64,000 bases of DNA, from NCBI RefSeq assembly GCF_001713355.1, contig NZ_CP016448.1, positions 1,302,001 through 1,366,000 of the forward strand, read 5' to 3'. The position numbers and the translations under genes were made by a program. Numbering within the stretch: the first letter of the stretch is position 1; each line of letters begins with the position of its first letter. Of the stretch, positions 1-64,000 are shown piece after piece. The stretch comes from Methyloversatilis sp. RAC08. Lineage in GTDB: Bacteria; Pseudomonadota; Gammaproteobacteria; Burkholderiales; Rhodocyclaceae. Below the pieces are notes generated by a model. It made no database searches and was not told the DNA's origin. It worked only from the letters and a program-made list of their open reading frames with translations.

Positions 1-1317
1 CGCGCGCATCGCCGGCTGGCGCACCGCATCGCGACTGCCTTCGCGGGCGAGTCGCGCACGCCAGCCGAGCAGCCAGGCGTCGCACGCCTCGCGGTCGGCG
101 AACAGGTCGCGCAGCGGCGCGTCAATTAAGGCGCGCGACTCGCGCAGAACCGCTCCGGGCAGACTGGACAGCGCGCGGAAGAACAGCGTGTAGTCGATGC
201 GCTCAAGCTGCAGCAGACCGAGCGTGGCGCCGATGAAGTCGGCATCGCCGGGCAGCGGCGTCGCAAGGCCGAGGCGGGCCCGCATCCGTTGCGCGAAGTG
301 CGCGTCGAAGGTGGGCGTGAAGTGGTCGTCGACCAGCGCACGCGTGATGTCGGGATGGCCGATCAGCGGCCCCAGGGCGTCGGCCAGCGCGTACAGATTC
401 CACAGGCCGATGCGCGGCTGCGCGCGAAAGGCGTAGCGCCCGTACGTGTCGGAGTGATTGCAGATGTGTCCGGCGTCGAACGTTTCCATGAAGCCGAACG
501 GGCCGTAGTCCAGCGTCAGGCCGAGGATGGACATGTTGTCGGTATTCATCACGCCGTGCATGAAGCCGATCGCCTGCCAGTGCGCGATCGTTTCGCCGGT
601 GCGGCGGGCGACGTCGGCCAGCAGCGCTTCGAACGGTTTCGGCGCATCGTGCAAATGCGGCAGGAAGCCGTCGATCACGTGATCGGCCAGCGTACGCAGG
701 CTGGCGACATCGTCCTTGTCGGCGAAGTATTCGAAACTGCCGAAGCGCACGAAGCTGGGCGCGATGCGCGTCACCACCGCAGCCGTTTCCATCGTTTCAC
801 GCTGCACCGGCAACGACGAGCCGATGACGCACAGCGCGCGCGTGGTCGGTATGCCGAGCGCGGCCATCGCCTCGGAACAGAGGAATTCGCGGATCGACGA
901 ACGCAGCACCGCTCGACCGTCGGCGAAGCGCGCGTACGGCGTCGGCCCCGCCCCCTTGAGCTGCAGCTCCAGTGTGCCGGACGGCGTACGCACGCCGCCG
1001 AGCAGGTGGGCGCGGCCGTCGCCCAGACGCCCCGACCAGCTGCCGAACTGGTGGCCGCCATAGACCGCCGCCAACGGGTCGCTGCCGCGCAGCAGCGTGT
1101 TGCCGGCGAAGACGTCGACGAAGGCCGGGCGCGCCAGTTCGCGCGCGTCGAGGCCGATCAGCGCCGCCGCATCGTCGCTCGCGGCCACCACGTGCGGCGC
1201 CGGCAAGGACGACGGCGACAGCCGCGAATGGAAGGCGGCAGGCAGCCGCGCGTAGCGGTTGTCGAAGGCGAGCGCTTCGAGCGCAAGACCGGGCGGCGGA
1301 TTCGGGGGTGCGTTCAT
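1..1317 (-). CDS. selO: Protein adenylyltransferase SelO (YdiU/UPF0061), C-terminus cut by window edge
   Basis: Read leftward from ATG at 1317, the frame stays open for 439 codons to base 1, so the C-terminus lies outside the window. The family transfers AMP to protein Ser, Thr and Tyr residues and acts in redox stress through a pseudokinase fold. Visible family blocks are YGGHQFGSWSGRLGDGRA near residue 90, LELQLKGAGPTPYARFADG and RSSIREFLCSEAMAALGIP near 125-160, and MHGVMNTDNMSILGLTLDYG near 245, which holds the catalytic-loop Asp and the metal-binding Asn/Asp. SelO proteins are usually about 480-500 residues, so some 50 residues are missing. It is divergently arranged to the amine oxidase gene and has no evident link to the nif genes. 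Confidence 0.95.
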   Translation of the reverse strand, partial: MNAPPNPPPGLALEALAFDNRYARLPAAFHSRLSPSSLPAPHVVAASDDAAALIGLDARELARPAFVDVFAGNTLLRGSDPLAAVYGGHQFGSWSGRLGDGRAHLLGGVRTPSGTLELQLKGAGPTPYARFADGRAVLRSSIREFLCSEAMAALGIPTTRALCVIGSSLPVQRETMETAAVVTRIAPSFVRFGSFEYFADKDDVASLRTLADHVIDGFLPHLHDAPKPFEALLADVARRTGETIAHWQAIGFMHGVMNTDNMSILGLTLDYGPFGFMETFDAGHICNHSDTYGRYAFRAQPRIGLWNLYALADALGPLIGHPDITRALVDDHFTPTFDAHFAQRMRARLGLATPLPGDADFIGATLGLLQLERIDYTLFFRALSSLPGAVLRESRALIDAPLRDLFADREACDAWLLGWRARLAREGSRDAVRQPAMRA

Positions 1318-1536
1318 GTCGGGCCTGTTGTCATCAGCCTGACCTAGCAAGAATCGCGCACGCCCGCGCAGCAGCCGGTCGGCGCACGACTGCACGCCGG
1401 CGATGTGCCAAACACGACAAAGCCGACGTCGCGTCCGCCCTTCACCACCACAGCGCTGCCGTCCGGCGCGCCGGGGCGCCGTGGAACGATGCTTGCTCGA
1501 CGCCCCTCATGTGATTGCCACCGTGAGGACCGCACC

Positions 1537-3114
1537 ATGCTGGATACCCTGATCGTCGGCGCCGGACTGTGCGGCCTGAGCATCGCCGGCCGGCTGCAAT
1601 CGGCCGGACGCGACTTTCTGCTGATCGATGCGCGACCGCGCGCCGGCGGGCGCATCGAAACCGTGCCGGGCGCGGCCGGCAAGGCAGCGCTCGACCTCGG
1701 GCCCGGCTGGTACTGGCCGCAGACGCAACCGCGCATGGTGAAGCTGCTCGCCGAACTCGGGCTTGACGGACATGCGCAGCACGACAGCGGCCTCATCCTG
1801 CATCTGGCCAGCACGGATTCGAGTCCGGAAGCGCTGGCCCAGAATGGCGTGCACAACGGTGCGCACCGCGTCATCGGCGGCATGGGCGCCATCGTCGAAG
1901 CGCTGGTGCAGCGGCTGGCGCCCGACCGCCTGCGCACCGGCTGCAGGCTGCTGCGACTGGTCGACCGCGGCGACTTCGTCGAGGCGCACTGCCGCAGTCC
2001 GCAGGAGGAATTCGTCATCGCTGCGCGACACGTGGTGCTGGCGATGCCGCCGCGTCTGGTGGCCGAGCACATCGCCTTCGAGCCGGCGCTCGACGCGCCA
2101 CTCATGCAGGCGCTGCAGGACACACCAACCTGGATGTCGGCCCAGGCCAAGGCCGCGATGCGCTACCGGCAGGCCTTCTGGCGCGATGCCGGTCTGTCGG
2201 GCAATGCCTTCGTGTCGCATCCGCAGGCCGTGCTGGCAGAAATTTTCGACGCCTGCGACGAGCGCGGCGACGCCGCAGCATTGGGCGGCTTCGTCGCGTT
2301 GTCGCCGGCGCAACGCCAGACTTACGCAGCTTCGCTGGAACTGCTGGTGCGCAGCCAGCTGGCGCAGCTGTTCGGTCCGCCCGCCGACGAGGGCGAACTG
2401 CACCTGCGCGACTGGGCGAGCGAGCCGCTGACCTGCAGCGCGCGCGACGCGGCAGCCCCCAGTCAGCACCCGGAGGACGCTTGCGAAGCGTTGGCCGCCG
2501 ACCGCTGGGACGGTCGACTGCTGCTCGGCGGCAGCGAAACCGCGACGCGCGGCGCGGGCTATCTGGAAGGCGCGCTCGACGCCGCGACGCGCATCGCCAA
2601 CCGTCTGCTGGCGCGCGCAGCCACAGCCCATGCGCTGCGGTCACCCACCAACGAAGGCAGCGTGCGCCACTTCACCGGCTGGCTGGCCGACCAGCGCAGG
2701 CTGTGCGCCACTCTGTACCGCCAGCGCATCGCACGCGCGCTGGCGGCGCAGCAGAGCGCCGACCTGACGCGCAACGTGCTGCTCGACGTGATCGACCAGC
2801 TGTATTCCGACGCACTGGCCGAACTTGCCACCCTGTCCTTCGACACCCGTGGCGTGGCCGTCGAACAGGGCCGCTCCGCGCTGACACCCGCCGTGCTGGC
2901 GCCCTTCTCCGGCCTCAGTGACGACCTGCTGGGCGAGGCGCTGCAGCACAACGGCACCTCCTGTGCGCTTTCGAACTTCCCGGACGAGGCGCGGCCGTCG
3001 GCCCGTTACCGGCATGACATCCGGCGTGATCTTGCGCTTGCCTGGCGCGCTTTTGCGCAGTCGGTCAATGCACTGCTGATCGACAAGGCCGACCACCCCG
3101 GGGCGCTTCATTGA
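1537..3114 (+). CDS. FAD-dependent amine oxidase/NAD(P)-binding oxidoreductase with C-terminal extension
   Basis: This 525-residue flavoprotein begins with a Rossmann dinucleotide motif (VGAGLCGLSIAGRL, residues 6-19), followed by an acidic strand end and the amine-oxidase signature RAGGRIET near residue 38. The segment LLLGGSETATRGAGYLEGAL near residue 330 matches the C-terminal FAD-binding block of monoamine-oxidase-like enzymes. About 160 residues follow that block and look helical; I do not recognise them. An upstream ATG at 1405 is in frame, but 1537 places the FAD motif at the usual distance from the N-terminus. The substrate cannot be named. The gene lies about 200 bp before the nifB promoter in the same direction but has no nif-type promoter of its own, so a role in nitrogen fixation is only possible. 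Confidence 0.8.
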   Translation: MLDTLIVGAGLCGLSIAGRLQSAGRDFLLIDARPRAGGRIETVPGAAGKAALDLGPGWYWPQTQPRMVKLLAELGLDGHAQHDSGLILHLASTDSSPEALAQNGVHNGAHRVIGGMGAIVEALVQRLAPDRLRTGCRLLRLVDRGDFVEAHCRSPQEEFVIAARHVVLAMPPRLVAEHIAFEPALDAPLMQALQDTPTWMSAQAKAAMRYRQAFWRDAGLSGNAFVSHPQAVLAEIFDACDERGDAAALGGFVALSPAQRQTYAASLELLVRSQLAQLFGPPADEGELHLRDWASEPLTCSARDAAAPSQHPEDACEALAADRWDGRLLLGGSETATRGAGYLEGALDAATRIANRLLARAATAHALRSPTNEGSVRHFTGWLADQRRLCATLYRQRIARALAAQQSADLTRNVLLDVIDQLYSDALAELATLSFDTRGVAVEQGRSALTPAVLAPFSGLSDDLLGEALQHNGTSCALSNFPDEARPSARYRHDIRRDLALAWRAFAQSVNALLIDKADHPGALH

Positions 3115-3142
3115 CGGGCATGTCGGTCCCGCACCGCGCAAG

Positions 3143-3240
3143 TGTGGTGTTTGTCGCAAGCGTAAGGTTCCGGCCACGCCGGGCAAGGCAGGCCAAGCAA
3201 TTGAATAGAAAGGAAAACCATCGGTGGCACGGAAATGGCT
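3143..3240 (+). promoter_or_regulatory. nifB promoter: sigma-54 -24/-12 with imperfect NifA site
   Basis: TGGCACGGAAATGGCT at 3225-3240 has GG and GC separated by exactly 10 bases. Its -24 half is perfect and its -12 half is TGGCT in place of TTGCT. An upstream site at 3143-3158 reads TGT-N10-GCA, one base from the NifA consensus TGT-N10-ACA, and shares the core GTGTTTGTC with the perfect nifH site. Predicted start is near 3251, giving a leader of about 67 bases to the nifB ATG. Confidence 0.8.
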
Positions 3241-3317
3241 AAAAGAAACCTGCCAGCCCCATTCGCCCGGATCGCCCTGATTGCCCATTGGCGTATCAGC
3301 AGAACAAGGAGTTCGTC

Positions 3318-4892
3318 ATGCAAAGTGCAGCAGCGAGTTACGTCAGTCTGGATGCCCTGAAATCCAACCGCAATGCGCTGGCCGAGCCGGTCGAGGCGCC
3401 CGCGCACGCCGGATGCGGTACCTCCGGCGGCGAAGGCAAAGCCAGTTGCGGTACCTCCGATGGTCCGGACGACATGCCGGCCGACGTCTGGAACAAGGTC
3501 AAGAACCACCCCTGTTACTCGGAAGAGGCGCACCACCACTACGCCCGCATGCACGTCGCCGTGGCGCCCGCCTGCAACATTCAGTGCAACTACTGCAACC
3601 GCAAGTACGACTGTTCGAACGAGTCGCGTCCGGGCGTCGTGTCGCAGAAGCTGACGCCGGAACAGGCGGTGAAGAAGGTGGTCGCAGTCGCCAGCGAAAT
3701 CCCGCAGATGACGGTGCTCGGCATCGCCGGCCCGGGCGACTCGCTGGCCAGCCCGAAGAAGACCTTCGAAACCTTCCGCATGCTTCAGGAACAGGCGCCG
3801 GACATCAAGCTGTGCCTGTCCACCAACGGCCTCGCGCTGCCCGGTCTGGTCGATGAAATCTGCAAGTACAACATCGACCACGTGACCATCACGATCAACA
3901 TGGTCGATCCCGAAGTGGGCGCCAAGATCTATCCGTGGATCTTCTGGGACCACCGCCGCATCATCGGCGTCGAAGCGGCGACCATCCTGCACCAGCAGCA
4001 GATGCTGGGGCTGGAAATGCTGACTGCGCGCGGCGTGCTGACCAAGATCAATTCGGTGCTGATCCCCGGCATCAACGACGAGCACCTGATCGAGGTGAAC
4101 CGCGAAGTGAAGAAGCGCGGCGCCTTCCTGCACAACATCATGCCGCTGATCTCGGAAGCCGAGCACGGCACGGTGTTCGGCCTGACCGGCCAGCGCGGCC
4201 CGACGGCGCAGGAACTCAAGGCGGTGCAGGATGCGTGCATGGGCGGTGCCAACCTGATGCGCCACTGCCGGCAGTGTCGCGCCGACGCAGTCGGCCTGCT
4301 GGGCGAAGACCGCAGCGAGGAATTCACGCTCGACAAGATCGAAGAGATGGAAGTGGTGTACGACCTGGATCGTCGCCGTTCCTACCAGGACCGGGTCGAA
4401 GCCGAACGCCAGGCGCAGCACGCCGCCAAGGTCGAGGCGCTGGCCGCGACGCAGGACGCCGGCGCCGCCGAGGGCATCAAGGTGCTGGTCGCGGTCGCCA
4501 CGACAGGCGGTGGCCGGGTGAACCAGCACTTCGGCCACGCCGACGAATTCCAGATCTTCGAGGTGTCGGCCGGCGAGGCGCTGTTCGTCGGTCACCGCCG
4601 GGTGGACCTGTTCTGCCAGGGCGGTTACGGCGAAGACGAGAAGCTGCCGTCCATCGTCACGGCGATCAACGACTGCCACGCCGTGCTGGTGTCGAAGATC
4701 GGTGCCTGCCCGCGCGACGAACTGAAGACCGCCGGCATCGAACCGGTCGACAACTACGTCGATGAGTTCATCGAGAAGGCCGCGTTGTCGTGGTTTGCCG
4801 ACTACACCGGGCGTGTCGCCCGCGGCGAGACGGTGCATGTCGCGCGCGGCGACGCATCGATCCGCCAGGGCGCCTTCACGGCCGCCGCATGA
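3318..4892 (+). CDS. nifB: Nitrogenase cofactor biosynthesis protein NifB (radical SAM)
   Basis: NifB fuses two [4Fe-4S] units with a carbide to make NifB-co, the core of FeMo-co. The 524-residue protein has the radical SAM motif C86-x3-C90-x2-C93 ([15 protein letters not shown]), an N-terminal Cys pair region (GCGTSGGEG...SCGTSDG) and further conserved cysteines in [18 protein letters not shown]. The last 120 residues form a NifX/NafY-like domain starting near [22 protein letters not shown], the usual domain fusion in proteobacteria. The ATG at 3318 follows AAGGAG at a proper distance, so the in-frame ATG at 3288 is disfavoured. It heads a long operon with a sigma-54 promoter. Confidence 0.98.
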
Positions 4893-4950
4893 CCCGATGA
4901 CCCACGCGACCGCGGCGGTGTGCCGCGGTCACTTACGAAGGGAGATCACC

Positions 4951-5151
4951 ATGTCGCTCAAGATCATCGCCGACCTCTGTACCGGCTGTTCGGCCTGCGA
5001 GCCGGAATGTCCGAACGAAGCCATCAGCGAAAAAAAGAACATCTTCATCATCGACCCCGATAAATGCACCGAATGCGAAGGCGACTACGACACACCGCAA
5101 TGTGTGGCGGTGTGTCCGGTCGACCATTGCATTCTCCCCCTGGCAGCGTGA
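4951..5151 (+). CDS. fdxN: 2[4Fe-4S] ferredoxin, FdxN type
   Basis: This 66-residue ferredoxin carries C10-x2-C13-x2-C16-x3-C20 and a second cluster set C39-x2-C42-x8-C51-x3-C55, the 8-residue spacing seen in FdxN and other Allochromatium-type ferredoxins. It directly follows nifB, the usual place for FdxN, which in other diazotrophs supplies electrons for NifB-co synthesis or for nitrogenase. A clear AAGGGAG ribosome site precedes the ATG. An additional Cys (C60) lies near the C-terminus. Confidence 0.95.
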
Positions 5152-5161
5152 GGAAAGACAA

Positions 5162-5584
5162 ATGACAAACGTAACCCTGACACCCGCAGCAGCAAAGTTC
5201 ATGTCGCGCATGGTGCGCTTCTCCGGCGAGCCGGAAGGCGCCGGCTTCCGCCTGCAGGTCAGCGCGGGCGGCTGCTCCGGCTTCAACTCCGAGTTCACCG
5301 TCGAGGCCCAGCTGCAGGCGGGCGATGCGCTGGTCGAGACCTCCGGCGTACGCCTGTTCCTGCCGGCCGAATCGCGCCTGCTGCTCGACGGCGTGACGAT
5401 AGATTTCTCGGACACACCGACCAAGAGCGGCCTCACCTTCATCAACCCGAACCAGGCGCCGTGCGCGTGCAGCAGCAGTTCGACCGGCACGCAGGCGACG
5501 CACAGCCACGCCAGCGGTCATGGCGACAGCCATGCCATGCCCGGCGTCGTGTCGGTCGGCATCGACGCGATCCGGCGCAGCTGA
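5162..5584 (+). CDS. IscA/HesB-type iron-sulfur carrier, nif-linked, with His/Ser-rich tail
   Basis: The first 105 residues are a HesB/IscA domain: AGGCSGFNSEF supplies the first ligand Cys and PCACSSS supplies the C-x-C pair near residue 100. Such A-type carriers insert Fe-S clusters into apo-proteins. The tail of about 35 residues after the C-x-C (repeated Ser, His, Gly; SHASGHGDSHAMPG) is not part of the standard domain and could bind metal, which is inference. It lies 10 bp after fdxN in the nifB operon. No nifU is visible in the window, so this protein and NifS are the only dedicated cluster-assembly factors seen here. Confidence 0.9.
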   Translation: MTNVTLTPAAAKFMSRMVRFSGEPEGAGFRLQVSAGGCSGFNSEFTVEAQLQAGDALVETSGVRLFLPAESRLLLDGVTIDFSDTPTKSGLTFINPNQAPCACSSSSTGTQATHSHASGHGDSHAMPGVVSVGIDAIRRS

Positions 5585-5594
5585 GGACGATGCG

Positions 5595-6155
5595 ATGCAG
5601 CCGGAACTCTGCGCGGATGACATCGCCGACTTCGATCTGGCGGTGCTCGGCGGCGGCCTGCCGGCCGAAGCCGAGCGCCTGATCGGTCACGCCGGCCTCA
5701 TCCGGGGCCAGGTCACCGAAGCGCTCGCGCTGCTCGACCAGGCGCACGCACTGGCACCGCAGCACCCGGCCACACTGATCGCGCTCTACCGCTTCCATTT
5801 CTACGGCAACCGGCTGGACGAGGCGCGTGCCGTTTCGCTGCGCGCACTCGCCATGGCGTCGAGCGCGCTCGGGCTGCCGTCCGACTGGCGTCAGGTGAGC
5901 GCGGATGCACGCTTCGGCGCCCTTGAACCGCTGCCGCGCTTCTATCTGTTTTCGCTGAAGGGCTTTGCCTATCTGAGCCTGCGCCTGGGCGATCTCGACA
6001 CCGGCCGCGCCGCGCTCGCCAGACTGGCCGACCTGGATCCGGCAAACCGGGTCGGTCACCGCGTGCTGGACGACGTGCTCGCCCGCATGGGACGCGACGA
6101 CATCGGCTACGAAGATTGCCCCGACGTGGCCGCGGCAAGCCGGGTGGTGGCGTGA
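5595..6155 (+). CDS. TPR-type helical protein of the nifB operon
   Basis: A 186-residue soluble protein of helical repeats. The segment GQVTEALALLDQAHALAPQHPATL fits a tetratricopeptide unit, and a second stretch ends in ARLADLDPANRVGHRVLDDVLARMGRD. It resembles the gene at 31490-31978: both have the order helical repeat, 'W-x-Q-V', 'PARF/PRFYLFSLKAxAxICLRxG' and 'LDPxxxxGxxVL', so the two are paralogues in two different nif operons. The ATG at 5595 is chosen because the upstream frame runs back into the iscA-like gene. Function unknown; a scaffold or docking role is inference from the TPR fold and the iron-sulfur neighbours. Confidence 0.75.
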   Translation: MQPELCADDIADFDLAVLGGGLPAEAERLIGHAGLIRGQVTEALALLDQAHALAPQHPATLIALYRFHFYGNRLDEARAVSLRALAMASSALGLPSDWRQVSADARFGALEPLPRFYLFSLKGFAYLSLRLGDLDTGRAALARLADLDPANRVGHRVLDDVLARMGRDDIGYEDCPDVAAASRVVA

Positions 6156-6952
6156 TGATCACCGGACCCACGGATCCGGTCGGCGTCGAGGACGACATTC
6201 CGCCGGTCGACTGGCACGGCGTGCCGCTCGACTGCACGGTCTGCGGTACGCGCAGCGAACTCATCCGATGCGAACGCGGCCACGCCTGCGTGCAGGACCG
6301 CTACGCCAAGCGCATCGACCGCTTCTTCCGCTGGAATCCGCAGGTCAGCAACGACTACCTGACACACCCGTATTTCGAAGTACGCGCCATCGCCTGCCGG
6401 CAGGCCGATGTATTCCGCCTGCAGCCGCTGATCGACGACGAGGACGAGACCGTGCGCCTGTCGGTGGCCGTGCGCCTGCCGCTGGCGCAGGCGGTGCGTC
6501 TGCGCAGCGACCCGCACCGCGAAGTGCGCATCCGCGTGGCGATGCGCCTGGAAGGGCGCGAACTGCTGGCGATGGCCAACGACGACGACTACTACGTGCG
6601 CAAGCTGGTGGCGCGCCGGCTGCCCGAAGCACTGGTGCCGCGCATGCTCGACGACCGCGAGTGGGAGGTGCGCCTCGAAGCCGTGAAGCGGGTCGGAATG
6701 CCGGCACTGCTGCGCATGTGCGACGACCGCGAAATCGCCGTCCGCCGCGAGGTGGTGGCGCGGCTGCCGGTGGCGCAGCTGTACCGCATGGCACACGACC
6801 CGGCGTGGGAAGTGCGCTGGGAAGTGGCGCAGCGCGCCGGGCGCGAACTTGCGCGCCTGATGGCGCACGGCGACGAGGAAGCGGAGGTGCGCGACGAAGC
6901 GCTCGCGCGCCTGAGAACACTGGATCAGCAGACGGGAGAACAGCATGAGTGA
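6155..6952 (+). CDS. LRV-repeat protein with N-terminal [4Fe-4S] motif
   Basis: The N-terminal part holds CTVCGTRSELIRCERGHAC, a C-x2-C-x8-C-x5-C array that matches the iron-sulfur domain of the leucine-rich-variant (LRV) protein known from the Azotobacter vinelandii nif region. It is followed by at least six 24-residue helical repeats (DDREWEVRLEAVKRVG, DDREIAVRREVVARL, DPAWEVRWEVAQRAG and others) rich in Arg and acidic residues. Length is 265 residues. Its ATG overlaps the stop of the TPR gene by one base and its end overlaps nifZ by 8 bases, implying coupled translation. The family has a solved fold but, as far as I know, no assigned function. Confidence 0.88.
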   Translation: MITGPTDPVGVEDDIPPVDWHGVPLDCTVCGTRSELIRCERGHACVQDRYAKRIDRFFRWNPQVSNDYLTHPYFEVRAIACRQADVFRLQPLIDDEDETVRLSVAVRLPLAQAVRLRSDPHREVRIRVAMRLEGRELLAMANDDDYYVRKLVARRLPEALVPRMLDDREWEVRLEAVKRVGMPALLRMCDDREIAVRREVVARLPVAQLYRMAHDPAWEVRWEVAQRAGRELARLMAHGDEEAEVRDEALARLRTLDQQTGEQHE

Positions 6953-7298
6953 CATCAGCCGCGACAGCGACACGGTCGAACTGACCGCCGACCCGGTATT
7001 CCAGTACGGCGAAAAGGTGGTCAGCCGCTTCACGATCCGCAACGACGGCACGTACTGCGGCAAGGACATCGGCGAAGTGCTCGCGAAGAAGGGCGACGTC
7101 GGCTTCGTCACGTCGATCGGCACCTTCCTGCAGCAGTACTACATCTATGCAGTCGAGTTCCTGGGCACTGGCCATCGCGTCGGCATGCGCGGTCGGGAGC
7201 TGGTATCGCTCGACAACCTGCCGCCGCACGTGGTCGAAATGCTCGGCGATCGCATCACGCAGCTGGCGGCCATCAAGGCGGGAGACGAACGTGTTTGA
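6945..7298 (+). CDS. nifZ: Nitrogen fixation protein NifZ
   Basis: A 117-residue NifZ. The typical features are FQYGEKVVSRFTIRNDGTYCGK, GDVGFVTSIGTFLQQYYIYAVEF and RELVSLD. NifZ acts in maturation of the P-cluster of the MoFe protein in Azotobacter, probably at the second P-cluster. It overlaps both neighbours (8 bases with the LRV gene, 8 with the second NifZ-like gene), so the three are probably made in fixed ratio. Confidence 0.93.
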   Translation: MSDISRDSDTVELTADPVFQYGEKVVSRFTIRNDGTYCGKDIGEVLAKKGDVGFVTSIGTFLQQYYIYAVEFLGTGHRVGMRGRELVSLDNLPPHVVEMLGDRITQLAAIKAGDERV

Positions 7299-7560
7299 AC
7301 TGCGCGAACCGAAATTCGAATGGGGTCAGCGCGTCACGGCGCTGACCGATCTGTTCAACGATGGCTCGCACCCGGAAGTGCCGCTGGATGCCCTGCTGGT
7401 GGCCGAAGGCGCGGCCGGCGAAATCGTGCAGATCGGGCATCACGAAGAAGCCAACTTGCCGGTCTACATGGTCGAATTCGCCGACGGCCCGCGGGGTCCG
7501 GACGACAAGCCGCGACCCTGCGTGGTCGGCGTGCTGGAAGAGGAAATCGCGCCGGCCTGA
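7291..7560 (+). CDS. Second NifZ-domain protein
   Basis: This 89-residue protein starts at GTG 7291, preceded by GGGAG, inside the last codons of nifZ. It carries the same domain in shorter form: PKFEWGQRVTALTDLFNDGSHP, GAAGEIVQIGHHEEANLPVYMVEF and a C-terminal VVGVLEEE in place of the RELVSLD segment. The NifZ fold is a small SH3-like barrel, and tandem or split NifZ genes occur in other diazotrophs. Whether it has a separate target is unknown. Confidence 0.85.
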   Translation: MFELREPKFEWGQRVTALTDLFNDGSHPEVPLDALLVAEGAAGEIVQIGHHEEANLPVYMVEFADGPRGPDDKPRPCVVGVLEEEIAPA

Positions 7561-7578
7561 CCGCCGCGCGCCTGCCCC

Positions 7579-7947
7579 ATGAACCCGCGCACACGCCCAC
7601 CCTCCCGGCAGCCGCAGCACGCACCGCCCGCCGTGGTCGCGGAAAGTGAACTGCTGCGCCGACGCATGCTGCGCGCACTGGAGCGGCGCGAGCGCTACCG
7701 CTACGTGCGGCCCGAGGTTCAGGCATCGGGTGAAGGCTGGGTGGTCAGCAGTCCGTGCTGTTCGCGCAACATCGATCCGGAGGGCGGCGTCATCGACATC
7801 GCGCTGCTGCAGCGCACGGCAGGTGGCTGGATCCTGAGCCGGCGCGACCATGCAGGTGCGCGCTGGGTCAGACATTCGAAGGGCGCTCGACTGGACACCC
7901 TGCTCGACGTGCTGTGCGAAGACCCGCAGCGGGTGTTCTGGCCATGA
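7579..7947 (+). CDS. Uncharacterised nif-operon protein, 122 aa
   Basis: I do not recognise this protein with certainty. It has an Arg- and Pro-rich N-terminus, then YRYVRPEVQASGEGWVVSSPCCSRNIDPEGGVIDIALLQ and GGWILSRRDHAGARWVRH, suggesting a small beta-rich fold with one Cys-Cys pair that could bind metal. Its last base pairs overlap the nifS start (ATGA), so it is translationally coupled to nifS. A link to a domain of unknown function such as DUF3024 is possible but unverified. Confidence 0.7.
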   Translation: MNPRTRPPSRQPQHAPPAVVAESELLRRRMLRALERRERYRYVRPEVQASGEGWVVSSPCCSRNIDPEGGVIDIALLQRTAGGWILSRRDHAGARWVRHSKGARLDTLLDVLCEDPQRVFWP

Positions 7948-9095
7948 TCTATCTCGACCACAACGCCACCACGCCGCCGTTGCCGGAAGTGATCGAAGCG
8001 GTGACCGAATGCCTGCGCAGCGGCTGGGGCAACCCTTCGTCGAAGCACGGCTTCGGTCAGCAGGCACGCAGCGCACTGGCGCAGGCACGCGCCGAAGTGG
8101 CGGCACTGGCCGGTGCGCAGCCGGTCGAGGTGGTGTTCACCAGCGGCGCCACCGAAGCCAATCACCACGCGCTCAGCGGTGCACTGGCCCGTTCCGGCGC
8201 AGCGCCGCGCGTGCTGCTGTCGGCAACCGAACACAGCGGCTTCATGAAGGCCGCAATGCGGCTTCGTGAAGTCGGCATCGCAGTCGAACTGCTGCCGGTG
8301 GATGGCGAGGGTCGCCTGCAGCCGGGCGCGCTGGCGACAGCGCTGGCCGAGCCCGCCGCCCTGCTGTCGGTGATGGCCGCCAACAATGAAACCGGCGTGC
8401 TGCAGCCGGTGGCCGACATCGCCGCGCAGGCGCGCGCCGCCGGCGTGCCCTTCCATGTCGACGCCACGCAGATGGCCGGCAAGCTGCCGCTCGACTTCGC
8501 CGGCTGGGGTGCCGACCTGATGTCGATGTCGGCACACAAGTTCGGCGGCCCGAAAGGTTGCGGCGCGCTGATCGTGCGCAAGGGTCTGAACTGGCCGCCG
8601 CTGTTGTCCGGCCAGCAGGAACGCGGCCGGCGCGGCGGCACCGAAAACATGCCGGGCATTGCCGGCTTCGCGGTGGCGGCACGGGCAGCCCGCGCAACGA
8701 TGCAGCCGGACGGGCTGCGCCTGGGCGCGCTGCGCGACACGCTCGAAGCCGCCCTGCGCGAAACGCTGCCCGGTCTGACCGTGTTCGGCGCAGCGGCCCC
8801 GCGACTGCCGAACACGCTGATGCTGGCCATCACCGGCCTGTCGGCCGACCGCGTACTCGACTGTCTGGAACGACAGGGCATCTTCGCCTCATCCGGCGCG
8901 GCCTGTTCGTCCGGCGGCACCGAAGCTTCGCACGTACTGCGCGCGATGGGCGTACCAGCCGCCGATGCGCTCGGCGCCGTGCGGCTGTCGCTCGGCCGTG
9001 GCAACGACGCGGAACAGATCGCCCGCGTCGTCCAGACGCTGTCCTCGCTCGCACCGCAACAGCCGTTGGCTGCCGCTGCAGCGACCACCCACTGA
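7944..9095 (+). CDS. nifS: Cysteine desulfurase NifS
   Basis: NifS is a PLP enzyme that takes sulfur from cysteine for nitrogenase Fe-S clusters. Visible landmarks over 383 residues are MIYLDHNATTPP at the start, TSGATEANHHAL, the HVDATQMAGK Asp, the PLP-lysine segment SMSAHKFGGPKGCGALI, GGTENMPGI and the active-site cysteine loop SSGAACSSGG. The ATG at 7944 overlaps the previous stop; the in-frame ATG at 7755 lies inside the previous gene and is rejected. NifS usually travels with NifU; here it is flanked by an unknown gene and nifT. Confidence 0.96.
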   Translation: MIYLDHNATTPPLPEVIEAVTECLRSGWGNPSSKHGFGQQARSALAQARAEVAALAGAQPVEVVFTSGATEANHHALSGALARSGAAPRVLLSATEHSGFMKAAMRLREVGIAVELLPVDGEGRLQPGALATALAEPAALLSVMAANNETGVLQPVADIAAQARAAGVPFHVDATQMAGKLPLDFAGWGADLMSMSAHKFGGPKGCGALIVRKGLNWPPLLSGQQERGRRGGTENMPGIAGFAVAARAARATMQPDGLRLGALRDTLEAALRETLPGLTVFGAAAPRLPNTLMLAITGLSADRVLDCLERQGIFASSGAACSSGGTEASHVLRAMGVPAADALGAVRLSLGRGNDAEQIARVVQTLSSLAPQQPLAAAAATTH

Positions 9096-9127
9096 ACATC
9101 GATGAACCATCCTGAACGGAGCCGGCA

Positions 9128-9343
9128 ATGAAAGTGATGATCCGCAAGAGCAGCAAGGGAGAACTGTCGCTCTACGTGCCGAAGAAGGACCTCGAAGAGC
9201 CGATCGTGCAGATGGAACGGCCCGACATGTGGGGCGGCCAGATCACGCTGGCCAACGGCTGGACGCTGGACCTGCCGGAGATGGCGGCCGACACGCGACT
9301 GCCGATCACCGTCGAGGCGAGGCTCACCGGGGGGCGCGACTGA
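9128..9343 (+). CDS. nifT: NifT/FixU family protein
   Basis: This 71-residue protein matches NifT/FixU: MKVMIRKSSKGELSLYVPKKDLEEPIV, then WGGQITLANGWTLDLPEM and LPITVEARLTG. NifT is small and conserved in nif operons; knockouts elsewhere show little phenotype and the function is not known. A GGAGCCGGCA stretch precedes the ATG. Confidence 0.93.
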   Translation: MKVMIRKSSKGELSLYVPKKDLEEPIVQMERPDMWGGQITLANGWTLDLPEMAADTRLPITVEARLTGGRD

Positions 9344-9344
9344 C

Positions 9345-9608
9345 ATGGGACTCGACGCCGAACAACTGACCGAGGTTGCCCGCATCACGCTCGCCGCCGC
9401 CAGCCTGCGCGAGGCGGTCGACGGCGTGCGCCGGGTCATTCCCGGCCTGCGCGCGTCGACCGTCGATGCCTTCGACATGCGCGGCGAAACGCCGGCGCTG
9501 CGTATCGGCGATCGCGACCTCTTCCTGATGCACACCGACGGCCACTGCTGGTCGGTGACCAGCGATCCGCTGGTCGCCGACGGCATCGTGCTGACGCAGA
9601 ACCCCTGA
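9345..9608 (+). CDS. Uncharacterised nif-operon protein, 87 aa (possibly DUF6129-like)
   Basis: An 87-residue protein beginning one base after nifT. It reads as two helices (LTEVARITLAAASLREAVDGVRRVIPGL) followed by a beta-rich part (ALRIGDRDLFLMHTDGHCWSVTSDP) with one Cys. I recall small genes of this sort after nifT in other diazotrophs, but I cannot name the family with confidence. Tight packing between nifT and the next gene supports a nif role. Confidence 0.72.
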   Translation: MGLDAEQLTEVARITLAAASLREAVDGVRRVIPGLRASTVDAFDMRGETPALRIGDRDLFLMHTDGHCWSVTSDPLVADGIVLTQNP

Positions 9609-9622
9609 CGCCGGAGACGCCC

Positions 9623-10771
9623 ATGGACAGCGACTGGATTCCACTTTCGATTGCCGACCTCGGCGCGCGCGAAGCGCAGCTGGTAGCGCAGGTCATGGGC
9701 TCGGGCCGGCTGTCCGGCGGTCCGATGGTCGAGGCGTTCGAATCGGTGTTTGCCGACCTGCATGCGCGCAAGTACGCGGTGGCCGTGTCGAGCGGCATGA
9801 TGGGTGCCTGGCTGGCACTGCGCGCGCTCGGCATCGGCCCCGGCGACGAGGTGATCGCCAGCGCCTACAGCTGGCACCACGTGGCCAACGCCATCGTGCA
9901 TGCCGGTGCGACACCGGTGCTGGCCGACATCGACTACTGGTCGGGTGCGGTCGCACCGCAGGCCGTTGCCGACGCCATCACGCCGCGCACGCGCGCCATC
10001 CTGGCCAACAACTGCAATGGTCATCCGGCGGCGTGGGCCGAACTGCGCGCACTGGCCGACCGGCACGCCATCGCGCTCATCGAGGATTCGACCGAAGCCA
10101 TCGGCTCGCGCTACATGGGCCAGCTGGTCGGCACTTTCGGCGACATGTCCGTCTTCGACTTTTCGCAGCCGCTGGCGCTGAACTGCGGCGAAGGCGGCAT
10201 GGTGCTGACCGACGACGCCCGCCTGGCCAGCGAACTGCGCTACCTGCGTTCGCATGCGCTGGCCGACCGCAATTCGGTGTCGGTCGGCAGCCGCGTGCCG
10301 CTGGCAGCCAACATGAGCGACATCGCGGCGGCCATCGGCATCGCGCAGGCCGAACGCATCGACGAAATCCATGCCCGGCGCAAGCAGGTCGAGGTCTGGT
10401 ACCACCAGCAGATGCAGACCTTCGAAGGCATCAAGCCGCCCTATCTGGCGCAGGACGTCGACGAGGTCCACTGGATGCTCTACGTCGTGCACCTGGGCAA
10501 GCGCTTCACGCTGAGCGCGCGCGCGCAACTGGTCGAGGACCTCGACACCGAAGCGATCGAGGTGGCCGCCTACTGCCGGCCACTGCACCACCAGTTCCAC
10601 TACCAGCAGTACGGCTACAAACGCGGCCAGCTCAAGAACACCGACCGCATCGGCGACCGCTCGCTGGCGCTGCCCTTCCACGGCTTCATCGAAGAGGACG
10701 AAGTGCGCTTCGTGGTGAAGACGCTGAAGGACGCGGCGACCAATGTCGGCGCCGGCGCCGCCATCTACTGA
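9623..10771 (+). CDS. DegT/DnrJ/EryC1/StrS-fold protein lacking the PLP lysine
   Basis: The 382-residue chain has the full sugar-aminotransferase fold: SGRLSGGPMVEAFE, AVSSGMMGAWLALRALGIGPGDEVI, PVLADID, the pyridine-binding Asp in ALIEDSTEAIGS and GEGGMVLTDD. The Schiff-base lysine normally sits four residues after the second F in the F-S-F-x-x-x-K-N motif; here the matching stretch is FDFSQPLALNCGEGG, with Leu184 in place of Lys (codon CTG). Ordinary transaminase chemistry is therefore unlikely. It could bind PLP or another ligand without forming an internal aldimine, or act as a structural partner. It lies between nifT and the SIR2-like gene in the nifB operon. Confidence 0.85.
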   Translation: MDSDWIPLSIADLGAREAQLVAQVMGSGRLSGGPMVEAFESVFADLHARKYAVAVSSGMMGAWLALRALGIGPGDEVIASAYSWHHVANAIVHAGATPVLADIDYWSGAVAPQAVADAITPRTRAILANNCNGHPAAWAELRALADRHAIALIEDSTEAIGSRYMGQLVGTFGDMSVFDFSQPLALNCGEGGMVLTDDARLASELRYLRSHALADRNSVSVGSRVPLAANMSDIAAAIGIAQAERIDEIHARRKQVEVWYHQQMQTFEGIKPPYLAQDVDEVHWMLYVVHLGKRFTLSARAQLVEDLDTEAIEVAAYCRPLHHQFHYQQYGYKRGQLKNTDRIGDRSLALPFHGFIEEDEVRFVVKTLKDAATNVGAGAAIY

Positions 10772-10798
10772 ACCCGACGCATCGCTCAAGGACCCATC

Positions 10799-11641
10799 AT
10801 GACCCGCACTCTCACCGACCTGCCCGCCGAACTCGAACAGGGCCTGCGCGCCGGCCGCATCGTGCCCTACCTGGGCCAGCACGTACTGTCGCTGGTACCC
10901 GATTACGCGGTGCCCGGTTCGCCCGACGCACTGGTTGCGCTGCTCACGGCGAAGGTATCGGTGCCGCACAAGATCCGCGGCCGACTTACCCAGGCGGCGC
11001 AGTTCATCGAGAACTTCAAGCACCGCAAGACGCTGGTCGACCAGATGAATACCGCATTCGCTGCGGCGCCGCACTACTCGGCCATGCACAGCTGGCTGGC
11101 TTCGCTCGGCGTGCCACTGATCGTCGACACCTGGTACGACGAAGCGATGGCGGCGGCGCTGCAGGCGGCGGGCGTCAAGTGGGGCGAGGTGCAGGGTCTG
11201 TCGCAATCGGAACACTTCGGCACGTGGACCGGCTGGTACGACAGCGACGGCAATCCGCTGCCCGACCGCACGCCTGACTGGCAGACCATCCTGTACAAGC
11301 CGATCGGTGGCAGCAGCCCGGCCGGCAACTACCTGGTGTCCGATTCCGACTATGTCGAGGTACTGACGGAGATCGACATCCAGACGCCGATTCCGGCCGA
11401 GATCCAGGCATTGCGCAGCGGCCGCCACTTCCTGTTCATCGGCTGCCGCTTCAACGACCAGCTCACACGCACCTTCGCACGCCAGATCATGAAGCGTTCG
11501 AGCGACACGCACTGGGCGCTGCTATCCGAGGAGCCGACGCGCATGGAAGCGAAGTTCCTGGCGGAGCAGAACATCACCCGCATCGACATGTCGCTGGCCG
11601 AATTCGCGACACGCGTGGCCCCGCTCAGCGAAGCCGCCTGA
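10799..11641 (+). CDS. SIR2-like domain protein of the nifB operon
   Basis: A 280-residue protein starting with LRAGRIVPYLGQHVLSL, which resembles the first nucleotide-binding turn of SIR2-like folds, and containing RHFLFIGCRFNDQLTRTFARQI, like the G-x-S/R-x-x-D segment of the SIR2_2 domain. Between them is GVKWGEVQGLSQSEHFGTWTGWYD, which I do not see in classical sirtuins. There is no zinc-binding Cys4 module, so ordinary protein deacetylation is doubtful; NAD or ADP-ribose binding or hydrolysis is a possible role (inference). The operon position after the DegT-like gene suggests that the two work together. Confidence 0.75.
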   Translation: MTRTLTDLPAELEQGLRAGRIVPYLGQHVLSLVPDYAVPGSPDALVALLTAKVSVPHKIRGRLTQAAQFIENFKHRKTLVDQMNTAFAAAPHYSAMHSWLASLGVPLIVDTWYDEAMAAALQAAGVKWGEVQGLSQSEHFGTWTGWYDSDGNPLPDRTPDWQTILYKPIGGSSPAGNYLVSDSDYVEVLTEIDIQTPIPAEIQALRSGRHFLFIGCRFNDQLTRTFARQIMKRSSDTHWALLSEEPTRMEAKFLAEQNITRIDMSLAEFATRVAPLSEAA

Positions 11642-11675
11642 TTCTTCACCCCTCACATAAAAGGAGAAACACCCC

Positions 11676-11972
11676 ATGGCCACCCTCACCATCATGCCGT
11701 CCGGGCGTACCAGCGAAGTTGCCGCCGGCACCACGCTGCTGGCCGCCATTCTGGCCGCCGGCGAAAAGCTGGTCAGCAAGTGCGAAGGCGAAGCGAAATG
11801 CGGCGAATGCCACGTCGCCATCAATGAAGGACGCAAGAGCCTGTCGAAGATCCAGCGCGCCGAGAACGCGAAGCTCGACGAAATCGTCGGCGTCAGTTCC
11901 AAGTCGCGCCTGGCCTGTCAGGCCCAGATGGGCGAAGAGAACGTGACCGTGGAAATCCTCAGCTTCGTCTGA
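11676..11972 (+). CDS. [2Fe-2S] ferredoxin, nif-linked
   Basis: A 98-residue ferredoxin with ligands C36-x5-C42-x2-C45 and C81, in SKCEGEAKCGECHVAIN and RLACQAQMG. The C-x5-C-x2-C-x35-C spacing is that of bacterial (adrenodoxin/Isc-like) [2Fe-2S] ferredoxins, not plant-type ones. A strong AAGGAG lies just upstream of the ATG. Its likely part is electron supply to nitrogenase assembly or to the enzymes encoded beside it; the partner is unknown. Confidence 0.92.
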   Translation: MATLTIMPSGRTSEVAAGTTLLAAILAAGEKLVSKCEGEAKCGECHVAINEGRKSLSKIQRAENAKLDEIVGVSSKSRLACQAQMGEENVTVEILSFV

Positions 11973-12004
11973 ACCTCTCAAGAACCGATTACAGGAAGAA
12001 CATC

Positions 12005-12238
12005 ATGAGCTATGACCTCATCAAGACCGAACGCGGCCTGTGCCTCGGCAACCGCACCGGCCTGAACGGCAAGTGCAATGGCCAGACATTTCGCTGCGAA
12101 TGCGGTCAGGTCGGCTGCCGTCAAACCTACGACGACGCCTGTACCGGCCAGGCCTTTTCGGCCGGCTGGCGCTGCGTGAAGTGCGGCGCCGTCGGCAAGG
12201 TCGAAGCGCTGAACTTCGAGAACCGCATCGGCGCCTGA
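12005..12238 (+). CDS. Small Cys-rich nif-operon protein, 77 aa
   Basis: Unrecognised family. It has eight cysteines (C13, C24, C31, C33, C38, C46, C57, C60) in 77 residues, with CNGQTFRCECGQVGC in the first half and RCVKCG near the end, so binding of zinc or an Fe-S cluster is likely. AGGAAG precedes the ATG. It follows the [2Fe-2S] ferredoxin gene by 32 bp. Confidence 0.78.
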   Translation: MSYDLIKTERGLCLGNRTGLNGKCNGQTFRCECGQVGCRQTYDDACTGQAFSAGWRCVKCGAVGKVEALNFENRIGA

Positions 12239-12241
12239 ACC

Positions 12242-12613
12242 TTGCCCGATGCCCTGTTCAGTGCTGCATCGCTGGCGATTCTCGAAGAGGCCTGCGGTGG
12301 CGTGCTCATTCTCGGCGAGGGTCTCGAGCGTGACGAATTCCTGCGCTCGAGGCTGACCCGGGCAGAGATCTGCCGCCAGTTGCGCATCATTGTCGACTGC
12401 CTGCAGTGCCTGCCCGCCGACGCGCGTACGCGGCTGCCCGAACTGGACCGGGACGGCTGGGATCTCACCGCCCGCGCGCTTGCCGGCGGCCCGGGGACCG
12501 ACGACGCCCTGTGGTTCGCGGTCGGTTCGCTCGTGCCCGCCACGCTGATGTGGCTGCGCGTCTATCGCCAGGAACAGCCCGCGCTGTTCGCCTTCACCGC
12601 ATGCCCCGATTGA
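12242..12613 (+). CDS. Uncharacterised nif-operon protein, probable TTG start
   Basis: The frame opens at TTG 12242, three bases after the stop of the Cys-rich gene, and gives 123 residues. The visible segments LTRAEICRQLRIIVDCLQCLPADARTRLPELD and DALWFAVGSLVPATLMWLRVYR look like an all-helical domain. No family recognised. If the TTG is not used, an internal GTG near 12300 would shorten the protein. It is the last gene of the nifB operon; a REP cluster follows at once. Confidence 0.65.
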   Translation: MPDALFSAASLAILEEACGGVLILGEGLERDEFLRSRLTRAEICRQLRIIVDCLQCLPADARTRLPELDRDGWDLTARALAGGPGTDDALWFAVGSLVPATLMWLRVYRQEQPALFAFTACPD

Positions 12614-12637
12614 CGGCACTTCGGTCGCCGGCCGGGT

Positions 12638-12850
12638 GTTGGGCATCGCTGCGCTCACCCCAACCTACGATATGCGCCAGGCTCGCAGGTTGGGGTGAGC
12701 GCAGCGATGCCCAACAAGCCACGAGCACACGGCCAAACCGCCCACCACACCGTACGTTGCGGTGCGCGCAGCGACACCCGACAAGCGCGGCGAAACGCAC
12801 GCACCGCGCCTCACCCCTCGTAGGTTGGGGTGAGCGCAGCGATGCCCAAC
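12638..12850. repeat. Cluster of four REP copies
   Basis: Three good copies of the family 5'-GTAGGTTGGGGTGAGCG...GATGCCCAAC lie at 12638-12668 (reverse), 12685-12715 (forward, GCAG start) and 12820-12850 (forward). A decayed forward copy is at 12752-12782. The first two form an inverted pair 16 bp apart that would fold into one long hairpin in the transcript at the 3' end of the nifB operon. The region contains no gene. Confidence 0.9.
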
Positions 12851-12860
12851 AAGTGCAGCG

Positions 12861-13136
12861 TCAGAAATGCATCCACTGCGGCTCGTCGTCGCCGATGGTG
12901 ATGCAGGCACTCACCAGCCGGCCGGCGTCGTCATAGGTATACAGATGGCTCATTTCGACTTCGCCGTACACGCGCTTCTCGCAACGCAGCATGCGCCCGG
13001 CGTCATCGTAGGAGGCGACGAAATAGGTGTTGCGGTTGCTCAGCGCGTCGGCTGCCAGTTCTTCGGCGAACTGCAGCGGCAGCTTCACGCCGCGATAGGT
13101 CAGGAAGTAGCGTTGCAGCGTGGTCGTGGCATTCAT
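12861..13136 (-). CDS. Uncharacterised small protein, 91 aa
   Basis: A 91-residue protein starting MNATTTLQRYFLTYRGVKLPL, with two similar phrases, NTYFVASYDDAGRMLRCEKRVYGEVE and HLYTYDDAGRLVSACITI, that look like a beta-sheet duplication with a 'Y-D-D-A-G-R' turn. Family not recognised. It is divergent from a 55-residue gene at 13181, with only 44 bp between starts, and the pair is framed by REP clusters on both sides. Its presence among nif genes suggests but does not prove a nif role. Confidence 0.7.
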   Translation of the reverse strand: MNATTTLQRYFLTYRGVKLPLQFAEELAADALSNRNTYFVASYDDAGRMLRCEKRVYGEVEMSHLYTYDDAGRLVSACITIGDDEPQWMHF

Positions 13137-13180
13137 GTCACGTCGTCGCCACTGTCGTCAAGTGAAGGGAGTCGCCCGCG

Positions 13181-13348
13181 ATGAATGTCGGACAACTGAT
13201 GGAGAAACTGCGCACGCTGCCATCCGAGGCGACCGTGCTGCTCGAGAGCGACGAGGGATACTCGCCGCTGGGCGGCATCGATGTGCAGCACAACGACAAT
13301 GGTCTGCCGGACGAGGCGGTGCTGCAGCCGGACATGACGCCCGACTGA
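13181..13348 (+). CDS. Small acidic protein, 55 aa
   Basis: ATG 13181 is preceded by GTGAAGGGAG at 13 bases and opens a 55-codon frame ending TGA at 13346-13348. The product begins MNVGQLMEKLRTLPSEATVLL and continues SDEGYSPLGGID; it is acidic, with one helix and a loop. I do not recognise a family. Codon use is like the neighbours', which supports coding. A REP pair follows 29 bp after the stop. Confidence 0.6.
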   Translation: MNVGQLMEKLRTLPSEATVLLESDEGYSPLGGIDVQHNDNGLPDEAVLQPDMTPD

Positions 13349-13377
13349 GCAGTCGGTACGGCTTTTTCGGGGGGATT

Positions 13378-13456
13378 GTTGGGCATCGCTGCGCTCACCC
13401 CAACCTACCGGGGCTGGTGCATATCGTAGGTTGGGGTGAGCGCAGCGATGCCCAAC
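13378..13456. repeat. Inverted REP pair
   Basis: A reverse copy at 13378-13408 and a forward copy at 13426-13456 of the 31-bp REP are separated by 17 bp. Both match the family consensus exactly, including the GTAG end. The pair lies between two convergent genes (the 55-residue gene and nifO), the usual place for such bidirectional stem-loops. Confidence 0.93.
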
Positions 13457-13515
13457 ACCCCAAGCTCGAACATGCGGGGACGGACAATTCGAGCGCACGA
13501 TTGATGCGCCCCCGG

Positions 13516-13947
13516 TCACGGTGCCGCACACCCGCCTTCGCTCATGCCGGCAGCACAGCCTTCCGACTGCGCGCGAGAGCGCTGCGCCGCTTGACTGTCG
13601 AGCCCGACCCACGCGTCCACGACGGCTGGATCGAAGCCCACCCGGCGTTCGTCGCCGACCTGCATCAGCGGCCGCCGGATCAGCAGCGGTTCGGCCAGCA
13701 GCAGCGCGAGCGCCGTGTCGCGATCGACCGCTTCCGGCACGACTTCGCCCGACTTCACGCGCGGGGCGGCGCGATTGAACCAGTCGGCAACCGGCAGCGG
13801 AGCGAGCCATGCGAGCAGGGCGTCGGCCGTCCACGGCTCGGCGAGCAGGCTGCGCACGTCCAGCGTGTGGCCGGCGTCGAGCAGCCACTGCTTCTGCTTC
13901 GCGTTGCCGCCGCAGCCGGGTTTTTCGAAGAAGACGATGTGACTCAT
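13516..13947 (-). CDS. nifO: ArsC-like nitrogenase-associated protein NifO
   Basis: This 143-residue protein begins MSHIVFFEKPGCGGNAKQKQWL, the thioredoxin-fold start of ArsC/Spx-like proteins with a single Cys in place of the usual arsenate-reductase loop. It continues with the RSLLAEPWTADALLAWL and LLIRRPLMQVGDERRVGFD segments of the nitrogenase-associated (NifO) subfamily. In Azotobacter, NifO affects molybdenum use for nitrogenase. The last 25 residues (ending GMSEGGCAAP) are a variable tail with two further cysteines. It is the last gene of the leftward globin - unknown - nifO set. Confidence 0.85.
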   Translation of the reverse strand: MSHIVFFEKPGCGGNAKQKQWLLDAGHTLDVRSLLAEPWTADALLAWLAPLPVADWFNRAAPRVKSGEVVPEAVDRDTALALLLAEPLLIRRPLMQVGDERRVGFDPAVVDAWVGLDSQAAQRSRAQSEGCAAGMSEGGCAAP

Positions 13948-13988
13948 GGCAATGCACGCGCCCGGCGCTGCCGCCGGGCGCAGTCGCG

Positions 13989-14582
13989 TCAGACCGGGCG
14001 GTTCTCGTACAGGTTGCGGATCGGACCCATCAGCTTCAGGCCTTCTTCGAACGTGATTTCCGGGAACTTGCCGGTGAACTTGAGTGCGGCGTCGGCCACG
14101 GCATCGACCTTGCCGGCAGTGTCGAACTTCTTCAGTTCGGTCTTTTCCAGATAGAGCAGTTCGAGCAGCTCGTTGTACACCGTCGCCTCGTCGATCGGCA
14201 GGATGTAGAAGGTCGCGCCGCCGTACTGCACCTGGTACTTCTTCGACAGGTCGATGTTGTCGCAGAACAGGAAGTACTTGCCGGTCGGCGACAGCGCCTC
14301 GCCGAGCACGTCGGCCAGCAACTTCAGGTATTCGAACGACAGCAGGAAGCCGGTCAGGAAGGGGATCTGCTGCTCGCCCTCGTGCGCGGCGGCGATGACC
14401 TGGTCCATGCTGATTTCCGGCGGACGCGCCTCGTCGGCGAACTGCTGCGCGAACTTCAGCGCGATGTCGCCGCGGAAGCCGACCCGATCGGCCTTGTGGG
14501 TCGGTCCCTTGAAGACGGCATTGAGCATCCGCTTCTCGTTTTCCAGCGTGGCAAATGCGGAGCTAGCTATGGTGATGCTCAT
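13989..14582 (-). CDS. Uncharacterised protein between truncated haemoglobin and nifO, 197 aa
   Basis: From ATG 14582, with AGGGGAACCACC just upstream, this 197-residue protein begins MSITIASSAFATLENEKRML. It contains IPFLTGFLLSFEYLKLLADVL, YFLFCDNIDLSKKYQVQYGGATFYILP and a C-terminal KLMGPIRNLYEN. There is no signal peptide or clear membrane segment and only one Cys. I cannot assign a family. Its start overlaps the globin gene end by 20 bases, so it is coupled to a haem protein and probably shares its sigma-54 promoter, implying expression when nitrogen is being fixed. Confidence 0.8.
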   Translation of the reverse strand: MSITIASSAFATLENEKRMLNAVFKGPTHKADRVGFRGDIALKFAQQFADEARPPEISMDQVIAAAHEGEQQIPFLTGFLLSFEYLKLLADVLGEALSPTGKYFLFCDNIDLSKKYQVQYGGATFYILPIDEATVYNELLELLYLEKTELKKFDTAGKVDAVADAALKFTGKFPEITFEEGLKLMGPIRNLYENRPV

Positions 14583-15030
14583 GGTGGTTCCCCTGATCAT
14601 TGCGGATGAAATCCGCGGTCTTGAAAAAAGCCTGCTCGAGCTGCTGCCGCAACGCGGCATCGTTCACGACTTCCTGCAGCGCCTGTCGCATGCAGTCCAT
14701 CCAGGCATCCCGTTCGGCAGAGCCGATCGGAAATGCCAGGTGTTTGCGGCGCAGCCGCGGATGACCGCGTTCGGTCGAATAGCGCTGCGGACCGCCGGTC
14801 CACTCGACCAGGTAGTTCACCAGTATCTGGCGCACCGATCGAAGGTCGTCCGGATGCATTGCACGGATGCCGGCGGCCGCCGGCTGCGTGCTCATGTGGT
14901 GATAGAAGCGCTCCACCAGACGTTCGATGGCGGCTTCGCCACCGATGCGGTCGAAGTGGGGATTGCCGCCGGCAGCGGTTGAGCTGACCGAGGGGGCGAC
15001 AGGCTTGGCTGCAGGCGGGCGGGTGTTCAT
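14563..15030 (-). CDS. Group II-type truncated haemoglobin
   Basis: This 155-residue protein has the 2-on-2 globin pattern: FDRIGGEAAIERLVERFYHHM at the start of the globin, AAGIRAMHP, then WTGGPQRYSTERGHPRLRRKHLAFPIG, where the His of RRKH is the proximal haem ligand, and DAWMDCMRQAL with the group II G-helix Trp. About 30 residues rich in Pro/Ala precede the fold. The ATG at 15030 is preferred over 15060 because the predicted sigma-54 transcript starts near 15052. Group II globins bind O2 and NO; in a nif cluster, a role in oxygen or NO handling near nitrogenase is likely but inferred. Confidence 0.9.
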   Translation of the reverse strand: MNTRPPAAKPVAPSVSSTAAGGNPHFDRIGGEAAIERLVERFYHHMSTQPAAAGIRAMHPDDLRSVRQILVNYLVEWTGGPQRYSTERGHPRLRRKHLAFPIGSAERDAWMDCMRQALQEVVNDAALRQQLEQAFFKTADFIRNDQGNHHEHHHS

Positions 15031-15062
15031 GGCATCGGCTACGCAGGTGGGTGCAGGCATAC

Positions 15063-15078
15063 AGCAAGCCCCGTACCC
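15063..15078 (-). promoter_or_regulatory. Sigma-54 promoter of the globin gene
   Basis: On the minus strand the site reads GGGTACGGGGCTTGCT: GG-N10-GC with a perfect TTGCT at -12 and only two departures from TGGCACG-N4-TTGCT. The predicted start near 15052 gives a leader of 22 bases to the ATG at 15030. The perfect NifA box at 15179-15194 lies about 100 bp upstream and is shared with nifH. Confidence 0.75.
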
Positions 15079-15178
15079 GCTCGCTGCCTGAAGCGCCGAA
15101 TGCCCGCCTGCATGCCGTTTGCAGCATTCACGACAGACCTTGCACCGACCCGGCCATTCCACACAGCCCTGCGCCGAA

Positions 15179-15194
15179 TGTCGTGTTTGTCACA
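15179..15194. promoter_or_regulatory. NifA upstream activator site (shared)
   Basis: TGTCGTGTTTGTCACA is an exact TGT-N10-ACA site. It lies 81 bp before the nifH -24 element on one side and about 100 bp before the globin -24 element on the other, so one palindromic site could serve both promoters. Confidence 0.9.
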
Positions 15195-15274
15195 TCCGTC
15201 CGTCCACCGTACAGACCACGGCACGACGCCACGAAACGGCGTGTGGGAAGGCTTTGGGGGATGTTGAACGCGAG

Positions 15275-15290
15275 TGGCACGGCAGTTGCT
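15275..15290 (+). promoter_or_regulatory. nifH sigma-54 promoter
   Basis: TGGCACGGCAGTTGCT is a perfect -24/-12 element (TGGCACG-N4-TTGCT; GG and GC 10 bases apart). The predicted start near 15301 leaves a leader of about 140 bases before nifH. The leader has no open reading frame of note and ends with CAGGAG before the ATG. Confidence 0.95.
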
Positions 15291-15314
15291 GAAGTGACCT
15301 CGCACCGACCATGA

Positions 15315-16319
<1,005 letters not shown>

Positions 16320-16338
16320 GAAACCGAGAGTCGAGGGT

Positions 16339-16373
16339 CGGGAGCCGCGGGTCGAAAGGGCCGCAGGCTCCCG
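16339..16373 (+). other. Hairpin between nifH and nifD
   Basis: CGGGAGCC at 16339-16346 and GGCTCCCG at 16366-16373 are exact inverses. An inner GCGG/CCGC (16347-16350 with 16361-16364) extends the stem past a one-base bulge, leaving a loop of about 10 bases. No T-run follows, so it is more likely an mRNA stabiliser or processing site that raises NifH over NifDK than a terminator; this role is inferred from other nif operons. Confidence 0.7.
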
Positions 16374-16434
16374 GCCTCCGCCGGCGACCCACGGTTCTCC
16401 TCCCTCCGCTCTCGATACGTACAGGAGTACTCAA

Positions 16435-17889
16435 ATGAGCATGACGATTGACGAAAAGAAGGCCCAGAACGCAGCTCTCATCGAAGAGGTGCTGAAGGCC
16501 TACCCGGAAAAGACCGCCAAGAAGCGGGCCAAGCACCTCAATGTGCACGAGGAAGGCAAGCCTGACTGTGGCGTCAAGTCGAACATCAAGTCGCTGCCCG
16601 GCGTGATGACCATCCGCGGCTGTGCCTATGCCGGTTCCAAGGGCGTGGTGTGGGGTCCGATCAAGGACATGATCCACATTTCGCACGGCCCGGTCGGTTG
16701 CGGCCAGTATTCGTGGGCTGCGCGACGCAACTACTACATCGGTGTGACCGGTGTGGACACCTTCGTGACGATGCAATTCACCTCCGACTTCCAGGAGAAG
16801 GACATCGTATTCGGCGGCGACAAGAAGCTGGAAGTCATCATGGACGAGATCCAGAACCTGTTCCCGCTGAACAAGGGCATCACCGTGCAGTCGGAATGCC
16901 CGATCGGCCTGATCGGCGACGACATCGAAGCGGTGTCGAAGAAGAAATCGAAGCAGTACGACGGGCACACGATCGTGCCGGTGCGCTGCGAAGGCTTCCG
17001 CGGCGTGAGCCAGTCGCTCGGCCACCACATCGCCAATGACGCGATCCGTGACTGGGTGTTCGACAAGACCGAAGACAAGCGCCCCGACTTCGTGTCGACG
17101 CCTTACGACGTTGCCATCATCGGCGACTACAACATCGGCGGCGACGCCTGGTCGAGCCGCATCCTGCTCGAAGAGATGGGTCTGCGAGTGATCGCCCAGT
17201 GGTCGGGCGACGGCACCATCGCCGAGCTGGAAAACACGCCGAAGGCCAAGCTCAACGTACTCCACTGCTACCGCTCGATGAATTACATCAGCCGGCACAT
17301 GGAAGAGAAGTACGGGGTGCCCTGGGTCGAGTACAACTTCTTCGGCCCGACCAAGATCGAAGAGTCGCTGCGCGAGATCGCTGCGCACTTCGACGACACG
17401 ATCAAGGCCAACGCCGAGAAGGTGATCGCCAAGTACAAGCCGCTGATGCAGGCCGTCATCGACAAGTACCGCCCGCGCCTCGAAGGCAAGAAGGTGATGC
17501 TGTTCGTCGGCGGTCTGCGCCCGCGTCACGTCATTGGCGCCTACGAGGATCTGGGCATGGAAGTGGTCGGTACCGGCTATGAATTCGGCCACAACGACGA
17601 CTACCAGCGCACCACGCACTACGTGAAAGACGGCACGCTGATCTACGACGACGTGACCGGTCACGAATTCGAGAAGTTCGTCGAGAAGGTGAAGCCTGAC
17701 CTGGTCGGCTCGGGCATCAAGGAAAAGTACGTGTTCCAGAAGATGGGCGTGCCCTTCCGCCAGATGCACAGCTGGGACTACTCGGGCCCGTATCACGGCT
17801 ACGACGGTTTCGCGATCTTCGCCCGCGACATGGACATGGCGATCAGCTCGCCTATCTGGGGCCTGTCGAAGACGCCCTGGAAGAAGTAA
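16435..17889 (+). CDS. nifD: Nitrogenase MoFe protein alpha chain NifD
   Basis: The 484-residue alpha subunit. P-cluster ligands are C63 (RGCAYAG), C89 ([10 protein letters not shown]) and C155 ([11 protein letters not shown]). FeMo-co ligands are C278 ([10 protein letters not shown]) and H445 ([13 protein letters not shown]), an even offset of +3 from Azotobacter C275/H442. The residues mark it as the molybdenum enzyme, not Vnf or Anf. The start at 16435 follows ACAGGAG at the correct spacing; another ATG lies two codons later. Confidence 0.99.
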
Positions 17890-17905
17890 GCATCTGCAGT
17901 GAAAC

Positions 17906-17992
17906 GTAGGGTGGGTTGAGGGCACCGAAACCCACCACGAACGACCCGCGTGTCGACGGGCCGGGTGGCTTGATGCTGCCGGCCCACCCTAC
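17906..17992. repeat. Diverged REP-type inverted repeat between nifD and nifK
   Basis: GTAGGGTGGG (17906-17915) and CCCACCCTAC (17983-17992) are exact inverses that enclose 67 bases. The left arm continues as TTGAGGGCACCGAAACCCACC, which has the same layout as the REP family of this region (GTAG, TGGG, TGAG, GCA, CGA, CCCA) but a different sequence. It fills most of the 121-bp nifD-nifK gap, so it is transcribed within nifHDK and could shape the message there. Confidence 0.75.
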
Positions 17993-18010
17993 ATCAAGGA
18001 GCAATCAACC

Positions 18011-19570
18011 ATGCCTCAATCAGCCGAAAAGATTCTCGATCACGAACTGCTGTTCCGCGAGCCCGAGTACCAGAAGATGCTCGCCGAAAAGAAGTCCGAG
18101 TTCGAGTTCAACCATGCCGACAGCAAGATCCAGGAAATCGTCGAATGGACGAAGACCGAGGATTACAAGCAGAAGAACTTCGCCCGTGAGGCACTCACCG
18201 TCAATCCGGCCAAGGCCTGCCAGCCGCTGGGCGCGGTGTATGTCGCCAACGGCTTCGCCAAGACGCTGTCCTTCGTTCACGGCTCGCAGGGCTGCGTGGC
18301 CTACTACCGCTCGCACTTCTCGCGCCACTTCAAGGAACCGACCTCGTGCGTGTCGTCCTCGATGACGGAAGACGCGGCCGTGTTCGGCGGCCTGAACAAC
18401 ATGATCGACGGTCTGGCCAACACGCTCAACCTGTACAAGCCGGAAATGATCGCCGTGTCGACCACCTGCATGGCGGAAGTCATCGGTGACGACCTGAACG
18501 CCTTCATCAAGACGTCGAAGGAAAAGGGTAGCGTGCCGGCCGACTTCGACGTGCCGTTCGCCCACACCCCGGCCTTCGTCGGCAGCCACATCACCGGCTA
18601 CGACAACGCGCTGCTGGGCATCCTGCGCCACTTCTGGGACGGCAAGGCAGACACCGCACCGAAGCTCGAGCGTGTGCCGGACGAGTCGATCAACTTCATC
18701 TTCGGCTTCGATGGTTTCGTCGTCGGCAACATGAAGGAAATGAAGCGCATCCTCGGTCTGTTCGGCATCGACTACAACATCCTGTGCGATCCGTCGGAAG
18801 TGTGGAACACACCGACCGACGGCGAATTCAGGATGTACGAAGGCGGCACGACCAAAGCCACGGTCGAGCGCGCGCTGAACGCCAAGGCAACCATCATCTT
18901 CCAGGGCTACTGCTGCGAGAAGACCAGCAAGTTCATCGCCGAGCATGGCCAGGAAGTCGTCGTGCTGCACAGCCCGATCGGCGTCGCCGGCACCGACAAG
19001 TTCCTGATGGAACTGTCGCGCATCACCGGCAAGCCGATCCCGGCCGAGCTCGAGCTGGAGCGCGGACAGCTGGTGGACGCAATGGCCGACAGCCAGGCTC
19101 ACCTGCACGGCAAGCGCTACGCCATGTACGGTGATCCGGACATGATGCTCGGCATGACCGAATTCCTGCTCGAACTGGGTGCGGAGCCGGTCCACATCCT
19201 GGCCACCAACGGTGAAAAGGAATGGGCGAAGAAGGTTCAGGACGTGCTCGACGCGTCGCCCTACGGCGCCGGCTGCAAGGTGTACCCGAAGCGCGACCTG
19301 TGGCATATGCGTTCGCTGCTCTACACGGAGCCAGTGGATTTCCTGATCGGCAACACCTACGGCAAGTACCTGGAACGCGACACCGGCACTCCGCTGATCC
19401 GCATGGTGTTCCCGATCTTCGATCGCCACCACTACCACCGTTACCCGATCTGGGGTTACGAGGGCGGCCTGCGCGTGCTGGTCATGCTGCTGGACGAGTT
19501 CTTCGAGTCCATCGATGTGAACACCATCGTTCCGGGCAAGACCGACTACTCGTACGACATCATCCGCTGA
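18011..19570 (+). CDS. nifK: Nitrogenase MoFe protein beta chain NifK
   Basis: The 519-residue beta subunit. P-cluster cysteines C70 ([11 protein letters not shown]), C95 ([13 protein letters not shown]) and C153 ([11 protein letters not shown]) are at the same numbers as in Azotobacter. The N-terminal extension of about 50 residues that packs on NifD is present. AAGGAG precedes the ATG. The C-terminus DYSYDIIR is typical. A strong hairpin follows 45 bp after the stop. Confidence 0.99.
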
Positions 19571-19615
19571 GCACCGGCACCGGGGGCAACCCTGGTCCGC
19601 TCAGAGCAGTCCCGA

Positions 19616-19643
19616 CGGGCTGCCCGGGAAACCGGGCAGCCCG
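19616..19643 (+). terminator. Strong hairpin ending nifHDK
   Basis: CGGGCTGCCCGG and CCGGGCAGCCCG form a perfect 12-bp stem around a GAAA tetraloop, 45 bp after the nifK stop. The following bases (TTCTGCATC) hold only a weak T-run, so termination could be partial or the stem could mainly protect the 3' end. Confidence 0.8.
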
Positions 19644-19672
19644 TTCTGCATCACGACGAAGCTGCGGCTGCT

Positions 19673-20050
19673 GTTGGGCATCGCCTTCGGCTCACCCCAA
19701 CCTACGGAACCTCACGCGGCTTGGGGCGAATCGAAGGCGATTGCCAACACCGAACCGTCACCCCACGTCCCACCCGACCCACCCGACCCACCCGTAGGTT
19801 GGGGTGAGCGCAGCGATGCCCAACACCGAAACCTCATGCGGCCTGGCGTGCGCCGAAGCCGATGCCCAACACCGAACCGTCACCCCGCGTCCCACCCGAC
19901 CCACCCGTAGGTTGGGGCGAGCGCAGCGATGCCCAACACCGGAACCTCATGCGGCCTGGCGTGCGCCGAAGCCGATGCCCAACACCGCACCGTCACCCCG
20001 CGTCCCACCCGACCCACCCGTAGGTTGGGGTGAGCGCAGCGATGCCCAAC
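19673..20050. repeat. REP array with tandem ~113-bp units beside the RAYT gene
   Basis: There is a reverse copy at 19673-19705 (variant with GCCTTCGGC in the loop) and a decayed forward copy at 19721-19748. Good forward copies are at 19794-19824, 19907-19937 and 20020-20050. The last three lie in direct tandem units (19749-19870, 19871-19983, 19984 to about 20066), each with a C-rich spacer before the REP and a second, partial REP-like end (GCCGATGCCCAAC). Unit 2 is 113 bp and unit 1 is 122 bp because of an extra CCCACCCGA. No gene lies here. Confidence 0.92.
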
Positions 20051-20079
20051 ACCGGAACCTGATCCGGCGGACACCCGCC

Positions 20080-20607
20080 TCATTCCCCGAACCCGCCTTC
20101 GATCATCGTGCTGCCTCCGGCCCAGTCAGCCGGCAGAACGCCCTGCTCGACGTAGCGGTGGAATGACGAATGCGGCCAGTCGACGACGCGGGCGACCAGA
20201 CCGTGTTTCACCGGATTGAAGTGGATGTAGTCGACGTGGCGCGCGTAATCGTCGTCGTCGCGAACGAGGTGTTCCCAGTAGCGCCGCTGCCACACTCCGC
20301 GTTCGCCCTTGCGGGCGCGGCTTGCATCGATCGTTTCGTCGCGTGGCAGCGCGCGCGAGAAGGCCGCCTTGACCAGCATCCAGCGTGTCGCGTAGTCGGC
20401 ATCGCCGGCCGGGAGCGTCCACAACATGTGCAGATGGTCAGGCAGAACGACAGCAGCATCGATGTGGAAGGGGTGGTGCAGCGCCGTGACCCGAACGGCC
20501 GAGCGCAGCGCCCCGATGTGGCGAAGCAGCAGACCGGACGACCGGTCGGCCAACACGAGCGTAAAGAAGAAGGTCGCGCCGGGCGCGGACGAACGACGGT
20601 AGCGCAT
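20080..20607 (-). CDS. REP-associated tyrosine transposase (RAYT, TnpA_REP)
   Basis: A 175-residue single-domain Y1 transposase of the IS200/IS605-related RAYT group. It shows the HUH metal motif in LPDHLHMLWTLP, ERGVWQRRYWEHLVRDDDDYARHV, the catalytic-tyrosine helix DYIHFNPVKHGLV and the RAYT signature WPHSSFHRYV. The frame is uninterrupted and all motifs are kept, so it may be active. REP copies lie on both sides (19673-20050 and 20649-20862), as expected if it acts on them. RAYTs cut REP single strands at the conserved tetranucleotide; they are single-copy domesticated genes and not self-moving IS elements. Confidence 0.93.
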   Translation of the reverse strand: MRYRRSSAPGATFFFTLVLADRSSGLLLRHIGALRSAVRVTALHHPFHIDAAVVLPDHLHMLWTLPAGDADYATRWMLVKAAFSRALPRDETIDASRARKGERGVWQRRYWEHLVRDDDDYARHVDYIHFNPVKHGLVARVVDWPHSSFHRYVEQGVLPADWAGGSTMIEGGFGE

Positions 20608-20648
20608 GCGTCGATGATAAACGCATGGCGTATTTTTCGGCTGTGGCT

Positions 20649-20862
20649 GTTGGGCATCGCTGCGCTCACCCCAACCTACGGAGCATCACGTTGGTTGGGG
20701 TGAGCCGAAGGCGATGCCCGACACCGAACCGTCACCCCCGCGTCCCCGCCCGACCGACCCGTAGGTTGGGGTCAGCCAACGGCGATGCCCAACACTACAT
20801 CGTCCCAATCACCGAACGTCCCACTCAGCGCGTAGGTTGGGGGGAACGCAGCGTTACCCAAC
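20649..20862. repeat. REP array on the right of the RAYT gene
   Basis: A perfect reverse copy lies at 20649-20679. Variant forward copies are at 20690-20722 (GAGCCGAAGGCGAT loop), 20761-20793 (CAGCCAACGGCGAT loop) and 20832-20862 (GGAACGCAGCGTTACCC). The spacer before 20761 repeats the C-rich 'ACCGAACCGTCACCCCCGCG' unit seen left of the RAYT gene, so the array on both sides comes from one duplicated module. The last copy ends 13 bp from the nifF stop. Confidence 0.88.
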
Positions 20863-20874
20863 ACGCGGCCTCGA

Positions 20875-21429
<555 letters not shown>

Positions 21430-21443
21430 TCAGATGAGGTGGG

Positions 21444-23153
21444 TCAGTAAGCGGTTTCGGTTTCCTGCGCCTGGTCCATGCCGCGGAAGATCGCGCAGCG
21501 CTTGAACACGTCGAGCGTGGGCGAACAGGCCTTGTGCTGGCAGTACTTGGCCGCCAGCTTCGACAGGCCCTTGATGTCGCGGCCGGTGGCGGCGGGGAAC
21601 AGCACGGTCAGTTGTTCGATCAGCGCGTCGTCGATGTCGAGCGCGAACTGCGCCGCCATCACCTGCCAGATGCGGGCGCGCGCCGCATGATCGGGCGGCA
21701 CGTACTTGATCAGCGCGATGCAGCGCGACACGATGGCCTCGTCGATGTCGTCGACGCGGTTGGTGGTCAGAAAGAGCAGGCCGTTGAAGTACTCGAGCAC
21801 GCGCAGGAACACGCCGACCACGGCGTTCATCGTGATGTTGTCGTCGCGCCGCTTGATGTAGACGTCGGCCTCGTCGATCAGCATCACCGCGCCCCAGCGC
21901 TGGGCGCGGGTGAGCACGTCCTTCAGCGCGGTTTCCATCGCCGCGACGTTCAGCCCGAGCTGGCCCGAGTGCACGCGGTACAGCGGGCGGCGGATGATTT
22001 CCGAATACACCTCGGCAGTCAGCGTCTTGCCGACGCCGGCCGGGCCGGCGCACAGCACGGTGGTGCCGCCCGATTTGCCGGCGATGATGTCGTCCATCAG
22101 CACGTCCATCTCGGCGGTCAGGATGTCGATCAGGTCGGTCTGTTCCGGCGGCAGCACCAGCTTCTGCTTCAGCGCCGGCTGATAGGCGTACGGCGTGATG
22201 TCGTCGACGTGCACCCACAGGTAGTGGTGCAGGTCGAGGTGGAACATCAGGATGTAGGGGTGCACCGGCAGCTGCGAAAACAGGCCCTCGGGCATCGCAT
22301 CGCGCGACGCGCCGACCTCTTCTTCGGCGTCGTAGCGGTTGCTCTTTGCCGCCTTGCGCAGATAGGGGCCGAGGATGTCGCCCGGCGCGTCGAGCAGGAG
22401 CGTGCGCGCCGGCAGGATGCCTTCGTCGTTGACCAGGCGCGCTGCACCGCCACTGGCCGACAGCACGACGATGTCCTTGCGCGTCCAGTCGGTGTCGCGG
22501 TGGCTGGCAGCCGGATCTTCGGCGTGGAAGCCGGTGCCGGTGCCCGAGAACTGTTCGCCGTAGCGGCCGCGCCAGTCGAAGTAGCGGCCGATGGTGTCGT
22601 CGTAGGCGGCGATCAGTTCCGGCGTCTCCTTGAGGAAGCCCTTGGCGGCCAGTATTTCGCCGACCGTGCGGTCGACCACGTCGGCACCGTAGATGCGGAT
22701 GACGGCGGTTGCCAGCGTGGCCTTCACGTTGGCCTTCAGCTCGATGAACACCTTGCCGGTTTCGTCGTTGCCGGCCGGCGTGTAATCGAGCCGGCTGACC
22801 ACCCAGGGCAGCGGCCGCGTCATCAGGTTGGCGGTGAACAGCCAGCCGCGAATGGCGTCGGTCGCCAGGTGGCGCGCCAGCGCCGGCACCAGCGATTCGA
22901 GGTCGCCGGCAGCAAAGCGGCGACCGTCGCCTTCCAGCGCGCGCTGCAGCGTCGCCAGGTGCGCGGCGCGCGCCTGCATGGCCGGCCCCGCCTCGCTGTA
23001 GAGCTTGCCGAGGAAGCGCATGGCATCGATCGACAGCCGCGACACCGGCACTTCGACCCGGTTGCCGAAGCGCAGCTGCTCGCGCAGCGTCGCCAGATCG
23101 GGGAAGGCGTCGATCATGCTCTCGACGTGCGGGGCGTCGATCAGGACTTTCAT
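21444..23153 (-). CDS. AAA+ ATPase of the nifF operon
   Basis: A 569-residue protein with an N-terminal region of about 340 residues of unknown fold, followed by one AAA+ module. Walker A is GPAGVGKT (residues 370-377), Walker B is AVMLIDEAD (422-430), and FLTTNRVDDIDEAIVSRC is the sensor/arginine-finger stretch. A membrane segment is not evident. The C-terminus FKRCAIFRGMDQ carries one Cys. The start at 23153 is the first ATG after the receiver gene stop, 10 bp away. AAA+ proteins of this type remodel or load partners; a partner in nitrogenase assembly or electron transfer is inferred from linkage to nifF and a nif-type promoter. Confidence 0.88.
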   Translation of the reverse strand: MKVLIDAPHVESMIDAFPDLATLREQLRFGNRVEVPVSRLSIDAMRFLGKLYSEAGPAMQARAAHLATLQRALEGDGRRFAAGDLESLVPALARHLATDAIRGWLFTANLMTRPLPWVVSRLDYTPAGNDETGKVFIELKANVKATLATAVIRIYGADVVDRTVGEILAAKGFLKETPELIAAYDDTIGRYFDWRGRYGEQFSGTGTGFHAEDPAASHRDTDWTRKDIVVLSASGGAARLVNDEGILPARTLLLDAPGDILGPYLRKAAKSNRYDAEEEVGASRDAMPEGLFSQLPVHPYILMFHLDLHHYLWVHVDDITPYAYQPALKQKLVLPPEQTDLIDILTAEMDVLMDDIIAGKSGGTTVLCAGPAGVGKTLTAEVYSEIIRRPLYRVHSGQLGLNVAAMETALKDVLTRAQRWGAVMLIDEADVYIKRRDDNITMNAVVGVFLRVLEYFNGLLFLTTNRVDDIDEAIVSRCIALIKYVPPDHAARARIWQVMAAQFALDIDDALIEQLTVLFPAATGRDIKGLSKLAAKYCQHKACSPTLDVFKRCAIFRGMDQAQETETAY

Positions 23154-23163
23154 CGCCGGGCGC

Positions 23164-23589
23164 TCAGCGCAGCACGACCGGGATTTCGAGCGGCGCGCGC
23201 CGACCCAGTTGGGTGTCGACCTTGCGCCGCACGGTTTCCACCTTGAGCGGGCGCAGCAAGGTGCTCTCCGCACCCAGCGCCAGCGCCGCTCTGACGTCCT
23301 CGTCGTCGGCATCGGTGCACACCACGAGCATCTTCACGCCGCCCAGGCCTTCCTTCAGGCGGGTGACCACGTCCACGCCTTCGCTCGCCAGCACGCCGGC
23401 ACCGAGCAGCAGCAGGTCGGGTGGGGCGCCGCGGCCCTTGGCCAGCGCTTCGGCGCTGTCGGCGAGCACATGCGTTTCCATCTCGTCGGCCAGCATGAAC
23501 TGCAGCGCCATGCTGACGACGTCGTCGTTGTCGACCACGAATACGCGCTTGTTCTCCACCGCGCGCTGGCTGTCTACGCCGATCTGCAT
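23164..23589 (-). CDS. Receiver-like protein without the phosphorylation aspartate
   Basis: This 141-residue stand-alone domain has the response-regulator fold: VFVVDNDDVVSMALQFML with the acidic pocket D20, D22, D23, and LVVCTDADDEDVRAALALGAEST. The residue that should be the phospho-accepting Asp (after P-D-L-L-L-L) is Gly63, and the conserved Lys-Pro is Arg-Pro (LLRPLK). It therefore cannot work by normal phosphotransfer; a protein-binding role is likely. GGAGG precedes the ATG at 23589. It begins the operon with the AAA+ gene and nifF. Confidence 0.8.
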   Translation of the reverse strand: MQIGVDSQRAVENKRVFVVDNDDVVSMALQFMLADEMETHVLADSAEALAKGRGAPPDLLLLGAGVLASEGVDVVTRLKEGLGGVKMLVVCTDADDEDVRAALALGAESTLLRPLKVETVRRKVDTQLGRRAPLEIPVVLR

Positions 23590-23629
23590 GCTGGGTGCCT
23601 CCGTGTCGATGGGTGTCTGCCGACCCATG

Positions 23630-23645
23630 AGCAAGCTTCGTTCCC
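23630..23645 (-). promoter_or_regulatory. Sigma-54 promoter of the receiver - AAA+ - nifF operon
   Basis: On the minus strand the site is GGGAACGAAGCTTGCT: GG-N10-GC, perfect TTGCT, two departures from consensus. The predicted start near 23619 gives a leader of 30 bases to the ATG. I found no exact TGT-N10-ACA nearby. Confidence 0.72.
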
Positions 23646-23649
23646 GTCG

Positions 23650-23665
23650 CGGCACGTCTCCTGCT
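23650..23665 (+). promoter_or_regulatory. Sigma-54 promoter of the small gene at 23708
   Basis: CGGCACGTCTCCTGCT has GG and GC 10 bases apart and departs from the consensus at two positions only. The predicted start near 23676 leaves a leader of 32 bases. It is back-to-back with the leftward promoter at 23630-23645, with four bases between the two elements. Confidence 0.7.
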
Positions 23666-23707
23666 TCGAGCCCCCCGTGTGCAACCCATCCTGACGGGAG
23701 AAGCGAA

Positions 23708-24022
23708 ATGACGATCCATGTGAAAACGACGCAAGACGGCCGCAAGGTCGAAGTGATCGACGATGCCGTATGCCTTGACGGCCGGCCGGAAGCCACGAAA
23801 CTGGTGCCGCTGATCGAGCATCCGAACCGTCAGGCCATCCTGCGGGCGCTGCCGGACGCCACCCACATGGCGGGACGCATTGCGCTGACGCTGGCCGAAT
23901 CAGCCGTGGCACAGGACGCCCTCAATGCGGCCAGCCGCGACTTCGACGCCAGCCCGGGCGGCATCGCGCGCCGTCTGCAGGCCGCCATCTACAACAAGGC
24001 GCGGATGGACGGCATCGAGTAG
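23708..24022 (+). CDS. Uncharacterised nif-linked protein, 104 aa
   Basis: A 104-residue soluble protein starting MTIHVKTTQDGRKVEVIDDAV, with a beta-rich first third and then helices (GRIALTLAESAVAQDALNAASRDFD and GIARRLQAAIYNKARMDGIE). ACGGGAGAAG precedes the ATG. No family recognised. It has its own sigma-54 promoter and lies 200 bp before nifE, so it is probably made under nitrogen-fixing conditions. Confidence 0.75.
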   Translation: MTIHVKTTQDGRKVEVIDDAVCLDGRPEATKLVPLIEHPNRQAILRALPDATHMAGRIALTLAESAVAQDALNAASRDFDASPGGIARRLQAAIYNKARMDGIE

Positions 24023-24046
24023 GCGCGCGACGCGAACCCTGCCAAA

Positions 24047-24164
24047 CCCGACAAAGACGTGTCGCAAACCGCTCACTGTTTGTCGGGCCGGAACGTGTTG
24101 CGCCGCTACTGCGCTGATTAGATGGCCGCTTTGTGCGCTGCAGCGGCTTGGCATCATTCCTGCT
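24047..24164 (+). promoter_or_regulatory. nifE promoter region: inverted repeat, near-NifA site, sigma-54 element
   Basis: TGGCATCATTCCTGCT at 24149-24164 has GG-N10-GC and gives a predicted start near 24175, 48 bases before nifE. Upstream, CCCGACAAA (24047-24055) and TTTGTCGGG (24079-24087) are exact inverses. Between them TGTCGCAAACCGCTCA (24060-24075) is one base from TGT-N10-ACA. The TTTGTCG core also occurs in the nifB and nifH sites. Confidence 0.75.
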
Positions 24165-24222
24165 GAAGTGGATGCAGGGCCGTCGCCTGCGACGGATGCA
24201 GTGACCGAATGGGAGGTGTGCA

Positions 24223-25617
24223 ATGGATGCCCGTGTATCCGCCAAGATCCAGGACGTGTTCGAAGAACCCGCCTGCGAGCACAACCAGAACAAGTCGGCC
24301 AAGGAAAAGAAGAAGGGCTGCACCAAGCAGCTGTCGCCCGGTGCGGCCGCTGGCGGCTGTGCCTTCGACGGCGCCAAGGTCGCGCTGCAACCCATCGTCG
24401 ACGTGGCCCATCTGGTGCACGGCCCGATCGCCTGCGAAGGCAATTCGTGGGACAACCGCAATTCGTCGTCCAGCACCTCGCAGCTCTACCGCACCGGCTT
24501 CACCACCGACATCAATGAACTGGACGTCATCTACGGCGGCGAGAAGCGCCTGTTCAGGTCGGTGAAGGAAATCATCGAGAAATACGACCCGCCGGCGGTG
24601 TTCGTCTATCAGACCTGCGTCACCGCGCTGATCGGCGACGACATCGAGGCGGTGTGCAAGCGGGCGACCGAAAAGTTCGGCAAGCCGGTCATTCCGGTCA
24701 ACGCGCCCGGCTTCGTCGGGCCGAAGAACCTCGGCAACAAGCTCGGCGCCGAGGCGCTGCTCGATTACGTGATCGGTACCGAAGAGCCCGACTTCGTCAC
24801 GCCCTACGACATCAACATCATCGGCGAATACAACCTGGCCGGCGAACTGTGGCAGATCAAGCCGCTGCTCGACGCGCTCGGCGTGCGCATCCTGTCCTGC
24901 ATTTCGGGCGACGGCCGCTATCGCGAAGTCGCCTACAGCCACCGCGCGAAGGCAGCGATGATGGTGTGCTCGAAGTCGATGATCAACATCGCGCGCAAGA
25001 TGGAAGAGCGCTACGACATCCCGTTCTTCGAAGGCTCGTTCTACGGCATCGGCGACATGTCGGAAACGCTGCGCGAAATCGCCCGCCTGCTGGTCGAGAA
25101 GGGCGCGCCGGAAGAGCTGAAGGCGCGCACAGAAGCGCTGATCGCGGTCGAGGAAAAGCGCGCCTTCGAACGCATCGTCGCCTATCGGCCGCGGCTCGAA
25201 GGCAAGAAAGTGCTGCTCATCACCGGCGGCGTGAAGAGCTGGTCGGTGGTGGCCGCGCTGCAGGAAGCCGGGCTGGAAATCGTCGGCACCAGCGTCAAGA
25301 AATCGACCAAGGAAGACAAGGAAAAGATCAAGGAGCTGATGGGGCAGGACGCGCACATGATCGACGACATGACGCCGCGCGAAATGTACGCGATGCTCAA
25401 GGACGCCAAGGCGGACATCATGCTGTCCGGTGGCCGCAGCCAGTTCATCGCGCTCAAGGCCAAGATGCCCTGGCTGGACATCAACCAGGAACGCCACCAC
25501 GCCTACGCCGGCTACGAAGGCATGGTCGATCTGGTGCGCGAGATCGACAAGGCGCTGCACAACCCGATCTGGGAACAGGTGCGCCGTCCGGCGCCCTGGG
25601 ACGTGGTCGCCGCCTGA
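24223..25617 (+). CDS. nifE: NifE, FeMo-co assembly scaffold subunit
   Basis: The 464-residue NifE, NifD-like partner in the NifEN complex on which NifB-co is turned into FeMo-co. Cys ligands are seen in AAAGGCAFDGAKVALQP, GPIACEGNSWDNR and YQTCVTALIGDD; VLITGGVKSWSVVAAL and LSGGRSQFIALKAKMPWLDI are typical. The FeMo-co His of NifD is replaced as expected (INQERHHAYAGYEG). GGGAGG precedes the ATG. It is followed by nifN after 10 bp. Confidence 0.98.
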   Translation: MDARVSAKIQDVFEEPACEHNQNKSAKEKKKGCTKQLSPGAAAGGCAFDGAKVALQPIVDVAHLVHGPIACEGNSWDNRNSSSSTSQLYRTGFTTDINELDVIYGGEKRLFRSVKEIIEKYDPPAVFVYQTCVTALIGDDIEAVCKRATEKFGKPVIPVNAPGFVGPKNLGNKLGAEALLDYVIGTEEPDFVTPYDINIIGEYNLAGELWQIKPLLDALGVRILSCISGDGRYREVAYSHRAKAAMMVCSKSMINIARKMEERYDIPFFEGSFYGIGDMSETLREIARLLVEKGAPEELKARTEALIAVEEKRAFERIVAYRPRLEGKKVLLITGGVKSWSVVAALQEAGLEIVGTSVKKSTKEDKEKIKELMGQDAHMIDDMTPREMYAMLKDAKADIMLSGGRSQFIALKAKMPWLDINQERHHAYAGYEGMVDLVREIDKALHNPIWEQVRRPAPWDVVAA

Positions 25618-25627
25618 GGATCACGCC

Positions 25628-27067
25628 ATGGCCACCGTCATCGATTCGAAGAAAGCCTGCACCGTCAATCCGCTGAAGATGAGCCAGCCGCTGGGCGCGT
25701 GCTATGCCTTCATGGGGCTGGACAACTGCATGCCGATGATGCACGGCTCGCAGGGCTGCACCTCCTTCGGCCTGGTACTGCTGGTGCGCCATTTCAAAGA
25801 GGCGATCCCGATGCAGACCACGGCGATGAACGAGGTGAGCACCATCCTCGGCGGCCTGGAGAACATCGAGCAGGCCATCCTCAACATCAAGAAGCGCGCC
25901 AATCCGTCGCTCATCGCCATCGCCTCGACCGGGCTCACTGAAACCAAGGGTGACGACGTCGACGGCTACCTGAACCTGATCCGCAAGAAGCACGGCGAAA
26001 CGCTGACCGGCACCGACATCGTCTACGTATCGACCCCCGACTACGTCGGCGCCTTCGAAGACGGCTGGGGCAAGGCCGTGCTGGCCGTGGTCGACGCCTT
26101 CGCCCAGCCCTGTGCGGTGCGCGACGATCATCTGGTGAACCTGCTGCCGGGCGCCCACCTGACGCCTGCCGACATCGACGAACTGCGCGAAATGATCGAG
26201 GCCTTCGGCCTGCAGGCACGCGTGATGCCCGACATATCGGGCTCGATGGACGGCCACATTCCGGAAAACTTCACGCCGACCACGCTCGGCGGCACCACGC
26301 CCGACGCGTTGCGCCAGCTGGGTGCGGCCAAGGCCACGCTGGCCGTCGGCGCACGCATGGACGCCGCCGCGGCGGCGATCGAAGAACGCTGCGGCGTGCC
26401 CTACCGCGTGTTCGACCGGCTGACCGGGCTGGCCGCGGTGGACGACTTCCTGCAATACCTGTCGCAGCTGTCGGGCCGGCCGGTGCCGCCCAAGTACCGG
26501 CGCCAGCGCAGCCAGCTGCAGGACGTGATGCTCGACGCCCACTTCTGGGTCGGCAGCAAGAACATGGCCTTCGCCGCCGAACCCGACCTGCTGTACGCGC
26601 TGACGACCACCGCCGCCGAAATGGGTGCGCACGTGGTGGCCGCGGTCACCACGACGCACTCGCGCGTGCTCCAAGGCGTGCCCTGTAACGAAGTGCTGGT
26701 GGGCGACCTCGAAGACCTCGAAATGCGGGCGAAGGCGGGCGGCGCGCAACTGCTGATCACCCACTCGCACGGCCGCCAGGCGGCCGAACGGCTCGGCGTG
26801 CCGCTGGCGCGCGTCGGCATCCCGATGTTCGACCGCCTCGGGGCGGCGCACATGCTGATGGTGGGCTACCGCGGCACGCGCGAACTGATCAACGGCTGGG
26901 CCAACACCTTCCTCGCCGACGAACACCAGAACACGCCGCAGGACTGGCCGCTGCCGGAAGAAAGCCGGCGCGCGGCCAGTGGCGAAAGCACCGCGGCGTG
27001 TGGCAGCAGTGGCTGCGCCAGTAACGTCGCACCGATCGACGTCGTACCCGATGCGGTCGGCGCCTGA
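25628..27067 (+). CDS. nifN: NifN, FeMo-co assembly scaffold subunit
   Basis: The 479-residue NifK-like partner of NifE. KACTVNPLKMSQPLGACYAFMG contains the first cluster Cys pair and GSQGCTSFGLVLLVRHFKE the second; ASTGLTETKGDDVDG lies where NifK has the third P-cluster Cys. The C-terminal tail of about 35 residues (ESTAACGSSGCASN) holds an extra C-x4-C and looks variable. The ATG at 25628 is chosen because the longer upstream frame is inside nifE. It is not fused to NifX. Confidence 0.97.
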   Translation: MATVIDSKKACTVNPLKMSQPLGACYAFMGLDNCMPMMHGSQGCTSFGLVLLVRHFKEAIPMQTTAMNEVSTILGGLENIEQAILNIKKRANPSLIAIASTGLTETKGDDVDGYLNLIRKKHGETLTGTDIVYVSTPDYVGAFEDGWGKAVLAVVDAFAQPCAVRDDHLVNLLPGAHLTPADIDELREMIEAFGLQARVMPDISGSMDGHIPENFTPTTLGGTTPDALRQLGAAKATLAVGARMDAAAAAIEERCGVPYRVFDRLTGLAAVDDFLQYLSQLSGRPVPPKYRRQRSQLQDVMLDAHFWVGSKNMAFAAEPDLLYALTTTAAEMGAHVVAAVTTTHSRVLQGVPCNEVLVGDLEDLEMRAKAGGAQLLITHSHGRQAAERLGVPLARVGIPMFDRLGAAHMLMVGYRGTRELINGWANTFLADEHQNTPQDWPLPEESRRAASGESTAACGSSGCASNVAPIDVVPDAVGA

Positions 27068-27099
27068 CGCCAACCATCGACCGAAACCATGAGGAGCAG

Positions 27100-27516
27100 A
27101 TGATGAAGATCGCCTTCGCCACCCAGGACAAGCAGTGCGTCGATGCGCACTTCGGCTGGGCCAAACACCTCGCGGTGTACGAAATCGACCGCGACGGCTA
27201 CCACTTTCTCGAAAGCTTCGACTTCGGCGGCAAGCTCGACGAAGACGGCGACGAGGACAAGCTCGCGCCCAAGCTCGAAGCGATCAAGGACGTCGCCATC
27301 GTCTATGTCGCCGCCATCGGCGGCTCGGCGGCCGCGCGCGTGGTGGCCAGCAAGATCCACCCGATCAAGGTGAACCAGCCGGAACCCATCATGGACATTC
27401 TGGACAAGCTGCAGGAAGTGCTGCGCGGTACGCCGCCGCCGTGGCTGCGCAAGGCACTGGACAAGGATGCGCGGCGCGATTTCGATTTTGAAGACGAGGT
27501 TGAACAAAATGGCTGA
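27100..27516 (+). CDS. nifX: NifX, FeMo-co precursor carrier
   Basis: A 138-residue NifX/NafY-type protein with [29 protein letters not shown] at the start and [20 protein letters not shown], the loop that contacts the cofactor. NifX holds NifB-co or a later precursor for transfer to NifEN. GAGGAG precedes two adjacent ATGs (27100 and 27103). Its end overlaps the next gene by 8 bases. Confidence 0.96.
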
Positions 27517-27985
27517 AACCCTGGACATCACCGCCGAAGACAGTGCGGCACTGGCAACCCCCTTCCTGAGCGAGCTGATCAAGCAGTTCCGCGCGCAAGA
27601 CATGCACGGCGCGTGGGAAGGCAAGAGCGATGCGCAACTGCTCGAACCCTACATCCTGAGCGCCGAGGCACGCCGCGCGCTGCCGCTGATGGGCGACCCC
27701 GACCCGGAAACGCTGTGGCGCATCGAGCTGTTCTTCAACGCCGTCGGCCTCACCATCGAACGCGAAACCAAGGTCATGGTGACGCCGATGATGAAAATGT
27801 CGCACGAGGGCTTCGGCCGCATGGTGCTGATCGCCGGTCGCCTGATCGCGGTGAACAAGCAGCTGCGCGACGCCCACCGATTCGGCTTCCCCAGCTACGC
27901 CAAGCTGGCCGAGGCGGGACAGAAGTACGTCGAAGAGGGCGTCGGCATGGTGACCAAGTACAACGAAGTTGCCAACTGGGGTTGA
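27509..27985 (+). CDS. NifX-associated protein (DUF269)
   Basis: This 158-residue protein matches the DUF269 family always found after nif[87 protein letters not shown]. Function is not established; it is expected to work with NifX in cofactor assembly. The start at 27509 lies inside the end of nifX. Confidence 0.93.
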
Positions 27986-27995
27986 GGAGCACGCC

Positions 27996-28193
27996 ATGCC
28001 TGACATCGAAACGCTGAAAGCCGAAGTGAAGAAGCTCAACGCACGGGCCACGCAGGCCAAGATGGATCTGCACGATCTGTCGGAAGACCTGCCGACCAAC
28101 TGGGAAAAGATCCTCGACGTGGCGCAGACGGCGTACGACGCACACCAGTCGCTGATGGCGGCGCGCAAGGAACTGGCGGCCGCGAGCGCCTGA
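27996..28193 (+). CDS. CCE_0567 family metalloprotein (DUF683)
   Basis: A 65-residue helical hairpin: IETLKAEVKKLNARATQAKMDLHDLSEDLP, then NWEKILDVAQTAYDAHQSLMAARKEL. This matches the small nif-linked CCE_0567/DUF683 family, whose cyanobacterial member binds metal through its helices. GAGGAG precedes the ATG. It stands between the DUF269 gene and fdxB, the usual place. Confidence 0.88.
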   Translation: MPDIETLKAEVKKLNARATQAKMDLHDLSEDLPTNWEKILDVAQTAYDAHQSLMAARKELAAASA

Positions 28194-28262
28194 ATACGAC
28201 TGACGCCGAAGGCGCGATGTTCATCGTGCTTCCGGATGGACCTCCTGACAGAAGGACACATC

Positions 28263-28571
28263 ATGGCCACCTTTTCCGTCACGCTGCCCAGCGGCGAAAT
28301 CTGGACCCCGAAGTTCGTCAGCAAGCTGAACCAGGACAACTGCATCGGCTGTGCGCGCTGCGTCAAGGTGTGTGCCAACAACGTGCTCGCGCTGGCCGGC
28401 ATGACCGAAGACGGTGACCTCGTCGTGGTCGATCCCGAGAACGACGATGACGACGACGAGTACGAAAGAAAGGTCATGACGATCGGGCATCAGGCCAACT
28501 GCATCGGCTGCCAGGCCTGTTCGAAGGTGTGCCCGAAGAAGTGCTACACGCACGAGCCGGCCGAAGTCTAG
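28263..28571 (+). CDS. fdxB: Ferredoxin III, nif-specific (FdxB)
   Basis: A 102-residue 2[4Fe-4S] ferredoxin with C27-x2-C30-x2-C33-x3-C37 and C80-x2-C83-x2-C86-x3-C90. Between the two sets lies an acidic insertion (DPENDDDDDEYERK) typical of FdxB. The ATG at 28263 has GAAGGAC before it; the in-frame ATG at 28236 lacks a ribosome site. It is an electron donor of the nif system, partner not fixed. Confidence 0.93.
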   Translation: MATFSVTLPSGEIWTPKFVSKLNQDNCIGCARCVKVCANNVLALAGMTEDGDLVVVDPENDDDDDEYERKVMTIGHQANCIGCQACSKVCPKKCYTHEPAEV

Positions 28572-28603
28572 ATCCGGCGACCCGACGCGAACCGGAGGCC
28601 GAC

Positions 28604-29215
28604 ATGGACACTCGCACCGAACCGCTGAAAGACTGTGCCGTCTCCGCAACGCGGCCCGGCGCCGTCAGCTTCCGCAGCCTGCTGATGCGCCTCGCGCGCG
28701 ATCCGGAAAGCACGCTGACGCATGCGCTGGCCGGCGTGATCGGACGGCGCTGGCGACAGCATGGCCTGCACAGGCTGCCGCTGCATGGCCTCGACACGGC
28801 AACCACGCGTCGCCTGCTTACGCGCCATTTTCCCGGGGCGGAATGGCTGCCCGACCTGTGGCTCGACACGCCCGAAGACTTCGTCGAAGCCATCGAGATC
28901 GACGACGTCGTGACGCTGCTTGCCGATCACCGTACGCAGGCCGACGAAGACAATCTGTGGCTCGCCCACGCGGTCGCCACGGCCTGCGTCGGCGCCGACC
29001 ACCTGTGGCAGGACATGGACCTGCCGGACCGCAGCATGCTGTCCGCACTCATGCACGACCATTTCACGACGCTAGCGGTACGCAACACGCAGGACATGAA
29101 GTGGAAGAAATTCCTCTATCTGCAGTTGTGCGAACGCGCCGACATCCGCGTGTGCAAGTCGCCCAGTTGCGGCGCCTGTACCGACTACGTCGCCTGCTTC
29201 GGCCCGGAAGAATAG
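28604..29215 (+). CDS. nifQ: NifQ, molybdenum donor for FeMo-co
   Basis: The 203-residue protein ends with the NifQ signature C-x4-C-x2-C-x5-C (CKSPSCGACTDYVACFG), which binds a Mo-Fe-S cluster that passes Mo to NifEN/NifH. DLWLDTPEDFVEAIEIDDVVTLLADHR and WQDMDLPDRSMLSALM are also typical. CGGAGG precedes the ATG at 28604. It is the last gene of the nifE operon; an inverted REP pair follows. Confidence 0.94.
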   Translation: MDTRTEPLKDCAVSATRPGAVSFRSLLMRLARDPESTLTHALAGVIGRRWRQHGLHRLPLHGLDTATTRRLLTRHFPGAEWLPDLWLDTPEDFVEAIEIDDVVTLLADHRTQADEDNLWLAHAVATACVGADHLWQDMDLPDRSMLSALMHDHFTTLAVRNTQDMKWKKFLYLQLCERADIRVCKSPSCGACTDYVACFGPEE

Positions 29216-29288
29216 GCGCTGCTCGGTGTGGTCCTTTTCGCGTTTTTCCGAGGACGCGACCCGAGGTGAAGGTTCGCCACGGGCGCTT

Positions 29289-29367
29289 GTTGGGCATCGC
29301 TGCGCTCACCCCAACCTACAATGGTGTGACGAGTCCGTAGGTTGGGGTGAGCGCAGCGATGCCCAAC
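29289..29367. repeat. Inverted REP pair
   Basis: A perfect reverse copy at 29289-29319 and a perfect forward copy at 29337-29367 face each other across 17 bp. They lie between the convergent nifQ and FmdB-like genes, the same geometry and spacing as the pair at 13378-13456. Confidence 0.94.
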
Positions 29368-29377
29368 AAGCAGCTCG

Positions 29378-29617
29378 TCACTTGCGTCGCGTCCTGGCCT
29401 GGTCGCTCGCCGAGTAGTTGCTGAAGTGCCCTTCTCGCGCAGCGGCGGCGCGACCGGCTGCGATGATGTCCTTGCTGCGGCCAGGGGCTTGCGGTGCCGA
29501 CAGGAGTTTGTCCACCTGGTCGCTGCCGCACCCCGGACAGGTGATCGGCGTGTCGCCGCGAACGAGGCGTTCGAAGTTCATTTCGCATTTGCGACAGTGA
29601 AAGTCATGCAGCGGCAT
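29378..29617 (-). CDS. FmdB-family zinc-ribbon protein
   Basis: A 79-residue protein with the FmdB/CxxC_CxxC_SSSS zinc ribbon: MPLHDFHCRKCEMNFERLVRG, then ITCPGCGSDQVDKLLSAP. The tail is Ala/Arg-rich and probably disordered. AAGGAG precedes the ATG. Such small regulators are common beside nif and other metal-enzyme operons, but their action is unknown. A weak sigma-54-like element lies 26 bases upstream of its start codon's leader. Confidence 0.85.
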   Translation of the reverse strand: MPLHDFHCRKCEMNFERLVRGDTPITCPGCGSDQVDKLLSAPQAPGRSKDIIAAGRAAAAREGHFSNYSASDQARTRRK

Positions 29618-29653
29618 CGCAGTGATTCTCCTTTTTGGACCTGCGAGGTACAA

Positions 29654-29669
29654 AGCAAGAAGAGGTCCT
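29654..29669 (-). promoter_or_regulatory. Possible sigma-54 promoter of the FmdB-like gene
   Basis: On the minus strand AGGACCTCTTCTTGCT has GG-N10-GC and a perfect TTGCT at -12, but a poor -24 half. The predicted start near 29643 suits the ATG at 29617. No exact NifA site is seen upstream, so this stays tentative. Confidence 0.4.
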
Positions 29670-30052
29670 GGACCGGCCTGACCTGGCGCGGAATTCGCAC
29701 GTCCTTCGCTCCATGTCGAGCGCAGCTCCCGGCTGTCAGGCACATACATCGTGCGGGCGAACCACGAGAGACAGGCATGCGGCTCGCCGAAAATCGCCCC
29801 TGCCTGCGGCGTGCAGGCAGGGGCTGCGCGGCCCGGTCGGCGACCGCAACCTTCAGTGCGTATGGCCCGGCGAGATGCCTGACCGTTGATGGGCCGCTGG
29901 CCCGGAACATGCACTGTGGTGTGCAGCACTCCAAGGCCCGCACCAACGCAACAAACATGACACCACAACCGGACACTCCCGACAGTGTGGCCACGCGCGT
30001 CCGATCATGAGCGCGATGCTGGCGGGCAAACACAGGACGGGCCGGCTGACAC
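29670..30052. other. Non-coding gap with a long hairpin
   Basis: No convincing gene is present. GCCCCTGCCTGC (29796-29807) and GCAGGCAGGGGC (29813-29824) form a perfect 12-bp stem with a 5-base loop. Read leftward, the stem is followed by GATTTT, so it could end leftward transcription, but nothing obvious is transcribed into it. Confidence 0.5.
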
Positions 30053-30589
30053 ATGGCTGACTGGGCACCGACGCTGCACACCGCGCGCTGCCTGCTGCGC
30101 AAGCCACTGCCGTATGACGCCCCGGCATTGTTTGCGCGCGTCAGCGGCGATGCACGCGTGACGCGCTTTCTCGGCTGGACCGCTCACACCGAACTGGCAC
30201 AGACACAGCGTCAGATTTCGCACGACCTCGCGCGCTGGCAGCGCAACGCGGCGCGCACCTGGGTGCTGGTGAGCGATGACGGCGAACCCGGCGGCCTGCT
30301 GCAACTGCTCGGACAAGGGCATTCGATGCGGCTCGGGTTCGCGCTGGCACATGATCTGTGGGGCCGCGGCCTCGCCTCGGAAGCCCTCGCGGCCATCCTC
30401 GACGAAGCATTCAGCCATCAATCGCTGTACCGGATCGAGGCGGTGAGCGACATCGACAACACGCGTTCGGCGCGCACGCTCGAACGCGTCGGCATGCAGA
30501 CAGAGGGGCTGCTGCGCCGCTACATCCTGCATCCCAACGTATCACCGGCGCCGCGCGACGTGCTCGTTCATGCCAAAGTACGGACATGA
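30053..30589 (+). CDS. GNAT N-acetyltransferase (RimJ/RimL-like)
   Basis: A 178-residue GNAT enzyme: TLHTARCLLRKPLPYDAPALF at the start, MRLGFALAHDLWGRGLASEALAAILDEAF (acetyl-CoA loop in motif A) and IEAVSDIDNTRSARTLERVGMQTEG (motif B). This is the pattern of the RimJ/RimL subgroup that acetylates ribosomal or other amines. The substrate is not known. Its stop overlaps the start of the methyltransferase gene (ATGA). Confidence 0.88.
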   Translation: MADWAPTLHTARCLLRKPLPYDAPALFARVSGDARVTRFLGWTAHTELAQTQRQISHDLARWQRNAARTWVLVSDDGEPGGLLQLLGQGHSMRLGFALAHDLWGRGLASEALAAILDEAFSHQSLYRIEAVSDIDNTRSARTLERVGMQTEGLLRRYILHPNVSPAPRDVLVHAKVRT

Positions 30590-31203
30590 ACAGCCCGTCA
30601 CCCGACAAGCCGTACGCGCCTTCCTGCGATCGCAACCGCGACGTCATCCTCGAGCGCCTGCGCATCCACTTCGCCGATCGGCGGACGGTGCTGGAGATCG
30701 GCAGTGGCACCGGCCAGCACGCCGTGCACTTCGCGGCCGCACTGCCCCATCTGTGCTGGCAATGCAGCGATCGCGAAGACATGCTGCCGGGCATCCGCAT
30801 GTGGCTCGATGAGGCGGCGTTGCCCAACACGCCGCCACCGCTGCCGCTCGACGTCAGCCGGTTCTGGCCGGATGCCTGGCATGACGCCGTGTTCAGCGCC
30901 AATACGCTGCACATCATGGCGTGGGAAGAGGTCGTCGCCCTGTTTGCCGCGCTGCCGGCCGTGCTGTCGCCGGGTGGCGTGCTGGTGATCTACGGTCCGT
31001 TCAACTACGACGGGCGCTTCACCAGCGAAAGCAATGCCGATTTCGACCGCTCGCTCAAGGCGGGCGCGCCGCACCGGGGCATCCGTGATTTCGAGGCAGT
31101 CGATGCGCTGGCAAGGAACGCCGGGCTGCAGCTGATCGAGGATCACGAAATGCCGGCCAACAACAGGTGTGTCATGTGGCGGCTCACAAAGGGCGCCTCG
31201 TGA
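30586..31203 (+). CDS. DUF938-family SAM-dependent methyltransferase
   Basis: A 205-residue class I methyltransferase: APSCDRNRDVILERLRIHFA, then the SAM loop VLEIGSGTGQHAVHFAAALP, AVFSANTLHIMAWEEV and GGVLVIYGPFNYDGRFTSESN, which are DUF938 marks. The substrate is unknown. It starts within the last codon of the GNAT gene and is the last gene before a REP cluster. Confidence 0.88.
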   Translation: MNSPSPDKPYAPSCDRNRDVILERLRIHFADRRTVLEIGSGTGQHAVHFAAALPHLCWQCSDREDMLPGIRMWLDEAALPNTPPPLPLDVSRFWPDAWHDAVFSANTLHIMAWEEVVALFAALPAVLSPGGVLVIYGPFNYDGRFTSESNADFDRSLKAGAPHRGIRDFEAVDALARNAGLQLIEDHEMPANNRCVMWRLTKGAS

Positions 31204-31239
31204 CATGCAATCGGGTTGCAGCGCAAGCATGAAGTCGTT

Positions 31240-31445
31240 GTCGGGCATCGCTGCGCTCACCCCAACCTACGGACTCGCCGCGGGACGGGATGGCGCATCG
31301 CTCGGGCCGACGTGCGGGATTCTTGAATGGGGGCTCGCTCCGGGGTGCGGGTTGCTGCGGGCGCTTGTCGGGCATCGCTGCGCTCACCCCAACCTACAAG
31401 TGCGCGACGAGCCCGTAGGTTGGGGTGAGCGCAGCGATGCCCAAC
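31240..31445. repeat. Three REP copies
   Basis: Reverse copies at 31240-31270 and 31367-31397 (both GTCGGGCATC at one end) and a perfect forward copy at 31415-31445. The last two form an inverted pair 17 bp apart, again between convergent genes (methyltransferase and TPR). The stretch 31271-31366 has no gene. Confidence 0.92.
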
Positions 31446-31489
31446 ATTTCCCGCGGTGCGCGCCGGAAGGACGACAAACGCGTCCGGAC

Positions 31490-31978
31490 TCAGTCGCTGG
31501 CGGCGCTGCCGTCGAGCAGGGACGTGAGGACTTCACCGCCCAGCCCCTGCGTGGGATCCAGACGGGTGATGTGTCCGACCAGCGCGTGGGCTTCGTCGCT
31601 GCGGCCGGAACGCAGGCAGATGAAGGCCAGCGCCTTCAGGCTGAACAGCCAGAAGCGAGCCGGACCGGTCGACGAAAAATCGCCGTCGCCGGGGTGCACC
31701 TGCGTCCAGTCGACATTCAACTTCGCCTGCCTGCCGGCCATGTCGACACCCTTGCGGGCGGCCTTTTCGGCCAGCTCGAACTGGCGCCGCCCGGCGTGAA
31801 ACTTGTACAGCAGGTAGTACACGGGCAGACATTCCGGCGCGCTGGCCTGCGCGGTCCATAGCAGCGCTTCGACCCGTGGTGGTGGCGCGCCGACCGCTTC
31901 GTCGAGCAGACGCCGCACCGCGGGCGGCACGCTGCCGCCGAAGTACTCGTCGGCGCTTTCGCCGGTGAACAGATTCAC
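31490..31978 (-). CDS. TPR-type protein, paralogue of the nifB-operon TPR gene
   Basis: A 162-residue helical protein starting at GTG 31978, which overlaps the stop of the preceding ferredoxin gene (GTGA). It has LPVYYLLYKFHAGRRQFELAEKAARKGVDMA, a TPR unit, and GPARFWLFSLKALAFICLRSGRSDEAHALV with LDPTQGLGGEVL at the end. The same order is found in the gene at 5595-6155. Both lie beside small Fe-S proteins, so a shared docking task is a reasonable guess. It ends the nifV operon. Confidence 0.78.
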   Translation of the reverse strand: MNLFTGESADEYFGGSVPPAVRRLLDEAVGAPPPRVEALLWTAQASAPECLPVYYLLYKFHAGRRQFELAEKAARKGVDMAGRQAKLNVDWTQVHPGDGDFSSTGPARFWLFSLKALAFICLRSGRSDEAHALVGHITRLDPTQGLGGEVLTSLLDGSAASD

Positions 31979-32298
31979 CAGATTGCCTCGCCGGCAAGCA
32001 GGCGTTCGACCGGCGCATCGCCCAGCAGATGCCGGTCGAAGATTTCGGCGACGTCGCCCTTGGTCACGTTCGAGTACATGACGCCTTCCGGATAGACGAC
32101 GACATTGGTGCCCTGGTCGCACGGGCCGAGGCAGCCCGAGTAGGTCACGGCAATCCTGTCGAAGCAGTTGCGTGCCTGCAGTTCAGCCCAGAAGGTCTGC
32201 AGCACTTCAGCGCCGCCCTTCTGTGCACACGATCCGCGCGGATGGCCGTTCGGGCGCTGCTGACTGCATACGAAAACGTGTTTGTGCGGCTTGGGCAT
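31975..32298 (-). CDS. Thioredoxin-like [2Fe-2S] ferredoxin
   Basis: A 107-residue protein with HVFVCSQQRPNGHPRGSCAQKG at the start and YSGCLGPCDQGTNVVVYPEGVMY later. The four cysteines (C-x11-C ... C-x3-C) and the V-V-Y-P-E-G-V-x-Y segment mark the thioredoxin-like [2Fe-2S] ferredoxin family, which includes the Azotobacter FeSI protein encoded near nif. The redox partner is unknown. Confidence 0.9.
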   Translation of the reverse strand: MPKPHKHVFVCSQQRPNGHPRGSCAQKGGAEVLQTFWAELQARNCFDRIAVTYSGCLGPCDQGTNVVVYPEGVMYSNVTKGDVAEIFDRHLLGDAPVERLLAGEAIW

Positions 32299-32320
32299 GA
32301 TGTGTCCTTCAGGGTGGCGG

Positions 32321-32770
32321 TCAGGCGGTGTGGCGCGAAATCCAGCGTTCGATTTCGTTCAGATGGGCGGCGTCGTCGTGTGCGAAGGCGCGCGCCATCT
32401 TGCGCAATCCGGGATCCGGCGCGAGCACGGCCATCGTCGCGTAATAGCTGTGGCTGCGACGTTTCAGGTCGAGCGCGCGTTCAAGTGCGCGATGCAGGTC
32501 GAGCACCTCGTCGGAAATCACCTTGATGGCGGTGCGCGGCTTTTCGACTTCGATCGGACGGATGCGCGGCAGTGCGGCGGCCGCCGACAAGGGCTTGCCG
32601 GGCAGCGCCTCGCTCGCCTCCATTCGCGCCAGCTCGGCGAGATCCTGGAAGAAGGCTTCGAGGTCGGCGTCGCCGGCGTTCAGCGCGTGCCGTGCGGCCA
32701 CTGCGTAATGCGCGGCGGCTTCGCTTTCAAGCGCGCCGACGCAGGCGAGGAAGGTATCGCTGTCGTCCAT
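32321..32770 (-). CDS. Ferritin-like protein of the nifV operon
   Basis: A 149-residue all-helical protein. LESEAAAHYAVAARHALNAGDADLEAFFQDLAELARMEASEAL looks like the first helix pair of a ferritin-like four-helix bundle, and VLDLHRALERALDLKRRSHSYYATMA with FAHDDAAHLNEIERWISRH like the second. Carboxylate and His residues that could bind a di-iron centre are present in both halves, but the usual E-x-x-H spacing is not exact, so metal binding is uncertain. It stands between nifW and the [2Fe-2S] ferredoxin. Confidence 0.72.
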   Translation of the reverse strand: MDDSDTFLACVGALESEAAAHYAVAARHALNAGDADLEAFFQDLAELARMEASEALPGKPLSAAAALPRIRPIEVEKPRTAIKVISDEVLDLHRALERALDLKRRSHSYYATMAVLAPDPGLRKMARAFAHDDAAHLNEIERWISRHTA

Positions 32771-32793
32771 GGCTGTGCTCCTTCGTCGACACG

Positions 32794-33126
32794 TCAGACC
32801 ACCGAGGGCAGCGTCGAGCGCAGGCTGGCGAGCGATACGCGCTGCTGTCCGTCCGCGTCCTGGAACACCTTGAACACCTTCTCCTGCGCCGGCGTGGACT
32901 TCACGAAGTCCTCATAGGCACGGGCCAGAAGCGCTCGATAGCGTGCATAGACAACCCCAGCCTCCCCTTCGGCGACGCCCTGCTCGCCGCGCAGATACTG
33001 GTAGAAGCGCTTGAGGATGTGCAGCCGGTTCACATTGACGACCGACTGGTCGAAGGGCAGTGCGAAGAATTCCAGGAAATCTTCGGCCGACGAAAGTGTG
33101 GCCAGACGCTGGGTCAGTTCATCCAT
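32794..33126 (-). CDS. nifW: Nitrogenase-stabilising protein NifW
   Basis: A 110-residue Nif[39 protein letters not shown] is the family core, and [17 protein letters not shown] is its usual end. NifW binds the MoFe protein and helps its maturation or oxygen protection. The start overlaps the end of nifP by 8 bases. Confidence 0.95.
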
Positions 33127-33946
33127 GACGTTTCACTCCTTGTGGGATGTCGGCGGCGTGCAGGCTGCCGTCGAAGGCGGGTTGAGAACAGGTGTCGTCG
33201 CAGTCGCGACAGGCGCCCTGCATGGCGGGCAGGTCGCCTTTGAGGCGGCCGATCTCGCATTCGAGATCGGCGATGCGTTCGAGCAGGCAGGCGAGTGCCT
33301 TGCCCACCGGATCGGGCATCTGGTGGTGGTCGAGGTCGATGCCGCCGTCGGTGATGCGGCGCTGACTCTTCGGCAGCACCATGCGGCCGGGAATGCCGAC
33401 CACGGTCATTCCGGGCGACACGTCTTCAATCACCACCGAATTGGCGGCCACACGCGCGCAGTCACCGACCGTGATCGCCCCAAGTATCTTGGCGCCGGCG
33501 CCGACAATGACGCCGGAACCCAGCGTAGGGTGGCGCTTGCCGGCACTCCAGGTGGTGCCGCCCAGCGTGACGCCGTGATACAGCGTCACGTCGTCGCCGA
33601 TTTCCGCGGTCTCGCCGATCACCACGCAGGCACCGTGATCGATGAAGAAGCGCCGGCCGATGCAGGCGGCCGGATGGATGTCCACATTGGTCAGGAAGCG
33701 CGTGACGAAGGACAGCAGGCGCGGCAGATAGCGCAGGCCGCGCAGCCACATCGCGTGTGCCAGTCGATGCATCACCAGCGCCTGGATGCCGGGGTAGATG
33801 GTCAGCAGTTCGAGCGTGCTGCGTGCCGCCGGGTCGCGCTTGAATACGCAGGCCACATCTTCGCGCAGCATGGCGAACAGCCCCAGCGTTGCGGGCGGCG
33901 GCGAGGGATCGATGCAGGAATCCAAGGTGGCGTTGTCCGTGTTCAT
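33119..33946 (-). CDS. nifP: Serine O-acetyltransferase, NifP type
   Basis: The 275-residue protein has the SAT N-terminal helices ([31 protein letters not shown]) and a left-handed beta-helix with hexapeptides ([36 protein letters not shown]). It makes O-acetylserine for the cysteine used by NifS. The C-terminal 70 residues, with [32 protein letters not shown], are an extension with a short coiled coil and three cysteines. Overlap with nifV (4 bases) and nifW supports NifP and not the general CysE. Confidence 0.9.
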
Positions 33947-35082
33947 GAAGTCTCCCGCTGCGTGCGCATGACCTCGAGGTAGAAATCGGCGAGCTGGGTC
34001 GCGTCCGGTTCGCACTTGTTGCGCGTGGCGTAGGCGCGGATGCGCTCGATGATCTGCGCTACCTCCGGCACCGACGGATACATGCCGAGCTGCGCATAGG
34101 CGGCGAGCACCGCGTGCGAGCCCGAATGCTTGCCCAGCACCATGCGGTGCGAACGGCCCAGTTCGGCCGGGTCGAAGCTCTGGTAGTTGCGCGGGTTCTT
34201 GATCAGGCCATCGACATGGATGCCCGACTCATGCGTGAACACGTCGGAACCCACGATGCTCTTGTTGGCGGCAATGCGCCGACCCGATGCGCGCTCGACC
34301 AGATGCGATATCTGCAACAGCGACTGCGTCGTGATGCCGGCATCGGCTCCGTGAATGTGGCGCATCGCCATCACCACCTCTTCCAGCGGCGCATTGCCGG
34401 CGCGTTCGCCCAGCCCGTTTACGGTCGTGTTGGCATGTGTCGCCCCAGCGCGGAACGCGGCCAGCGTGTTGGCGGTAGCCAGCCCGAGATCGTTGTGGGC
34501 ATGCATTTCGATTTCGATGTCGACCGCGCGGCGCAGGCGCGACACCATCATCCAGGTGCCGAAGGGATCGAGCATGCCCAGCGTGTCGGCGAAGCGCACG
34601 CGGCGTGCGCCGGCCCGCTGCGCTTCTTCGGCTACGCGGCACAGGAAGTCGATGTCGGCACGCGACGCGTCTTCCATGCCGACGCTGACGTCGACGCCGG
34701 CATCGAGCGCACGTGCGACGTGCGGCACGATCTGCGCCAGCACCCATTCGCGGCTGCGCCGCAGCTTGGATTCGAGTTGCAGGTCGGACACCGGCAGCGA
34801 CATGTGCACGATGTCCACCGGACAGCGCAGCGCGGCATCGAGATCCGCATCGACCATGCGCGCCCACACCATCAGCTGCGACGAAAGATGTTGCGAAGCG
34901 ATGTCCTGGATGACTTCGATCTCCGCTTCACCCATCGTCGGAATGCCGATTTCCATCTCGGGCACGCCGGCCAGCGCCAGGGCACGGGCGATGGTGCATT
35001 TTTCGTTTGCCGTGAACGCAACGCCGGCAGTCTGTTCGCCGTCGCGCAGCGTGGTGTCATTGATGATGAAGTCGGCTGCCAT
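33943..35082 (-). CDS. nifV: Homocitrate synthase NifV
   Basis: The 379-residue enzyme joins acetyl-CoA and 2-oxoglutarate to give homocitrate, the organic ligand of FeMo-co. [17 protein letters not shown] carries the catalytic Arg-Asp and metal Asp, [23 protein letters not shown] has the metal His pair, and [18 protein letters not shown] is typical of the family. The ATG at 35082 follows GGGAGGAA; ATG 35106 lies upstream of the predicted transcript start and is rejected. Confidence 0.97.
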
Positions 35083-35108
35083 GTCGCGATTCCTCCCGAC
35101 AGTCATTC

Positions 35109-35124
35109 AGCAAGCGCTATGCCA
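35109..35124 (-). promoter_or_regulatory. nifV sigma-54 promoter
   Basis: On the minus strand TGGCATAGCGCTTGCT matches the -24/-12 consensus at all but one key position. The predicted start near 35098 gives a very short leader of 16 bases that contains the ribosome site itself. Confidence 0.9.
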
Positions 35125-35228
35125 TCATCCGATCTGATCGCAACACCATGAGACAAAAGGGGTTTTCCAAGCCGCTCCCACTCGCCCGTCCGCAGTGAAA
35201 CAAAGCGGCGCAGCGCGCCTGTCGGCTT

Positions 35229-35244
35229 TGTGTCGTTTGCAACA
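35229..35244. promoter_or_regulatory. NifA upstream activator site of nifV
   Basis: TGTGTCGTTTGCAACA is an exact TGT-N10-ACA site, about 107 bp upstream of the nifV -24 element, between nifV and the end of nifA. Confidence 0.88.
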
Positions 35245-35290
35245 GGGGAGGAACAGGGGCGCGCGCGCCATGACCGGCTGTCATCACAGG

Positions 35291-36964
35291 TTAGAAGCGC
35301 CTGACTTCGATGTCGTACTTCTTCAGCGCATAGCCCATCTGGCGCGGCGTGATGTTGAGCAACCGGGCCGCCTTGGCCTGCACCCAGCCGCATTGTTCCA
35401 TCGCCCACACCAGCCGTTCACGCTCGCCTTGCGGCTTGTCGTCATCAGTCGGCCGCGCTGCCGATGCGCCGGCCTCCCCGCGTGCCGGCTGCGCGGCAGC
35501 CTCCACCGTATCGTCCGCAGAAGAGTCGTCAGGATGATGCAGTGCCGCGCTCACCAGTACCGGCGACACGGCGTCGTCCTTCTTGACGAAATGCAGCACC
35601 TGGGTGAGACATCGGTTTGATGAACAGGGAAAGTCAGACGCCTCGATCGAATCGTGGTGCGCCATCGTCGCGGTGCGCTCGATGCAGTTTTCCAGCTCGC
35701 GAACATTGCCTGGCCAGTAGCATTGCATCATCACCGTCTGCCCGCTCGGTGCCAGCTTCATGGTGCGATCGTTCTCGCGATTGAAGCGCTCGAGGAAGTG
35801 CCGGGTCAGTGCCGGGATGTCCTCGCGCCGTTCGCGCAGCGACGGCAGGAAGATGCTCACCACATTGATCCGGAAATACAGGTCGGCGCGGAAGGTACCG
35901 GCCGCCACCATCTTTTCCAGATTCCGGTTGGTGGCGCAGACCAGCCGCACATCGACCTTGATCGGACGCGAGCCGCCGACCCGCTCGAATTCGCGCTCCT
36001 GCAGCACGCGCAGCAGCTTGGTCTGGAACGCCGGCGATATGTCGCCGATCTCGTCCAGAAACAGCGTGCCGCCGTCGGCCAGTTCGAAGCGCCCCTTGCG
36101 CTCGCCGCTGGCGCCGGTGAACGACCCCTTTTCGTGGCCGAACAATTCCGACTCGAGCAGCGATTCGGACAGCGCCGCACAGTTCAGCTTGATGAACGGA
36201 CCGCCCTTGCGGGTCGACAATTCATGGATCGCGCGCGCAATGACTTCCTTGCCGGTACCGCTCTCGCCGCGCAACAGGACGGTGGCGCGCGACGGCGCCA
36301 CCTGGTGCGCTTCGGCAAATACTTCCTGCATGCGGGGCGAAGAACCGACCACATTGTCCAGCTTGAAGCGGCCGCGCGTTTCCCGCCGCGCCAGCTTGGC
36401 CTGGTTCAGCAGACGTTCATGTTCTTCATGGACGACGCGGCGCAGCGCCACCGACTGTCCGACCAGATTGGCCGCCATGGTCAGCACGCGAACATCGCTG
36501 CTGAAACTGCCGCGCGGCGTCACGGCACGATCCACGCACAACACGCCAAGGGCTTCGCTGCTGCCGCGTATCGGCACACCGATGAAGGCGATCGTGTGGC
36601 CGTCGGCTTCATCCAGGGCGCCGGTGCGGTTAAGGAACAGCGGTTCGACCGAAATGTCGGGCACGACCATGGGCGAACCCGATCTGTAGATGCGTCCGAG
36701 TATCCCTTCGCCCGCCCGATAGCGTCCGCTCGCCCACTCCTTGGCGCTCAGCCCGACCGCCGCCGCGAGGCTCAGCGATTCGCCGTCCTCGTCAGCCAGC
36801 GCAATCATTGCGCGTCGGAAATCGAGATGATGCGCAAGCACATTGAGCGCTTCTCGCAGCGTCTTGGTGACGTCAAGCGACGAGCTCAGGATCTTGCTGA
36901 TCTCGTAGACCGTCACCAGTTCTACATTGGCACGAGCGTTCAGCTCGATTCCATTGACACCCAT
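35291..36964 (-). CDS. nifA: NifA, sigma-54 activator of nif genes, oxygen-sensitive type
   Basis: A 557-residue NifA: N-terminal GAF domain (about 25-170), AAA+ domain with Walker A GESGTGKE (233-240), the sigma-54 loop GSFTGA (280-285; GAFTGA in most activators) and Walker B LFLDEIGD, then a C-terminal HTH ([21 protein letters not shown]). The cysteines C415-x11-C427-x19-C447-x4-C452 are the exact pattern of NifA proteins that sense oxygen directly and lack NifL. No nifL is seen. The start at 36964 is chosen because the 68 codons upstream have no GAF homology. It diverges from the RseC-like gene; no sigma-54 promoter is seen for nifA. Confidence 0.97.
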
Positions 36965-37471
36965 GATGCAGCCCCCGGCGGTTGGTCCGGAAATCCGAAG
37001 CGACGCCTGTGCGGTCGCGTCGGGTTCCCACTGTGCAGTGGCCCCTGGAGGTCTTGTTATGGTGGGGAAAGGCGGGCGAGCGACCTTGTCGCCGACGCTG
37101 GCGACCGTCCGGCGGCTTGCTCCAGATGGTGGGTTAGCCCGCATTTGTCTCCGCCCGGATACCTCCAAGCAAAGCCCGTACCCGGAGCAGGGTTATGGTG
37201 CACGATGGCGGCCGAAAGCACGAATGCCGGCAGGACGCCATTTGCGTGAGACCCGCGAGCACGACCCCGCTCGCTTGCCGTTCAGCCGCTGTTCAATGCC
37301 GTCCGGGTTGGTGCGGCGCAATACCAAAACAGTGCGCGCGCAGGCTGTCGCTGATGCTGCAAAGCCGACAAACCCTGTCACACGCTACATACCTGCCGCA
37401 CGACGTCCGGCCCGGCCACAATCGCCGTGCCCGACCGGCGCGACGCCGTATTGCCGCAGTGGATCGCGAAA
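36965..37471. other. Gap between nifA and the RseC-like gene
   Basis: No credible gene is seen in about 500 bp. Two near-NifA sites lie toward the right: 37346-37361 (TGT-N10-GCA) and 37376-37391 (TGT-N10-ATA), the second about 80 bp before the sigma-54 element. The nifA promoter must lie in the left part, but I cannot place it. Confidence 0.5.
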
Positions 37472-37487
37472 TGGCACGACGTTTGCA
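37472..37487 (+). promoter_or_regulatory. Sigma-54 promoter of the RseC-like gene
   Basis: TGGCACGACGTTTGCA is a perfect -24/-12 element. The predicted start near 37498 leaves a leader of 23 bases with GGAG before the ATG. Confidence 0.9.
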
Positions 37488-37520
37488 GAGTGTTCCTCAC
37501 TGCACAGGCCGGAGCGGGAC

Positions 37521-37940
37521 ATGAAAGCGCAGCCAACACGCGTCATCGCCATTGAAGGCAACCGCCTCACCGTCGCCGTCGATGCCCCGGCAGCCTGCGG
37601 CGGCTGCCGGTCGAAGTCTGCCTGCGGCACCGGCGATGGCAGTACGCATCAGATCGAGGTTGCGGCCGATCTGGCGCGCCGGCTGCGCACCGGCGACCAG
37701 GTGTCGGTCACGATCGCCGACGGAGCGACCATGCGAGCCATAGTGGCAGCCTATCTGCTGCCGCTGGGCGGCCTGCTCGCTGGCATTTCCGCGGGCAGCG
37801 CACTCGTATTGCCCGACATCGCCATCGTGCTGTGCGGCGGCAGCGGGCTGTTTTCCGGTCACCTCGGCTCGCGTCTGCTGGCTCGCCATTGGCGGACCCA
37901 GCTGCAGCCACAGGTTTGCCAGGGTGGCGGTACGGCCTGA
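37521..37940 (+). CDS. RseC/MucC-type SoxR-reducing family protein, nif-regulated
   Basis: A 139-residue protein with an N-terminal Cys-rich part, AACGGCRSKSACGTGDG (C-x2-C-x5-C), then QVSVTIADGATMRAIVAAYLLPLGGLLAGI, a short beta segment and two membrane helices (about 80-98 and 100-118). This is the layout of RseC/MucC and of the SoxR-reducing RseC partner of Rsx/Rnf complexes. Members linked to rnf help keep electron flow to ferredoxin in diazotrophs; no rnf genes are in this window. Its perfect sigma-54 promoter puts it in the nif regulon. Confidence 0.82.
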   Translation: MKAQPTRVIAIEGNRLTVAVDAPAACGGCRSKSACGTGDGSTHQIEVAADLARRLRTGDQVSVTIADGATMRAIVAAYLLPLGGLLAGISAGSALVLPDIAIVLCGGSGLFSGHLGSRLLARHWRTQLQPQVCQGGGTA

Positions 37941-38099
37941 GCGGTTGAGGCTGGCCGCAAGCCACCCTTGCGCAAAGTGTCAGGGCGGGTCGCGGCTGTC
38001 AGGCGCTGACTCGTCGCGACTGAAATCGCCTGCCTGCCGTCGGGCGCGGCAGCGACCGGATAGAATTCGTGTCGACCGCCACTTTCAGACCCGGACACC

Positions 38100-39875
38100 A
38101 TGTCAGATCGCAGTTCCGCTGCTCCCGCCTCGAATTTTCTGCGTGCCGTGATCGAGAAGGATCTCGGTTCCCACACCTACGCCAGCCGCCGCTGGGCGCG
38201 CAGCCCGGGCGATGCCGCCCACCATGCTGCAGGCGAGCCCGATCCGGCGAAGATCCGCACCCGCTTCCCGCCTGAGCCCAACGGCTATCTGCACATCGGC
38301 CATGCCAAGTCGATCTGCCTGAATTTCGGTCTGGCGCGCGACTATGACGGCGTGTGCCACATGCGTTTCGACGACACCAATCCGGAGAAGGAAAGCGTCG
38401 AATACGTCGAATCGATCAAGGATTCGGTGCAGTGGCTGGGCTTCGGCTGGGAGGCCTTCGGCGCTTCGCACCTGTATTTCGCCAGCGACTACTTCGACTT
38501 CATGTACCGCGCAGCGGAACACCTGATCACCGCCGGCCACGCCTATGTAGATGAGCAGACGCCGGACGAGATGCGCGCCAGCCGCGGCACACTGACCGAA
38601 GCGGGCAGGGATTCGCCGTGGCGCAACCGCCCGGCCGACGAATCGCTGGCGCTGTTCCGCGAAATGCGCGACGGAAAGCACGCCGACGGTTCGATGGTGC
38701 TGCGGGCGAAGATCGACATGACCAGCCCCAACATCAATCTGCGCGACCCGGCGATCTACCGCATCAAGCGCGCGCATCATCACAACACAGGCGACACCTG
38801 GTGCATCTATCCGATGTACACCTACGCCCACCCGCTGGAAGATGCGCTCGAAGGCATCACCCACTCGATCTGCACGCTGGAATTCGAAGATCAGCGGCCG
38901 TTCTATGACTGGGTGCTGGAACGCCTCGCTGAAGGGGGCCTGCTCGCCCACCCTTTGCCCAAGCAGTACGAATTCGCCCGCCTGAACCTGACCTACGTCG
39001 TCACCAGCAAGCGCAAGCTGATGCAGCTGGTGACCGAAGGCCACGTCAGCGGCTGGGACGACCCGCGCATGCCCACCATCGTCGGCCTGCGCCGGCGCGG
39101 CTATACACCAGAGGCGATCAGGCTGTTCGCTGAGCGCATCGGCGTATCGAAGGCCGATTCATGGATCGACTACTCGACGCTCGAAGGCGCGCTGCGCGAC
39201 GATCTCGACGGTCGCGCCGCACGGGCGATGGTGGTGCTTGATCCACTGAAGCTCAAGCTCACCAACTGGGACGCACTGTTCGCCGGTCGCGAAACCGAAG
39301 CCTGCTCCGCACCTGTGCATCCGCACCACCCCGAACATGGTCAGCGCAGCTTCAACCTGGCACGCGAAGTGTGGATAGAGCGTGAAGACTTCATGGAGGT
39401 GGCCCCCAAGGGCTACCACCGCCTGTTCCCGGGCAACCGCACGCGGCTCAAGTACGGCTACGTCATCGAATGCACCGGCTGCGAAAAGGACGCCGACGGC
39501 CACATCACCGCGGTGCTGGCGACCATCGTACCGGACACGAAAAGCGGTACCCCGGGTGCCGACAGCGTCAAGGTGAAGGGCGTCATCACCTGGGTCGGCG
39601 CACTGGATGGCGTGACGACCGAGGTACGGCTGTACGACCGGCTGTTCACGGAAGCCCATCCGGACGCTGGCGGACGCGACTTCCTGACCGTTATGAACCC
39701 CGATTCGGTGACATCGGTGCAGGCCATCGTCGAGCCCGGGCTCGCCACTGCCGCGCCCGATGACCGGTTCCAGTTCGAACGCCACGGTTACTTCGTCGCC
39801 GACCGCAAGGATTCGACGCCGGGCAAGCCGGTGTTCAACCGCGCGGTGACGCTCAAGGACAGTTGGGGAAAATGA
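38100..39875 (+). CDS. glnS: Glutaminyl-tRNA synthetase
   Basis: A 591-residue class I synthetase with HIGH in PPEPNGYLHIGHAKS, the KMSKS-like loop VVTSKRKLMQL, IYPMYTYAHPLEDALEGITHSICTLEF and the two C-terminal beta-barrel domains (anticodon recognition). It charges tRNA-Gln. A direct-acting GlnRS is normal in beta- and gammaproteobacteria. It begins the housekeeping stretch to the right of nif. Confidence 0.97.
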   Translation: MSDRSSAAPASNFLRAVIEKDLGSHTYASRRWARSPGDAAHHAAGEPDPAKIRTRFPPEPNGYLHIGHAKSICLNFGLARDYDGVCHMRFDDTNPEKESVEYVESIKDSVQWLGFGWEAFGASHLYFASDYFDFMYRAAEHLITAGHAYVDEQTPDEMRASRGTLTEAGRDSPWRNRPADESLALFREMRDGKHADGSMVLRAKIDMTSPNINLRDPAIYRIKRAHHHNTGDTWCIYPMYTYAHPLEDALEGITHSICTLEFEDQRPFYDWVLERLAEGGLLAHPLPKQYEFARLNLTYVVTSKRKLMQLVTEGHVSGWDDPRMPTIVGLRRRGYTPEAIRLFAERIGVSKADSWIDYSTLEGALRDDLDGRAARAMVVLDPLKLKLTNWDALFAGRETEACSAPVHPHHPEHGQRSFNLAREVWIEREDFMEVAPKGYHRLFPGNRTRLKYGYVIECTGCEKDADGHITAVLATIVPDTKSGTPGADSVKVKGVITWVGALDGVTTEVRLYDRLFTEAHPDAGGRDFLTVMNPDSVTSVQAIVEPGLATAAPDDRFQFERHGYFVADRKDSTPGKPVFNRAVTLKDSWGK

Positions 39876-39879
39876 GCGG

Positions 39880-40461
39880 ATGACACACGCGCCGCAGATC
39901 GAACCGGTGGAGCTGGCAAAGTCGTATCGTCTGCTCAACCACGGCCCGACCGTGCTGGTCAGCAGCGCGCACGGGGCACGGCGCAACGTGATGGCTGCAG
40001 CCTGGTGCATGCCGCTCGATTTCGATCCGCCCAAGCTGCTGGTGGTGATCGACAAGTCGACCTTCACGCGCGAGCTGATCGAAGCGTCGGGTGAGTTCGT
40101 CATCAATGTGCCGACGCAGGCGCAGCGCGCGCTTGCTGTCGCGGTCGGCAGCGATTCCGGCCGCGAGCGGGACAAGTTCACCGCACTGGACATCACGACA
40201 TTCGCCGGCGACCGGGTCGCGGCACCGCTGATCGAGGGCTGCGTGGCCTGGCTGGAATGTCGCGTCGTACCCGAAGCACACAACCAGAACCGTTACGACC
40301 TGTTCATCGGCGAAGTGGTCGCGGCGCATGCCGACAGCCGGGTGTTCAGCGCTGGGCGCTGGCATTTCGGCCCGGAACATGACGCGCTTCGCACGATCCA
40401 CCATGTGGCCGGTGGCGCATTTTTCGTGACCGGACCGATGCTGGACAACAGCGCCGCCTGA
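39880..40461 (+). CDS. Flavin reductase-like FMN-binding split-barrel protein
   Basis: A 193-residue protein with the split barrel of flavin-reductase-like enzymes: YRLLNHGPTVLVSSAHGARRNVMAAAWCMPLDFDPPKLLVVIDKSTFTRELIEASGEFVINVP binds FMN, and VAWLECRVVPEAHNQNRYDLFIGEVVAAHAD ends the barrel. It starts 4 bp after glnS. The substrate is not known. Confidence 0.85.
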   Translation: MTHAPQIEPVELAKSYRLLNHGPTVLVSSAHGARRNVMAAAWCMPLDFDPPKLLVVIDKSTFTRELIEASGEFVINVPTQAQRALAVAVGSDSGRERDKFTALDITTFAGDRVAAPLIEGCVAWLECRVVPEAHNQNRYDLFIGEVVAAHADSRVFSAGRWHFGPEHDALRTIHHVAGGAFFVTGPMLDNSAA

Positions 40462-40559
40462 CTGCTCGCCGGCAGCGCGAACTTTTCTGCGGTCACGACG
40501 TTCCGATAGCAGCCGTTCGATCGTCCATCGTCCCACCGCCACCCGTTGCGAGGCCGCCC

Positions 40560-41633
40560 ATGATCCGCTTGACCACCCTGTTCGCCTGTTGTCTGGGTCT
40601 CTCCTCCGCCGCCACGGCAAACGATGTGGCGGACGAATTCGGCTCGGCCTTCTACACGGGTCTGTCGATCAGCGTGGTGCAGGTGCGCGTGCTCAATGCC
40701 GCCGGCAAGGGCTATTTCGGGTCGGGCGTCGTGGTGGCGGAGAACGAGGTCATCACCAACTGCCACGTCACACGACAGGCGGTGCGCATCGAGGTGGCCA
40801 AGGGCGCGCTGGTGTATCCGGTATTCGGCCAGAAGGCCGACATGGCCAATGACCTGTGCCTGCTGCGCACCGGACCGATGCCGCTGCGCGTCGCCGAGCT
40901 GCGCGACGCGGCTTCAGTGAAAGCAGGCGAGAAGTCCTTTTACTACGGCTATTCGGGCGGGATCGAAGCCTTCTTCGCGCCCGGGCGCGTGGCCACCACG
41001 CATCCGCATGACGGCATGGCGGTAATCGAAACCTCGAGCGGCTTCGCGCTGGGCGGCAGCGGCGGCGGGCTGTTCGACGCCCGCGGCAGGCTGATGGGCA
41101 TCACCACGTTTCTGGCGTCCGGCCACGCCGGTGGCTACTTCGCCATGCCGGCGGAGATGATCCGGCGCGTCCGCACGCTGCCCGAGAGCGATGTGGCGCC
41201 GATCGACGGCCTGGCCATCTGGGAACAACCGGATACGGCGCAGCCGTGGTTCCTGCGTGTCGCACGCATGGGCACCCAGGCGCGCTGGCAAGCCGCCGCC
41301 GAACTGGCAGGCGAATGGACACAGGCACAGCCTGACAATGCCGACGCCTGGCATCAGTCAGGCGTGGCGCTGTCGCGACTCGATCGCCATGCGGAGGCGC
41401 TGGCTGCGCTGCAAAAAGCGATCACCCTGTCGCCGGGACACCCACAGATACTGTTCCACACCGCACTTGCGCTGTCGCGCATCGGGCGCAGCGGCGAGGC
41501 CGAAGATATCCGCAACGAACTGGCGCTGGCCGACACGGACCTCGCCAGCCGTCTCGACAAGGCGTTCGGAAACGGCGGAATACCGCCGGCACCCGCAAAC
41601 AGCCCGGGATGTCCGCGACTCGATACGTGTTGA
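40560..41633 (+). CDS. Secreted trypsin-like serine protease with C-terminal TPR
   Basis: The 357-residue protein has a signal peptide (1-20, ending ATA). The catalytic triad is H69 (TNCHVTR), D98 (MANDLCLLR) and S167 (GGSGGGLFD) of a DegP/trypsin-like fold, without a PDZ domain. Residues 240-330 form TPR units (AELAGEWTQAQPDNADAWHQ, HAEALAALQKAITLSPGHPQ). It is probably periplasmic. Target unknown. Confidence 0.87.
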   Translation: MIRLTTLFACCLGLSSAATANDVADEFGSAFYTGLSISVVQVRVLNAAGKGYFGSGVVVAENEVITNCHVTRQAVRIEVAKGALVYPVFGQKADMANDLCLLRTGPMPLRVAELRDAASVKAGEKSFYYGYSGGIEAFFAPGRVATTHPHDGMAVIETSSGFALGGSGGGLFDARGRLMGITTFLASGHAGGYFAMPAEMIRRVRTLPESDVAPIDGLAIWEQPDTAQPWFLRVARMGTQARWQAAAELAGEWTQAQPDNADAWHQSGVALSRLDRHAEALAALQKAITLSPGHPQILFHTALALSRIGRSGEAEDIRNELALADTDLASRLDKAFGNGGIPPAPANSPGCPRLDTC

Positions 41634-41777
41634 ACGCTGCGCAGCTGTCCTTGCCTCGCCATTGCAGCGATGGCGGCTTGCGGCCACGGTAAGGCGCGCG
41701 CGCCATGAGTACGGATGCACGATCACTACGGGTTGGCATCGGGTCTGCATGTGCGCCCCCGTGCGTCTGAATTCAGT

Positions 41778-42662
41778 CTAGGGCCTGACCGTCACGCCGA
41801 TGACCCGACCGTTCTCCGAGGGCACCTCCGCCGTCCCTTCCGGCTCCGCACGGGTGGACGCGTTTGCCGCAGGACCGGATGCAGTGGGTGCGCCAGTGGG
41901 CACAGAGAGCAGATCGCGCGACAATTTTTGCGCCGCTTCGACCTGCTCCGGTTTGAGCGAAGCAGCGATTTCGTCCCGCGCACCGCGTGCAGCGCCATGT
42001 CCCAGGGCCGCCGCGCGATTGAACCAGGCATAGGCCCGGATCAGGTCGAGATCCACCCCCTCGCCGATGCGGTGCAGACGTCCCATGTGGTATTGCGCTG
42101 CGACATGGCCCTTGCGCGCAGCTTCCAAGAACCATCTGGCGGCTGCGTCGTAGTCCTGCAGCGTGCCACGGCCAAGCTTGTAAACCTGTGCAAGTTCGTA
42201 CTGCGCCTGCGCATGCCCCTGCTCCGCAGCCTTTTCAAACCACTTGATCGATTCGACCAGGTCTTCGCGTTCGCCGGTTCCGCCCTGCGACAACAGCATC
42301 GCGTATTCGAACTGTGCCAGCGAACTGCCCGCTTCGGCCCGGATGCGAGCGACATCACGCGGATCGAGCTCGGCCAGCTTCCTCTCGTGCTCACTGGGAA
42401 TGCGCGAACCTGCGCTCTGCACGGTGATGAACACAAGGGCTGAAATTCCGAGAAACACCAGACCCGCAAACGCCGCCAGCGGCACGCGCCGGAAGCGCAC
42501 GAAGCGCTTGTGACAGTTGCGACAGCGCACCGGACGCAACCAGAAGCGGCCCGCTTTCTCGGCCGCGTTCCTCCAGCTGGAGTCTTTGGTGTTCCGACTC
42601 ATGCAGTAGGGGCAGCCACGTGTGCCCTGCAGGATGCCGGAAGTACGGGTGGAAACATTCAT
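41778..42662 (-). CDS. Sel1-repeat protein with N-terminal zinc ribbon and one membrane helix
   Basis: A 294-residue protein. Two CxxC pairs (CPYCMSRNT, then RCRNCHKRF) near the N-terminus could bind zinc. A membrane helix (VPLAAFAGLVFLGISALVFITV) follows, then three or four Sel1 repeats such as SIKWFEKAAEQGHAQAQYELAQ and AARWFLEAARKGHVAAQYHMG. The tail is low in structure. Sel1 repeats bind proteins. A start at 42689 is also possible. Confidence 0.82.
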   Translation of the reverse strand: MNVSTRTSGILQGTRGCPYCMSRNTKDSSWRNAAEKAGRFWLRPVRCRNCHKRFVRFRRVPLAAFAGLVFLGISALVFITVQSAGSRIPSEHERKLAELDPRDVARIRAEAGSSLAQFEYAMLLSQGGTGEREDLVESIKWFEKAAEQGHAQAQYELAQVYKLGRGTLQDYDAAARWFLEAARKGHVAAQYHMGRLHRIGEGVDLDLIRAYAWFNRAAALGHGAARGARDEIAASLKPEQVEAAQKLSRDLLSVPTGAPTASGPAANASTRAEPEGTAEVPSENGRVIGVTVRP

Positions 42663-42733
42663 CGGCGCGAAATTAGCATGACGGCGCAAGGACTTGCCGT
42701 GAATTACTGTGGCGCGGGCAGGTACACGTCAAA

Positions 42734-43006
42734 TCAGGCAGCGGGCGGAACGTATCCCGACACGCCGTCAGCGCCCTCGCCGAAGAAATGCTTCTCCATC
42801 TGCTCGGCAAGGTATTTGCGCGCGCGCACGTCCATCAGGCTGAGGCGGTTTTCGTTGATCAGCATGGTCTGGTACTTCACCCACTGCTGCCAGGCCTCCT
42901 TGGATACCGACTCGAAAATCCGCGCGCCGAGCGGGCCGGGCACCGGCGGAAAGTCCAGACCTTCCGCTTCGCGACCCAGTTTGATGCAATTGACCATGCG
43001 TGCCAT
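42734..43006 (-). CDS. yggX: Fe(2+)-trafficking/oxidative damage protection protein YggX
   Basis: The 90-residue protein is Ygg[56 protein letters not shown], with the single active Cys7. It protects Fe-S clusters from oxidants. AAGGAG precedes the ATG. It has no special link to nif other than function. Confidence 0.95.
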
Positions 43007-43073
43007 CGTGTAACTCCTTCAAAAAATGAGGTTCGGAAAAGGCGTGTCAGCCGCTCAAGGCCTGCGACGATCG

Positions 43074-45137
43074 TCAGGTGCCATGGCGGCGTTGGTACAT
43101 CCGGAAAGCGTTCTTGCCATCGTTCTTGGCCGCGTACATCGCAGCGTCCGCCGCGCCCAGCAAGGCTTCGCCGGTCGATGCATGAACCGGATAGATGCCG
43201 ATGCCCGTACTTACGGTCACATAGGCGCGCTCGCCGTCAAATTCGAAGTTCATGCCCGACACACGCTCGCCGATGCGTCGCGCCAGACCGGTGATGGCCT
43301 GTTCGTCGGTGTCCGGAGCGAGCACACCGAATTCGTCACCGCCGAGCCGGAAGAAGATTTCGTTCCGGCGCACGACGGCGCCGACCTCGCGCGCCAGCTT
43401 CATCAGCACCTGATCGCCGGCCTGATGACCGTGCCGGTCGTTGACCGGCTTGAAGCCATCGAGGTCGAACAGCAGCAGGCCAAGTTGCGTGTGTCGCCGG
43501 CTGGCGTCTGCAATCATGCGTTCGAGCTCTTCATGGAAGCGGCGGCGATTGTAAAGATTGGTCAGCGGATCGCGTTCGGCCATCTGAACGAGTGCCTCGG
43601 CTGCACGTCGCTCGGCCGTAACGTCTTCGTAGATCCACACGCGCCCGAGGAAACGCCCGGGCGTGGCCGACGGCACCAGCGCCGACTGTTCGCGGATGAT
43701 GCGCCCATCACGCAGCAGGATGTCCATCGGCTCGGTCGGCAGTCGCGTTGCAAGAATCTGTGTCATGCGCTCCCGGTAGCCGTCTTCGTCCGCACGCAGC
43801 GCCGCGGTGCGTTCGATCAGCACACTGTCCCGCATGCCGGAAAGGTTTTCGTCCAGCGCCATGCCCCAGATCAGCTTCAGCATCCGGTTGGCGTGCTGCG
43901 CGCGCCCGTCGCGATCGACGAACAGCACGCCCAGCTTGATCAGGTCGAGCAGCGCCTCCAGCCGCGAACGCTCTTCCTCGCTGCGCGTCAGGTAGTAATC
44001 GCGCAGGCCCTGTTCGCGACGCAGCGCGGTCACTGTGTCGAGCAGCTTCAGTTCGGCTTCCTTGCGGCTCTGGATGTCGTCAGCAGACACCCGCACGCCC
44101 AGGCAAACACCCGCCTCGTCGTAGATGGGCTGCCAGTTCAGGGACACCCACACCACCCCGCCGTCGCGACGCAGCAGCCGCACTTCGAAATTTTCGCCGC
44201 TGGCACCGGCCAGCGCCTCCTGCGCGCGGGTGGCGAATATCTTGCGGTCCTTCTCATGGACCAGCATGCCTGCAAGATTTTCGCTCAGCAGGCAGTCCAG
44301 CGGGCTGTGACCGGTCACCCGCTCGATCGAACGATTGACCCAGATCAGGCGCCCCTGCGGTCCGAACCAGGCTTCGACGCCAAAGGTGAAATCGGCAATC
44401 GCATGAAAGCGCGATTCACTCTTGCGCAACGCCATGACCCGCTCATCGAGCGCCTGCACCATCTGATTGAAGGCGCGGGTCAGACGGGCCAGCGCATCGT
44501 CGCCGACCACCGGAAGCGGATTGACGACCTCTGCTCGGCGCAGCGCGATCGCACGCGTTTCGATCGCGGTCACACCATCAAGCACACCGCCGAGCACCCA
44601 GCGGGTCAGCAGCACATGCAGCGACAGAATCAGGACGCCCAGCAGCAGCATTGACGTCGTCAGTGTGGCGAGTGCAGCTTCGAGACGAACCAGGCTCGCA
44701 CTGGCGCGCAGCACACCAACCGACGCGCTGGCGTCGGCCGACCTCAGCGCGATGCGGAAATCGTGACGACTGCGTCCGGCCGCCAGTGCGGCACGCAGAT
44801 TCGCATGCGGCGCACCGAGCACGGCCGGCCCACCGTCCGCCACCAGTACGCGCCCGGCGGCATCGCGAACCTCGATGTAACCGAGGCCACCCAGCCTGCG
44901 CAATGCACCCGCTTCGGCCGCGAGCCGCGCCTGATCGTGCATCACGATATCGGCCAGCCGGGTCTGCATGTCGGCGGCCAGCGCATCGATACGCGAATCT
45001 TCCTGCGCAATCAGGTGGCCGGCCAGCAGGTGGTGGGTGAGCCCGAGGCCTGCCATCAGCAGCAGGCCCAGCACGACCGCCGACCCGATGAGGCGTGCCT
45101 TCAGCGTGCCGATGCGTGCAAGCAGGGCCGGTTTCAT
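43074..45137 (-). CDS. Membrane diguanylate cyclase with sensor, PAS and GGDEF domains
   Basis: A 687-residue protein: N-terminal membrane helix (GSAVVLGLLLMAGLGL), periplasmic sensor to about 150, second helix (MLLLGVLILSLHVLL), HAMP, two PAS domains (FHAIADFTFGVEAWFGPQGRLIWVN and LEALLDLIKLGVLFVDRDGRAQHAN) and a GGDEF domain with the intact active site RLGGDEFGVLAPD. It should make c-di-GMP. No EAL domain. Signal unknown. Confidence 0.93.
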   Translation of the reverse strand: MKPALLARIGTLKARLIGSAVVLGLLLMAGLGLTHHLLAGHLIAQEDSRIDALAADMQTRLADIVMHDQARLAAEAGALRRLGGLGYIEVRDAAGRVLVADGGPAVLGAPHANLRAALAAGRSRHDFRIALRSADASASVGVLRASASLVRLEAALATLTTSMLLLGVLILSLHVLLTRWVLGGVLDGVTAIETRAIALRRAEVVNPLPVVGDDALARLTRAFNQMVQALDERVMALRKSESRFHAIADFTFGVEAWFGPQGRLIWVNRSIERVTGHSPLDCLLSENLAGMLVHEKDRKIFATRAQEALAGASGENFEVRLLRRDGGVVWVSLNWQPIYDEAGVCLGVRVSADDIQSRKEAELKLLDTVTALRREQGLRDYYLTRSEEERSRLEALLDLIKLGVLFVDRDGRAQHANRMLKLIWGMALDENLSGMRDSVLIERTAALRADEDGYRERMTQILATRLPTEPMDILLRDGRIIREQSALVPSATPGRFLGRVWIYEDVTAERRAAEALVQMAERDPLTNLYNRRRFHEELERMIADASRRHTQLGLLLFDLDGFKPVNDRHGHQAGDQVLMKLAREVGAVVRRNEIFFRLGGDEFGVLAPDTDEQAITGLARRIGERVSGMNFEFDGERAYVTVSTGIGIYPVHASTGEALLGAADAAMYAAKNDGKNAFRMYQRRHGT

Positions 45138-45161
45138 GTCAGTGGAGCGGCCGCCGCGGCA

Positions 45162-46484
45162 TCAGAGCACCTTCACCAGAACCTTGCTGCGACGCTGCGG
45201 GTTGTAGTTCTCGCGCTTCACGCGCGGCAGCACATCGACGCCGGCTTCGACGAAACCGCGCTCGACGAACCAGTGTGCCGTCACGGTGGTGAGCACGAAC
45301 AGGCGCTTCATGCGCTCGGCACGCGCCCGCCCCTCGACGAAGCTGAGTATCTGTTCCCCATAGCCGTGGCGACGGTATTCGGGCATGACCGCAAGACAGG
45401 CCAGTTCGGCCATTTCTTCTTCCGCATACGGGTAGAAGGCGGCACAGCCCATGATGACTTCGTCGTGTTCGAGCACGCTGAAACGATCGATCTCGCGTTC
45501 GAGCCTTTCGCGGCCGCGACTGACCAGCGTGCCATCCGCTTCCATCGGCGCGATCAGGCCCGCCACTGCCGGCACATCGTCCATGCGCGCATTGCGCATC
45601 AGCGCGAGGCGTTCGCGCGAAATGACGCTGCCGACACCTTGCGTAGTGAAGAATTCGAGCAGCAGCGCGCCATCGAGGTCGCGATCGATCATGTGCGCCC
45701 GCGCCACACCCATCTTCACGGCACGGATCGCCCGCGGCAGGTAGAGGCCCAGGTCTTCGGTGATGCCGCGACCCGCCTTCAGCCATTGCGATGCTTCGTC
45801 GGCGGTGAGTTCCGGCACCAGCTCTCCGGCTTCATCGACGATGCCCGGCGCGTCGCACAGGTAGATCAGCTTCGTTGCCTGCAGCCCGATGGCCACCGAT
45901 TCGGCCACTTCTTCCATGCACAGATTGAACACCTCGCCGGTCAGCGAGTAGCCATAGGGCTGCATCAGCACGATGTCGCTGTCGACCAGTGCGTCGTTCA
46001 GCGCTTCGACGTCGACCTTGCGCACGGCACCCGTGTAACCATGGTCGATGCCATCCACCACGCCCACCGGACGCGCCGTGAGGAAATTGCCCGACGCGAC
46101 CTCGATCGTGCTGCCCGCCATCGGCGTATTGGGCAGACCCTGCGAAAACAGCGCTTCGACGTCGATGCGGATGGCGCCGTTGGCGCGCTTCACGCAATCC
46201 ATGGCAGGCGCGTCGGTCACGCGCAAACCCTTGTGATAGCGGGGTTCCAGGCCACGCGCCGCCAGTTCTTCCTCGATCTGCGGGCGTGCGCCGACCACCA
46301 GCACCAGCTTGATGCCGAGCGCGGCGAGCAGGTTGCAATCCTGCACCAGCGAATTGGCGAACGGGCTCTTCAGCACCTCGCCGCCGACCGCGACCACGAA
46401 GGTTCGGCCGCCAAAGGCATGGATGTAAGGTGCGGCGCTGCGCACCCAGGCGACGAAGCGCGGTGAATCGGGATCAGCGTGCAT
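45162..46484 (-). CDS. argA: N-acetylglutamate synthase ArgA
   Basis: The 440-residue enzyme starts arginine synthesis. An amino-acid-kinase-like domain (TFVVAVGGEVLKSPFANSLVQDCNLLAALGIKLVLVVG) is followed by a GNAT domain (ACLAVMPEYRRHGYGEQILSFVEGRA). This two-domain form is the classical ArgA of gamma- and betaproteobacteria. It is followed after 24 bp by the GGDEF gene in the same direction. Confidence 0.94.
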   Translation of the reverse strand: MHADPDSPRFVAWVRSAAPYIHAFGGRTFVVAVGGEVLKSPFANSLVQDCNLLAALGIKLVLVVGARPQIEEELAARGLEPRYHKGLRVTDAPAMDCVKRANGAIRIDVEALFSQGLPNTPMAGSTIEVASGNFLTARPVGVVDGIDHGYTGAVRKVDVEALNDALVDSDIVLMQPYGYSLTGEVFNLCMEEVAESVAIGLQATKLIYLCDAPGIVDEAGELVPELTADEASQWLKAGRGITEDLGLYLPRAIRAVKMGVARAHMIDRDLDGALLLEFFTTQGVGSVISRERLALMRNARMDDVPAVAGLIAPMEADGTLVSRGRERLEREIDRFSVLEHDEVIMGCAAFYPYAEEEMAELACLAVMPEYRRHGYGEQILSFVEGRARAERMKRLFVLTTVTAHWFVERGFVEAGVDVLPRVKRENYNPQRRSKVLVKVL

Positions 46485-46539
46485 GCAGGTTCCGTCCGGT
46501 AAGTTCCCGATTCTATCCGAGCGCGACCCGCCGGAACGC

Positions 46540-48024
46540 TCAGCCGATCGCGGATTCGAGACGGTCGCAGACGGTTTGCAGGATGTCGAGGCGGGCGCGG
46601 TACTTGTCGTCCGAGCCGATCAATGCCCACGGCGCCGCCTCGGTGTGCGTGCGCGCCAGCATTTCACGTACCGCCGGAAGATAGGCCGGCCACTTCTCGC
46701 GGTTGCGCCAGTCATCCGGCGTGATCTTGAAACGCTTGAACCGGGTGCGACTGCGCTCGTTGAAGCGCTTCAGCTGTTCTTCGGGACTGACATCGAGCCA
46801 GAACTTGCAGACGATGGCGCCATGCGCTACCCATTCCTGCTCGAAGGCGTTGATTTCGTCGTAGGCGCGCGCCCAGTCCTCCGGCTCGGCAAAGCCTTCG
46901 ACCCGTTCGACCAGCACCCGGCCGTACCAGGAGCGGTCGAACAGTGCCGCCCGGCCATTGCGCGGCACATCGCGCCAGAAGCGCCACAACCACGGGTACT
47001 TGCGCTCATGTTCGGACGGCGCCGCGACCGGATGAACGCGGTAAAACCGCGCATCGAGTGCATGAGTGATGCGACGGATGGCACCGCCCTTGCCGGCTGC
47101 ATCCATGCCTTCGAACACCAGCACGAGCGCGCGATCTTCGAAAGCCGGCTGGCGCAGCAACAGGTTCAACCGCCCCTGCAGGACTTCCAGCGCTGGCTGG
47201 TATTGCGCCTTGGTCATCGGCTTCGACGGGGCCGCTGCTTCGCCGACCGGTGCCGCCGGCGCCTCGGCAACGGCCATTGAAGGCGGCGGCAACGGCGCCG
47301 GACGGGGCGGTCGCCCGGCCAGCGTGGCACGCAGCGCGCGCAGCACGGTGCGACCGACCGCCAATTCGCACAGGCGGGTGTCCCGAGCGTCGATCAGATG
47401 CCACGGTGCATGCGGGTCGTCGGTCTGCCGGATCGCCTCTTCCGCCACCTTGCACAGCCTGCGGTGATGACGGTGTTCGTGCCAGTCCTCCGACGTGACG
47501 CGCCAGCGCGTTGCCGCGTCCTTTTCGAGCGCCTTGAAGCGGGCACGCTGCGTATCGGCGTCCAGATGCAGCCAGAACTTGAGCACGACGGCGTCTTCCA
47601 TCGCCAGCAAGTGCTCGAAACGGCGTATCGACTGCAGTGTGTGGCCGAACGCCTGTCGCTTGATGCGGCGGTCGACGCGGTCGCGGATGACCTCGCTGTA
47701 CCAGGCTTCGAACACGATGGCGGTACGCCCGCGCGACGGCAAGGCCTGCCAGAAACGCCACATGTGGGGTCGCAGACGTGCGGCTTCGTCGCGCGCCCCG
47801 AACGCACTGGTGCGGATATGGCGCGGGTCCATCCACTCGTTCAACGTATTGACCACCACGCCGCGTCCGGCGCCGGCCACGCCGGCGATCAGCAGAATGA
47901 CCGGCGTGCGCGCCTGTTCCAGGATCGAGTACTGCGCATCAAGCAGGTCGGCACGCAGCCGCGCCACGGCCCGATCGAACCGGTCTTCATCCATCGCTTC
48001 GAGCGGGGGCAGCGAATCGAACAT
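46540..48024 (-). CDS. Polyphosphate:AMP phosphotransferase (two-domain PPK2, PAP)
   Basis: A 494-residue fusion of two PPK2 domains, as in class II PPK2 (PAP), which makes ADP from AMP and polyphosphate. The C-terminal domain has an intact P-loop (FEGMDAAGKGGAIRRI) and lid motif (FDRSWYGRVLVERVEGF). In the N-terminal domain the P-loop is GVAGAGRGVVVNTL, with Arg for Lys, so it is probably inactive, as known for this class. The stop and start overlap with rsmE shows an operon. Confidence 0.9.
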   Translation of the reverse strand: MFDSLPPLEAMDEDRFDRAVARLRADLLDAQYSILEQARTPVILLIAGVAGAGRGVVVNTLNEWMDPRHIRTSAFGARDEAARLRPHMWRFWQALPSRGRTAIVFEAWYSEVIRDRVDRRIKRQAFGHTLQSIRRFEHLLAMEDAVVLKFWLHLDADTQRARFKALEKDAATRWRVTSEDWHEHRHHRRLCKVAEEAIRQTDDPHAPWHLIDARDTRLCELAVGRTVLRALRATLAGRPPRPAPLPPPSMAVAEAPAAPVGEAAAPSKPMTKAQYQPALEVLQGRLNLLLRQPAFEDRALVLVFEGMDAAGKGGAIRRITHALDARFYRVHPVAAPSEHERKYPWLWRFWRDVPRNGRAALFDRSWYGRVLVERVEGFAEPEDWARAYDEINAFEQEWVAHGAIVCKFWLDVSPEEQLKRFNERSRTRFKRFKITPDDWRNREKWPAYLPAVREMLARTHTEAAPWALIGSDDKYRARLDILQTVCDRLESAIG

Positions 48025-48746
48025 CAGAAATCTCCGATCAGGGCGTTGAGCGCAGCCACCACGGCCGCACCTGCAGTTTCAGTGCGCAATACGCGCGGGC
48101 CGAGGGTGAGCGCGGCAAACCCGCTGCCGCGCGCGGCCTGCAGTTCGTCGTGGTCGAAACCGCCTTCCGGACCGATCAGCAGGCTGATCGGCTGATCGGC
48201 TTTCAGACCCGCCTCGCGCAACGGCACCCCACCTTCCGGATGCAGCAGCAGTCGCTGCCCGTCTGCACCCGCGACGGCCTGTTCGAAAGAAAGCAGCGGC
48301 CGCACTTCGGGCACGACGTTGCGGCCGCACTGTTCGCAGGCAGCCACGGCAATCTGGCGCCAGTGTTCCACCCGGCGCTGGGCACGTTCGCCGGCCAGCC
48401 GCACGACAGCGCGCCGGGAACTCACCGGCTGCACCCGCCCAACGCCCAGTTCGACCGCCTTCTGCACGATCCAGTCCATCTTGTCCGACGCGGCCAGACA
48501 CTGCATCAGCGTGATCCGCAGCGCCGGCTCGCGCAGCGGCTCGCGGCGTTCGCCGAGCACTGCCCGGAGGTCGCGGCCCTTGCCTTCGAGTCGGGCGTCG
48601 ACTTCGAAACCGCGACCGTCGAAAAGGGTCAGCGAATCGCCCGACGACAGACGCAGCACGCGTTCAACGTGGTGGGCCACTGCCGCCGGCAGCAGCAGCG
48701 CGCCCTGCGGTTCATCGGGCAGAGGGCAAAAGAAGCGTGGATTCAT
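48024..48746 (-). CDS. rsmE: 16S rRNA (uracil-1498-N3)-methyltransferase RsmE
   Basis: The 240-residue SPOUT methyltransferase has an N-terminal PUA-like part (HHVERVLRLSSGDSLTLFDGRG), the helper stretch KMDWIVQKAVELGVGRVQPV and the SAM knot LLIGPEGGFDHDELQAARGSGFAALTLGPRVLRTETA. It modifies the small-subunit rRNA. Confidence 0.95.
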   Translation of the reverse strand: MNPRFFCPLPDEPQGALLLPAAVAHHVERVLRLSSGDSLTLFDGRGFEVDARLEGKGRDLRAVLGERREPLREPALRITLMQCLAASDKMDWIVQKAVELGVGRVQPVSSRRAVVRLAGERAQRRVEHWRQIAVAACEQCGRNVVPEVRPLLSFEQAVAGADGQRLLLHPEGGVPLREAGLKADQPISLLIGPEGGFDHDELQAARGSGFAALTLGPRVLRTETAGAAVVAALNALIGDF

Positions 48747-48817
48747 CGTATTATCATTGGTGCACCGCGAAAGGATAACGGCCCGTGCCCCGCCACGGCG
48801 GGCAAACCCATGGAAGC

Positions 48818-49378
48818 ATGATGGTCAGCACTTCTACACCTGTCTGTGACTTCGGCCTGGCGGCGCCCGGCTTCCGGCTGCGCGACGCCGACGGGCGCGA
48901 ACATGCGCCGGACACATTGCGCGGACCGGCCGGTCTGCTGGTGATGTTCATCTGCAACCACTGCCCCTATGTGCAGGCGATACTGCCACGGCTGGTCGTA
49001 ACGGTGCGTGAGCTGCAGGCGCTCGGCATCGGCGTGGTGGCCATCATGTCGAACGATACGGTCCAATATCCGGAGGACGGCCCGGACGCGATGCAGGCAC
49101 TGGCGCGAGACAGGGCGTTTTCCTTCCCGTATCTGCTGGACGCCGACCAGTCGGTGGCGCGCGCCTATGGTGCGGTGTGCACGCCGGATTTCTTCGGCTA
49201 CAACAACGCATTGCAGCTGCAGTACCGCGGTCGCTTCGACGCCTCCCGCAAGGAGGCCGCCCCACCCGATACGCCGCGCGATCTTTTCGAGGCCATGCGC
49301 CTCGTTGCGCTGACCGGCGACGGCCCGCGCGTGCAGACGCCCGGCATTGGCTGTTCCATCAAATGGCGTCAGGATTGA
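48818..49378 (+). CDS. Thioredoxin-fold (AhpC/TSA-type) protein
   Basis: A 186-residue protein with LAAPGFRLRDADGREHAPDTLRGPAGLLVMFICNHCPYVQAILPRL. N-H-C-P-Y with one Cys in the active site is a typical mark of a thioredoxin-like group. VMFICNHC and VCTPDFFGYN (cis-Pro region) support a redox function, substrate unknown. Two adjacent ATGs (48818, 48821) are possible starts. Confidence 0.87.
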   Translation: MMVSTSTPVCDFGLAAPGFRLRDADGREHAPDTLRGPAGLLVMFICNHCPYVQAILPRLVVTVRELQALGIGVVAIMSNDTVQYPEDGPDAMQALARDRAFSFPYLLDADQSVARAYGAVCTPDFFGYNNALQLQYRGRFDASRKEAAPPDTPRDLFEAMRLVALTGDGPRVQTPGIGCSIKWRQD

Positions 49379-49382
49379 ATTC

Positions 49383-50183
49383 ATGAGCTCACCCACCCTC
49401 ATCCAGATCGTCGACACCGCGCGCGACGTCGCACGCGAGGTCATCATGCCGCACTTCCTGACGGCGCAACGCAACACCAAGGACGATGGCAGCCTGTTCA
49501 CGGTGGTCGATCTTGCGGCGCAGGAAGCGCTGATCGAACGCCTGCCCCGCATCATCGATCGTCCGGTACTGGGCGAAGAAATGCCGGAATCGCTGCAGCT
49601 GCGTCTGTGGCACGAAGGCCAGGACGGCATCTGGTGCATCGATCCGATCGACGGCACCACGAATTTCATCAACGGCATTCCGTTCTTCGGCGTGGCGATC
49701 GCCTACATCGCCGAAGGCCGGACGCGCTACGGTGTGGTGTACAACCCGATGACCGACGAGGCCTTCTACGCCGAAGAAGGAGGCGGTGCCTTCCTGAACG
49801 GCACGGCACTGCCGCTGCGCACGCCGGCCCGCCATCTGCTGGACGCGGTCGCTGGCGTCGATTTCAAGCGCATTCCCAAGCCGCTGGCCGATGCGCTCGC
49901 CACGCAGTCACCGTTCTATTCGCAGCGCAACTTCGGCTCCAGCGCGCTCGAGTGGTGCTTCGTCGCGGCGGCGCGACTGGATGTCTACCTGCACGGCGGC
50001 CAGATGATGTGGGATTTCGCTGCCGGCACCCTGATTGCCGCCGAAGCAGGCGCACAGTGCTCGATGCTCGACGGCGAGCCGCTGAACATGTCGCCCGGCC
50101 AAAAGACACCGGTCGTTGTCGGCGCCAACGCGGCGCTGTATCGGGAATGGATGGACTGGCTCAACGCGCACGGCGCGCGCTGA
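49383..50183 (+). CDS. Inositol-monophosphatase family phosphatase
   Basis: The 266-residue enzyme shows the metal motifs VLGEEMPES, DPIDGTTNFINGIPFFGVAIA (D-P-I-D-G-T-T) and WDFAAGTLIAAEAGA. It may act on inositol phosphate, histidinol phosphate or another sugar phosphate. GAAT stands before the ATG, 4 bp after the previous stop. Confidence 0.88.
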   Translation: MSSPTLIQIVDTARDVAREVIMPHFLTAQRNTKDDGSLFTVVDLAAQEALIERLPRIIDRPVLGEEMPESLQLRLWHEGQDGIWCIDPIDGTTNFINGIPFFGVAIAYIAEGRTRYGVVYNPMTDEAFYAEEGGGAFLNGTALPLRTPARHLLDAVAGVDFKRIPKPLADALATQSPFYSQRNFGSSALEWCFVAAARLDVYLHGGQMMWDFAAGTLIAAEAGAQCSMLDGEPLNMSPGQKTPVVVGANAALYREWMDWLNAHGAR

Positions 50184-50204
50184 GCCACACGCGCAGAACC
50201 CGCA

Positions 50205-51149
50205 TCACACCGGCTGCGCGGACGTGACCTGTGCGTTGACCAGCCCGCCGCCCTTTGCCAGCAGGAAGTCGCGCAGTGCCTGGGCGGCCGGCAGCAGGTT
50301 CTTGCGGTCGCGATAGACCACATGCCAATTACGGATCACCGGCGTACCCGGTGCAGCGATCCGGCGCAGCACGCCGGTACGCAGTTCGAGCTGGCAGGTG
50401 TGTTCCGACAGGAACGCCAGCCCCATTCCCGCAATTGCCGCCTGCTTGATGATCTCATTGCTGGGCAACTCGATGATTTCGGTCGGGCGAATGCCGTGTT
50501 CGATCAAAAAGCTTTCCTGGGTCACCCGCGTGCCGGATCCGCGCTCGCGGATCAGGAAGGCTTCGCGCCCCAGATCCTCCGCGCTGGCCATGCCGCCGCC
50601 GGTCAGCGGGTGACCTTCGCAGGCGAGGATGGAAAGCGGATGCTCGGCGAACACATGCGCCTCGCAACCCAGCGCAGCCGGCGGACGCCCCATGATCGCG
50701 AGGTCGATCAGGTTGTCTTCCAGCTGGCGGAAGATGTCGTCGCGGTTGTGCAGTGAAATGCGGACCTGCACATCCGGAAAGCGCTCGCGGAACGCCATCA
50801 GCAGCTTCGGCGCGATGTACTTCGCGGTGCTGACCACGCCGACCGACACCAGACCGGCATGACCGCTCGCCATCTGGGCGAGCGCTGCTTCCGCTTCGGC
50901 CAGCTGGTGTTCGATCGCACGCGCGTGGCGGGCGATTTCCATGCCGACATCGGTCACTCGCAGCTTCTTGCCCAGGGTTTCGATCAGCGGCAGCCCGATC
51001 AGCCCGTCGAGCGCCTTCACCTGCATCGAGACTGCGGGTTGTGTCAGATGCAGTTCTTCGGCGGCGCGCGAAATCGATCCGAGGCGGGCGACCGCTTCGA
51101 ATATCCGCAGCTGGCGTAGCGACACTCCTCGTGTCCACTGGGTCGTCAT
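50205..51149 (-). CDS. cbbR: LysR-type regulator, CbbR-like
   Basis: The 314-residue LysR protein begins TRGVSLRQLRIFEAVARLGSISRAAEELHLTQPAVSMQVKALD (HTH), followed by a two-lobed effector domain with VGVVSTAKYIAPKLLMAFRERFPDV and IGMGLAFLS-like segments of the CbbR group. It is divergent to fbp-prkB, where CbbR genes lie and act in autotrophs, so it probably controls the carbon block in response to metabolites. Confidence 0.85.
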   Translation of the reverse strand: MTTQWTRGVSLRQLRIFEAVARLGSISRAAEELHLTQPAVSMQVKALDGLIGLPLIETLGKKLRVTDVGMEIARHARAIEHQLAEAEAALAQMASGHAGLVSVGVVSTAKYIAPKLLMAFRERFPDVQVRISLHNRDDIFRQLEDNLIDLAIMGRPPAALGCEAHVFAEHPLSILACEGHPLTGGGMASAEDLGREAFLIRERGSGTRVTQESFLIEHGIRPTEIIELPSNEIIKQAAIAGMGLAFLSEHTCQLELRTGVLRRIAAPGTPVIRNWHVVYRDRKNLLPAAQALRDFLLAKGGGLVNAQVTSAQPV

Positions 51150-51197
51150 ATCAGTCGGTATCAGGAAATTTAATTGATCGTATCAAAACAACTTATT

Positions 51198-51225
51198 TTG
51201 AACCAAGACGGATTCCAGATATATT
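51198..51225 (+). promoter_or_regulatory. Sigma-70 promoter of the candidate small RNA
   Basis: TTGAAC (51198-51203) and TATATT (51220-51225) stand 16 bases apart in an AT-rich stretch, pointing right. The expected start is near 51232. Confidence 0.6.
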
Positions 51226-51231
51226 GCACTG

Positions 51232-51404
51232 CAACAGCGGTAGAAAACAAAGCCCGGAAGCAACAAAGGCAGTTTTCGAGAGCTCACGATTTTAGCGTCA
51301 AAGCCTGTCTGCTCAACAAGAATTGACAGGTGACCCAGGCTCCTCCTCCACAACCTTGTTTGTGGATTCATACCCCGGCTCGCAAGAGTCCGGGGTATTT
51401 TTTT
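51232..51404 (+). ncRNA. Candidate small RNA with anti-Shine-Dalgarno motif
   Basis: Between cbbR and fbp there is no open reading frame of note, yet a sigma-70 promoter and a strong terminator bound about 173 bases. Stems seen are CCTGTC/GACAGG (51304-51309 with 51325-51330), CCACAA/TTGTGG (51348-51353 with 51360-51365) and the terminator. Just before the second stem is TCCTCCTCC (51341-51349), complementary to ribosome sites, a mark of several regulatory small RNAs. I do not recognise it as 6S, tmRNA or another known family. A leader role for the carbon operon is less likely because a separate promoter lies downstream. Confidence 0.55.
51370..51404 (+). terminator. Intrinsic terminator upstream of the cbb operon
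   Basis: ATACCCCGG (51370-51378) and CCGGGGTAT (51390-51398) form a 9-bp stem, with a further CTC/GAG inside, directly followed by a run of seven T (51398-51404). No gene lies upstream in this direction, so it must end a non-coding transcript. Confidence 0.9.
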
Positions 51405-51481
51405 GCGTTTGCACACTGTGTTGCTTGCAGTGGAACACACCGTTCCATGGTTGCAGCACATCATTTGCTGTCACGATGACC

Positions 51482-51532
51482 TGTCGGAGCGCGACAAGCC
51501 GATGTGACAGCGCGGCGGGCGACAGCTAGGAT
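51482..51532 (+). promoter_or_regulatory. Probable cbb operon promoter with LysR-type box
   Basis: GTGACA (51504-51509) and TAGGAT (51527-51532) stand 17 bases apart before fbp. Immediately upstream TGTCGGAGCGCGACA (51482-51496) is a perfect 5-bp inverted repeat with T and A ends, as in LysR sites, and is a good place for CbbR. AAGGAGG precedes the fbp ATG. Confidence 0.5.
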
Positions 51533-51562
51533 AAATCGACACCGGTTGCGAAGGAGGTTGCC

Positions 51563-52657
51563 ATGATCGAAGGGCGCAAGACCCTCACGCGTTACACCAT
51601 CGAGGCCCAGCAGAGACACCCGCAAGCGAGCGGGATCTTTTCGAGTCTGTTGAATGCGGTTGCGACGGCGGTGAAAATCATCGCCAACAACGTTAACAAG
51701 GGCGCGCTGGTCGGCTCGCTCGGCAGCTTCGAAGCGATTGGCAGCGGCGCCGCCATCAATCTGGCAGGCGACGTCACGCAGAAGCTCGACACCATCGCCA
51801 ACGAGGCGATGCAGCGCGAATGCGAATGGGGCGGTCATCTTGCGGCGCTCGCACCGGATGGCCTCGACGGCTTCATCCCGACGCCGGAACAGTCGCCGCG
51901 CGGCAAATACCTTTTGCTGTTCGATGCGCTGGACTGCAGCAACAACATCGACGTGAATCTGACTGTCGGCACGCTTTTTTCGGTGCTGCACGCACCCAAC
52001 CCGGGTGCCGAGCCGCAGTTGTCGGATTTTCTGCAGCCCGGAACCGAACAGGTGTGCGCCGGCTATGCGCTGTACGGCCCTTCGACCATGCTGGTGCTGA
52101 CCACCGGCGAAGGCGTTGACGGATTCACGCTCGACCGCGACATTGGCGCCTTCATCCTGACCCATCCGAAGATGCGCATTCCGGCGCAGACGAACGAATT
52201 CGCGATCAATGCGTCGAAATCGCGTTTCTGGGAACCGCCGGTCAAGCGCTATGTCGAGGAATGTCTGGCCGGCCAGACCGGACCGCGCAACACGGACTTC
52301 AACATGCGCTGGATCGCCTCGCTGGTGGCTGAAACCCATCGCGTGCTGACGCGCGGCGGCGTCATCATGTATCCGGCCGACACCATGCCGTCGCAGCCGC
52401 CAGGCCGCATTTCGCTGATGTACGAAGCCAATCCGATCGCCTTTCTGATCGAACAGGCGGGTGGCGAGGCGACCAACGGCCGCACCCGCATCCTTGAACT
52501 GCCGCCGCGCAGTCTGCAGATGCGCACGCCACTGATCTTCGGTTCGAGCGAAGAAGTGCGTCGCATTGCCCAGTATCACCACGAAAATGACCAGGGACTG
52601 GACCGTGAATACACTTCGCCACTTTTCAATATCCGTGGCCTGTTTTCCACGCTCTGA
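51563..52657 (+). CDS. fbp: Fructose-1,6-bisphosphatase class I
   Basis: The 364-residue enzyme of the Calvin cycle and gluconeogenesis. YLLLFDALDCSNNIDVNLTVGTLFSV is the class I metal site (D-x-L-D-x-S form), and IMYPADTMPSQPPGRISLMYEANPIAFLIEQAGGEATNG ends the substrate site. AAGGAGG precedes the ATG. It is first of the carbon operon, 11 bp before prkB. Confidence 0.95.
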   Translation: MIEGRKTLTRYTIEAQQRHPQASGIFSSLLNAVATAVKIIANNVNKGALVGSLGSFEAIGSGAAINLAGDVTQKLDTIANEAMQRECEWGGHLAALAPDGLDGFIPTPEQSPRGKYLLLFDALDCSNNIDVNLTVGTLFSVLHAPNPGAEPQLSDFLQPGTEQVCAGYALYGPSTMLVLTTGEGVDGFTLDRDIGAFILTHPKMRIPAQTNEFAINASKSRFWEPPVKRYVEECLAGQTGPRNTDFNMRWIASLVAETHRVLTRGGVIMYPADTMPSQPPGRISLMYEANPIAFLIEQAGGEATNGRTRILELPPRSLQMRTPLIFGSSEEVRRIAQYHHENDQGLDREYTSPLFNIRGLFSTL

Positions 52658-52667
52658 GGCCTGACGG

Positions 52668-53552
52668 ATGTCGGTACGTCATCCTGTCATCGCCATCACC
52701 GGATCATCGGGCGCCGGCACCAGCACGGTCACGCGAACCTTCCAGCACATCTTCCGGCGCGAAGGGGTGAACCCGGTCATTGTCGAAGGCGATGCCTTTC
52801 ATCGTTACGACCGGGAAGAGATGAAGGTCGTCATGGCGCGCGAAGCGGCGGCCGGCAACGAACATTTCAGCCATTTCGGCCCCGATGCCAACCTGTTCGA
52901 AGAACTTGAGGCCCTGTTCCGGCAGTATGGCGCCGAAGGCACCGGGCGTTCCCGCGCCTATCTGCACAACGACAAGGAAGCCGCACCTTTTGGTCAGCCG
53001 CCCGGGACATTCACGCCCTGGGAGGACATTCCGACGGGCACCGACATCCTGTTCTACGAAGGTTTGCATGGCGCAGTGAAAACCGACCGCATCGATGTCG
53101 GACAGCATGCCGACCTGCGCATCGGCGTCGTACCCATCATCAATCTGGAGTGGATACAGAAACTGCACCGCGATCGCGAGCAGCGCGGCTACACGACCGA
53201 TGCGGTGACCGACACCATCCTGCGCCGCATGCCGGAATACGTGCACTACATCTGTTCGCAGTTCGAAAACACACACATCAATTTCCAGCGGGTACCGATG
53301 GTCGATACCTCGAACCCCTTCATTGCACGCGCCATCCCGACGCCGGAAGAATCGATGGTGGTGATCCGCTTCGCCAATCCGCGCGGCATCGACTTCCAGT
53401 ACCTGCTGAGCATGCTGCAAGGCTCCTTCATGTCGCGCGCCAACACCATCGTGATACCGGGTGGCAAGATCGAACTGGCCATGCAGCTCATCTTCACGCC
53501 TCTGATCCTGCGGCTGGTGGAAAACGGCCGCAAGGCGCGGGCGCGTTACTGA
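52668..53552 (+). CDS. prkB: Phosphoribulokinase
   Basis: The 294-residue class I (proteobacterial) phosphoribulokinase, with P-loop GSSGAGTST, VIVEGDAFHRYDREEMK, ILFYEGLHGAV and RRMPEYVHYICSQFENTHINFQR. It makes ribulose-1,5-bisphosphate, used only by RuBisCO, so a CO2-fixing cycle is expected in the genome although RuBisCO is not in this window. Confidence 0.96.
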   Translation: MSVRHPVIAITGSSGAGTSTVTRTFQHIFRREGVNPVIVEGDAFHRYDREEMKVVMAREAAAGNEHFSHFGPDANLFEELEALFRQYGAEGTGRSRAYLHNDKEAAPFGQPPGTFTPWEDIPTGTDILFYEGLHGAVKTDRIDVGQHADLRIGVVPIINLEWIQKLHRDREQRGYTTDAVTDTILRRMPEYVHYICSQFENTHINFQRVPMVDTSNPFIARAIPTPEESMVVIRFANPRGIDFQYLLSMLQGSFMSRANTIVIPGGKIELAMQLIFTPLILRLVENGRKARARY

Positions 53553-53777
53553 TTTTCTGTCGCTGATCGCGCCGAAGGTCCGGATGGCCGCAGATTCTGC
53601 GCATTCGGCAACCGGGCGTCAGCGCCTGCGCGTGCGATCCGCGCTGCATCACGCGGCCTTCTGTGCATGATCGGGGTCAGCGAAGGTGACTTGCAGCCGA
53701 CTTGCGCACCGCAGCGCGCTATCCAGAGGCCTTGTTTTCGCGGATAATTATGGGTTTTTCCGGCCGGAACCTGCCTT

Positions 53778-55808
53778 ATGACCGCCTCGACCGCCACCCC
53801 GACCATCACACCCCGCGGGGGCTTCAACCCGATCACCGGTGCCATCCGTGCGCTGGCGATGGATGCCGTCCAGAAAGCCAACTCCGGCCACCCGGGCGCT
53901 CCGATGGGCATGGCGGAAATCGCCGAAGTGCTGTGGCGCCACCACCTGAAGCACAATCCAGCCAATCCTGACTGGGCCGACCGTGACCGCTTCGTGCTGT
54001 CGAACGGACATGGTTCGATGCTGTTGTACGCACTGCTGCACCTGACCGGCTACGACCTGTCGATTGACGACCTTAAGTCATTCCGTCAGTTGCATTCGAA
54101 GACACCGGGCCACCCGGAGCGCGGCTACGCACCGGGCGTCGAAACCACCACAGGCCCGCTCGGCCAGGGTCTGGCCAATGCGGTCGGCATGGCACTCGCG
54201 GAACGCGGCATGGCAGCGCAATTCAATCGCCCCGGCCATACCATCGTCGATCATTTCACCTACGCCTTCGCGGGTGACGGTTGCCTGATGGAAGGCGTAT
54301 CGCACGAAGCGTGCTCGCTGGCCGGCACCCAGGGCCTTGGCAAGCTCATCGTGTTCTACGACGACAACGGTATTTCGATTGACGGTCACGTCGAGGGCTG
54401 GTTCGCGGACGACACGCCGAAACGCTTCGAAGCCTATGGCTGGCAGGTCATCCCGGCGGTCGACGGTCACGACAGCACAGCCCTCAACGCCGCAGTGATC
54501 GCGGCGAAGGCCGACCTGTCGCGGCCGACGCTCATCTGCTGCCGTACGGTCATCGGCCTCGGTTCGCCGAACAAGGCGGGCGGCCACGACGTACACGGCG
54601 CACCGCTGGGGGCGGCGGAAATCGAAGCGGCACGTGCCTTCATCGGCTGGTCGTACGCGCCATTCGACATTCCGGCAGACGTCTATGAGGCATGGGATGC
54701 CCGGCCCGCCGGCAAAGCGGCCGAGGCCGGCTGGAACGACCGGTTTGCCGCCTACGCGGCCGCCCATCCCGATCTCGCGGCTGAGTTCAAGCGCCGCATG
54801 CACGGTACGTTGCCGGGTCATTTCGATCAGACTGTTGCAGACACGATCGCAAAGTTCGACGGCAAGGCCGACAACATCGCCAGCCGCAAGGCCAGCCAGA
54901 ACTGCATCGAAGCCTTCGCGCCGGCGCTGCCGGAACTGCTCGGCGGCTCCGCCGACCTCGCCGGCTCGAACCTGACGCTGTGGTCGGGCTCGAAGGGCAT
55001 ATCGGCCGACAATCCGGGCGGCAATTACCTCTACTACGGCGTGCGCGAATTCGGCATGTCGGCCATCGCCAACGGCATCGCGCTGCACGGCGGTTTCATC
55101 CCCTACACCGCCACCTTCCTGATGTTCTCCGAGTACGCGCGCAACGCACTGCGCATGGCGGCGCTGATGAAGCTGCGCCAGGTATTCGTGTTCACGCACG
55201 ACTCGATCGGCCTCGGCGAAGACGGCCCGACGCATCAGCCGGTGGAACAGACCGCCACGCTGCGCCTGATGCCGAACATGGACGTGTGGCGTCCGGCCGA
55301 CACGGTCGAATCCGCAGTCGCCTGGGCAAGCGCACTCAGGCGCGACGACGGCCCGACCTCGATGATGTTTTCGCGCCAGAACCTGCCGCACACCGCGCGC
55401 GATGCCTCGACGATTGCGGCCATCGCCCGCGGCGGCTACGTGCTGTCGGACGCCGATGACGCGCAGGTCGTGCTGATCGGAACCGGCTCGGAGGTGTCAC
55501 TTGCGCTCGCTGCGCAGAAGACGCTGGCAGCCGACGGCATCGCCGCGCGCGTGGTGTCCATGCCATCGACCACGGTGTTCGACCGACAGGACGCCGCCTG
55601 GCGCGACAAGGTCCTGCCGCGCGCGCTGCCGCGCGTGGCGGTCGAAGCCGGCGTGACCGATCTGTGGCGCAAATATGTCGGTCTCGACGGCGCCGTCATC
55701 GGTCTCGATCACTTCGGCGAATCGGCGCCGGCCGGCGAGCTGTACAAGGCTTTCGGCATCACCGCCGAAGCGGTTGCCGCGGCCGCCCGCAAGGTGCTCG
55801 GCAGGTAA
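53778..55808 (+). CDS. tkt: Transketolase
   Basis: The 676-residue enzyme with the TPP site [38 protein letters not shown], substrate His in [34 protein letters not shown], and [19 protein letters not shown] in the pyrimidine domain. It moves two-carbon units in the Calvin and pentose phosphate cycles. The gap of 225 bp before it has no gene. Confidence 0.97.
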
Positions 55809-55931
55809 GTCGTCACACTCCGGGCACCGCGCGGCGGACGGTGCCAACTACGGCGCAGCGCCACCACAAGTTGCGCTGCACAATCCGCAGGTTTCATTGA
55901 ATCCATACCCACTGGAAAGGAAGTTGCAGAC

Positions 55932-56945
55932 ATGACGATCAAGGTTGCCATCAACGGATACGGGCGCATCGGCCGCAATGTGCTCCGCGCGCACTACGAA
56001 GGCGGCAAGCGCCACGACATCCAGATCGTCGCGATCAACGATCTTGGCGACCCCAAGACCAATGCCCACCTGACCCGTTACGACACCGCGCACGGCAGGT
56101 TTCCGGGCGAAGTGAGCGTCGACGGCGACTACATGGTGGTCAACGGCGACCGCATCCGCGTGCTGGCCAACCGCAACCCTGCCGAGCTGCCGTGGGGCGA
56201 GCTGGGCGTCGATGTCGTGCTCGAATGCACCGGCTTCTTCACGACCAAGGAAAAGGCGTCAGCCCACATCAAGGGCGGCGCGAAGAAGGTGATCATTTCC
56301 GCACCCGGCGGCAAGGATGTCGATGCCACGATCGTCTATGGCGTGAATCACGGCGTGCTGAAGGCGACCGACACGGTCATTTCGAACGCCAGCTGCACCA
56401 CCAACTGCCTGGCACCACTGGTCAAGCCGCTGCATGACAAGATCGGCGTCGTGCACGGCCTGATGACCACCATCCATGCCTACACGAACGACCAGGTGCT
56501 GACCGACGTCTATCACGAAGACCTGCGCCGTGCGCGCAGTGCCACGATGTCGATGATCCCGACCAAGACCGGCGCCGCCGCAGCGGTCGGTCTGGTGCTG
56601 CCGGACCTGAACGGCAAGCTGGACGGGTTCGCGATGCGCGTACCGACGATCAACGTATCCATCGTCGACCTCACCTTCACGGCCGCACGCGCGACGACGA
56701 CAGACGAAGTGAATGGCATCCTGAAAGCCGCCTCGGAAGGCGAACTGAAGGGGGTTCTGGGTTACAACGTCGAGCCGCTGGTGTCGATCGATTTCAACCA
56801 CGACGCCCGCTCGTCGATCTTCGACTCGACGCAGACGCGAGTCATGGGTGGCACGCTGGTGAAGGTGCTGTCCTGGTACGACAACGAGTGGGGTTTCTCG
56901 AACCGCATGCTGGACACGACGGTTGCACTGATGGCGGCCAAGTAA
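55932..56945 (+). CDS. gap: Glyceraldehyde-3-phosphate dehydrogenase, type I
   Basis: A 337-residue enzyme with the NAD start [17 protein letters not shown], the catalytic Cys in [12 protein letters not shown] and IHAYTNDQ with the catalytic region His nearby; [13 protein letters not shown] ends it. AAAGGAAG precedes the ATG. Cofactor preference (NAD or NADP) is not judged. Confidence 0.96.
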
Positions 56946-57090
56946 GGACTTCCGGATCCGGGGCGGGGTTCATGGCGGCAGCGTCCCTGCCCCGCTTCGT
57001 CCGCCCCGCATCGTTTTTCCCCGCTGCACACGCCCCACCTCGTATCCGCTCCGTCAGAATCCCTTCACGCGCCTTCGCAGAGGACACACG

Positions 57091-58257
57091 ATGCAGTTCA
57101 CACGACTTTCCGATCTCGACCTCAAGGGCAAACGGGTGTTCATCCGCTCCGACCTGAACGTGCCGCAGGACGACGCCGGCAACATCACCGAAGACACCCG
57201 CATCCGCGCCTCGCTGCCGGCCATCCGCACCGCGCGTGACGCCGGCGCTGCGGTCATGGTGACGTCGCACCTCGGACGGCCGACCGAAGGCGAGCTGAAG
57301 CCGGAAGATTCGCTGGCACCGATCGCCCGCCGCATGTCGGAACTGCTCGGCTTCGACGTGAAGCTGGTCGCGGACTGGGTCGATGGCGTCACGGTCGCCC
57401 CGGGCGAAGTCGTGCTGCTGGAAAACTGCCGCGCCAACAAGGGCGAGAAGAAGTGCGACGACGCGCTGTCGAAAAAGCTCGCCGCATTGTGCGACGTGTG
57501 GGTGAACGACGCCTTCGGCACCGCCCACCGCGCTGAAGCGACGACCTACGGCATGGGCCAGTACGCCCCCATCGCCTGCGCCGGTCCGCTGATGGCGAGC
57601 GAACTGGATGCGCTGGGCAAGGCGCTCGGCCAGCCGGCACGCCCGCTGGCCGCCATCGTCGCCGGTTCCAAGGTATCGACCAAGCTCACGCTACTGGAAA
57701 ATCTGGCCGACAAGGTCGATCAGCTCATCGTCGGCGGCGGCATCGCGAACACCTTCCTGCTCGCCGCCGGCAAGAACATCGGCAAATCGCTTGCCGAACC
57801 CGACCTGCTCGACGCGGCGAAACGCGTCATGGCCAAGACCAAGGTACCTCTGCCGCAGGACGTGGTGTGCGCGAAGTCCTTCGCGGCCGACGCCCCGGCA
57901 ACGGTGAAGTCGGTGGATGCTGTCGCCGACGACGACATGATTCTCGACATCGGTCCGAAGTCGGCGACCGAACTGGCCGACCTGCTGGCCAAGGCTGGCA
58001 CCATCGTGTGGAACGGCCCGGTCGGCGTTTTCGAATTCGACGCCTTCGGTCACGGCACCGAAACCGTGGCGCGCGCCATTGCTGCATCGAGTGCTTACTC
58101 GATCGCCGGTGGTGGCGATACGTTGGCCGCCATCGCAAAATACGGCATCGCCGACCAGGTGAGCTACATCTCGACCGGCGGCGGCGCCTTTCTGGAGTTT
58201 CTCGAAGGCAAGACGCTGCCGGCGGTCGACATCCTGCTGCGGCGCGCCCACGGCTGA
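57091..58257 (+). CDS. pgk: Phosphoglycerate kinase
   Basis: The 388-residue kinase has the start [29 protein letters not shown] with substrate residues, [47 protein letters not shown] and [16 protein letters not shown] single-domain-fusion free form of usual length. It follows gap at 145 bp. Confidence 0.96.
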
Positions 58258-58315
58258 TACCGCGCAAAGCACAGCAAACCACAACAACAACGACATCACG
58301 AGGAGTTCGTCTGCC

Positions 58316-59764
58316 ATGCATCGCTTCACCAAGATCGTCGCCACGCTCGGCCCCGCTTCGAGCGATCTCGCCACCCTGACCCGCCTCGTCGAGGCCGGCG
58401 TCGACGTGGTGCGGCTCAATTTTTCGCATGGCAAGGCGGATGACCACCGCGCACGCGTGGAAACCCTCGCTGTCGCCGCCGCCAAGGCGGGCCGTACGGT
58501 GGGCGTGATGGCCGACCTGCAGGGCCCGAAGATCCGGGTCGGCAAGTTCGCCGACAACAAGGTGATGCTCAAGGGCGGCCAGGCCTTCGTATTCGACATC
58601 GAATGCACGCTGGGCGACGCGGGCCGTGTCGGCCTCGACTATCCGGAACTGGTGAATGACGTCGAGCCGGGCGCCGTGTTGCTGCTCGACGATGGCCGCA
58701 TCGTGATGGACGTGAAGTCGGTCAACGCCACGCAGATCCACTGCACGGTGCGCCACGGCGGTGAGCTGTCGAACAACAAGGGCATCAACCGCCAGGGCGG
58801 CGGTCTGTCGGCGCCGGCGCTCACGCCCAAGGACATGGAAGACATCAAGATCGCGGCGTCGCTGAATGTCGACTACGTCGCGGTCAGCTTCCCGAAGAGC
58901 GGCGCCGACATGCGCCAGGCGCGCGAGCTGCTGCGCGCGGCCGGGTCAAACGCGCTGTTGATCGCCAAGATCGAGCGCGTGGAAGCCATTCCGGCGCTGG
59001 AAGAAATTCTCGACGCGTCCGACGGCGCCATGGTGGCGCGCGGCGACCTCGCGGTCGAGGTGGGCGATGCAGCCGTACCGGCGATGCAGAAGCGCATCAT
59101 CAGGGTGTCGCGCGAAATGAACAAGCTGGTGATCACCGCCACCCAGATGATGGAATCGATGATCCACAGCCCGGTGCCGACGCGCGCTGAAGTGTCCGAC
59201 GTCGCCAATGCGGTGCTCGACGGCACGGACGCGGTCATGCTGTCGGCCGAAACCGCGTCGGGCGCCTACCCGGTCGAAACGGTCGAAGCCATGGCGCGCA
59301 TCTGCATCGAAGCCGAGAAATCGGCCGAAGTGAAGCTGGACCAGGAGTTCCTGACCCGCGTATTCACCCGCATCGACCAGTCGATCGCGATGGCTGCGCT
59401 GTTTTCGGCCTTCCACCTCAAGGTGAAGGCGATCGCCACGCTGACCCAGTCCGGCTCGACCTCGCTGTGGATGTCGCGCCTGAACAGCGGCGTGCCGATC
59501 TACGCGCTGACACCGGAAGTGCGCACCCGCTACAAGCTGTCGATGTATCGCGGCGTGACGCCGCTGATGATCAAGCTCGACCCGGACGCCGACCGCGACC
59601 GCATGCTGGTCGATGCCGAAGCCGAACTGCTGCGCAGCGGCGCCGTGCAGGTCGGTGACCTCATCGTACTGTCGTTCGGCGAGCCGATCGGCGTGCCGGG
59701 CGGCACCAATACACTGAAAATCGTCAAGGTCGGGGAGTATCGTCAACTCTCTACCGTTATCTGA
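58316..59764 (+). CDS. pyk: Pyruvate kinase
   Basis: The 482-residue enzyme has [35 protein letters not shown] at the start, [24 protein letters not shown], and [42 protein letters not shown], the full signature of the family. It makes pyruvate and ATP from phosphoenolpyruvate. GAGGAG precedes the ATG. It is a glycolytic gene placed between pgk and fba. Confidence 0.96.
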
Positions 59765-59783
59765 TCCAGCCAGGAGAATTGCC

Positions 59784-60848
59784 ATGCCCATGGTTTCCAT
59801 GCGCCAGTTGCTCGACCACGCCGCCGAAAACGGCTACGGCATCCCCGCCTTCAACGTGAACAACCTCGAGCAGGTGCAGGCCGTGATGAGCGCCGCCGAT
59901 GAAGTCGGCGCGCCCGTCATCCTGCAGGCCAGCGCAGGTGCCCGCAAGTATGCCGGCGAGCCTTTCATCAAGCACCTGATCGAAGCCGCCATCGAAAGCT
60001 GGCCGCACATTCCGCTGGTCATGCACCAGGATCACGGCCAGAGTCCGGACGTGTGCAAGGGCGCAATCGACCTCGGTTTCAGTTCGGTCATGATGGACGG
60101 CTCGCTGCAGGCCGACGGCAAGACCATTGCCAGCTACGACTACAACGTCGAAGTGACGCGCAAGGTGGTCGACATGGCGCATGCGCTCGGCGTGACGGTC
60201 GAAGGCGAACTGGGCTGCCTCGGCTCGCTGGAAACGATGAAGGGCGACAAGGAAGACGGCCACGGCACCGAGGCGACGATGACCATGGACCAGCTGCTGA
60301 CCGATCCGGAAGAAGCGGCCGACTTCGTCAAGCGTACCCAGCTCGACGCGCTGGCCATCGCCATCGGCACCAGCCACGGCGCCTACAAGTTCACGCGCAA
60401 GCCCACCGGCGACATCCTCGCGATCAGCCGCATCAAGGAAATCAACAAGCGCATCCCCAATACCCATCTGGTGATGCATGGCTCGTCCAGCGTGCCGCAG
60501 GATCTGCTGGCGATCATCCGCCAGTACGGCGGCGACATGAAGGAAACCTACGGCGTGCCGGTGTCGGAAATCCAGGAGGCGATCAAGCACGGCGTGCGCA
60601 AGATCAACATCGACACCGACATCCGCCTGGCGATGACCGCCGCCATCCGCAAGTACATGTTCGAGAACCCGAGCAAGTTCGACCCGCGCGACTACCTGAA
60701 GCCGGCGCGCGAAGCCGCCAAGGGCATCTGCAAACAGCGCTACATCGAATTCGGCTGCGAAGGCCAGGCCGGCAAGATCAAGGCCATCCCGCTGGTGCAG
60801 GTGGCACAGAACTACGCCAGCGGAAAGCTCGCCCAGCAGGTGATCTGA
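59784..60848 (+). CDS. fba: Fructose-bisphosphate aldolase class II
   Basis: The 354-residue zinc enzyme: [31 protein letters not shown] with a zinc His and the catalytic Asp, [23 protein letters not shown] and [31 protein letters not shown] ends the site. AGGAG precedes the ATG. It serves both the Calvin cycle (also making sedoheptulose bisphosphate) and glycolysis. Confidence 0.96.
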
Positions 60849-60856
60849 ACACGACC

Positions 60857-61738
60857 ATGGCCGACGCACTGTTCGAATCCCGCATCAAGAGCCTGCCGCT
60901 GATCGCCCGCGGCAAGGTGCGCGACATCTACGCCATCGACGACGCGACGATGCTCATCGTGACCACCGACCGCCTGTCGGCGTTCGACGTCATCCTGCCC
61001 GACCCGATACCCGGCAAGGGCAAGGTGCTGACTGCCGTGTCGAACTTCTGGTTCGACAGGCTGGCCGGCGTATCGCCCAACCACCTGACCGGCATCGCGC
61101 CGGAATCGGTGGTGAGCGCCGACGAGCGCGATCAGGTCGAAGGCCGCGCCATCGTCGTGCGGCGCCTCAAGCCGCTGCCCATCGAAGCGGTTGTGCGCGG
61201 CTACCTGATCGGTTCCGGCTGGGGCGACTATTCCCGCACCGGCTCGGTATGCGGCGTGGCGCTGCCGCACGGGCTGCGCATGGCGTCGAAGCTGCCGGCT
61301 CCGATCTTCACGCCGGCCACCAAGGCGGCAGCCGGGGATCACGACGAAAACATCAGCTACGCGCAGACCGAGGCGCTGATCGGCGCAGCGCTCGCGGCGC
61401 AGGTGCGCGACACCGCGATCGCGCTGTACAGCGCCGCGTCCGACTACGCCAAGAGCCGCGGCATCATCATCGCCGACACCAAGTTCGAATTCGGTCTCGA
61501 TCCGGATGGCAAGCTCATTCTGATCGACGAGGCGCTGACCCCGGATTCGTCACGCTTCTGGCCGGCCGACCAGTACCGGGAAGGCGTCAATCCGCCGTCC
61601 TTCGACAAGCAGTTCGTGCGCGATTACCTGGAAACGCTGGACTGGAACAAGAGCGCCCCCGGCCCATCGCTGCCGGCCGACATCATCCAGCGCACCGGCG
61701 ACAAGTACCGCGAAGCGCTGACCCGCCTCATCGGCTGA
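60857..61738 (+). CDS. purC: Phosphoribosylaminoimidazole-succinocarboxamide synthase
   Basis: The 293-residue SAICAR synthase of purine synthesis. It shows [57 protein letters not shown] and [32 protein letters not shown]. This is the longer form common in proteobacteria and yeast. It starts 8 bp after fba, so it is co-transcribed with the carbon genes. Confidence 0.97.
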
Positions 61739-61748
61739 TCGGGTTCCA

Positions 61749-64000
61749 TCAGGTCCCGGTCCGCGTCTCGCCGACCGGGCCGCCCAGCGGTTCGGTCGGC
61801 ACGAAACCCCGCAGGGTGAAACAGAAGGTCGCGCCCTTGCCGGGCGCCGCCTGAACGCTGACGCGGCCACCGTGGCGCTCGACAATGCGCTTGACGATGG
61901 CCAGCCCCACGCCGGTGCCGGGAAATTCCTCGGCGCCATGCATGCGCTGAAACACCCCGAACAGACGGTCGGCGTAGAGCGGATCGAAACCGACCCCGTT
62001 GTCGCGCACGCAGATCGCCGGCCCGCCGTCCTGCAATGCCACGAACAGCTCGATGAGCGGCGGTTCCGCATGCACCGAGAATTTCAATGCGTTGCCGATC
62101 AGGTTCGCGAACACCTGCCGCAGCATCGCATGATCGCCGCTGACCTGCCCCAGCGGCGCGACGGTGATGCGCGCGACCGGATACTGTTCGCGCAGCTCTG
62201 CAGCGACCGAACGCGCCAGCTTGTCCAGCCCGACCTCAGCGTGCGCCATGTCGATGCGCGCCATGCGTGAAAAACGCAGGATGTCGTCGATCAGCTGGCC
62301 CATGCGGTTCGACCCGCGCTGGATGCGCTGCAGCATGTCCCGGCCTTCGTCATCGAGCGTTGCGGCGGCGTGCTCGGTCAGCAGATGGGCGAAACCATTG
62401 ATGGCGCGCAGCGGGCTGCGCAGGTCGTGCGACACCGAATACGAGAAGGCCTCCAGTTCGTTGTTGGCCTGTTCCAGCAAGGCCGTGCGTTCCGCGACGC
62501 GCCGTTCCAGCGACTCGTTCAGCTCCCTGACCTGGCGTTCGCCGCGCGCCCGTTCGATCGCCAGTTGCGCAATGTCGACCAGCCGCTGCACCAGATTCTC
62601 GTCCGACCGTCCCGGTCGCCAGGGCCGGCGGTGACAGATCACCAGCGCACCCAACGCGATGCCGCCCTGCCCGGCCAGCGGCAAAGCCCACAGCGCACGG
62701 AGGCCTTCTTCAGCCAGCGCGGAACGATGCGCGTCCGCCCCCGGCGCACCGTCCGGATCGGCGATCACCAGCGGCGAGGAAAGGGCGCCGGATGGCAGCG
62801 GCAACCGGGTCAGCGCAGCCCGGAAGGCGGCGGACAGACCGGGCGCCACCACGTCGACGCTGTCGGCCGCCGATGCACCGCAGGTGAGCACAGCCACCCG
62901 CGAATCTTCGTTCAGAAGCCCTTCGACCAGCACGGCCAGCCGCGAGGTCACGTCGGCCAGGGGTACACCGGAAGCGATGCGCGCCAGCAGTTCCCGTTCT
63001 GCCAGATCGACCTGCTCCAGGCGCTTGCGCAGTGAAATGTCGCCGATGGTGCCGACCACCCGCGTGCTGCGGCCTGTCGCATCACGCTGCGCAACGCCGC
63101 GCACCATGAACCAGTGGTGGGTGCTGTCGGCATGGCGCATGCGCAGTTCGAGCTGGAACACGTCGTGACCGCCACCCAGCAGGTCATCCATCATCGCGTC
63201 CCAGCCCGGCTTGTCCGCCGGATGGATGCCCGCAACGAAATCCTTCACCGGCATGCGGCGACCGCCGCCGTCATAGCCCATGATGTGAGACAGGCGAGGC
63301 GATACGTACAGCTCCTCGCTGCCGTTGATCCATTCCGCCAGCCCTTCATTCATGCCGCGCAGTGCCAGGGCGTAGCGCTGTTCGCTGGCCCGAAGCGCGC
63401 GTTCTGCACGGATGCGCGCCGTCAGGTCGGAATAGGACGCCACTACGGCATACGGCCGGCTGGCGCCGGCGTGAAACAGCGGCTGCGTCGTGACCGACAG
63501 CCAGCGCATCGGGCTGCCCGCACGACCGGTACCGATCACCACCTCGCGCAGCGGCTGGCCGTCGCTCAGCGAACGCATCACCGGATGGCGGGCATTCGAC
63601 AACGCCCGCCCCTGTTCATCGAACAACCGCGCCTCGTCATGCCCGCCGGGCAGACCGGCGTGCGCGTCATCCAGCCAGGTGCAGCCCTCGGCGGCACGAT
63701 TGCGGGTCAGCACCTTAGCCTGCGCGTCGTACAGCACCACCGATTCGGACAGCGCGCCGAGCAGCACGCGGAAACGCTCTTCGCTGGCGATCAGCGAGCG
63801 CTGCGCCTGCTTGTGTACGGTGACGTCGTGGCAGACGACGAACAGCGCGGCCCGGCCGGCGAATTCGTCCGGGCGGCCGCATACCGACAGCCAGCGTACA
63901 TTGCCGTCGGCACGGCGCACCGGAAGTTCGACGTCGTCGAAGCCGTGACCGGTCGCCAATGCAAGCCCGAGGCGTTCCCGGTCATGCGTCTGGGCGCAGA
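61749..64000 (-). CDS. Multi-PAS/GAF sensor histidine kinase, N-terminus beyond window edge
   Basis: The frame runs leftward from beyond base 64000 to the stop at 61749, at least 750 residues. It begins inside a PAS domain (the residues before the TTG at 63959 still fit one: ERLGLALATGHGFDDVELPVRR). Two further PAS domains, one ending VRGVAQRDATGRSTRVVGTIGDIS, a GAF domain, the HisKA box FSYSVSHDLRSPLRAINGF and an HATPase domain (VFANLIGNALKFSVHAE, ICVRDNGVGFDPLYADRLFGVFQR, GTGVGLAIVKRIVERHGG) follow. It looks soluble, like bacteriophytochrome-related kinases. Partner regulator not seen. Confidence 0.93.
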   Translation of the reverse strand, partial: CAQTHDRERLGLALATGHGFDDVELPVRRADGNVRWLSVCGRPDEFAGRAALFVVCHDVTVHKQAQRSLIASEERFRVLLGALSESVVLYDAQAKVLTRNRAAEGCTWLDDAHAGLPGGHDEARLFDEQGRALSNARHPVMRSLSDGQPLREVVIGTGRAGSPMRWLSVTTQPLFHAGASRPYAVVASYSDLTARIRAERALRASEQRYALALRGMNEGLAEWINGSEELYVSPRLSHIMGYDGGGRRMPVKDFVAGIHPADKPGWDAMMDDLLGGGHDVFQLELRMRHADSTHHWFMVRGVAQRDATGRSTRVVGTIGDISLRKRLEQVDLAERELLARIASGVPLADVTSRLAVLVEGLLNEDSRVAVLTCGASAADSVDVVAPGLSAAFRAALTRLPLPSGALSSPLVIADPDGAPGADAHRSALAEEGLRALWALPLAGQGGIALGALVICHRRPWRPGRSDENLVQRLVDIAQLAIERARGERQVRELNESLERRVAERTALLEQANNELEAFSYSVSHDLRSPLRAINGFAHLLTEHAAATLDDEGRDMLQRIQRGSNRMGQLIDDILRFSRMARIDMAHAEVGLDKLARSVAAELREQYPVARITVAPLGQVSGDHAMLRQVFANLIGNALKFSVHAEPPLIELFVALQDGGPAICVRDNGVGFDPLYADRLFGVFQRMHGAEEFPGTGVGLAIVKRIVERHGGRVSVQAAPGKGATFCFTLRGFVPTEPLGGPVGETRTGT

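Follow-up and report, generated by a model that had tools for sequence, protein, structure and literature searches.

A conserved, predicted double-hairpin small RNA between cbbR and fbp in Methyloversatilis, with elements of the same layout at cbb operons of other genera

Introduction

The intergenic region between a cbbR-like gene and fbp in the methanol-using bacterium Methyloversatilis sp. RAC08 raises the question of whether a small RNA is encoded beside a regulator of carbon fixation and, if so, what such an RNA would do. Work on CbbR has dealt with it as a DNA-binding activator of carbon-fixation operons, and the literature that we searched describes no RNA arm of the CbbR circuit. Small RNA genes do lie beside other LysR-type activators, OxyS with OxyR and GcvB with GcvA, and genes activated by LysR-type transcriptional regulators (LTTRs) usually combine a poor -35 hexamer with a LysR-type site ahead of the promoter. 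AbcR1 under VtlR is another precedent for the pairing of a LysR-type regulator and a small RNA (PMC7486931). We analysed a 64,000-nucleotide stretch of the RAC08 genome (the window), for which a sequence-only reading had proposed an unannotated small RNA with an anti-Shine-Dalgarno (anti-SD) stretch, and compared the locus with those of related genomes.

Results

The proposed small RNA lies on the forward strand and is divergent from a LysR-type regulator gene at 50205-51149 on the reverse strand. The product of this gene has the Pfam domains HTH_1 and LysR_substrate, and its best NCBIfam model is CbbR, at 302 bits, below the model cut-off of 450. Downstream, on the forward strand, fbp (class I fructose-1,6-bisphosphatase; 51563-52657) is the first gene of an fbp-prk-tkt-gap-pgk-pyk-fba operon. 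A promoter scan and a 12-genome alignment give fbp a separate promoter, GTGACA-17-TAGGAT, at 51504-51532 on the forward strand, with 11 of the 12 hexamer columns invariant across the 12 Methyloversatilis genomes and only 39% identity in the sequence ahead of it. Partly conserved inverted repeats (GGAACACACCGTTCC plus GTTGC/GCAGCA blocks) occupy positions 51406-51460, between the terminator of the small RNA and the fbp promoter, and are perhaps an operator of fbp itself. RuBisCO is encoded at another site in the genome, together with second copies of cbbR and of fbp/prk; in two relatives' loci a TATCA-N8-TTAT-like site was seen in the spacer that separates this second cbbR from the RuBisCO operon (L163, near position 6160; L164, near 11739).

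The sigma-70-type promoter claimed for the small RNA, TTGAAC-16-TATATT, is present at 51198-51225 on the forward strand, with a predicted start near 51232. Its -10 hexamer is invariant (12/12 relatives); the -35 hexamer is weak and varies among the relatives (TTGAAC, TTGAGC, TTCAAC, TTTAAC or TTAACC). Promoter-like sites in the surrounding 2 kb number three, against 0.4 expected. Upstream of the -35 hexamer, at 51170-51186, lies an LTTR-type dyad, TTAATTGATCGTATCAA (TTGAT-N7-ATCAA in relatives), so that the locus has the layout of a small RNA gene whose promoter diverges from an LTTR gene. The right arm and the spacing of the dyad are kept in all 12 Methyloversatilis relatives. Since the dyad centre was set from the right arm, the left arm is the actual test: it is TTGAT or CTGAT in seven relatives, TTAAT in four and degenerate in one, and in the window itself it is TTAAT, which is imperfect in this species. 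The centre of the dyad lies 42 bp before the -10 hexamer, and the same distance separates the two in 29 of 29 measured loci of other genera, where the box is TTAT-N7-ATAA. The longer box of those genera, used as a position weight matrix, gave no match at the window promoter; the agreement is confined to the core dyad and its spacing. We suggest that CbbR binds the dyad at 51170-51186. The locus would then resemble OxyR-OxyS, GcvA-GcvB and VtlR-AbcR1 (PMC7486931), in each of which a small RNA gene adjoins an activating LysR-type regulator; the RNAs OxyS, GcvB and AbcR1 are unrelated to the Methyloversatilis RNA, and control by CbbR is here presumed from the arrangement.

A palindrome, TTGCACTGCAACA, at 51224-51236 overlaps both the -10 hexamer and the predicted start site and resembles the operator of PhaR, a regulator that is encoded in this genome. 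The form TTGCNNNGCAA is found at the start site of the small RNA in 12 of 12 Methyloversatilis relatives. The pattern TTGCANNGCAACA has 10 matches in the genome against one for the reversed control pattern, and one copy immediately precedes the SD of a phasin-like gene (its Phasin_2 match, at 22.3 bits, is a little below the cut-off). Across the genus, TGCACTGCA lies just upstream of the SD in eight of eight phasin promoters, that is, in all genomes having the gene. The PhaR motif of R. eutropha is YTKNTGCRNYGCANMAR (PMC12849132), from which the window palindrome differs by two mismatches. Only the strict form counts, because the published loose motif occurs in the window near the control rate (17 versus 10 control matches). 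Exact copies of TTGCACTGCAACA elsewhere in the genome (L167, L168, L171-L173) lie in the phasin promoter, in front of a ptsN-like gene and at two other places; the gene behind the L172 site, recognised by eye downstream of an hpf-like gene, is presumably ptsN. These exact sites are a candidate PhaR regulon, and PhaR control of the small RNA is a lead, with PhaR binding suggested by the operator-like sequence.

The predicted transcript of about 173 nt is untranslated and ends in an intrinsic terminator. After a variable 5' segment (51245-51292; 46% mean pairwise identity, 2 of 48 positions invariant) come four elements, all on the forward strand. A 5' hairpin at 51297-51334 (GTCA..CCTGTC / GACAGG..TGAC) has 10 pairs in RNAalifold, one with a compensatory change and none broken. 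It is followed by an unpaired CU-rich stretch, CCAGGCTCCTCC (51335-51346), which overlaps the anti-SD run CTCCTCCTCC at 51340-51349. Hairpin 1 (TCCACAA-loop-TTGTGGA) occupies 51347-51366, and the terminator, at 51370-51404, has 12 pairs, of which two show compensatory changes. The terminator had been described as a 9-bp stem with seven T; these are present (the T run is 51398-51404), with three further pairs beyond a bulge. A generic terminator scan of the window did not list it, and it is visible by folding and in the Rfam alignment. Folding and RNAalifold likewise place the anti-SD stretch where it had been described, unpaired and directly 5' of hairpin 1. Fold z-scores were -3.6 for 174 nt, -5.1 for 112 nt and -5.8 for 67 nt, and none of 200 shuffles was as good. 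We found no ATG-started frame inside the transcript and no short open reading frame common to the 12 relatives; a short-ORF or dual-function reading was thus rejected, in agreement with the earlier statement that the unit holds no protein gene. The description of a discrete unit running from promoter through about 173 non-coding nucleotides to terminator is borne out by the folds and by conservation. Missing from it were the 5' hairpin, the LTTR-type dyad and the palindrome over the start site.

Conservation of the stems and promoter in close relatives had been named as a test that the proposed RNA could fail. Of 13 Methyloversatilis genomes, 12 have the small RNA, always at one position between cbbR and fbp; the thirteenth is 91% complete and is without this cbb cluster. 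Among the 12, identity is 100% in the -10 hexamer, 46% in the 5' segment, 87% in the 5' hairpin and 98% in the 67-nt 3' module, a profile that is gene-shaped. RNAalifold over the relatives gives three pairs with compensatory changes and none broken. In two of the genomes (G007 and G011) the large subunit of RuBisCO was not detected and the cbbR-RNA-fbp-prk cluster is kept; hence the RNA tracks the cluster and not RuBisCO. Phosphoribulokinase may have another role in these two, or RuBisCO may have been lost recently.

No known RNA family had been recognised in the segment. At Rfam gathering thresholds nothing is found in the window; below them, the double-hairpin module at 51340-51404 (forward strand) matches RF02278 (Betaproteobacteria toxic sRNA) with 36.3 bits and an E value of 2.1e-5, against a gathering score of 50. 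It is thus a relative of a known family, and the E value of 1.9e-5 across the whole genome indicates significant homology in sequence and structure. Genome-wide it is the second-best match, behind a canonical copy at 66.7 bits and ahead of a third at 22.1 bits. This divergent copy scores 34 to 38 bits in 12 genomes, and in 12 of 13 it is second-best behind the canonical copy, which is present once in each of the 13 Methyloversatilis genomes, upstream of an rplM-like gene (judged from the gene start). The canonical RNA (L001, G000:1550423-1550486) has a promoter-like sequence of its own upstream and a variable 5' part. Common to both copies are CTCCTCC, closure of a hairpin by TCCAC..GTGGATT, and a terminator. 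Burkholderiales metagenome-assembled genomes also have the same CTCCTCCTCCAC..GTGGATTC form, in two cases with a score that exceeds the Rfam cut-off.

As in RF02278 and the Burkholderia double-hairpin RNAs (ncS03, ncS05, ncS27 and ncS62), the window RNA has two hairpins, the second a U-run terminator, and an unpaired CU-rich 5' part with CUCCUCC directly 5' of hairpin 1. It also shares with RF02278 RNAs the closure of hairpin 1 by UCCAC..GUGGAUU, the short linker that follows, its small size, and its intergenic position in Betaproteobacteria. Expression as a short RNA and toxicity of the clone in E. coli are further traits of the RF02278 family. The hairpin-1 loop has no second CU-rich site: it reads CCUUGU here and CUCCUCC in the canonical paralogue. 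Further differences are a single, longer anti-SD run instead of two, the 5' hairpin, the fixed place between cbbR and fbp, and a promoter with PhaR-like and LTTR-type sites. Because the CU-rich loop is lacking and the score is below the cut-off, we do not file the RNA as a member of RF02278; on sequence and structure it appears to be a divergent branch of the RF02278 kind. The alphaproteobacterial ar14/cuckoo RNA (RF02344) and anti-hemB (RF02837) likewise have a CU-rich anti-SD motif by a hairpin and terminator. Both were rejected as families for the window RNA (RF02837: 20.5 bits, E 0.038, gathering score 49.5; RF02344: 18.4 bits, E 0.59, gathering score 58.8).

Two sub-threshold anti-hemB matches in other genera, lying immediately 5' of fbp, were the starting point for a DNA search, which recovered the region from many genomes of the family. 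All 30 loci fetched lie directly upstream of fbp or prk, or beside cbbR, and share the box TTAT-N7-ATAAGAAAAAGTGANTGGCGCTTA. The cbb operons (fbp or prk) of 26 genomes carry a double-hairpin RNA of their own; these genomes belong to seven genera (g8, g19, g29, g38, g46, g65 and g66). Within the element (L184-L213, L125 and L128), the box is followed at a fixed distance by a CU-rich and nearly invariant TTCTCCACTCCCTCTGGC, then by a hairpin and a terminator rich in G+C. The sequence UUCUCCACUCCCUCUGGC is nearly invariant across the 26 genomes. Covariation is modest, at 2 of 14 pairs; in L128, CTCCGGC/GCCGGAG replaces CTCTGGC/GCCAGA. No Rfam family was found for these elements at gathering scores. 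A covariance model of the element (R2) has a single match in the window among E values up to 10, which falls at 51336-51403 (17.5 bits, E 0.012), and a model of the Methyloversatilis RNA (R1) matches the elements of the other genera with E values of 0.0016 to 0.08. These cross-scores are weak, and gain weight because both elements occupy the same place. An initial inspection of 24 fbp loci from other genera gave no strong match, and R1, run over 200 genomes of the family and 399 of the order, found outside the genus only generic double-hairpin RNAs at about 40 bits or lower. Putative RNAs of the same layout occupy the same place in at least seven other genera, which is new here. In those genera the element may be an RNA family or an operon leader, and may act either in trans or as a cis attenuator.

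Target prediction for the anti-SD stretch, which had been recommended, was run on 16 named genes. Pairing was best with fbp2 (-16.4 kcal/mol), fbp (-16.3) and a cbbQ-like AAA gene (-14.9). Good pairing was thus found, but it tracks SD strength, and the predicted targets among the 16 genes are indistinguishable from what generic SD strength would give. Control of carbon or nitrogen genes had been suggested; no finding points to nitrogen genes.

Discussion

Anatomy, structure, family relation and genomic place are conserved for the Methyloversatilis RNA, and the geometry of its promoter is shared with other genera. We consider it probable, at roughly 60%, that the RNA is a CbbR-controlled, trans-acting double-hairpin small RNA that blocks the ribosome-binding sites of carbon genes. 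Its own promoter, divergent from cbbR, would transcribe it under CbbR-like LysR control, as in OxyR/OxyS and GcvA/GcvB, and the primary transcript of about 173 nt would stop at the strong terminator and probably be shortened by processing to about 65 nt. With the cbb/fbp pathway on, the unpaired CUCCUCCUCC would pair with purine-rich Shine-Dalgarno sequences and so lower the translation of a set of genes for carbon metabolism or transport. Polyhydroxybutyrate state may be a further input in Methyloversatilis, through the PhaR-like operator that covers the start site. Expression, processing, binding by CbbR and PhaR, the targets and the direction of regulation are what we infer.

Studies of related RNAs offer a guide. 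In Burkholderia, four double-hairpin RNAs of 57 to 92 nt are expressed, one of which can also yield a shorter, processed form. The CU-rich parts of these RNAs have been predicted to mask ribosome-binding sites, namely those of amino-acid and carbohydrate genes, and overexpression of ncS27 slows growth (PMC4603805, PMC5688073, PMC10987360). In Bordetella pertussis, S17 is a long transcript from a sigma-70-type promoter with a CU-rich double-hairpin module at its 3' end; S17L (~190 nt) gives rise to S17S (~67 nt), which binds Hfq and directly represses a target (PMC11722255). The corresponding lengths in the window are 173 nt and, for the predicted short form, 65 nt, and by this analogy the module at 51340-51404 is possibly a processed short form. 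S17 differs in lying between a glycosyltransferase gene and coq7 and in being higher in the Bvg+ mode (PMC11722255). Two observations make a role of the small RNA in carbon metabolism plausible: in other genera the element accompanies cbb operons, and published relatives, which are Hfq-linked, target ribosome-binding sites of carbon and transport genes (PMC5688073, PMC10987360, PMC11722255).

The main rival to a trans-acting RNA is an attenuated leader of the cbb operon, in which a CbbR-type promoter drives the fbp operon, the double hairpin and terminator tune readthrough in cis, and the short RNA is a by-product. The geometry in the other genera favours such a leader: the element is always upstream of a cbb operon, between the CbbR-type box and promoter and fbp or prk, and its terminator lies only tens of bases, often 40 to 80 nt, ahead of the start codon. 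However, in Methyloversatilis fbp has its own downstream promoter, conserved in 12 genomes; the terminator is stable, and no conserved competing antiterminator was seen; conservation falls on the unpaired CU-rich stretch, something not required of an attenuator; and the relatives in the family are stand-alone small RNAs. We therefore regard a leader as rather unlikely. It is also conceivable that both occur at once: terminated transcripts of the cbb leader would act in trans as a small RNA, and the fraction that reads through would supply the operon. This would fit the geometry in the other genera, but it meets the same separate fbp promoter in Methyloversatilis, and we think it improbable. 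A decayed or silent RF02278 copy, kept only as a terminator or spacer, would account for the score below the Rfam cut-off and the loss of the anti-SD site in the loop; it is very improbable given a module at 98% identity next to a 5' segment at 46%, an invariant -10 hexamer and compensatory changes. Promoter-like sites by themselves are weak evidence, yet a coincidence of promoter and hairpin in an unremarkable intergenic stretch is hardly credible in the face of the conservation, the RF02278 match, the fold z-scores and the 42-bp dyad spacing.

Beyond the small RNA of Methyloversatilis, we hold as a tentative possibility a Calvin-cycle RNA across the family, in which the CbbR promoter of fbp/prk operons would make a double-hairpin anti-SD RNA that silences competing carbon-use genes through its nearly invariant seed when cbb is on, with additional PhaR/polyhydroxybutyrate wiring in Methyloversatilis. 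The proposal that CbbR controls a small RNA is directly testable, as species of Methyloversatilis can be cultured. If it is true, a conserved anti-SD RNA beside cbbR or from the cbb promoter, in eight genera, would provide a post-transcriptional output for CO2 fixation, and the so far orphan 'toxic' double-hairpin RNAs would gain a link to a defined metabolic regulator.
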